NCBI GenBank assembly: GCA_026982075.1
Contig: JALSHU010000014.1
Coordinates: 1 to 32,595 of the forward strand
Source of the DNA: Sulfurovum sp.
Lineage (GTDB): Bacteria; Campylobacterota; Campylobacteria; Campylobacterales; Sulfurovaceae
DNA length: 32,595 bases
Direction of reading: 5' to 3'
The notes beneath the pieces were generated by a model. The model had not been told where the DNA came from and searched no databases. It saw only the letters and a list, made by a program, of their open reading frames with translations. A program made the translations under genes and the position numbers. Below are positions 1 to 32,595 of this stretch, piece by piece (the stretch's first letter is position 1; every line of letters starts with the position of its first letter).

Positions 1-120
1 CGTTCTACAGTTTGTTTAAAGTTAAAAGAGAGTGGGGCATGGGTATATGCGTATATTTTTATATGATTCATAAGAGGGATTATAGCAGAGTTTGTATAGG
101 CATGTACCTATACGTGCATT

Positions 121-324
121 TTATTTAATTAAAAATGAAATCTTTGCATTGATTCTGTATTTGACGATTTTATCACCGTCTACTTTGGCAGACATATTAG
201 TAATATTAATACCTTTAATACCTTTGACACTTTTGCTTGCTGCTTTTACAGCATTTGCTGCTGCATCTTCCCATGACTTTTCAGACTGCGCTAGAACTTC
301 GATAACTTTTACTACTTTTGACAT
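121..324 (-). CDS. Dodecin family flavin-binding protein
   Basis: 67 aa, MSKVVKVIEVLAQSEKSWEDAAANAVKAASKSVKGIKGINITNMSAKVDG..., typical dodecin size and pattern; upstream RBS and TATAAT on the minus strand. Confidence 0.88.
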   Translation of the reverse strand: MSKVVKVIEVLAQSEKSWEDAAANAVKAASKSVKGIKGINITNMSAKVDGDKIVKYRINAKISFLIK

Positions 325-381
325 ATCATTTCCTTTCTACATTATATAGTTAGATGATAGTTAAAAAATGTGTATGAAGGA

Positions 382-1185
382 TTAACCACATTTCCCCGGA
401 GCACATTTCATTCCATTGAATTTACCAGTCATTGGGCCTTCTTGGATACTGCTTTCATGCATTTTATCCATCATGGCTTTCATCTCTTCTGGATAGGCTA
501 CAAAATTGTAGCCTTTATAGAGGGTAATGACACCATAGAGAATGACAAGAAGTGCGGCAAGTTTCATCATAATACCACGTAGATTTCCTTTTTGAAGAAA
601 TTTGGTGAGGAAGCCTAAAAAGAAAAGAGCAGGGATGGTAGCTAAACCAAAAGTAGCCATCACCAATGCACCACCTAAAGGTGTGGCTGTACTTGCAGCA
701 AATATAGCAAAGGAGTAGACAAGTCCACAAGGGATAATACCATTAAGCATACCAAGCAGAAAAAAACTTGCATAACTCTTGTTTGTAATAAGTTTTCTAA
801 AACTCTTTTGGTACCAGCTATATTTGGATATGGACAATTCTGATGAGTTTAAGAACTTTAAATTGCCCAGAAGTGAAAGCCCTGCTAAAATCATCAGAAT
901 ACCTGTCAAAAGAAAGAGTAGCCCTTTGGTTGTAGGCGTAAAAGCGATAACCTTGCCAATAGTACCAAAAATAGTACCCAAGATAGTATATGTGGCAACA
1001 CGTCCAAAATTATATGCCAAATGGGCTGATACTTGGTGAGCGTAGCTGGATTTTTGATTGATTTTATTCGATGTATACGCTACAACGATACCACCACACA
1101 TACCTATACAATGTCCAACACTCCCTAAAAAAGCAGTTGTTAGTATAATGACTAGATCTATATTCCCCATACGCATTTCCTTCAT
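382..1185 (-). CDS. Sulfite exporter TauE/SafE-like (urease accessory/cytochrome biogenesis type) membrane protein with C-terminal MKCAPGKCG tag
   Basis: Multi-TM protein with GHCIGMCGG motif near N-terminus and conserved NGIIPCGLVY; ends ...NGMKCAPGKCG. Start may be a few codons downstream (MRMG/MGN). Confidence 0.8.
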   Translation of the reverse strand: MKEMRMGNIDLVIILTTAFLGSVGHCIGMCGGIVVAYTSNKINQKSSYAHQVSAHLAYNFGRVATYTILGTIFGTIGKVIAFTPTTKGLLFLLTGILMILAGLSLLGNLKFLNSSELSISKYSWYQKSFRKLITNKSYASFFLLGMLNGIIPCGLVYSFAIFAASTATPLGGALVMATFGLATIPALFFLGFLTKFLQKGNLRGIMMKLAALLVILYGVITLYKGYNFVAYPEEMKAMMDKMHESSIQEGPMTGKFNGMKCAPGKCG

Positions 1186-1254
1186 TTTTTTACCTAGGAA
1201 AAACTATAGTATAATTTTGTTAAAATAGTGTTAATTGTAATTCAAGGATAGTGA

Positions 1255-1701
1255 GTGTTTAAAAATCTGAAGCATACCATAAGAAAAATGTTTAGGGAGT
1301 TTTTGGTGTATCACCACAGCTCTATGGAGTATAGAGCAAAAATATTGACACTCATGGTTTCAGCCAATGGTGAAATTTGCGAATGTGAAAAACAAAAAAT
1401 GAAAGATATCGCTTATAGTATTTATGGAGAAGATCATGAGAGAGCTGAACTGCTGATAGATACAGTAAATGAGTATCATGAAAAGATTGTTACCAATAAT
1501 GGACTTGATTTTGAACATTTGATTCAACTGGTAGCAAAAGAGACAAAAGAGAATAAGCGTTTTGCTCAAAAGATTGATATTGGGTTATTAAGTTCATTTA
1601 AAGAGTGTATAGATGAAGAGGTAGAAGAAGATGTTTTATTTCATGAACGCCTTTTAGAATTTCTTCAAGATCTTAAAAATGAGTATGGAGAGGCTGCTTA
1701 A
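1255..1701 (+). CDS. TerB-like domain protein
   Basis: 148 aa ORF with GTG start, AAGGA upstream, helical TerB-like pattern (ILTLMVSANGEICECEKQKMKDIAYSIYG). Confidence 0.6.
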   Translation: MFKNLKHTIRKMFREFLVYHHSSMEYRAKILTLMVSANGEICECEKQKMKDIAYSIYGEDHERAELLIDTVNEYHEKIVTNNGLDFEHLIQLVAKETKENKRFAQKIDIGLLSSFKECIDEEVEEDVLFHERLLEFLQDLKNEYGEAA

Positions 1702-1703
1702 TT

Positions 1704-1979
1704 ATGGAATGGTATAGATTTATAATTTTAGGAAAAGTACAAGGTGTGTTTTATAGAAAGTTTGTTTCTCAGGCACTGATGAGAAAGCAGTTTAAAGGGT
1801 ACATTAAAAACCTTGATAATGGTAGTGTAGAAGTTGTATCCGAAGTGTTTGATGATGATTTTGATACCTTTATCTCTATACTTAGAGAGGGATCACCTTT
1901 AAGCAGTGTAGAGGAAGTAAAATATGATATTATAGACGATGCACAGTTTAATACAGATGGGTTTGAGATAAGGTATTAA
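1704..1979 (+). CDS. Acylphosphatase
   Basis: 91 aa; GKVQGVFYRKFV and GYIKNLDNGSVEVV motifs. Confidence 0.9.
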   Translation: MEWYRFIILGKVQGVFYRKFVSQALMRKQFKGYIKNLDNGSVEVVSEVFDDDFDTFISILREGSPLSSVEEVKYDIIDDAQFNTDGFEIRY

Positions 1980-2014
1980 TGCTATATTGTAAAAAAAAGT
2001 GAGGAGACAATAGT

Positions 2015-2215
2015 ATGAGTTCAGGATGGGGATGCCAGTTTATGGGGACAAAAGGAGAGGATACAGAGTGGTGTCTAAAGCTACATCATCATTGTGAGCC
2101 TGGATGTAAAGGATGTATTATCGCAGGGAAAGTAGCATTTTCACAACCCAATATCTCTGAAGAACAAGAGAAAAAAGTGAAGCATAGGTCAGACAATCCC
2201 CTAGAGGGAAGATAG
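2015..2215 (+). CDS. Small cysteine/histidine-rich protein of unknown function
   Basis: 66 aa; GAGGAG RBS; GWGCQF...CLKLHHHCEPGCKGCIIAGK. Confidence 0.65.
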   Translation: MSSGWGCQFMGTKGEDTEWCLKLHHHCEPGCKGCIIAGKVAFSQPNISEEQEKKVKHRSDNPLEGR

Positions 2216-2217
2216 CG

Positions 2218-2745
2218 TTATGACATCTCTTTGGCAAATTTTTCTTTTAGTTTTGCCAACTTTGGGGGTATCACAGCATTACAGTATCCCTGCATAGGGT
2301 TTTGTCTATAATAATCTTGATGATAAGATTCTGCTTTGTAGTAACAGTCTAAAGGTTCAATAGTAGTGACTATGGGGTCAGTGTAGTCTGTTTGTGCTGC
2401 TTCCCTAGCTTTTAGGGCAGCTTCTTTTGTTTCTTCATCAGTATAGAGTATAGTTGATCGATACTGTGTACCTCTGTCAGCCCCTTGTTGGTTAAGTGTG
2501 GTGGGGTTATGTACTACAAAGAAAATATCTAAGAGAGTGTCTACAGTAATGATACTATCATCATAAGTGATTTTGATTACTTCAGCATGTCCTGTTTCTC
2601 CTGTACATATCTGTGTATAGGTCGGGTTGAGTGTTTGCCCGTTTGCATATCCACTTTCAACATCACTGACTCCTTTGAGTGTTTCAAAAACTGCTTCTGT
2701 ACACCAAAAACATCCACCACCTACTATGAGTTCTTTTATTGCCAT
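2218..2745 (-). CDS. msrA: Peptide-methionine (S)-S-oxide reductase MsrA
   Basis: GGGCFWCTEAVFETLKGV catalytic motif; full-length 175 aa. Confidence 0.95.
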   Translation of the reverse strand: MAIKELIVGGGCFWCTEAVFETLKGVSDVESGYANGQTLNPTYTQICTGETGHAEVIKITYDDSIITVDTLLDIFFVVHNPTTLNQQGADRGTQYRSTILYTDEETKEAALKAREAAQTDYTDPIVTTIEPLDCYYKAESYHQDYYRQNPMQGYCNAVIPPKLAKLKEKFAKEMS

Positions 2746-2844
2746 ATGTTTTCCTTTGTTTTTAAGATTATTAAATAAGTATTTACTTTCTTTGCTATAA
2801 TAGCTAAACTATTAAAAAATAATCTAAACTATAGGAGTTTCTCT

Positions 2845-3273
2845 ATGAATGTAAATGTAGTATGTCCACATTGTCTTAAAGTTAATCGTATACCTAAAAA
2901 AGAATCCTATGCTAAGGCAAACTGTGGCGAGTGTAAAGGATCTCTTCTAGAGAGTAAACCCCTTAGTGCAAATGCAAACATTTTAGCCAACTATATTGCT
3001 AATTCAGAGTTGCCAGTGATAGTAGATTTTTGGGCACCTTGGTGTGGGCCATGTTTACAGATGGCACCCCATTTTGAAAAAGCTGCGCTCGCAATGCCCC
3101 TTGAAGCACAATTTTTGAAAATCAATAATGATGATGAACAAACCTTGGGTTCTACGTATCGTATAGCGAGTATCCCCACAGTGCTTGCTTTTAAAGATGG
3201 AAAAGAAGTAGGTAGATTCTCTGGAGCACGTGACAGTACACAAATAGAAGACTGGGTTAGGCAGTATGTGTAG
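2845..3273 (+). CDS. trxC: Thioredoxin with N-terminal zinc ribbon (thioredoxin 2 type)
   Basis: CPHCLKVNRIP...CGEC zinc ribbon followed by FWAPWCGPC active site. Confidence 0.88.
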   Translation: MNVNVVCPHCLKVNRIPKKESYAKANCGECKGSLLESKPLSANANILANYIANSELPVIVDFWAPWCGPCLQMAPHFEKAALAMPLEAQFLKINNDDEQTLGSTYRIASIPTVLAFKDGKEVGRFSGARDSTQIEDWVRQYV

Positions 3274-3945
3274 ATGGGAAGTATATTATTATTAGAAGAT
3301 GATGTAAACCTTAATGAGACAGTCACTGAGTTTTTGGAAGATGAAGGGCATACTGTCATCTCTGTATATGATGGATATGAAGCACAGGAAAAACTATATG
3401 AGAGCAAGTATGATTTGTTGCTTTTAGATGTAAACACCCCAGGTATCAATGGTTTTGACTTACTTAAACAAGCAAGAGAAAGTGATGTTTTGGCACCTGC
3501 GATTTTTATTACTTCTTTAGATTCTGTGGAGGATTTGGAAAAAGGGTTTGAGAGTGGTTGTGATGACTATATACGTAAACCTTTTGTACTTAAAGAACTT
3601 AAAATTAGAGTTGAGACTCTTTTAAAACGTGGTTTTTTTCATAAATCTAAAGAGATGATTCAAATCTCAGATAGGATTTCCTACCATATAGAAAATAATG
3701 AAATCATTGTTGAGGATAAGACAATCACACTGGGGCATAAAGAGTCCAAACTTTTGAAGTTATTTATGAAAAATGATGGTACTGTCATAGCACATGAACG
3801 TATTTATGAACATTTGTGGGATTATGATGAAGAGCCAAGTGATACTGCACTTCGTACATATATTAAAAATTTACGTAAAATTATAGGCAAGGAAAAAATT
3901 GTTAGTATCAAAAAACAAGGCTATAAATTCTCTTCTAAAGAGTGA
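3274..3945 (+). CDS. OmpR-family response regulator
   Basis: Receiver domain (LLLEDDVNLNETV, LLLDVNTPGINGFDLL, KPF) plus winged helix; starts directly after trx stop codon. Confidence 0.92.
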   Translation: MGSILLLEDDVNLNETVTEFLEDEGHTVISVYDGYEAQEKLYESKYDLLLLDVNTPGINGFDLLKQARESDVLAPAIFITSLDSVEDLEKGFESGCDDYIRKPFVLKELKIRVETLLKRGFFHKSKEMIQISDRISYHIENNEIIVEDKTITLGHKESKLLKLFMKNDGTVIAHERIYEHLWDYDEEPSDTALRTYIKNLRKIIGKEKIVSIKKQGYKFSSKE

Positions 3946-5086
3946 GAAGAAGTCACTTTTTAGATTTTTAACACTTTATGTAGCGATGATTGTATTTATG
4001 ATACTATTGCTTTGCGCTTATTATTATCAAACGCAAGAAAAACTCATGCTTTCATCCCAAAGAGCTACACTTTTTAAATATGCGTTTATTCATGCAAAAA
4101 GATTAAAAGTTTTACATCATTTTTTTGATGAGAGAGTAAAATATCCTAGAGATCCCCGTTTCAAATCTGCTATATATGATGTAGAGTACAAAGAGATTTT
4201 TTCTTTATTGGAAAATAAAAATATACGCTTTGATAAAGAAATATATATCGTAGATAATCATATACATTTTTTAAAAAGTTTAGATGACTATTATTTAGGT
4301 ACAAAATATATTGTGATAGAAGTACTAGATGATGGTATATGGAGAGAAATTATATGGAAAAACATTATAGGCTATGGGATTATTGCTTTTTTTGTTTTTC
4401 TTCTTTTTGGACTCTATCTTGCAAAACTTTTCTTAAAACCCATGCGTGATTCTATCGTCTTGCTTGATAGGTTTATTAAAGATACAACACACGAACTTAA
4501 TACCCCTTTATCTGCCATCTTAGCCAATATAGAGATGATGGATACCGACGTAATGGTAGAGAAAAACAGATCAAAACTCAAGCGTATCAATATCGCCGCA
4601 AAAACTGTATCCATCCTTTATAAAGACTTAACGTATCTTACCCTTGAACAGGAAAAAGAAAACCATGATGAAATGATAGATCTAAAAGCTTTAATAAAAA
4701 ATAGAACTGAATATTTTGATATCTTAGTACAATCCAAACAATTGGAATATAAGTTAGATTTAGAAGAAGCTACAATGTTTGTGGATAAGCGAAAATTTAC
4801 CAGAGTGATTGATAATTTGATTTCTAATGCCATTAAATACAATAAGCGAGCTGGCTTACTCATTATCACATTGCGTCCAGGTGAACTGGCTATTGCGGAT
4901 ACAGGTATTGGTATAGAAGAGAATCAGATACCTTTTATTTTTGATCGCTATATACGGTTTAATCAGAGTGAAGGAGGCTTTGGTGTGGGGTTAAGTATAG
5001 TGAAAAAAATTCTTGATGAATATAATATTAAAATTGACATTATTTCGAAAGTAAATAAAGGAACAAAAATGGTGTTGAAATGGTAA
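3899..5086 (+). CDS. Membrane sensor histidine kinase
   Basis: Two TM segments, H-box FIKDTTHELNTPLSAI, N-box NLISNAIKYN, G-boxes IADTGIGIEE / GFGVGLSIVKK; TTG start overlapping the regulator, exact start uncertain. Confidence 0.9.
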   Translation: MLVSKNKAINSLLKSEKKSLFRFLTLYVAMIVFMILLLCAYYYQTQEKLMLSSQRATLFKYAFIHAKRLKVLHHFFDERVKYPRDPRFKSAIYDVEYKEIFSLLENKNIRFDKEIYIVDNHIHFLKSLDDYYLGTKYIVIEVLDDGIWREIIWKNIIGYGIIAFFVFLLFGLYLAKLFLKPMRDSIVLLDRFIKDTTHELNTPLSAILANIEMMDTDVMVEKNRSKLKRINIAAKTVSILYKDLTYLTLEQEKENHDEMIDLKALIKNRTEYFDILVQSKQLEYKLDLEEATMFVDKRKFTRVIDNLISNAIKYNKRAGLLIITLRPGELAIADTGIGIEENQIPFIFDRYIRFNQSEGGFGVGLSIVKKILDEYNIKIDIISKVNKGTKMVLKW

Positions 5087-5412
5087 GATCGTTACTATTG
5101 GTATCCTTATTGACCTGTGGCTTATATGCACAAGATGCATTTACTAGAAACTGCGTAGCATGTCATCAAACATTACCTGCAACACTACAGGAAATGTTTA
5201 AACGTTATTTACTCATATACAGTAGTGAAACCAATATGAAAGCAGGGATAAAACATTATTTGCGTTACCCCTCTAAAGATATTTCTGCAATGTCTGACTT
5301 ATTTGTAGACACTTATGGTATCAAAAAGAAAAGTATTTTGAGCGAAAAGGAACTAGATGATGCAGTGGATATCTACTGGGATAAATATAAGGTATTTGGT
5401 AAACTCAAATAG
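5080..5412 (+). CDS. Small secreted monoheme c-type cytochrome
   Basis: Signal peptide MVRSLLLVSLLTCGLYAQ then NCVACHQ (CxxCH); ATG overlaps histidine kinase stop. Confidence 0.75.
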   Translation: MVRSLLLVSLLTCGLYAQDAFTRNCVACHQTLPATLQEMFKRYLLIYSSETNMKAGIKHYLRYPSKDISAMSDLFVDTYGIKKKSILSEKELDDAVDIYWDKYKVFGKLK

Positions 5413-5478
5413 ATATTTTGACATTTTTGGGTTATAATCCATGACATGAGTTAAAAACCATATAAAAGGTAGTAGGAT

Positions 5479-5799
5479 ATGAAAAGAATAATGAGTATAT
5501 TAGCCTTGGTTGTGTGCATAATGGTTAGCGTGCCTGTGACTGCTGAAGCGGGAGCAAAAAAAGGTCAAAAAATTTTTAAAAAGAAGTTTCGGAAAAAGTG
5601 TGGATTTTCTGGAGTGCGTTTTGCAAGACATCATACGCAAGGAGAGTGGGAAGAGATTTATGATGATGATAGATTTCCTGAAGAAGCCAAAAAGATTTGT
5701 CCACGCTTAAAAGTAAATAAGATTAAAGAAAGCTGGTGGGAACATGTGTATGAATTTTCATATATCTATGCAAAAGATGGAAAAATACCAAAATGTTAA
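5479..5799 (+). CDS. Secreted cytochrome-c-like protein lacking CxxCH (paralog 1 of 3)
   Basis: Signal peptide, KKGQKIFKKKFRKKCGFSGVRFA...WEEI...KKICPRL...IPKC; similar to 5914-6228 and 6736-7056. Confidence 0.75.
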   Translation: MKRIMSILALVVCIMVSVPVTAEAGAKKGQKIFKKKFRKKCGFSGVRFARHHTQGEWEEIYDDDRFPEEAKKICPRLKVNKIKESWWEHVYEFSYIYAKDGKIPKC

Positions 5800-5913
5800 T
5801 ACTATAGTGTTTAGATAAATAGATATGGATAATATGATTAAAGGATTGGTTTTTTCACAATAAATTCACAATTCCTAGTTATCATTTAATTATCAAAAAC
5901 ATAAGGATGACAT

Positions 5914-6228
5914 ATGAATAAAATAACAAAATTAACGGTTTCTACATTACTTGGTTTAGCAGTTCTATCGACAACAGCTACAGCCGATGTTAAAAAAGGG
6001 CAAAAGATTTATCTTAAAAAGCTCAAAGCCAAGTGTGGTTTTTCTGGCGCAAAATTTGCACATAAACATACTCAAGATGAGTGGGAAGCGATAAAAGAAG
6101 CTGGAAAATTTGGAGAAGAAGTCACAAAAATCTGTCCTAAAGCAACACTCAAACCTAAATATGAAAACGATGTTTATGATTTTGCGTATGAGTATGCTAA
6201 AGATTCAGGAAATGTACCTTCTTGTTAA
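5914..6228 (+). CDS. Secreted cytochrome-c-like protein lacking CxxCH (paralog 2 of 3)
   Basis: Signal peptide, KKGQKIYLKKLKAKCGFSGAKFA...WEAI...TKICPKA...VPSC. Confidence 0.75.
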   Translation: MNKITKLTVSTLLGLAVLSTTATADVKKGQKIYLKKLKAKCGFSGAKFAHKHTQDEWEAIKEAGKFGEEVTKICPKATLKPKYENDVYDFAYEYAKDSGNVPSC

Positions 6229-6324
6229 GGTATCTCTTTTAAGTGCTTAAATAATATACTTGAGTATCTTATTTAACCTTGCTAATGTTATAATACAAAA
6301 CAATTTAAACTAAAAGGAATTAAT

Positions 6325-6621
6325 ATGAAAAAATTTGCTATTGCTATGTTATTTGGAGCTACTACACTACTTATGGCTGATGGAGCTGCTGCCTTTGCTA
6401 AATGTGTTGGCTGTCATGGAGCAAACGGAGAAAAAGCTGCACTTGGAAAATCTGCAATTATCACAGGTCAAGATGCTGCTAAAACAGTAGAACAACTAAA
6501 TGGCTATAAAGCAGGTACACTTAATCAACACGGTATGGGTGCCCTTATGAAAGGTCAAGTAGCTTCTATGGATGACGCTGCTATTAAAGCTGTAGCTGAT
6601 TATATCGCTGCAATGAAATAA
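6325..6621 (+). CDS. Cytochrome c553-like monoheme cytochrome c
   Basis: Signal peptide then FAKCVGCHGANGEKAALGKS, Met ligand region HGMGALMKGQ, C-terminal ADYIAAMK. Confidence 0.9.
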   Translation: MKKFAIAMLFGATTLLMADGAAAFAKCVGCHGANGEKAALGKSAIITGQDAAKTVEQLNGYKAGTLNQHGMGALMKGQVASMDDAAIKAVADYIAAMK

Positions 6622-6638
6622 GACTTTTTTATATTTGA

Positions 6639-6675
6639 GGGTACAAGACTTTATGTCTTGTACCCTTTTTTTTTG
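6639..6675 (+). terminator. Rho-independent terminator of cytochrome c553
   Basis: Perfect 11-bp stem GGGTACAAGAC / GTCTTGTACCC, 5-nt loop, followed by T tract. Confidence 0.93.
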
Positions 6676-6735
6676 CTTAAAATAAATAGGATACACTTTT
6701 TAGACAGCTTTGAATGAAATATTAAAAGGAATAAA

Positions 6736-7056
6736 ATGAAAAATATGATTAAAATAGCATTGGTTTCACTACTTGGCTTAACATTATTGACAATAAGCAT
6801 TGATGCAGCCAGTATTAATAAGGGTCAAAAGATTTTTAGTAAAAAACTGAAAGGGGCATGTGGTTTTACTGGTGCTAAGTTTGCAGCAAGTTTTAAACAA
6901 AAAGAGTGGGAAGAGATTTTTAAATCTGGCAAAATGGAAGAAGAGGCAAGAAAACTATGTCCAAATATCCAAGTATGGGAAAAGAAATGGGAAGAAAACC
7001 TATTTGAATTTGCTTACGAATATGGGGCAGATTCTGGAAATGAACCTGCTTGTTAA
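6736..7056 (+). CDS. Secreted cytochrome-c-like protein lacking CxxCH (paralog 3 of 3)
   Basis: Signal peptide, NKGQKIFSKKLKGACGFTGAKFA...WEEI...RKLCPNI...EPAC. Confidence 0.75.
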   Translation: MKNMIKIALVSLLGLTLLTISIDAASINKGQKIFSKKLKGACGFTGAKFAASFKQKEWEEIFKSGKMEEEARKLCPNIQVWEKKWEENLFEFAYEYGADSGNEPAC

Positions 7057-7072
7057 CATGTCAATAGTATAT

Positions 7073-7096
7073 TACTGAGAAGAATTTTTCTCAGTA
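7073..7096. terminator. Hairpin between convergent genes, probable bidirectional terminator
   Basis: TACTGAGAA gaattt TTCTCAGTA, 9-bp perfect stem in a 40-nt convergent gap. Confidence 0.65.
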
Positions 7097-7456
7097 TTAC
7101 TTGCTGCTTCCACATTTTCCTGCTTCACATTTCATAGCTTCATTCTTTTTTGTATTGTCACTAGAACATTTGGTGCTTAGTCTGCCTGTTTTGTCTACAC
7201 GTACACAATCATACAGACTTTTTGTAGTAGTTGCTTTTAGAACACAGTCACGTCTACTGTCCTCTTTTTTTAGTTGATTGAGGATATTCATTTTCTTTTT
7301 TACCAATACAGCTGAACCATCTACCATGGAAGCACCACATTTTCCCGGCCCACACTTCATACCACCTTCTGTAAGTGATTTTGTTTTCTCTTTTTCATTA
7401 CAGCCTGTGAGTAGTGTTAGTACTATCAGTGTAGTTGCTAATATTGTTGTTTTCAT
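7097..7456 (-). CDS. Small lipoprotein with two MKCxxGKCG motifs, last gene of the Cus-type operon
   Basis: Lipobox LLTGC, then GGMKCGPGKCGAS and C-terminal MKCEAGKCGSSK; start overlaps cusA stop by 4 nt. Confidence 0.75.
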   Translation of the reverse strand: MKTTILATTLIVLTLLTGCNEKEKTKSLTEGGMKCGPGKCGASMVDGSAVLVKKKMNILNQLKKEDSRRDCVLKATTTKSLYDCVRVDKTGRLSTKCSSDNTKKNEAMKCEAGKCGSSK

Positions 7457-10400
7457 TTTGTTTCCTTCATTAATGTATTGAGTTGATGCTTTTCATAGAG
7501 CTCAAAGAATATAGGTATGAGTACCAAACTAAGTATAGCAGAAGTGACCACACCTCCTATCATGGGTGCAGCGATACGTTGCATGACTTCTGAGCCTACA
7601 CCATGTGTATACATGATAGGAAGGAGACCCGCCAAGATAGCAAATACCGTCATGAGTTTGGGACGTACCCTTTGTACCGCTCCTACATAGATAGCATCAT
7701 TGAGGTGCTCAATATTAAAGTTGTCTCCTTCTTTTCTTCGTGCATCATCTACAGATTCTTGTAGGTAGACTATCATCACTATGGCAGTTTCAGCTGCAAC
7801 TCCCAGTAAAGCAAGAAAACCAACAATAACAGCGATACTCATGTTAAAGTCTAGTATATCTATATAAATTAATCCACCAAGCAGTGCAAAAGGTAAGGTA
7901 AAGAAGACAATGAGTGTGGGTATAGCCAGTTTAAGCGCAAAATATATGAGTAGTAAAATGACAAGTAATACTGTAGGTACTATCCATATGATCTTTTGCA
8001 TAGCAGATTCAAGATATTCTGACTGTCCCGCCCATTCAATATAATAACCAGTAGGAAGTTTTAAGTTTTCTAGTACTTTCATCGCCTCTTCTTTATACTT
8101 TGTTGCAGATATACCCATTTGTGGAGTGATATAGACAAAGGTTACAGGGGTTGCCATTTCTGATTTTATAACAGAACCACTTTCTCTGTATGCTACAGTA
8201 GCAAATGTAGAAAGGGGTACAAACCCTAGTGGTGTTTTTACTTGAATATTACGTATATCATCTAGATTACGTCTTTCTTCTTCTTCAAAACGTAAAGCAA
8301 TAGGGTAACGTTCCAGTCCTTTATACATGGTAGTAATTTTTTTACCTCCAATAGCAGCAGAGGTGTACTCGTGTATAAGGTCTTTACTAATATTATAACG
8401 TTGTAAAGCTTCTGTGTCTATGTCGATATCTATAAAGAAACCAGCACTTGCTTGATCGGAGAAAACAGACTGAGTGATTTTTAAATCACGTAATTTTCTT
8501 TCTATTTCAAGGGCTACTTTTTGAAGACCTGCTGCATCTTTACCATAGAGTTTTATCCCAATAGGAGTACGAATACCAGAAAGGAGCATATCTATCCGTC
8601 CACGGATAGGATATGTCCATGAATTAACGAGCCCTGGTACTTGTAAAGCTTTCTCCATTTCTGCCATAAGTTTTTCATGCGTCATACCTTCTCTCCATTC
8701 ACTTTGTGGCTTGAAAGTAATAATGGTTTCAAGCATTCCCAATGGTGCAGGGTCAGTTGCTGAGTTTGCACGTCCACCTTTTCCAAATACAGTGTCTACT
8801 TCTGGAAAAGATTTGAGTATTTTATCGGTTTTTTGTGTGAGAGCTTTACTTTGATCCACGGAGATACCATAAGGTGTTACAGGCATATACATGACAGTTT
8901 GTTCATTGAGCATAGGCATAAATTCCCAATTTAGATTTTTATAAAGAGGCACAGCATAAGCAAGTGCACCAACAGAGAGTAAAATAACAAGATATTTATA
9001 TTTCAATCCATACACGAGAAGTGGATGATAAAGCCAAATGAAAAAACGGTTTAACGGATTTTTGGATTCAGGGATGATTTTACCCCTAACAAAAAATACC
9101 ATGAGTACAGGTACCAGTGTGACAGAGAGTAATGCTCCAGCAGTCATAGCAAATGTTTTCGTGAAGGCTAGAGGGGTAAAGAGTAATCCCTCCTGTCCCG
9201 AAAGTGCAAAGATAGGTAAAAATGATACCACAACTAAGGCTAACGCAAAAAAGATAGGGCGACCTACAAGTTGTGATGAGGCTAAAATAACTGCAATACG
9301 CTCCGTATTTGTAAGTTCTCTACCTTTGATTTCTTCTTCTTTATGTATAAATTTATGTGCATTTTCAATCATGACAATAGAGGCATCTACCATTGCACCT
9401 ATAGCAATGGCTATCCCACCAAGAGACATTATATTTGAGCCAATCCCAAACAGTTTCATAAGTAGAAAGGGTAAGGCTATGGTGAGTGGTAATACAATGA
9501 GCATAATGAGTGTAGATCTAAAATGCATTAAAAATAGGCCAATAATAATAATAACAATAATACTCTCTTCGACCAGTGTGACTTCAAGTGTTCGAACTGC
9601 TTTTTCGATGAGACCAGAACGGTCATAGGTGGTCACTACATCTACGCCTTCTACATGAAGTTCAGACATTTTCTTTTTGATACGTTTAATGGCAGCATAG
9701 ACATCTTCACCATAACGTATCATGACAATACCACCTACTACTTCACCTTCTCCATTAAGGTCAGCCATACCGCGACGTTCAGCTGGAACTAGTTCTACTC
9801 GTCCTAACTGTTCAAGGGTAATAGGAATACCTCCTTTAGTTGTGACGACAAGTTTTCGTATCTCATCTAGGTTTTTGATATATCCTTTAGCTTGAACCAT
9901 CCATTCGTAGCCATTTTGGATGACAATACGCCCACCCGTGTCATTGTTGTTATTTTTTAAAACTTTACTTACATCCTTAATAGATAGATTATATTGTATC
10001 AGGGCATCATTGTTAATGGTTATTTGATAAGTGGGTACAAACCCACCAATACTAGCTACCTCACTGACACCATCTACTCCCATCAGGGCATATTTATAAT
10101 AGTAGTCTTGTATGGTTCGTAACTCATCTAATGTTTTGGTTTTAGATGTCAATGCATATTCATAAGCCCATCCCACGCCAGATGCATCTGGACCGAGTGT
10201 TACTTCCATATTTGGAGGAAGTTGACTTTGTACAGATGCTAGTTGCTCTAATACACGGCTTCTTGCCCAATAGAGATCTGTACCTTCTTTAAAAATAATA
10301 TAGATTAATGCAGTTTCATAGGTAGAAAATCCACGTACAGTCTCAATATTTGATGTAGTAAGAAACTGGGATACTAAAGGGTAGGTTCCTTGATCTTCTA

Positions 10401-10581
10401 TAATTTCAGGACTTTGTCCTTTCCATGTAATCTGGACGATGACTTGTGGAGGAGAAAGGTCAGGTAGGGCATCCAAAGGTGTGTTTTTCATAGCCCATAT
10501 GGAACCTAAGATAATAAAAAGTGTCATCATCAGGACAACAAAACGGTTTCGTATACTAAATGCTATAAGGTTTTCTATCAT
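7453..10581 (-). CDS. cusA: Heavy-metal RND efflux inner-membrane pump, CusA type (Cu/Ag)
   Basis: 1042 aa; LDALPDLSPPQVIVQ, FMPMLNEQTVMYMPVTPYGIS, TDPAPLGMLETIITFKP, RIDMLLSGIRTPIGIKLYG as in CusA/HME-RND. Confidence 0.92.
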   Translation of the reverse strand: MIENLIAFSIRNRFVVLMMTLFIILGSIWAMKNTPLDALPDLSPPQVIVQITWKGQSPEIIEDQGTYPLVSQFLTTSNIETVRGFSTYETALIYIIFKEGTDLYWARSRVLEQLASVQSQLPPNMEVTLGPDASGVGWAYEYALTSKTKTLDELRTIQDYYYKYALMGVDGVSEVASIGGFVPTYQITINNDALIQYNLSIKDVSKVLKNNNNDTGGRIVIQNGYEWMVQAKGYIKNLDEIRKLVVTTKGGIPITLEQLGRVELVPAERRGMADLNGEGEVVGGIVMIRYGEDVYAAIKRIKKKMSELHVEGVDVVTTYDRSGLIEKAVRTLEVTLVEESIIVIIIIGLFLMHFRSTLIMLIVLPLTIALPFLLMKLFGIGSNIMSLGGIAIAIGAMVDASIVMIENAHKFIHKEEEIKGRELTNTERIAVILASSQLVGRPIFFALALVVVSFLPIFALSGQEGLLFTPLAFTKTFAMTAGALLSVTLVPVLMVFFVRGKIIPESKNPLNRFFIWLYHPLLVYGLKYKYLVILLSVGALAYAVPLYKNLNWEFMPMLNEQTVMYMPVTPYGISVDQSKALTQKTDKILKSFPEVDTVFGKGGRANSATDPAPLGMLETIITFKPQSEWREGMTHEKLMAEMEKALQVPGLVNSWTYPIRGRIDMLLSGIRTPIGIKLYGKDAAGLQKVALEIERKLRDLKITQSVFSDQASAGFFIDIDIDTEALQRYNISKDLIHEYTSAAIGGKKITTMYKGLERYPIALRFEEEERRNLDDIRNIQVKTPLGFVPLSTFATVAYRESGSVIKSEMATPVTFVYITPQMGISATKYKEEAMKVLENLKLPTGYYIEWAGQSEYLESAMQKIIWIVPTVLLVILLLIYFALKLAIPTLIVFFTLPFALLGGLIYIDILDFNMSIAVIVGFLALLGVAAETAIVMIVYLQESVDDARRKEGDNFNIEHLNDAIYVGAVQRVRPKLMTVFAILAGLLPIMYTHGVGSEVMQRIAAPMIGGVVTSAILSLVLIPIFFELYEKHQLNTLMKETK

Positions 10582-10590
10582 TTTGTTTTC

Positions 10591-11739
10591 CTAGTATATT
10601 GAATTGATTTGTGCATCAGAATCCATCATAAAGAGGGCATTATTGACTACATTGTCACCTAATTTTAAACCGCTAAGGACTTCATAATGTTTATTATCTA
10701 AAGGTCTTAGGTCTATTGCCATAGGTTCATACTCACCTTGAAAGTCAGTAGCTAGAAAAGCGTACCAAGTACCATTTTTACGTATAGCAGCTGTTCTAGG
10801 AATGACAATACGTCGTTTATTGTCTGCTTTAGCATGTACTTTTGCATACATGCCTGGTTTAAGAATGCCTGAGGGATTGTCTATACTAAGACGTAATGTT
10901 GCAGTGGCTTCTTTTGTATCTAACATAGGGTATAGCAGTAATTTTTCTGCATTGAACTTTGTTTCAATTCCTTTAACGTTTACTTCAAAGTTTTTTAATT
11001 TCGCTACATTGGGGAGTTCATCTTGAAAAAGTTTTGCTTCCATCCATACCTTGTCTAGATTCACAATCTGAAAGAGTCTCTTTTTTGAAGTAAAAGAGGC
11101 ACCTTCATTGACATTTTTTTCAAATACCCATCCTGAAATAGGTGCATAGACAGTTGTATAAGCATCTGTATGACGCTCTTTTTTGATCGCTTGTATTTCT
11201 TTCTCACTCACACCTAAGAGTTTGAGTTTAATTTCAGCACTTTTCAACATTTCTGGCATTGACATTTTTGCATGGTAGTTTAATGAGTTCAGGTAATCCT
11301 GCTTTGCTTTATAGACTTCGGGAGAATATACTTTTACTAAAGGTTCACCTTTTTTTACTTTTTTAAAGAGTGTATCTGCATAAAGGTTTACAACAAATCC
11401 TGAATACCATGTAAGCACATCTACAATGGATGAATCCTGGGCAACGATGTATCCATAGTTTTCTTGTGATTTTGCACTATTAAGCTCACTAACTTGCACA
11501 GTTCGTACATTAAAAAGTTGCTCAATAGTTGGTCTATTTTGTTTGGTATGTCTTTTGTTAGACTCCTTTAAAGGAGTATCTTTTGCAGGTATAGGTTCTT
11601 TTTTTGTAGGTATCTTTTTTTCGTTTCCACTGTTTCCTGTTGAACATTTTCCTGCTTCACACTTCATGGTATTTTCGGCAAACAGAAAAGGTGTTACTAG
11701 AAAAGATGATAGTGTTAATAGTGTGATGTATTTAAACAT
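10591..11739 (-). CDS. cusB: RND efflux membrane fusion protein, CusB type, with N-terminal MKCEAGKCS tag
   Basis: Signal peptide, MFP lipoyl/barrel-sandwich patterns (VYAPISGWVFEKNVNEGASFTSKKRLFQIVNLDKVWMEAKL), adjacent to cusA. Confidence 0.87.
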   Translation of the reverse strand: MFKYITLLTLSSFLVTPFLFAENTMKCEAGKCSTGNSGNEKKIPTKKEPIPAKDTPLKESNKRHTKQNRPTIEQLFNVRTVQVSELNSAKSQENYGYIVAQDSSIVDVLTWYSGFVVNLYADTLFKKVKKGEPLVKVYSPEVYKAKQDYLNSLNYHAKMSMPEMLKSAEIKLKLLGVSEKEIQAIKKERHTDAYTTVYAPISGWVFEKNVNEGASFTSKKRLFQIVNLDKVWMEAKLFQDELPNVAKLKNFEVNVKGIETKFNAEKLLLYPMLDTKEATATLRLSIDNPSGILKPGMYAKVHAKADNKRRIVIPRTAAIRKNGTWYAFLATDFQGEYEPMAIDLRPLDNKHYEVLSGLKLGDNVVNNALFMMDSDAQINSIY

Positions 11740-12932
11740 TATAATTCTCCTGTGAGTGATTTAAGTCTGGCTTGTGTTCTAAAATATTCTGCTTTTATAG
11801 ATACACTCTCTTCTTCTAAGTCAAGTTTTTGTTCTAATAAGTTTGTGTATGCAAAGAGATCTCCCCCCTGTTGGATACTTGCCTGTGTCAGTTCAAACAT
11901 GTGTTCAAGCTGTGGTAAAGTTTCTTTTTTCAATATATTATATATTGTATACGCTTCTATGAGTTTTGCATACATGGTTTCAATATCACTTTGCAGGGAT
12001 GATTTATAATCCAAAGAAGCACTAGCCGCTGCCAAAGCTTCTTTATGTGCAGCTTCAGTTTTAAGTTCTTCACTCCCATACAGGGGGATAGACGCACCTA
12101 TTGTAATACTGGCATAGTCATTAAATTCTGCACGGTTAAAATAACCTAATTTGACATATGGGTCAGGTGTTTTATCCAAGTTTTGTATGTCTCTATTTGC
12201 CCAGGCAACATCTTTTTGAGAGAGAGTCATTTGATAGATAGGATTATTATCAAGTTTGGAAAGGTAATAATGTAACTGTTTAGGTTTAGTCATTTTCATA
12301 CTACTTGAAATAGTATGTACTTTATGTTGTACGAGATATTTTAGTTTTGCCTTTTGACTCTCTAATAATGATTTATAATTTGCTGCTTTTATTTGAACTT
12401 TTGTCAAGAGTAGGCTAGCATTCATACTACTGGTATGGCTCTTACTTTGCGTAGAAGCATAAGAGTTATAAAGGTCAATATTTTGTTTTGTAACCTCGAT
12501 ATACTGATTGACTATACGTATACGTTCTTCTATTTCTTTAATGGTATATACTGTCATACGTATCTCTTCTGCAAGTTTTATTTTAGCTGCTGTATAAGAG
12601 TTGAAAATCACATTTTTCTGTGCTTGGGTATATTTTTTTCGAGCATCTAATTTACCAAACCATGGAAACTTTTGTTTAAAATTGATTGACTGATATTGCA
12701 TGGGTTCAAGATCTCTGCGAGAAAAGTTTTCAAATTGCATATCGTTAATGCTAAAAGACAAGTCAGGGTTGTCAAAATTTTGAGAAAGTGAAATTTTTTC
12801 ATCCATGGATGAGAGTCGTTTCTCAATACTGTGAAGAGAGGGATGTGATTCTATTCCTTTTCTGATAAGTTGTTGTATGTTTTCTGCATGGATTATAGTC
12901 ATGGAGACTAGTATCAGAAGTATGATACGCAT
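11739..12932 (-). CDS. TolC/CusC-type outer-membrane efflux protein
   Basis: Signal peptide MRIILLILVSMTIIHA, OEP pattern; AAGGAAG RBS supports start at 12932 rather than the 12965 ORF start. Confidence 0.85.
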   Translation of the reverse strand: MRIILLILVSMTIIHAENIQQLIRKGIESHPSLHSIEKRLSSMDEKISLSQNFDNPDLSFSINDMQFENFSRRDLEPMQYQSINFKQKFPWFGKLDARKKYTQAQKNVIFNSYTAAKIKLAEEIRMTVYTIKEIEERIRIVNQYIEVTKQNIDLYNSYASTQSKSHTSSMNASLLLTKVQIKAANYKSLLESQKAKLKYLVQHKVHTISSSMKMTKPKQLHYYLSKLDNNPIYQMTLSQKDVAWANRDIQNLDKTPDPYVKLGYFNRAEFNDYASITIGASIPLYGSEELKTEAAHKEALAAASASLDYKSSLQSDIETMYAKLIEAYTIYNILKKETLPQLEHMFELTQASIQQGGDLFAYTNLLEQKLDLEEESVSIKAEYFRTQARLKSLTGEL

Positions 12933-13035
12933 ATTTCTTCCTTGATGTTTATATTTATGGAACATTTTACAATAAAAATTGTGTATGTTTCGTGCACATA
13001 AAGAAGTATTTATTTTATTAAATCAATAGATTTAC

Positions 13036-13064
13036 TTGACATTGGAAAAAAATTAGGCTAAAAT
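13036..13064 (+). promoter_or_regulatory. Sigma70-type promoter
   Basis: TTGACA (13036-13041), 17-bp spacer, TAAAAT (13059-13064). Confidence 0.75.
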
Positions 13065-13071
13065 TTTTTAT

Positions 13072-13225
13072 AACATTAAGAGACTAGAAAATGTTTTTAC
13101 AAACCCTGAGTTATAACATCATAGATGTTTTTTATATTTCTTGAGATTTTGTCTCCCCAAGAATTGTTAATCTCAGTGAAAAATAAATTTTTTATTCAGG
13201 GTTTCTAAAAATATTTCAAATATAT
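13072..13225 (+). ncRNA. Putative structured 5' leader RNA / cis-regulatory RNA, unassigned class
   Basis: P1 stem 13089-13110 with 13195-13216 (21/22 positions paired, 2 as G-U); internal hairpins AACATC-ATA-GATGTT (13115-13129) and TGAGATT/AATCTCA (13142-13148/13169-13175); follows consensus promoter and precedes RBS. Confidence 0.55.
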
Positions 13226-13247
13226 TAAGAATAGAAAGGAAAAGCTT

Positions 13248-13700
13248 ATGTCCCCATCATGTCCAATATCAACAAGAAGAGTAGATGCGAATATGGTGAG
13301 AGTAATCTCATTGCAAGTGGCACTTTTTTCAGTGATCCTTCTGTTTACACAAGAGAGTTTTTTTGCTTTAGTGCTTTTTTTTGATTTTATGGTGAGAACT
13401 TTACGTCTTTCGCAACTTAGTCCTTTTCACCTTGTGAGTAGCTTGATACTTAGTGGGTGGGGTATCGCACCCAAATTATGTGATGAATCTCCAAAACGTT
13501 TTGCGCTTTATCTGGGTTTGGTAATTTCATTTATTTTACTTCTGTTATTTGTATCTGGTTTAACAGTGATTGCAACATTTATAACAGGTATTTTACTTAT
13601 ATGCGCATTACTTGAGACAGCATTTGATTTTTGTATAGGATGTAAGATATACTACGCTATTCAATTACTAAATTCATACTATAAACAAAGGGTTTCCTAA
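13248..13700 (+). CDS. DUF4395 family membrane protein
   Basis: CPISTRRVDANMVRVISLQVALFSV..., FFDFMVRTL, CIGCKIYY; matches remembered DUF4395 pattern. Confidence 0.75.
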   Translation: MSPSCPISTRRVDANMVRVISLQVALFSVILLFTQESFFALVLFFDFMVRTLRLSQLSPFHLVSSLILSGWGIAPKLCDESPKRFALYLGLVISFILLLLFVSGLTVIATFITGILLICALLETAFDFCIGCKIYYAIQLLNSYYKQRVS

Positions 13701-13751
13701 ATATATCTCCTTTGTTATATTGTATTGATTTTAACAAAGGAAATATATAAG

Positions 13752-14165
13752 ATGATAGGGATTTCCAGTAAAACGATTTATGGGATAGCTGCACTAAATG
13801 AATTGAGTACTATTCAAGGGGATGAAGTACTTAAGATTAAAGATATTGCTGCGAATGCAAACATACCTCAAAATTTTTTAGAACAGATACTTTTAGAACT
13901 TAAAAAAAAGGGTATTTTGACTAGTATTAAGGGTGCATATGGTGGTTATAGACTTGCTAAAGACCTTAAAGATATTACACTTAAAGATGTGATTGTTATT
14001 TTAGAATCAGATGTTTTTTCTGATATATGTAAAACAGACAACCCTGCATTAAAACTTTTTTGGGGAGACTTGAAGCAGAATGTCTCATCTGCATTTGACA
14101 TACCTCTTTCAAAGCTTAAAAGTTATCAATTACAAGCAAATGAAACACTCAATTACTCAATCTAA
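13752..14165 (+). CDS. Rrf2 family transcriptional regulator
   Basis: SKTIYGIAALNEL...IKDIAANANIPQNFLEQILLELKKKGILTSIKGAYGGYRLAK; ATG with AAAGGA RBS at 13752. Confidence 0.9.
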   Translation: MIGISSKTIYGIAALNELSTIQGDEVLKIKDIAANANIPQNFLEQILLELKKKGILTSIKGAYGGYRLAKDLKDITLKDVIVILESDVFSDICKTDNPALKLFWGDLKQNVSSAFDIPLSKLKSYQLQANETLNYSI

Positions 14166-14178
14166 ACTAGGAATATAA

Positions 14179-15438
14179 ATGAACAATACAACAGACTTTA
14201 ATTACTTTAATACACTTTTGGTACAAAACATAGGTAACAGTGTAGGACCCATTGCACCTACTATTACACCTTCTGCTGCATTTGGTTATGAGAATGCAGA
14301 AGAGGCTGAAGGTATTTTTGCATCAGAGGTAAATAAGCCACTCTATGCAAGGGTTGGCAATCCTACCAATGCAAAACTGGAGTCTGTGGTTGCAAAAATG
14401 GAAGGTGGTTTTGCTTCGATTGCAACGTCATCTGGTATGGGTGCCATCTCTATGGTGGTCACCGCTTTTTTAAACTCAGGAGATGAACTACTTTGTATCG
14501 GTGGTTTTTTTGGTGGTACATATGCTTTGGTGAATGATACACTAAAACGTTTTGGCATCAGTAATAGTTTTTGTACTGTGGATGATTTTGCACATATTGA
14601 AAACACATTAAAACGTGGTATCAAAATGGTATTGATGGAATCTGTGGGTAATCCAAGTTTGACACTGCCAGATGTACAACGCATTATAGATTTGTGCAAT
14701 AAGTATGAAACACTGTTAATGATAGACAATACACCCACTCCATTACTGCTTAGACCTTTAACTATGGGAGCAGATATTGTGGTACATTCAAGTACCAAAA
14801 ATATGTCAGGACACTCTGCTGCTTTAGGTGGGATTGCGGTATTTCGTGAGGTAAAAGAAGCAGGGGACAAGCTTTTGAATGATAAATATGCCGATATACA
14901 TAAAATCGTAAAAAAGATGGGTAAAAAAGCTTTTATACCTATTTGTAAAAAACGTGCCATTCGTGATTATGGTATGACGGCAAATGCCTTTGGTTCATTT
15001 ATGACTATGATAGGATTAGAGACACTTTCACTTAGGGTTGAAAGAGTGAATAAATCTGTAGAAGCCATCTCTTTGTTACTTGATGAAAAGTTACCCCAAG
15101 GTGTGAGTGTGAACCATCCATGTCTTAGTTCTAGTCCTGACAATGCACGCTATAAGTCAGATTTTCCTGATGGTTGTGGACCCCTTTTAACACTTGACTG
15201 TGGTACAAAAGAAAGAGCATTTAAGTTACTTAATCATCTTAAATTGGTCATACTGACCGCAAATATAGGTGACAATAGAACATTGGCATTACATATGACT
15301 AGTACCATTTACTCAGATTTTGATGAGGATGCACGTGCTTTTTTAGGTGTACATGAGGGACTTATTAGGGTTTCTATAGGACTTGAAGACCCCAGAGAAA
15401 TTGCAGAAGACTTTCTACAAGCAGCTAATGCGATTTAA
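14179..15438 (+). CDS. Cys/Met metabolism PLP-dependent enzyme (O-acetylhomoserine sulfhydrylase / methionine gamma-lyase-like)
   Basis: SSGMGAISMVVTAFLNSGDELL, DNTPTPLLLRPLTMGADIVVHSSTKNMSGH (PLP lysine). Confidence 0.88.
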   Translation: MNNTTDFNYFNTLLVQNIGNSVGPIAPTITPSAAFGYENAEEAEGIFASEVNKPLYARVGNPTNAKLESVVAKMEGGFASIATSSGMGAISMVVTAFLNSGDELLCIGGFFGGTYALVNDTLKRFGISNSFCTVDDFAHIENTLKRGIKMVLMESVGNPSLTLPDVQRIIDLCNKYETLLMIDNTPTPLLLRPLTMGADIVVHSSTKNMSGHSAALGGIAVFREVKEAGDKLLNDKYADIHKIVKKMGKKAFIPICKKRAIRDYGMTANAFGSFMTMIGLETLSLRVERVNKSVEAISLLLDEKLPQGVSVNHPCLSSSPDNARYKSDFPDGCGPLLTLDCGTKERAFKLLNHLKLVILTANIGDNRTLALHMTSTIYSDFDEDARAFLGVHEGLIRVSIGLEDPREIAEDFLQAANAI

Positions 15439-16651
15439 CTTCCTTTTTCCCGTTTTTTTGCTATTTTCTCTTTTTGGGCATACGTTAGATGCTAATAATA
15501 AGAGCATTGGATTGGATTATCTTAATAGCATCAGGGAAGAAGTAGGTTTACTCCCATTCAGATCAAATGAGGCTTTAACACGTGCAGCGATATCGCATGC
15601 AAAATATTTAACTAGACAACAAGTGAACAGCCATTATGAAACTACAGGGTATAAAGGTTTTAGTGGTAAAACCCCAAGTGACAGGGTGATTCAAGCAGGG
15701 TATCATTCAAGAGTGGTGATGGAAAATATCTCAGTAAACGGTAGAGATGTCGTAGCTGCTATAGATAATCTTATGTCAGCCATTTATCACAGGTTTACGT
15801 TTCTTACAATGGATAAAGATGAGATAGGTGAAGGTATTTCTATGTTATCTACTAGAAGAGCAAAGGTAACGACAGCATATGTGTATGACCTTGGGTTTTC
15901 AGGATTAAAAAATATATGTAAAAAGCATTTCAGTATGGAAGCTGGTATGCGATATATAAAAAATATTTGTAGAAAACCCAGTAAAATTATTCCTGAATAT
16001 ATGTATATTGATGCATTGAATAAACTTAAAAAACAAAATGTAAAAATTGTTTTTTATCCATATGATACTCAGGAAAATGTTTCACCTGCTTTTTTTATTG
16101 AAAACCCTCACCCTTTGCCAGGATCAAAAGTCAGTGGTTTCCCGGTGTCTGTGTCATTTAATGATGCTTATGTTCAAAATGTTTCGTTAAAAAGTTTTCG
16201 TCTTTTTGATAGTAAGGGTTTTGAAATAAAGCAACGTAAAATACTTACATATAAAAATGATATTCATGATAAAATAACAAAACATCAGTTTGTATTTATG
16301 CCTTTAAAGCGTTTAGAATATTCGACTACTTATAAGGCCGTATTTGAGGCTATAGTAGATGGGAAAAAGATAAAGAAAACCTGGTCATTTAGGACAACAC
16401 ACCCAAAAAACAAGATGTATAAAATCACGAAGAAAAGAACGATACTCACAGTACAGAAAGGCACAAAGATTTTGCTTTATTTTGAACCTAAATCAAAAAG
16501 AGATATTTTAAAAAATATCAACTATAAAGGGAATCTGCACATAAAATATATAGATCCAAATACACTTGAAGTTACATTACCAAATAAAGTTTCAAGAAAA
16601 GCATATAGTATAAGTGAATCGACAAGGAAGGTAATACTGAAAATTTTATGA
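15428..16651 (+). CDS. Secreted CAP (SCP/PR1) domain protein
   Basis: Signal peptide MRFNFLFPVFLLFSLFGHTLDA; LDYLNSIREEVGLLPFRSNEALTRAAISHAKYL and HYETTGYKGFSGKTPSDRVIQAGY CAP motifs; start at 15428 overlaps preceding stop. Confidence 0.82.
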   Translation: MRFNFLFPVFLLFSLFGHTLDANNKSIGLDYLNSIREEVGLLPFRSNEALTRAAISHAKYLTRQQVNSHYETTGYKGFSGKTPSDRVIQAGYHSRVVMENISVNGRDVVAAIDNLMSAIYHRFTFLTMDKDEIGEGISMLSTRRAKVTTAYVYDLGFSGLKNICKKHFSMEAGMRYIKNICRKPSKIIPEYMYIDALNKLKKQNVKIVFYPYDTQENVSPAFFIENPHPLPGSKVSGFPVSVSFNDAYVQNVSLKSFRLFDSKGFEIKQRKILTYKNDIHDKITKHQFVFMPLKRLEYSTTYKAVFEAIVDGKKIKKTWSFRTTHPKNKMYKITKKRTILTVQKGTKILLYFEPKSKRDILKNINYKGNLHIKYIDPNTLEVTLPNKVSRKAYSISESTRKVILKIL

Positions 16652-16681
16652 CATTGAATGTAGCTTTCTTTTTATTTTCAT

Positions 16682-17896
16682 CTATAGTTCTTTGACCCCA
16701 TTAATATAAAGAGATGACACTTCTTTTGTATATAAAATAGACCAAAGAGCCAACTCATCTACTCTTTTTGGTGCTTCGGGAAGGGTAATAATGGCAAAAT
16801 CTGCCAATTTATCCACTTCTATTTTACCACACTGAAGTCCTAAGATATCAGCTGCATCAGCAGTGACACTTTGAAGAAGTCTTGAGGCTAATTCCTGTAT
16901 GGGAATATCATTATGCAACAGCAAGGCAGCCCTGAGTTCATCAAACATATTTAGGGAATCATTAGAACTTAGTCCATCGGTTGCAATACTATAGGGTAGA
17001 TTTAGATTTTCTATAGCCAGTCTTCCACAGCCTAAATAACGGTTGCTACGCGGGCAATGTGCAACAGAATGTCCCATTTGTGCTAAGTAGTCTAATTCAA
17101 CCTGATTTGCCTGTACACAATGTGTGAAGTGTGTTGGGTAGGTGTCAAATGCATACATAAATTCCTGTATTGTTGTGACGGGTTTAGAAGTTTTGAAATA
17201 TTTTTCAAAAAATAGTTTCAAATCCCCTTCACCATTTTCAAGCCATTGACGTTCTGCTTGAGATTCTAAAAAATGGGCACTCAGGGGGTATTTGTTTTGT
17301 TTTGCAAGTGTGACTGATTTTTGCAAGATAACAGGATGGACTGAATAGGGTGAATGTATGGCAATAGCAGGTGTAATCTTACTCTCTTTAGCGCAGGCTT
17401 CTGAAGCTTTAATGCGCTCTAAAAAATCATTATAAAGCATATCCGCATATTGTGCATTAGAGCCTATAAGTTCATTAAAAAACACTACACGTTGGGGGGT
17501 TTTTTCACATACTTCAAGTTCATTACCAAAGCTTGAAATGGCTCCAAAAGTGCTAATACCTGAAGATAACATGGCTTGACATTCCCTTATCATTATATCA
17601 TTGTCACATGACCCAACCAAATCTTCACGATGTTCAATGACCGTATCAAGCCAAGGCATGAATGAACCATATTTTAGTGAGGTTCTATTGGACGAAAACT
17701 CCAAATGTACATGGGTGTTGATGAAACCAGGAAAAAGTACTGAGTTTGGTTGATTTGTAATCATTTCAGCCTCAGGATATTTTTTTTCTAGCACTTCTAA
17801 TGTATCTATACATCTGATAGTATCTGTAAATGCTACAGCCTGATTTTCTAAGAAGCCGTTGGGGGTGTAAATAAAGTCCGCGGATATTATCTTCAT
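16682..17896 (-). CDS. Amidohydrolase, aminofutalosine deaminase (MqnF)-like
   Basis: FPGFINTHVHLEFSSNRTSLKYGSF, SAHFLES, AHCPRSNRYLG, ATDGLSSND metal-dependent hydrolase motifs. Confidence 0.8.
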   Translation of the reverse strand: MKIISADFIYTPNGFLENQAVAFTDTIRCIDTLEVLEKKYPEAEMITNQPNSVLFPGFINTHVHLEFSSNRTSLKYGSFMPWLDTVIEHREDLVGSCDNDIMIRECQAMLSSGISTFGAISSFGNELEVCEKTPQRVVFFNELIGSNAQYADMLYNDFLERIKASEACAKESKITPAIAIHSPYSVHPVILQKSVTLAKQNKYPLSAHFLESQAERQWLENGEGDLKLFFEKYFKTSKPVTTIQEFMYAFDTYPTHFTHCVQANQVELDYLAQMGHSVAHCPRSNRYLGCGRLAIENLNLPYSIATDGLSSNDSLNMFDELRAALLLHNDIPIQELASRLLQSVTADAADILGLQCGKIEVDKLADFAIITLPEAPKRVDELALWSILYTKEVSSLYINGVKEL

Positions 17897-17959
17897 TTTG
17901 CCTCATTTTTAATATATTTAGATAAAATAATACCTAAATAAAATAAACAAGGTACATCA

Positions 17960-18436
17960 ATGAAAATAGTAGTAATCCAAGGACCAAACTTAAATATGCT
18001 CGGTATTAGAGAACAAAATGTTTATGGACCTATGAAGTTGGAAGATATTCATTCACAGATGAAAGCATTTGCAGAGCAAAATAAAATGGAAATAGAATTT
18101 TTTCAGTCTAACTTAGAAGGTGAAATCGTAGATCGTATACAAGAGTGTATGGGAGATGCAAATGGTATCATTATCAACCCCGCAGCATATACACATACAT
18201 CTATTGCGATTCGTGATGCTCTTGCTGCAGTGCAGATACCTACGTTAGAAGTACATCTCTCAAATATCTATCAGAGAGAAGAGTTTAGACATAAATCACT
18301 CATTGCTCCTGTTTGTGCGGGTCAAATCACAGGGATGGGACCATTTGGTTACCATTTGGCAATGGTGGGGATGACACAGATTTTAAATGAAGTTAAAATG
18401 ATGAAAGAGCAACAAGCCAAAGCACAACAAAAATAG
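17960..18436 (+). CDS. aroQ: 3-dehydroquinate dehydratase type II
   Basis: [53 protein letters not shown]. Confidence 0.96.
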
Positions 18437-18488
18437 ACGCTTTACTTGTCAAACAGGAGAATTATATGTTTTCCTAAAAGGGTACTAA

Positions 18489-19508
18489 ATGAATTATATG
18501 CTTAAAGATGAAAATGCAATGTATTATGAATGTGGGTACAGTTGTGATAATGCACTGTACTTACGTTTAGGTTCTGAAGCATTTTTCATTACTGATAGTC
18601 GTTATACTATAGATGCCAGAGAGAATGTAAAAGATGCAAATATAGTGATTAATGGTGACTTATATGCTGAAGCTGTTAACCTATTGAAAAAAAATAAGAT
18701 AAAAAAGATTATTTTTGATCCTAAAGAGTGGACAGTAGCAGGTTTTGAAAAAATGAGCACAAAATCAAAAGTAATATTTCAACCTGAGTTAGATTTTTCA
18801 CATAAAAAACGTATTATAAAGAGTGGTGAAGAACTTAAAATACTTTCAAAGGCTGCTAAACTTGGTGCGAAGGCATTTAAAGCATTGGCAAAAGAGTTTA
18901 ACAGTCTGGGATTAGGTGAGAGTGAATACAAACTTACACATAGAGCAAAAGGTATTTTAGGAGACTTTGGGAAATATGAACTTAGTTTCGACCCTATAGT
19001 TGCTATCAATAAAAATGCAGCCAAACCTCACGCAATGCCAAGCAAAAGTAAATTGTCTTTAGGTGATTTATTGTTGGTTGATGCAGGACTCAAATATAAA
19101 CGGTATTGTTCAGACCGAACAAGAACAGTGTATGTAGGTGATAACTTCAGGTTCAATACCAAAGTAAAATATAAAAGTAAAAAGATACAAAAAGCATATG
19201 ATACGGTGTTAAAAGCACACGATAATGCTATTCGTAAAGCTAGGTCTGGAATGAAGGCCAAGAAGGTAGATGCCCTAACACGTGATATTGTAGAAAGTGC
19301 TGGTTTTGGTAAATATTATGTTCACAGTACAGGTCATGGAGTAGGTCTTGATATTCATGAAATGCCTTATATCTCTTCGAAGTCAGACACCATTATAGAA
19401 GATGGTATGGTATATACCATTGAACCTGGTATCTATATTCCCAATGAGTTTGGTATTCGTATCGAAGATATGGTAGCTATGGTTGACGGGAAAGCACAAG
19501 TATTATAA
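18489..19508 (+). CDS. M24 family Xaa-Pro aminopeptidase/dipeptidase
   Basis: LLVDAGLKYKRYCSDRTRTVYVG, HSTGHGVGLDIHEMPYIS, YTIEPGIYIPNEFGIRIEDMV. Confidence 0.93.
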   Translation: MNYMLKDENAMYYECGYSCDNALYLRLGSEAFFITDSRYTIDARENVKDANIVINGDLYAEAVNLLKKNKIKKIIFDPKEWTVAGFEKMSTKSKVIFQPELDFSHKKRIIKSGEELKILSKAAKLGAKAFKALAKEFNSLGLGESEYKLTHRAKGILGDFGKYELSFDPIVAINKNAAKPHAMPSKSKLSLGDLLLVDAGLKYKRYCSDRTRTVYVGDNFRFNTKVKYKSKKIQKAYDTVLKAHDNAIRKARSGMKAKKVDALTRDIVESAGFGKYYVHSTGHGVGLDIHEMPYISSKSDTIIEDGMVYTIEPGIYIPNEFGIRIEDMVAMVDGKAQVL

Positions 19509-19526
19509 GTAAGCATTGAGGTAACA

Positions 19527-20015
19527 GTGGTAAAAAAAAATATTTTAGATGATAAGCATACACTCATTTTTACGCCACATTACCCTTATGTCACAAAGCG
19601 TAGAGGTGGACATAAAGTTTTACTTGGTGTTGGTGGAAACATAGGAGATGTCCTGCGCCGTTTTGAGCATCTTTTCTGGTATTTGAAACGGTCACATTTT
19701 GTAAATATTGTGGAAACAGCACCTATACTTAAAAATCCTCCATTTGGATATACAGAACAAGATGATTTTTATAATTCATTACTTCTCATTGAAACATATT
19801 TGACACCTAAAGCATTGTTATGTTATATCTTACGTATTGAAAGAGTATTTGGACGTAAAAGAGTATTCAAGGACGCTCCTAGAACATTAGATATTGATAT
19901 CATATTTTATGAAAATGTTAAGATGGATACAAAAAATTTAACACTTCCTCATCCAGAATGGACGAATAGAAATTCTGTAATCATTCCTCTTACTCATATG
20001 AAAGGACAAATTTAA
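19527..20015 (+). CDS. folK: 2-amino-4-hydroxy-6-hydroxymethyldihydropteridine pyrophosphokinase
   Basis: LGVGGNIGDVLRRFEHL, TAPILKNPPFGYTEQDDFYN, RTLDIDIIFY, LPHPEW. Confidence 0.93.
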   Translation: MVKKNILDDKHTLIFTPHYPYVTKRRGGHKVLLGVGGNIGDVLRRFEHLFWYLKRSHFVNIVETAPILKNPPFGYTEQDDFYNSLLLIETYLTPKALLCYILRIERVFGRKRVFKDAPRTLDIDIIFYENVKMDTKNLTLPHPEWTNRNSVIIPLTHMKGQI

Positions 20016-20027
20016 TGAAGGAAAAAG

Positions 20028-21119
20028 ATGATTAACGAAACATTTGTTGCTTCAAACCCCAAAGATGCATACGCACAAGCAGTAGAGAAATATGGTGATA
20101 CTATATCTCTTGTTGCTGCCAAGCAGATAAAGTATGATGATGGTGTTTTGCGTAGTGAAGTCATCATCGCAGTACCAGAGGAGCTCTTTAGGGAACAGTC
20201 ATTTGGACTAAGTCACAATAAAAATCATCAAGAACAAGAAGATGAAGCATTACTTTCTGAAATAGGGGAATTAAAAGCACAATTGGAATTGCTCAAAGAT
20301 AATATCTACCAAGAGTTAGAAGAAGGCAATACGGTTATTACTGAAGTGAAGAAGTTATTTGTGAAAAAAGGTATTTCAACACTATGGTTAGATAGCATTT
20401 TTCAGGCATTGATAGGCACAGATATTGTTGAGGATGCATCCTTATTGGTATCTTATTTGCTCGAAGAGATAGATGCGTCATTACAGATAAAAGATGAAGA
20501 TTTTTCAGTACCAAAGATTATGATGCTTGTTGGGCCAACAGGGGTAGGGAAAACAACCACAATAGCCAAATTGGCAGCGAGATATGCCTATTTACTAGAT
20601 CAACCATATAAAGTTGCCTTAGTAAATCTGGATTCATATAAAGTGGGTGCAGTAGAACAGCTTGAACATTATGCAGATATTATGCAAATTGAACATATTT
20701 GTGTCGGTGATGTAGAGCGTTTTAAGAATACACTTGAACAACGTTTAGGTGATTATGATGTTATACTAGTGGATACAGCAGGCATGTCCCCTTATGATAC
20801 ACATAAATTTATTAAAACAGTTGAGTTTGTTAAAACACAAACACCTAAAAAATTAGAAGTACACCTTGTACTTTCTGCAACAGTTAAATACGAAGATATG
20901 GAAGACATTTATAAAAACTTTTCATTTTTAAATCTTGATTCACTAATTATTTCTAAGTTTGACGAAACAAAACACTTTGGTACCTTACTGAACTTTATGT
21001 TGCTTTACAAACTTCCAATGAGTTATTTTTCTACAGGTCAAGAGGTACCTGATGATTTATTGTTTGCAGATAAAGAGTTTTTGTTAGAGAAGTTTATCGG
21101 TGACATTGATGAAGGGTGA
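20028..21119 (+). CDS. flhF: Flagellar biosynthesis SRP-type GTPase FlhF
   Basis: VGPTGVGKTTTIAKLAARYA, VNLDSYKVGAVEQLEHYADIM, VDTAGMSPYD, ISKFDETKHFG; downstream of folK as in other Campylobacterota. Confidence 0.92.
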   Translation: MINETFVASNPKDAYAQAVEKYGDTISLVAAKQIKYDDGVLRSEVIIAVPEELFREQSFGLSHNKNHQEQEDEALLSEIGELKAQLELLKDNIYQELEEGNTVITEVKKLFVKKGISTLWLDSIFQALIGTDIVEDASLLVSYLLEEIDASLQIKDEDFSVPKIMMLVGPTGVGKTTTIAKLAARYAYLLDQPYKVALVNLDSYKVGAVEQLEHYADIMQIEHICVGDVERFKNTLEQRLGDYDVILVDTAGMSPYDTHKFIKTVEFVKTQTPKKLEVHLVLSATVKYEDMEDIYKNFSFLNLDSLIISKFDETKHFGTLLNFMLLYKLPMSYFSTGQEVPDDLLFADKEFLLEKFIGDIDEG

Positions 21120-21582
21120 AACACAAGCAGTACACCTTGAAAAGATGATGCAAGAGCATAAACTGTATCCAGAGTATGAATTAACGCTACCTCCATTTTT
21201 CGTCAAAAGTAAGGTACTTAAAAAATTATCTGTTGATGATGTATTGTTATTGGGACTGAATGCATTAGATTTTATACTTATGTCTAATGGAAAAATATGT
21301 GCAAAAGTAGAATTTTTAGAAGAAGACAATAGTCAAAAAATTAAAATCATATATTTAGAAAAAGACAGCCTAAAACAGTTAAATACTAAAAAATATGAAA
21401 AAGTAAAATGCCTCTTTTCCATACTTCAGGTTAGAGAACTTAAAGTAGGTCAGAAACTAAGTATTGAACAGCTAGATTTACAAGATGTAAAACTCTTTGT
21501 AAATGATGTATATATAGCAGTGGGTACACTTATAGAAGTGGATGATGAAATTGCTATACAAATAAAAAAAGTTAAAAAATGA
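21109..21582 (+). CDS. Predicted tandem SpoA-domain protein (FliM/FliN/SctQ C-ring-like)
   Basis: C-terminal half ELKVGQKLSIEQLDLQDVKLFVNDVYIAVGTLIEVDDEIAIQIKKV fits the SpoA consensus; N-terminal half LKKLSVDDVLLLGLNALDFILMSNGKICAKVEFLEE is a weaker second repeat; ATG overlaps flhF stop. Confidence 0.6.
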   Translation: MKGETQAVHLEKMMQEHKLYPEYELTLPPFFVKSKVLKKLSVDDVLLLGLNALDFILMSNGKICAKVEFLEEDNSQKIKIIYLEKDSLKQLNTKKYEKVKCLFSILQVRELKVGQKLSIEQLDLQDVKLFVNDVYIAVGTLIEVDDEIAIQIKKVKK

Positions 21583-21630
21583 ATAAAATAGAAAAGATAA
21601 GAATCAAAAATAAACACGGTGAGGTATACA

Positions 21631-22656
21631 ATGACTAAAGGAAAAAAAGTATTGGTAGGTATGAGTGGAGGTGTTGACTCAACAGTAACGGCAATCCTTC
21701 TTCAAAAAGAAGGATATGAAGTAGAAGGGGTGTATATGAAATTACACCATAAGCCAGGTTATCATGAATCTAATTTTACAAAAGCCCAAAGAGTTGCAGA
21801 TTATTTAGGAATAAAAGTCCATTTTCATGATTTATCAAGTGAGTTCAAAAATGAAGTATATGATTATTTTGTAGAGAGTTACAAGGAAGGTTTAACCCCT
21901 AACCCTTGTGTGATGTGTAACCGTACAATCAAGTTTGGAAAGATGGTTGAATTTGCAGACAGTATTGGGGCGGAGTATGTAGCTACTGGGCATTATATAA
22001 AATGTGACGGTGAATTTATTTATATGGCAGAAGATCCCAATAAAGATCAGAGTTATTTTCTATGTGAGGTCAAAAAGGAGGTATTGCCACGTCTCATTTT
22101 TCCATTAGGAACTTGGGTAAAACCAGATGTCAAAGCGTATGCAGCTAATATCGATGTATTAAAAGACTTTGCTACACAAGCAGAAAGCTCTGAAATCTGT
22201 TTTGTGGAGAATACTTATGATGAAGTTTTAGCTAAACATATGGATATAGATATGCCAGGTGAAACTTTGGATACAGAAGGTAATGTGATAGGTACACATA
22301 AAGGGTATATGCATTATACGATTGGAAAAAGAAGAGGTTTTTTTGTCGATGGCGCACATGATCCACATTTTGTTTTAGAGATAAAAGCAGATACAAATCA
22401 GATTGTAGTAGGTACTAAAGAAAAATTAGAAGAACATGCCTTTGAAGTAAAACAAATAAATCTTTTTAAAGAACTTAGTGAATTCGACTGTAAGGTAAAA
22501 GTACGTTATCGAACACAGGCAGTACCTTGCCATGTTTCCATTCATGATGGTAGGGCGAAAGTGACGCTGGAAGAACCCGTTTTTGGACTTGCAAAAGGAC
22601 AAATAGCTGCTTTTTATGAAGAGGATAAATTATTAGGTGGAGGCGTTATCTGCTAA
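21631..22656 (+). CDS. mnmA: tRNA-specific 2-thiouridylase MnmA
   Basis: [64 protein letters not shown] at 21631 preferred over upstream GTG. Confidence 0.96.
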
Positions 22657-22657
22657 G

Positions 22658-23167
22658 TTATTCTTTTTTCTTAGAACGTCTTTTTTCTTCCTTTTCAGAC
22701 TTCTCTTCTTTCACTGACTTGATCCAGAGCCAATTGAGTGCAAAATAAATCAGTGTAGAAACAACGATAGAATAAAAAGCCGTACCTACGTATAATGGGA
22801 TAAAAATATCTCCTATATTGTCTGAAAACCATTCTAGGTTAAGCTCAATATCTTTAATGTTTTCGTGACCTAAAATGAAATTACCAGTAAGGTATTCTAT
22901 ATAATACATTGGTGGCATCGTAAAAGGGTTGGAGAGCCAAACCATAGCAATGGCTATGGGAACATTGAATCGTATAAAAGGGGTAGTAGCCACAACAGCT
23001 AACATTTGCATAGGCATAGGTATAAATCCCCAAAACAAACCAACAAATACACCTCTTGTAACCATTTTTCTATTGATATTGAAATAAGCTCTAGGAAGAT
23101 TGTATTTATCTAAAAAAGTATCTATTTTACCTCGACCTGAAGTTTTTTTTCTAAAGAATTTACGCAT
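22658..23167 (-). CDS. DUF2062 domain membrane protein
   Basis: FVGLFWGFIPMPMQMLAVVATTPFIRFNVPIAIAMVWLSNPFTMPPMYYIEYLTG. Confidence 0.85.
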   Translation of the reverse strand: MRKFFRKKTSGRGKIDTFLDKYNLPRAYFNINRKMVTRGVFVGLFWGFIPMPMQMLAVVATTPFIRFNVPIAIAMVWLSNPFTMPPMYYIEYLTGNFILGHENIKDIELNLEWFSDNIGDIFIPLYVGTAFYSIVVSTLIYFALNWLWIKSVKEEKSEKEEKRRSKKKE

Positions 23168-23289
23168 TAGAGATGTCCATAATTATCATTTAACATGCAT
23201 AAGTGTAATACCCTATGCCTTTAAATCCCCTTTTTATGATGTTTTGTGTAAAATACACCTAATAAAATAGACACAAAGGTACAATATAT

Positions 23290-24225
23290 ATGAGTGGATA
23301 TATGATATTTTCCGGAACATCAAACCCTGAACTCTCTGAAGAGATAGCTAAGTATCTCGAAATGCCTCTTTCTAAAGCAAGTATCAAACGTTTTTCAGAT
23401 GGCGAAATCTCTGTGCAAATAGCAGAGTCTGTACGCGGTAAAGATGTTTTTATCATACAACCCACCTCTGCACCAGCCAACTCCAATCTTATGGAACTGT
23501 TGATTATAACAGATGCGTTGAAACGTTCTTCAGCCAAGTCTATCACTGCTGTAGTGCCTTATTATGGGTATGCGAGACAAGACAGGAAAGCAGCACCAAG
23601 GGTACCGATTACCGCAAAACTTGTGGCAAACCTCATGGAAACATCAGGTATTACACGTATGGTTACTGTGGATCTTCATGCCTCTCAGATACAGGGTTTC
23701 TTTGATATTCCTGTTGATAATCTTTATGGGGCTATTTTATTTATGGATTATATTAAGGCAAAAAACTTTAAAAACCCAGTCATTGCTTCTCCAGATATAG
23801 GAGGTGTTGCTAGAGCTAGGTATTTTGCCAATAAGCTTGGTTTAGATATGGTTATTGTGGATAAACGTCGTGAAAAAGCAAATGAGTCTGAAGTGATGAA
23901 TGTCATTGGAGAAGTAAAAGGTAAAGATATTATATTGATTGATGATATGATAGATACAGCAGGAACTATGGTAAAAGGTGCAGCTGCACTAAAAGCATTG
24001 GGTGCGAACTCAGTGATGGCATGTTGTACCCATCCTGTACTTTCCGGTCCAGCCTATGAACGCATAGAAGAGGGTGAATTAGATGAGTTAGTAGTAGCAA
24101 ATACCATCCCTATGACAAAAGCATCTTCCAAAATCAAGATGCTTTCAACAGCTTCTATGTTAGGTGAAGTAATACGTAGAGTACATAATAATGAGAGTGT
24201 AAACTCTTTATTTGAGACTAATTAA
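23290..24225 (+). CDS. prs: Ribose-phosphate pyrophosphokinase
   Basis: [56 protein letters not shown]. Confidence 0.97.
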
Positions 24226-26036
24226 TGGTAAATAAGGTACCTCAGACGAATATCCGTAACTTTTCGATTATTGCACATATTGACCATGGTAAGTCTACAT
24301 TGGCAGACCGTATTATACAAGAGTGTGGGGCAGTGAGTGATAGACAGATGTCTGCACAGGTCATGGATACTATGGATATCGAAAAAGAACGAGGTATTAC
24401 CATTAAAGCTCAGTCTGTACGCTTGGATTATGAAAAAGATGGAGAACATTATATTCTTAATCTCATTGATACTCCGGGTCATGTAGATTTTTCATACGAA
24501 GTAAGCCGTTCTTTAGCTTCGAGTGATGGGGCACTTCTCATTGTAGATGCAGCACAAGGTGTAGAAGCCCAGACTATTGCCAATGTATATATTGCTATAG
24601 AAAATGACCTGGAGTTACTCCCCGTAGTGAATAAAATTGACCTTCCCGCGGCTGATCCAGACAGAGTTCTTGCCGAACTTGAAGAAGCCATAGGTATCGA
24701 TGCTACTGAACATAACTTAGTCTCAGCAAAAACTGGAGAAGGTGTAGCTGAACTTGTAGATAGTATAGTCGAACGTATCCCCGCGCCAGTAGGTGATGAT
24801 GATGCACCACTTAAAGCACTTATTTATGATTCATGGTTTGATAATTACTTAGGTGCTTTAGCCCTTATACGTGTGTTTGACGGGAAGATAACTAAAGGTC
24901 AAATGGCAAAAGTAATGGGTACAAAAGATGACCATCAAGTACTTAACTTGATGTATCCTAATCCGATTGCTCCTATTAAAACAGATGAAATACGCACTGG
25001 AGAGATAGGCATCGTAGTCATGGGACTTAAAACAGTCGATTCTCTAAAAGTGGGAGATACCATTACTGATGTAAAAAATCCTACTGCGGAGCCTATCCAT
25101 GGTTTTGAGCCTGCTAAACCTTTTGTATTCGCGGGGATATACCCTATAGAAACAGATCGTTTTGAAGATTTACGTGATGCATTAAATAAACTTAAACTTA
25201 ATGATTCATCACTTTCTTTTGAACCTGAGAGTTCTATGGCTCTTGGTTCTGGGTTCAGGACAGGTTTTTTGGGAATGCTCCATATGGAAGTGATTAAAGA
25301 GCGTTTAGAACGTGAGTTTAACCTCGAACTTATCGCCACAGCACCAACGGTAGTTTATAGAGTAGAACAAACCAACGGAGAAGAGATTGAGATACAAAAC
25401 CCTTCAGAACTTCCCGAACCACAAAAGATTTCTAAAGTATATGAACCTTATGTTAAAGCGACGATATTAACACCACAAGAATATCTAGGTAACCTAATTA
25501 AACTACTCAATGATCGCCGTGGGGTACAAATAAAGATGGATTATCTTAACGAAACCAGGGTACTGTTAGAATATGATATTCCTATGAACGAAATAGTCAT
25601 GGATTTTTATGATAAATTAAAGTCTATAACGAAAGGATATGCAAGTTTTGATTATGAACCTATAGGGTTCAGGGAAGGTAAATTGGTCAAACTTGACATA
25701 CGGGTGGCAGGAGATGTGGTAGATTCACTCTCTATCATTGTTCCTGAAGAGAAAGCACGTACTCGTGGTCTTGCTTTTGTTGCACAGCTTAAAGAACTCA
25801 TCCCTAGACAGTTGTTTGAAGTAGCTATTCAAGCGAGTATTGGTAACAATGTTATCGCACGTTCTAACGTAAAATCAATGGGTAAAAATGTGACTGCAAA
25901 ATGTTATGGTGGAGATATTACGCGTAAAAGAAAACTTTTAGAAAAACAAAAAGCAGGGAAAAAACGTATGAAATCTATTGGAAAAGTACAAGTGCCTCAA
26001 GAGGCGTTCATGGCCGTATTGAAGTTGGATAGTTAA
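24225..26036 (+). CDS. lepA: Elongation factor 4 (LepA)
   Basis: [48 protein letters not shown]; 603 aa. Confidence 0.97.
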
Positions 26037-26037
26037 A

Positions 26038-26391
26038 ATGACTCTTATACCAGTAGAATCAGATAAAAAAACCATAGCAGCACGTTTTAGAAAAGCACAC
26101 TCTTTTGCTTTTTTGGATGAAGGACAGGTATTTATACAAGAAAACCCTCATAAAACATCAAAATCACCAGAGTTTTTTGAGTATTTCAAAACGCTTAATG
26201 TGGATACTTTATATATTAAAGAACTTGGATATAAAACGTTACTTACATTACTTGAGTTAGGTGTGACAGTCTATTTGATACAGAATGCAGAAAAATATAA
26301 CCGTATCAAACCCAATGAACTGCTTTTACTTGATGCTAACAATGCCAAAGAATATTGTTCTTTAGGACATAATGACAAAGAAGTAAAATAG
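26038..26391 (+). CDS. Conserved hypothetical protein, possibly NifX/NifB-associated-domain-like
   Basis: 117 aa, ATG right after lepA, IPVESDKKTIAARFRKAHSFAFLDEG...LGVTVYLI. Confidence 0.55.
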   Translation: MTLIPVESDKKTIAARFRKAHSFAFLDEGQVFIQENPHKTSKSPEFFEYFKTLNVDTLYIKELGYKTLLTLLELGVTVYLIQNAEKYNRIKPNELLLLDANNAKEYCSLGHNDKEVK

Positions 26392-26837
26392 TGGGTTGGG
26401 CTATCCATCTGCATTTAGTGGCTGCTATAGCATGGATTGGTGGAGCTTTTTTTATGTTTTTACTCGGGGTGAGTCTTCGAAAAAAAGAGGATCAAGATGC
26501 TGTTTACCCCCGTATAGGTCCTATATATGGATACTTTGAGACGGGAGCATTGATTATTTTACTCTTTACAGGGTATACGATGATCAACAATAATGGTTTA
26601 ATTACTATATTGTTTTCCAATGTGAGTAATGAAGTAATAGATGCATTACGTATAAAATTACAAATAGTTGCAGTTATTTTTGTCCTTACAGTGATACATA
26701 TGACTATTAGTTTAATGACATTACATAAAATGAAAACACCGATACAAAAACTCTTCTCTAAAGGTTCATCAATGGGAATATTTTTATTGAACCTTGTTGT
26801 TCTACATTATGCAATGGTTTTACGAGACATATTGTAA
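26391..26837 (+). CDS. CopD/DUF2269-like integral membrane protein
   Basis: GTG start overlapping preceding stop; IHLHLVAAIAWIGGAFFMFLLGV and three further hydrophobic segments. Confidence 0.6.
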   Translation: MGWAIHLHLVAAIAWIGGAFFMFLLGVSLRKKEDQDAVYPRIGPIYGYFETGALIILLFTGYTMINNNGLITILFSNVSNEVIDALRIKLQIVAVIFVLTVIHMTISLMTLHKMKTPIQKLFSKGSSMGIFLLNLVVLHYAMVLRDIL

Positions 26838-26936
26838 TACATAAGCTTAACAATCTACTATATTTAAAAAATATACGTCATAATATAGATAATCTATCAA
26901 TGTAATATATTTTTTAAATCATAAAAGGGATTAGAG

Positions 26937-27518
26937 ATGAATGATAAAATCAGAGATATGATGAATGATATAGAAGAGATGAAAAAAAAACTTTTATCTG
27001 AAATTCAACGGCATGAAAAAAATGTGAGTTATGAAATACAAAATGGATATGTACGATTTGAAAAAGAAGTAGTAAAGAAGCAAAAAGAAAATATGAAAAA
27101 TATTTTAGCTTATTTAAAAGATATTCCTTTGCTACATTTTATGAGCTCACCTATCATTTATGGGATGATTATCCCTGCGGTACTTTTTGATATGATACTT
27201 TTTGCCTATCAAAATATTATATTTCGTATTTATAAATTTGAATTTGTTAAACGAAGTGATTATATTATATTTGACCGTCACTATCTTGGGTATTTAAATT
27301 TTATTGAAAAATTAAACTGCATGTATTGTTCTTATTTTAATGGTTTGATGCATTATGCCGCAGCTATAGCAGGCAGAACAGAACTTTATTTTTGTCCCAT
27401 TAAACATGCAAAAAAAATAGTGTATGAGCATACACATTATAAGGATTTTTTAGTTTATGGCGATGATGAATATCAAAATAAACTGAAAGAACTTCGTGAT
27501 AAATTTCAAATAAGATAA
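26937..27518 (+). CDS. Membrane-associated protein with conserved-looking Cys motif, unknown function
   Basis: 193 aa; AGGGATTAGAG RBS; coiled N-terminus, hydrophobic segment, KLNCMYCSYFNGLMHYAAAIAGRTELYFCPIKHAKK. Confidence 0.65.
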   Translation: MNDKIRDMMNDIEEMKKKLLSEIQRHEKNVSYEIQNGYVRFEKEVVKKQKENMKNILAYLKDIPLLHFMSSPIIYGMIIPAVLFDMILFAYQNIIFRIYKFEFVKRSDYIIFDRHYLGYLNFIEKLNCMYCSYFNGLMHYAAAIAGRTELYFCPIKHAKKIVYEHTHYKDFLVYGDDEYQNKLKELRDKFQIR

Positions 27519-27562
27519 TGCCTTGATTTTTATATCAAGCTTGTGTTTGGTGTATTATTTGC

Positions 27563-27575
27563 TATAATTTACTTA
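27563..27575 (+). promoter_or_regulatory. -10 element of SIR2 gene, placed for leaderless transcript
   Basis: TATAAT at 27563-27568, start codon at 27575, no RBS between. Confidence 0.55.
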
Positions 27576-28396
27576 TGAATATAGAAGAGAACATACAAAA
27601 AGCAAAGACACTGTTAAAAGAGTGTGATGCACTTTTTATTACTGCTGGTGCTGGTATAGGCGTAGACTCAGGGTTGCCGGATTTTAGAGGCGTTGAAGGG
27701 TTTTGGAATGCTTATCCCAAAGCCAAAGAACTTGGACTTCATTTTGAAGAGATGGCAAATCCTGAATGGTTTGAGACCGATCCACAACTTGCATGGGCTT
27801 TTTATGGACATAGGCTTCACCTATACCGTGAGACAGTACCTCATGAAGGATTTAGTCGGCTTCTTGAATGTTCTAATACTAAAAAATATGGGTATCAAAT
27901 TTTTACGTCAAACGTCGATGGACAGTTTCAATTATCAGGATTTTCAGAAAATAATATGATGGAGTGTCATGGAAGTATTCATCATCTTCAATGTATAGAT
28001 AATTGTCAAGGAATGCTATGGAGTAGTGAGGGGACTTTCATTGAAATAGATGATGGATTTAAAGCCAAAGAGCCTCTGCCAAACTGTCCATACTGTGGTG
28101 CTATAGCAAGACCTAATATACTTATGTTTGGAGACTACAGCTGGGAATATGCTAGAACAGATGGACAAAGAGAACGCTTAAGTCAGTGGATGGAAGTTTT
28201 GGAAAAAGAAGGGGCAAAATTAGCTATCATCGAGATTGGGGCAGGTACTGCTGTGCCTACGGTGAGAAATACCTCTGAACAAATTGCCACACGTTTTAAT
28301 ATTCCTCTTATTCGGATTAATCCCAGAGAGAGTTTTGGAGCTGAGATTGAATTACCGATGGGTGCGCTAGAAGCCCTACAAAAAATAGTGATATAA
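27575..28396 (+). CDS. SIR2 family NAD-dependent protein deacylase
   Basis: TAGAGIGVDSGLPDFRGVEGFW, TSNVDGQF, MECHGSIHHLQC with zinc cysteines CIDNC...CPYC. Confidence 0.9.
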   Translation: MNIEENIQKAKTLLKECDALFITAGAGIGVDSGLPDFRGVEGFWNAYPKAKELGLHFEEMANPEWFETDPQLAWAFYGHRLHLYRETVPHEGFSRLLECSNTKKYGYQIFTSNVDGQFQLSGFSENNMMECHGSIHHLQCIDNCQGMLWSSEGTFIEIDDGFKAKEPLPNCPYCGAIARPNILMFGDYSWEYARTDGQRERLSQWMEVLEKEGAKLAIIEIGAGTAVPTVRNTSEQIATRFNIPLIRINPRESFGAEIELPMGALEALQKIVI

Positions 28397-28972
28397 ATGC
28401 GTTGTTTCTCATGTGCAGCTTTTAGTTTTCAAATTCTTTGTAATATGTGTAAAACACAACTGTTTATTCCAACAATTACGAAGCGTAAAGTTGGTACCCT
28501 AGAAGTGATGAGTTTTTTTAAATATTCTACTTTAGAACCTTTACTCCTTACAAAACATAAACCAGAGGGGCATCGGATTTACAGGGAATTGGCAAAGATA
28601 ACAGTAACACCATTTATAAAAAAATTTGCAGAGAATTATAAAAAAGATGTCTATATTATTGGGGTTGATGAGAGTGTTAAAAGTGGTTATTCACATGTTG
28701 CTCTTCTTACCCAAAGTATGAAGAGAAAATATGTGAAACCACTACATAGTGCATTGATGGCGAAAAATAAAGTGCGATATTCAGGAAAATCATTGGAATT
28801 TCGTTTATGGTATTCAAGAGCGTTTGTTTACAAGGGGAAAACCAATATCGATGCTATATTAGTAGATGATATTATTACCACAGGGCTTACCTTACAAGAA
28901 GCCTATAATGTTTTAACCCAAAGTGGTGTGAATGTTTTATTTGCATTGACCTTAGCTGATGTAGAAGAATAA
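28397..28972 (+). CDS. ComF family phosphoribosyltransferase-like protein
   Basis: Zinc-finger-like CFSCAAFSFQILCNMC, PRTase signature AILVDDIITTGLTLQEA. Confidence 0.85.
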   Translation: MRCFSCAAFSFQILCNMCKTQLFIPTITKRKVGTLEVMSFFKYSTLEPLLLTKHKPEGHRIYRELAKITVTPFIKKFAENYKKDVYIIGVDESVKSGYSHVALLTQSMKRKYVKPLHSALMAKNKVRYSGKSLEFRLWYSRAFVYKGKTNIDAILVDDIITTGLTLQEAYNVLTQSGVNVLFALTLADVEE

Positions 28973-29002
28973 TATTTTTTAAAATATAGTTTTATTTTTT
29001 AG

Positions 29003-29039
29003 AAAACGATATCGTTTTTCTATTATCTCATGCTATAAT
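29003..29039 (+). promoter_or_regulatory. Promoter of GGDEF/EAL gene with upstream palindrome
   Basis: Perfect palindrome AAAACGATATCGTTTT (29003-29018) and extended -10 TGCTATAAT (TATAAT 29034-29039). Confidence 0.55.
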
Positions 29040-29044
29040 GCTGA

Positions 29045-30886
29045 ATGATTCGACAAAAAAATTATCAATTTTTTAAAAATCAAATAATTTTGATTATTGG
29101 ACTTTCCCTCTTGCCGGGTATTGTATTGGTTATACTTGCCTGGATGCACAATATGGTGATGGGTGCTCTTATTTGGTATGTATTACTTCTTGCTACATCT
29201 GCATGGGGACTTAGCCTCTACTATCGCTATGACAAGATTATAGATTCTGATGTATTGACAAGATGGTATACTGAGATAAAAGCTTATTTTTATCTTAACT
29301 TCTCTCTTTGGACAGTTCTTTTTTTAATGTATGCAGGAGAGGTTGAAAGTAAGTTACATTATATAGTCATTTTTACTCAACTTGGTACATCTGTGGTTGC
29401 TTCTGCACTTTTGGTAACAGATAGAAAAATATTTGTACCCGTTTTGCTTGTTATTTTACTTCCTTTAAGTGGATACTTTTTTATGATTGATACATGGTAT
29501 GGATATGTACTTTCATTGTTTACAATCGTTTTTTTAGGGATACTTTTTTATGCTTCAAACAATACGTATAAACTTATTCAGAAAAATGATTATCAGGCTA
29601 AACATGATATGTTGACAAAATTGTATAATAGGCGTTATTTCTTAAGCTATTTGGAAACAGTTATTTTAAGACTAGAAAAATCAAAAAAAGTAGCATACCT
29701 TTTGTTGATAGATTTAGATCACTTTAAAACGATTAATGATTCATTGGGACATGATATAGGAGATAAAGTACTTCAGTCTGTTGCAAGACGTATAGAGAAG
29801 TTTGCCGAAGAAACACATGTGATTGCACGCTTTGGTGGTGATGAATTTACGCTACTAAGCCTAGAACATAATAGCAATGAATATAGTATAGAAGATTCTT
29901 ATGAAGTGGCAGAAATGTTGCTAGAAATATTAAAAAAACCTTATCGTATAGGTAAACATCGATTGTATCTGACAGCAAGTATTGGCATTAAAGAAATTAC
30001 GGGTGTATCTATGGATGCAAACCAGTTTATTAAAGAAGCAGATATTGCTATGTATGAAGCCAAACATATAGGTAGGGATGGTGTTATATTATTTAGTGAC
30101 ACGTTATCTCAACGTGTTCAACTTGAACATGACACTGAACAAAAACTCTATTTTGCAGTACAAGATAAAGATATAGAACTCTATTATCAGCCCTTATTTA
30201 ATGAAAAAAAGGTGATGATTGGTTGTGAGGTATTAGTCCGGTGGAAGAGTGGCGAAGGATATATCGCACCTGATGTATTTATTCCTATTGCAGAAAAAAC
30301 AGGACTTATTGTAGGATTGGGGTATTTTATTCTCGAAGAATCGTTTCAGACATTAAAAGAATGGCACATAAAAGGTATGTTAATACAGCATTTTTCAGTC
30401 AATATCAGTGTGAAACAACTGTTAGACAATACCTTTGCGGATAGAGTTGAGATACTGTGCGATACCTACCTTTCTCAAAATGTGAGAGAAAAAGTTTTCT
30501 TTGAAGTAACAGAAAGTGTATTGGCTGAAGATGTGGGTAAAATTATTAGCACTATGAATAAAATAAAAGCCTTGGGTATTCGCTTTTCTATGGATGATTT
30601 TGGTACAGGATATTCATCTTTGAGTCATCTTCGAGAAATTCCGATAGATGAATTAAAAATTGATAAATCTTTTGTCACTCATCTTATGGAAAGTAATATG
30701 GATCAAACGATGGTACCTGCTATACTTTCAATCGCAAAACTCTTTAAACTCACTGTTGTTGCTGAAGGTGTAGAAAATAAGAAACAGTTTGACTATTTAG
30801 TAAGTCAAGGATGTAACATATTTCAGGGATATTACTTCAATAAAGCCCTATCAAAGAGAGATTTTTTATCTTCATATACAACATAA
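29045..30886 (+). CDS. Membrane GGDEF/EAL bifunctional cyclic-di-GMP protein
   Basis: N-terminal TM segments, RFGGDEFTLL, ExLxR as EVLVR, DDFGTGYSSL, LKIDKSFV, AEGVEN. Confidence 0.95.
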   Translation: MIRQKNYQFFKNQIILIIGLSLLPGIVLVILAWMHNMVMGALIWYVLLLATSAWGLSLYYRYDKIIDSDVLTRWYTEIKAYFYLNFSLWTVLFLMYAGEVESKLHYIVIFTQLGTSVVASALLVTDRKIFVPVLLVILLPLSGYFFMIDTWYGYVLSLFTIVFLGILFYASNNTYKLIQKNDYQAKHDMLTKLYNRRYFLSYLETVILRLEKSKKVAYLLLIDLDHFKTINDSLGHDIGDKVLQSVARRIEKFAEETHVIARFGGDEFTLLSLEHNSNEYSIEDSYEVAEMLLEILKKPYRIGKHRLYLTASIGIKEITGVSMDANQFIKEADIAMYEAKHIGRDGVILFSDTLSQRVQLEHDTEQKLYFAVQDKDIELYYQPLFNEKKVMIGCEVLVRWKSGEGYIAPDVFIPIAEKTGLIVGLGYFILEESFQTLKEWHIKGMLIQHFSVNISVKQLLDNTFADRVEILCDTYLSQNVREKVFFEVTESVLAEDVGKIISTMNKIKALGIRFSMDDFGTGYSSLSHLREIPIDELKIDKSFVTHLMESNMDQTMVPAILSIAKLFKLTVVAEGVENKKQFDYLVSQGCNIFQGYYFNKALSKRDFLSSYTT

Positions 30887-30890
30887 ATTT

Positions 30891-31874
30891 TCATTGAACA
30901 GCTTGAGCAATGAGATGTATGGCCATACCATAAGAAGTTGAGCTATTATATCGTGTAAGTACCCGAAAATTTTTCCCGCCTAGCCAAATATCATCATGTG
31001 TTTTGTTGCGATTTTTAAGTAGATATGCTTTGGGTTCATGAAATGGTTTTAGGGGTTTAATACCATGTTTTAATATGGTACGTAATGGTATTGTGCGTCT
31101 ATGACTTGTTTTAAGTCTAGTAAAACGTTTACCCTTAAAACTGGTAGGAACTGCTACCACTCTGCCATTTTTCCAGTTATTATGATGCATAAATTTTGCT
31201 ATGCTCCCTATACAGTCCTCTATGTCCCATACACTTGCCCCATCTCCATCAAAATCGTAGTTAAATTTTCGTGCTACAGAGGGGAGTTGTTGTACGCAAC
31301 CCATCGCTCCAGCAAATGAACCTTCCAGTGTACGAATGTTATAACCCTTTTCTCTGGCAAACAAAAAAAGATGTTTGATTTCGGATTTGAAGAGTTTTTT
31401 CATACGGTTAGGATGGAAGGCTAGAGTAGCAAGGGCATCCAGTGTATTATAGTCACCCATGAACGTACCAAAACGGCTCTCTACACCTAAAAAACCTACA
31501 ATGTAGTTCATATCAACCTTGTAGGTTTTTTCAGCTCGTTTAAGGGTTCTTTTGTATTTTTTTTTAAAAGATCTTGCTTCTTTAAATGTTTTATCATTAA
31601 CAACATGAAGTTTAAAGCGTTCCCAAGTACCTACAGTGGTATTTTTTTTAAACCTCCCAGTATATCGAGCCAGTGTATCACGGTCGAGTTTAGCAGACTT
31701 CAGTACAGAAGTGACATAAGTTCGTTTAAAATGGTATTTATTTACCATCATATTAACAAAGTTTTTTACCTCTTTTTTCGCTAGAAAATCATATGGTACG
31801 GGAGGTCTATCATCATTCGAAAATATGAAAGAGGGAAGTAGGGTTACTAACAAAAGTAGTTTAATATATTTCAA
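30891..31874 (-). CDS. Lytic murein transglycosylase, MltB type
   Basis: GVESRFGTFMGDYNTLDALATLAFHPNR, GSFAGAMGCVQQLPSVARKFNYDFDGDG. Confidence 0.9.
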   Translation of the reverse strand: MKYIKLLLLVTLLPSFIFSNDDRPPVPYDFLAKKEVKNFVNMMVNKYHFKRTYVTSVLKSAKLDRDTLARYTGRFKKNTTVGTWERFKLHVVNDKTFKEARSFKKKYKRTLKRAEKTYKVDMNYIVGFLGVESRFGTFMGDYNTLDALATLAFHPNRMKKLFKSEIKHLFLFAREKGYNIRTLEGSFAGAMGCVQQLPSVARKFNYDFDGDGASVWDIEDCIGSIAKFMHHNNWKNGRVVAVPTSFKGKRFTRLKTSHRRTIPLRTILKHGIKPLKPFHEPKAYLLKNRNKTHDDIWLGGKNFRVLTRYNSSTSYGMAIHLIAQAVQ

Positions 31875-31877
31875 TGC

Positions 31878-32595
31878 TTATCCTTGTATATTATTTAGTA
31901 TCAATAGTGCATCTCTATAGATTGGTTCATCTATAAAACCATAGGTGTCATCCATAAAGCCATTATTTCCTTTAGCAGCATGTATCTCAAAACGTTCTTT
32001 AATATACAGTGCTCTAACAATATCATATTTATTAATACTAAAAATATCATTTGCAATACTGACTTGCTTTGGTCCCATACAGGCTTTAGAAGTAAAGCCC
32101 ATCATCTTCTCATGTTCACACCATGCTCTAAATGTCTCTGTGTTGTGATACTCTTGGTACATAAAACTGATAGGGTGTATGCCCGCTGTCTTTGCATCTA
32201 CTAAAAACTTAGAGAGTATATAGTCGATGGTAGGATTACCCTCTGTTACGATGGACTGTGGTAAACCAAGAGAGGTGAGTAGGTCTAAGATGCCTAAGTT
32301 TGCAGTAGTAAGACGTGGGTCTATGCGTAGGGAGCTTAGATTTTCAAACGCTTCTTTGGTTTCTAGTGAAATGTGTAGTTCTTTCTCCTTGCTTAGCAAT
32401 GTAAGTGCTTGGGCTATTTGGGTTTGTGTTTTTACTTTAGCCACACGTACTGCATCAAAGGAAAAATTATTTAAAAAAGTTATCTCTTCAGCACCACCTT
32501 CATCTAAAGGGTTCACTCGAACAATGATGAAGCTGTTAGAATGTTCCATATACGAGAGAAAAAGGGCGATGTTATGCAGTGCCTCTTTTTTACGG
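31878..32595 (-). CDS. HpcH/HpaI aldolase / CitE-like protein, 5' end truncated by window edge
   Basis: SFIIVRVNPLDEGG, LGILDLLTSLGL, AKTAGIHPISFMY, GFTSKACMGPKQVSIAND; reading frame upstream of the 32549 ATG stays open to the window edge (RKKEALHNIALFLSYMEHSN). Confidence 0.8.
   Translation of the reverse strand, partial: RKKEALHNIALFLSYMEHSNSFIIVRVNPLDEGGAEEITFLNNFSFDAVRVAKVKTQTQIAQALTLLSKEKELHISLETKEAFENLSSLRIDPRLTTANLGILDLLTSLGLPQSIVTEGNPTIDYILSKFLVDAKTAGIHPISFMYQEYHNTETFRAWCEHEKMMGFTSKACMGPKQVSIANDIFSINKYDIVRALYIKERFEIHAAKGNNGFMDDTYGFIDEPIYRDALLILNNIQG

Follow-up and report, generated by a model that had tools for sequence, protein, structure and literature searches.

A lipoprotein with two K-C-x-x-G-K-C units encoded at the end of a Sulfurovum cusCBA operon: a candidate metal carrier in the place of CusF

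Introduction

By which route could copper or silver reach a CusCBA pump in a bacterium without CusF? This question is raised by the window analyzed here (the whole stretch of 32,595 nucleotides) from a deep-sea Sulfurovum bacterium, in which a small lipoprotein gene with two Cys-containing tags closes the cus operon. The KCxxGKCG unit and its link to copper are already known: the Cys residues of the KCGEGKCG repeat of HvfA are converted to thiooxazoles via HvfB/HvfC (PMC13419390), and EGKCG precursors without an MNIO enzyme are rare, being present in 67 of the 2583 genomes of an MNIO-substrate survey (PMC12452194). In a literature search that covered mainly papers available without subscription, we found neither a description of the unit serving, free of MNIO, as a terminal tag of many exported proteins nor a paper describing such tags in Sulfurovum or Sulfurimonas. 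The original prediction held that the lipoprotein replaces CusF, either as a thiolate metal scavenger or as an MNIO (DUF692) substrate, and that homologs would be found beside metal efflux genes with their motif Cys residues conserved.

Results

The lipoprotein gene and its product

The genes of the operon are arranged on the minus strand in the order cusC-cusB-cusA-lipoprotein, and the relevant features are as follows:

11739-12965, minus strand: cusC, outer-membrane channel (PF02321)
10591-11739, minus strand: cusB, adaptor (PF16576; closest PDB entries are CusB structures)
7453-10581, minus strand: cusA, RND pump of the Cu(I)/Ag(I) type (E. coli CusA is the top PDB hit, E 8e-276)
7097-7456, minus strand: 119-aa lipoprotein, last gene of the cusCBA operon (ORF with ATG start)
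7400-7411, minus strand: lipobox L-T-G-C with Cys19 (sequence; Cys kept in 30/30 orthologs)
7334-7360, minus strand: tag 1, MKCGPGKCG, residues 33-41 (sequence and Cys conservation)
7205-7318, minus strand: small core predicted to be helical, residues 47-84, with Cys71 and Cys84 (AlphaFold2 and Cys conservation)
7109-7135, minus strand: tag 2, MKCEAGKCG, residues 108-116 (sequence; intact in 28/30 orthologs)

The three Met residues at positions 573, 623 and 672 of E. coli CusA, which bind Cu(I)/Ag(I) there, are aligned and identical in the CusA of the window. The ATG of the lipoprotein gene overlaps the TGA of cusA by 4 nt, as originally described, with both genes on the minus strand. A lipoprotein signal with a lipobox was recognized by inspection and conservation, which marks the product as a bacterial lipoprotein. 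The two MKCxxGKCG motifs and the intervening Cys residues had also been read correctly; outside the tags and the lipobox, Cys is found at positions 71, 84 and 97. The AlphaFold2 model is of low confidence overall (mean pLDDT 65), with core helices predicted at residues 47-61, 69-74 and 78-84 (pLDDT approximately 84-89) and low values in the remainder, and the tag-bearing ends on either side of the core are probably disordered. No relative of the core was detected by Pfam, PDB sequence or fold search, the fold matches (E > 5) being meaningless.

Among the 175 family genomes searched, clear homologs were found in approximately 44 of the 78 genus genomes and in a few genomes of sister genera; about two fifths of the genus genomes, some of which are incomplete, have no clear homolog. 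The homologs occur throughout Sulfurovum and also in Sulfurimonas, including the cultured S. indica, at approximately 40-50% identity. The lipobox Cys, both Cys residues of tag 1, Cys71 and Cys84 are invariant in 30 orthologs, and the C-terminal tag is damaged or lost in two of these. In a set of 71 homologs, the tag 1 Cys residues are kept in 70-71 sequences (Sulfurimonas included), Cys71 and Cys84 are both kept in 69, and nearly all sequences have one to seven tag copies. The expected conservation of the motif Cys residues was thus observed.

Genomic neighborhood and absence of CusF

The cusA gene is located directly upstream of the lipoprotein gene in 29 of the 30 fetched orthologs and upstream at 60 of 73 named loci (within approximately 420 nt at 53), and many of the loci without cusA upstream are cut by a contig end. 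In some Sulfurimonas loci where cusA is not adjacent, the lipoprotein gene follows a P-type ATPase gene (L117, L123 and L135) or is accompanied by copper-oxidase/CopB-like genes (L136, L138 and L139); in L119 and L133, also without directly adjacent cusA, it is preceded by a gene for a small HMA-like protein. The P-type ATPase (copper-translocating) and multicopper oxidase of L117 score as copper families in NCBIfam, and the labels at the other loci are based on DKTGT/CPC motifs and resemblance to the L117 genes. The anticipated co-occurrence with Cu/Ag efflux genes is supported. Locus L117 additionally encodes, at 72-812 (minus strand) inside its copper-resistance cluster, a MerT-HMA fusion with a C-terminal KCGGGKCGAGKCG-type tag.

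The other side of the lipoprotein gene contains a conserved pair of genes:

3274-5086, plus strand: candidate regulatory pair of an OmpR-type response regulator and a histidine kinase (Pfam)

This two-component system is found near the lipoprotein gene in most Sulfurovum loci, in synteny with the cus cluster, and is a candidate metal sensor that may regulate cus. Three paralogous exported proteins (5479-5799, 5914-6228 and 6736-7056, plus strand) share the pattern KGQKI..K.CGF.G..FA..HTQ.EW...KICP...C and have no match in Pfam; a copy is also located close to the lipoprotein gene at most Sulfurovum loci, and these proteins are possibly cytochrome-derived and haem-less. One contig labelled Lutibacter (L080), probably misbinned, has a lipoprotein and two-component locus that resembles those of Sulfurovum (78-86% identity).

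A search for the CusF domain (PF11604) gave a signal in two control genomes but in none of the 175 family genomes. The lipoprotein itself has neither PF11604 nor any other Pfam match. The absence of PF11604 from the family supports the proposal that the lipoprotein replaces CusF.

The same tag on CusB and a SafE-like protein

At the DNA level, the window has four matches to the K-C-x-x-G-K-C pattern, compared with 0.01 expected from shuffles. Two sites belong to the lipoprotein, and the other two, overlooked in the original prediction, are located on CusB (N-terminal) and on a membrane protein (C-terminal), so the motif is not special to the lipoprotein:

11644-11667, minus strand: MKCEAGKC tag at the mature N-terminus of CusB (pattern search)
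382-1185, minus strand: DsbD_2/SafE-like six-helix membrane protein (PF13386, E 6e-51)
385-411, minus strand: C-terminal MKCAPGKCG tag of the SafE-like protein (pattern search)

In all 22 full-length CusB proteins of the Sulfurovum type, the tag lies just after the signal peptide, and it usually holds the only two Cys residues of the protein. CusB of the Sulfurimonas type has no tag and no Cys and begins directly at the conserved domain, which indicates that the tag goes with an N-terminal extension of one clade. In E. coli, CusB receives metal from CusF at its N-terminus via Met residues. For the SafE-like protein, the positive-inside charge count places the tagged C-tail in the periplasm.

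Distribution of the tag in the genome and genus

The source genome contains 12 motif sites (none in the reversed control), and the 78 genus genomes contain 648 pattern sites (12 in the reversed control). Together with the counts in the window, these numbers led us to reject a chance origin of the motif as a whole. One site of the source genome (C96) and one site in genome G064 were regarded as chance occurrences because they lie outside any in-frame ORF of listed size. Every in-frame copy read, in stretches from five genomes, sits in an exported-looking protein, and most carriers have the tag close to one of their two termini. The carriers comprise CusB, the lipoprotein, SafE-like proteins, two NosL types, cytochromes c, a 59-aa membrane peptide, HvfA-like proteins, small lipoproteins and Spy-like proteins (a label given by inspection, with no Pfam match). 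A strong N-terminal hydrophobic segment was found in 30 of 34 tagged ORFs compared with 101 of 255 others (p 5e-8, which is optimistic because orthologs from related genomes were counted separately). NosL-family proteins with the tag right after the signal peptide are encoded at L051 3194-3931 and L068 2485-3009, the latter assignment being just below the Pfam cut-off.

The tags might be docking or redox motifs instead of primary metal sites, forming CxxxxC disulfides on which the SafE/DsbD_2-like protein would act; a tagged DsbD_2 relative is present in the same window, and cytochromes c and Spy-like proteins also carry tags. We consider this explanation improbable, given how strongly the lipoprotein is associated with copper export genes and the tags with CusB and NosL; moreover, the KCxxGKCG unit of HvfA binds copper, although there after modification (PMC13419390).

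MNIO enzymes and hvf-like loci

As the original prediction stated, no MNIO gene is present in the window, and the same holds for the source genome, which is 92% complete. MNIO (PF05114) was detected in none of the 78 genus genomes, several of which are closed and 99-100% complete, and DUF2063 was likewise detected in none, positive controls being detected in each of these searches. These results bear directly on the idea of a RiPP-like substrate whose tag Cys residues are turned by an MNIO into copper-binding thiooxazoles, as in HvfA/oxazolin. The idea draws on the spacing of KCxxGKCG, which equals that of the KCGEGKCG repeat, on the retention of HvfX (the DoxX-like component of hvf operons) in 59 of the 78 Sulfurovum genomes, beside an HvfA-like protein where inspected, and on MNIO-bearing relatives, in which the motif is directly upstream of MNIO. 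In a phylum sample of 397 genomes, MNIO scored above the cut-off in 25, the motif occurred in 92 and both occurred in 13, and in 12 of these 13 the motif is directly beside MNIO; it also adjoins MNIO in G019 and G059, which are exceptions within the family. Nevertheless, the joint absence of PF05114 and DUF2063 leaves the MNIO-substrate part of the original prediction unsupported; it was rejected for the genus, and we regard it as extremely unlikely for this lipoprotein.

Where inspected, the neighbors of HvfX are an HvfA-like protein, small Cys-rich lipoproteins and a FeThRed_B-rhodanese protein, with no hvfB or hvfC. A conserved MNIO-less hvf-like locus (L013 4674-7133; also L050, L060 and L143-L153) encodes one or more Cys-rich lipoproteins, HvfX, an HvfA-like protein, a coiled lipoprotein and a FeThRed_B-rhodanese fusion, and is divergent from an oxidoreductase pair. 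Another, unrecognized enzyme might modify the tag Cys residues of all tagged proteins, with participation of HvfX or a neighbor such as the FeThRed_B-rhodanese protein. The conserved co-location of HvfA-like protein, HvfX, lipoprotein and ferredoxin-thioredoxin-reductase/rhodanese fusion is in favor of such a modifier, as is the median number of motif sites per genome (10 with HvfX vs 2 without, a comparison confounded by HvfA-like sites and genome completeness). On the other hand, inspection revealed no signal peptide in the FeThRed_B-rhodanese protein, and we think a non-MNIO modifier unlikely. A broader version, in which KCxxGKC would be a genus-wide modification or handling code read by non-MNIO machinery (HvfX and a conserved neighbor) on about ten kinds of exported proteins, including CusB and NosL, in a shared copper relay, also appears to us to have little chance of being right.

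Discussion

Our analysis leans toward the view that the lipoprotein is a lipid-anchored thiolate carrier of Cu(I)/Ag(I) in the place of CusF and part of an MNIO-independent set of tagged proteins. We infer the identity of the metal, the binding by thiolates, the direction of transfer and the lack of modification. The protein would be a membrane-anchored periplasmic metal carrier doing the job of CusF. Its flexible K-C-x-x-G-K-C units (two here and one to seven in relatives) would coordinate Cu(I), with Ag(I) as a probable second ligand-bound metal, via unmodified Cys thiolates, and the helical core with its two conserved Cys residues would space them. Metal picked up in the periplasm might then be transferred, through exchange of ligands, to the N-terminus of CusB with its matching tag, which might gate or feed CusA. 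Since Sulfurimonas CusB has no tag, such a tag-to-tag handoff cannot be the whole story; there, the pump itself or other partners may receive metal from the lipoprotein. Together, the tagged exported proteins of the genus could form an MNIO-independent copper-handling network. Several points speak against the carrier: an obvious role in copper handling is not apparent for the tagged cytochromes c and Spy-like proteins, periplasmic thiols may be oxidized to disulfides, the core matches no recognized fold, the structural model is of low confidence, and about two fifths of the genus genomes, some of them incomplete, have no clear homolog.

The missing receiving tag on Sulfurimonas CusB would also suit a periplasmic sponge, that is, a protein that only stores or scavenges metal with no transfer to CusB, and a variable copy number of the tag is what would be expected of a buffer. 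The tight coupling to the pump gene and the matching tag on Sulfurovum CusB argue against a sponge, which seems rather unlikely to us.

It is worth noting that a whole genus lacks MNIO and yet has many dispersed copies of the unit on CusB, NosL and other exported proteins. The genus thus offers a way to test whether the Cys unit can act as a copper ligand in its bare form, whether copper binding by the bare unit predates thiooxazole chemistry, and how metal is supplied to CusCBA pumps without CusF.

Comparison with known systems

The carrier proposed here resembles HvfA/oxazolin (Buf_EGKCG) in being a small exported protein with a KCxxGKCG unit of the same spacing as KCGEGKCG, in a genus that has retained an HvfX relative. 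It differs in that this genus has neither MNIO nor DUF2063 and in that the lipoprotein is lipid-anchored, possesses a predicted helical core and is encoded next to cusCBA; for the KCGExKCG repeat, its score against NCBIfam NF050137 is 16.5 bits, below the cut-off of 19.5, and NF050188 gave no match. Like CusF, the lipoprotein is small, periplasmic and encoded with cusCBA; unlike CusF, it is lipid-anchored and Cys-based and has no PF11604 domain. Finally, the tag of Sulfurovum CusB occupies a flexible N-terminal position corresponding to the metal-acceptor site of E. coli CusB, with the Cys pair of KCxxGKC instead of Met residues.

Follow-up and report, generated by a model that had tools for sequence, protein, structure and literature searches.

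In Neisseria, Correia elements (CREE) may be found between genes and their native promoter, and RNase III can cut them (PMC2649163). We describe an element placed in a like manner in a 32,595-nucleotide stretch of DNA from Sulfurovum sp. (contig JALSHU010000014.1, hereafter the window), at the head of an operon with a link to sulfur metabolism. Sulfurovum abounds at deep-sea vents and in other sulfidic settings. On balance we think it probable that the element is a cis-acting leader RNA of MITE derivation with its structure under selection, and that one arm, comprising stems P3 and P4, functions through a site formed by a bulge and a terminal loop. The status of leader RNA is strongly supported by the comparison of homologues.

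All features of the locus lie on the + strand. A sigma-70-type promoter, TTGACA-17-TAAAAT, occupies 13036-13064, with TTGACA at 13036-13041, TAAAAT at 13059-13064 and a spacer of 17 nt; reading of the sequence confirms what an earlier note on this DNA had reported, and TTGAC is kept upstream of nearly all homologues. The palindromic box AATCAATAGATT (13021-13040) overlaps or adjoins the -35 hexamer and is probably the operator of the Rrf2 protein encoded downstream. The basal stem P1, which pairs 13089-13110 with 13195-13216, is just as the note described, with 21 of 22 positions paired, a C13100/C13205 mismatch and two G-U pairs. Within it P4, formed by GAGAUU (13143-13148) and AAUCUC (13169-13174), closes the terminal loop UUGUCUCCCCAAGAAUUGUU at 13149-13168; in homologue L039 the strands are GAAAUU/AAUUUC. 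This corresponds to the stem TGAGATT (13142-13148)/AATCTCA (13169-13175) that had been proposed from the window, and the homologues keep it as P4. The Shine-Dalgarno sequence AAAGGA follows at 13235-13240. The MFE of the element is -36.2 kcal/mol (z = -3.07) and none of 200 shuffles is equally stable. The locus is single copy, with no repeats of the element in its own genome.

Three genes follow, encoding a DUF4395 membrane protein (13248-13700, start codon at 13248; PF14340, E 2.3e-28), an Rrf2-family regulator (13725-14165; PF02082, also passing NCBIfam rrf2_super) and a Cys/Met metabolism PLP enzyme (14179-15438; PF01053). The enzyme is nearest O-acetylhomoserine/O-acetylserine sulfhydrylase, with 283.6 bits against TIGR01326, a score that does not reach the cut-off of 495, and its top PDB match is 8sf5. 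Elsewhere in the window, three small paralogous secreted proteins of 104-106 aa with the motif CGFSG/CGFTG are encoded at 5479-5799, 5914-6228 and 6736-7056, flanking a cytochrome-c-like gene at 6325-6621.

Homologues were found by way of DUF4395 relatives in public genomes, and most Sulfurovum upstream regions show the same architecture, a TTTACTTGACA promoter followed by a long closed stem that encloses conserved motifs. Conservation of these upstream regions in relatives, on which the earlier note had made its proposal depend, is strong. We aligned 39 copies and read their folds. P1 has about 18-22 bp and P2 about 5-8 bp; P3, variable in length, leads to P4. A one-sided bulge, nnGGACAAGGG, with the consensus motif GGACAAGGG, lies between P2 and P3. 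The terminal loop of about 20-26 nt contains UUGUCUCCCC, or a close variant, and then AUUGUU, and the loop motif family TTGTCTCC/TAGTCTCC/TTGTTCT is present in all 39 homologues. Mean pairwise identity is 0.71 for the loop region, 0.78-0.79 for the P1 arms, 0.35-0.41 for the P3/P4 strands and 0.35-0.42 for the flanks. The P3/P4 strands, though variable in sequence, remain paired. The spacing from P1 to the start codon ranges from 17 to 124 nt across the 39 homologues (median about 31). At L049 and L075 extra sequence and a second hairpin lie between leader and Shine-Dalgarno, giving spacings of 113 and 124 nt, which suggests that the distance from leader to start codon is not critical.

A structure of 30 pairs applied to the 39 homologues gives standard pairs in 95.0% of cells. 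Two-sided changes occur at 22 of the 30 pairs, against a shuffled mean of 11.2, and at 11 of the 18 P1 pairs of the family; the cells with double changes number 117 as opposed to 31.5 in shuffles. On no measure of covariation does any of 500 shuffles match the real alignment, and when the partner is slid by one column as a control, pairing falls to 48-53%. An alignment of 34 sequences without the window lineage agrees on covariation. The earlier note had looked to covariation to separate selected from fortuitous stems, and in the 39-copy alignment it is strong in P1, P2 and P3. Mispairs comprise 90 G-U cells against 12 A-C cells, or 64 against 12 without a nearly constant U-G pair. This excess indicates that the selected molecule is the + strand RNA, and selection of a cruciform at the DNA level is disfavoured. 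The element displays two marks of a structured cis-regulatory RNA, a conserved, covarying structure and a constant placement within a single operon's 5' leader.

The consensus bulge and terminal loop are mutually complementary. Bulge and loop could form 4 to 7 bp with each other in every one of the 36 copies that have the bulge motif. The complementarity falls mostly into the register GGACAA/UUGUCU or the register AAGGG/CCCUU, which are indistinguishable on these sequences; in L249 the second is intact where the first is broken. Such complementarity is suggestive only of a contact, a pseudoknot, between the two motifs, and covariation cannot decide the matter because both are nearly invariant.

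The window copy belongs to a divergent lineage, in which L038 stands closest to it and L065 comes next. P1, in which many changes are compensated, is kept together with P4 and the terminal loop, and the best-conserved bulge motif is missing, its place taken by a local hairpin at 13115-13129; the function of this copy may be altered or reduced. The hairpin, AACATC-ATA-GATGTT, had been read correctly from the window but is restricted to it and to its closest relative, L038. Similarly AATAAA-TTT-TTTATT is present at 13182-13196, but it overlaps P1 and is not conserved in homologues. Alternative folds had also been proposed for GAGA at 13143-13146. Both TCTC partners (13152-13155 and 13171-13174) can indeed pair, but pairing with the first is specific to the window lineage and a GAGA/UCUC(13152) switch is rejected.

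At the Rfam gathering threshold the window and 12 homologues gave no matches, and permissive scans returned only chance-level matches to unrelated families; over both kinds of scan 13 homologues are without an Rfam hit. A known Rfam class is therefore rejected, in keeping with the impression gained from the window that no familiar riboswitch fits. The open-access literature on DUF4395, on riboswitches or noncoding RNA of Sulfurovum and on new structured RNAs in the phylum yielded no description of the element, and nothing beyond passing mentions of the DUF4395 gene family. The proposal of an undescribed, conserved cis-acting leader RNA stands, given the absence of an Rfam match, the conservation and the covariation.

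When the window lineage was left out of training, model R2 still recovered the window copy (13090-13215) at 41.9 bits, with a rough E of 1.7e-8, and it scores the window, L038, L065 and L053 at 30.6-43.3 bits. It also finds an unseen copy, L225, in the GC-rich genome G392 from another genus of the same family. Here the P1 letters are changed yet still pair, GGACAAGGGC and TTGTCTCCCC are kept, and GUGGACAAGGGCAU and UUUAUUGUCUCCCC are intact. A pattern search for the core motifs at other sites was uninformative, with chance matches about as many as in the reversed control. At L080:1907-2005, upstream of the same operon type in Campylobacteraceae, a perfect 22-bp hairpin with AGTCTCC occupies the same position; it is barely detected by the models (20.8 bits with R1, no match with R2) and its kinship to the leader RNA is uncertain.

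Which gene does the leader accompany? The earlier note had tied it to DUF4395, and the element does sit upstream of that gene, but the constant downstream gene is Rrf2, since the element stays where DUF4395 has decayed. In G061 (L227) and G003 (L249) the DUF4395 gene is a remnant and the leader is still in front of Rrf2; G003 has lost most of the PLP enzyme as well. This attachment to Rrf2 after neighbours are lost would suit a binding site for a regulatory protein, possibly an operon product, that exerts translational or stability autoregulation. We regard such a site as improbable, however, as Rrf2 proteins are DNA-binding regulators and there is no candidate RNA-binding protein. CsrA, for which the GGA motifs in the bulge and Shine-Dalgarno might have been sites, is rejected, being absent from all 13 same-genus genomes searched, that of the window included.

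Among NCBIfam equivalogs the Rrf2 protein is nearest CymR, at 81.5 bits far below the cut-off of 195. The promoter box AATCTATAGATT is its putative target. The box AATCWATAGATT at the promoter also precedes cysH-cysD-cysN (L218, L221) and a YeeE/YedE transporter gene (L219, L223), genes that were named from a reading of their translations; the string AATCAATAGATT, with at most two mismatches, lies ahead of these genes and of the orthologous operons. Since the promoter palindrome is common to cysH-cysD-cysN, the operon appears to lie in a sulfur-assimilation regulon and its sulfur link is strengthened. The genes that bear the box likely constitute an Rrf2 sulfur regulon. The palindrome-promoter AATCWATAGATTTACTTGAC (L218, L219, L220, L221, L222, L223) is also found ahead of a gene for a FadL-type outer-membrane protein.

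Secondary matches to the leader model are mostly hairpins with ends GGGCACCTCTAAWAACCCTARATGCTCATAA, which form a MITE-like family found in several species, at many sites in each genome. A MITE-like family with ends GGGCACCTCTAAWAACCCT, in Sulfurovum and other Campylobacterota, has a form of about 264 bp and a hairpin form of about 50 bp (L176:1490-1780, L181:1490-1780, L197:1490-1800 and many further sites). MITE-like copies lie directly before start codons at L121, L182 and L195, and at the outgroup locus L157 a copy adjoins the same promoter. A sequence-only profile made from 43 MITE ends, leaders left out, matches the leaders at both ends, in register, from the end of the element up to about 33 nt inward. 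The best leader scores 22.4 bits, the maximum among 3900 dinucleotide shuffles is 9.3 and 30 of the 39 leaders exceed that best shuffle, figures to be read with the caution that it was the leader model that led to the MITE family, and the similarity was thereby in part selected for. Chance is an unlikely explanation because the register holds at both ends and extends past P1 into P2. The leader has the terminal inverted repeats common to the repeat family and does not occur as multiple copies at unrelated sites. We judge it highly likely, from these resemblances, that the leader descends from a domesticated MITE. The suspicion of a mobile element, raised from the window, was therefore well founded as to the ends, which look MITE-derived, but the leader itself shows fixation, vertical inheritance and covariation.

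Of 78 Sulfurovum genomes 49 have the element, and so does G392, a genome from a sister genus. There is one strong match in each of 48 Sulfurovum genomes, and a weaker one in G061 was confirmed by eye. No strong match came from 300 genomes sampled across the order outside the genus, and G392 was the sole addition from a family-level scan. Every copy with a fetched locus is on the coding strand directly upstream of the operon, the homologues lying after the promoter and ahead of the gene that opens the DUF4395–Rrf2–Cys/Met PLP-enzyme operon. Each genome that carries the leader has it once, the secondary model matches that were read belonging to the MITE family, and none of the genomes scanned showed a second target gene.

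The PLP enzyme was detected at E below 1e-120 in 59 genomes of the genus, and 47 of these have the element. L232, L234, L236, L237 and L238 have the promoter and DUF4395-Rrf2 operon without it, L230 has a degenerate copy and L229 has Rrf2 and the PLP enzyme only; the remaining genomes are not classifiable from the fetched stretches. Seven operons of two other genera (L242-L248) share the palindromic promoter, and their short leader has no insert. On a phylogeny of the PLP enzyme, four changes account for the absence label, against a shuffled mean of 8.5; the outgroups are without the element and separate losses fall in L050, L059 and L062/L064, with support that is modest in places. We read this pattern as one gain near the base and then losses, which the clustered presence fits. 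As the operons at L050, L059, L062, L064 and L232 manage without the element, it is not essential. These operons, and the MITE-like ends, are what a neutral relic of a mobile hairpin, devoid of RNA function, might display. We give that explanation almost no credence in the face of covariation that includes stems inside P1, the G-U bias, the conserved loops and a single fixed site across the genus.

How might the leader RNA act? In the mechanism that we favour, a MITE-type hairpin would have settled between promoter and start codon in an ancestor of the Sulfurovaceae and been retained, and selection on RNA structure would now maintain it where the Rrf2 sulfur-operon mRNA begins. P1 and P2 would form a long rigid base and the P3/P4 arm the functional part, in which the GGACAAGGG bulge probably touches the UUGUCUCCCC loop as a bulge-loop pseudoknot to create a binding or switching site. 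The leader may then add a post-transcriptional layer, acting on mRNA stability or translation, atop promoter control by Rrf2.

P1 is closed in every copy, with 18-22 bp, so a classical P1 switch is unlikely. Among the homologues no conserved terminator or alternative fold sequestering the Shine-Dalgarno was found, and no conserved terminator after P1 was seen by eye; an intrinsic terminator at that position is disfavoured, its U-tract not being conserved. The window MFE fold leaves AAAGGA unpaired, and pairing of the loop with the Shine-Dalgarno, weak by eye and clade-specific, is also disfavoured. An upstream ORF (ATG/TTG/GTG-GAC-AAG-GGC...) is rejected, since several homologues have ACG, GCG, CCG or ATA as first codon and the frame is not maintained. 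The variable U-tract bears too on the idea of a trans-acting small RNA made from the same promoter. The consensus promoter, the compact stable fold and a U-rich stretch after P1 in some copies are compatible with such a product, which is nevertheless very unlikely when the tract is not conserved and the operon start codon always falls within about 17-124 nt downstream.

A special case of the favoured reading is a metabolite riboswitch, whose bulge-loop site would bind a sulfur metabolite, for example cysteine, O-acetylserine/homoserine, homocysteine or sulfide, and alter translation of the operon. We hold this possibility tentatively. Conserved unpaired motifs within variable stems point to it, as does a single defined operon in a sulfur-assimilation regulon. 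Against it stand the absence of a visible expression platform, the great length of a P1 that is always closed, the lack of a second target gene in the genomes scanned and the loss of the motif from the window lineage. More doubtful still is the fuller claim of a new metabolite-sensing leader class in Sulfurovaceae, a domesticated MITE that responds to a sulfur-assimilation metabolite by way of the bulge-loop pseudoknot. The stem might instead serve without any ligand, as an RNase III substrate or mRNA-stability hairpin of the CREE type that is cut or shields the 5' end. A long, near-perfect MITE-type stem in a 5' leader, placed as is the CREE in mtrCDE (PMC2649163), and the MITE ancestry both lend weight to this suggestion. 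We consider it unlikely since it leaves the conservation of the bulge and terminal loop, far from P1, unexplained.

The leader RNA is without counterpart in Rfam 15, and a conserved core with covarying stems makes it a small, directly testable object. The relationship to MITEs makes the birth of a structured regulatory RNA traceable: related mobile copies persist in the same genus, outgroup operons have the same promoter without the insert and the divergent lineage of the window has rebuilt part of the core. If the element were a MITE-born metabolite sensor, it would be an unusually traceable case of a regulatory RNA class derived from a transposon.

Comparison with known systems places the leader among several. 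It is like the cis-regulatory classes of Rfam, riboswitches included, in its 5' position, in covarying stems that enclose conserved unpaired nucleotides and in its defined metabolic operon; it is unlike them in that no model matches and that ligand and platform are putative only. With the Campylobacterota MITE family it shares about 33 nt per end, which align to P1/P2 in register, whereas the MITE interior is unrelated in the copies read, with no GGACAAGGG/UUGUCUCCCC core seen, and the family occupies many sites per genome. The nearest functional parallel, by analogy, would appear to be the Correia element, which like the leader is short and non-coding, has inverted-repeat ends and can lie between a native promoter and gene (PMC2649163). 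CREE can form an mRNA hairpin and be cut by RNase III (PMC2649163). CREE are multi-copy and mobile, whereas the leader is single-copy and covarying, held at one orthologous site across the genus, and, unlike CREE, has conserved internal unpaired motifs.
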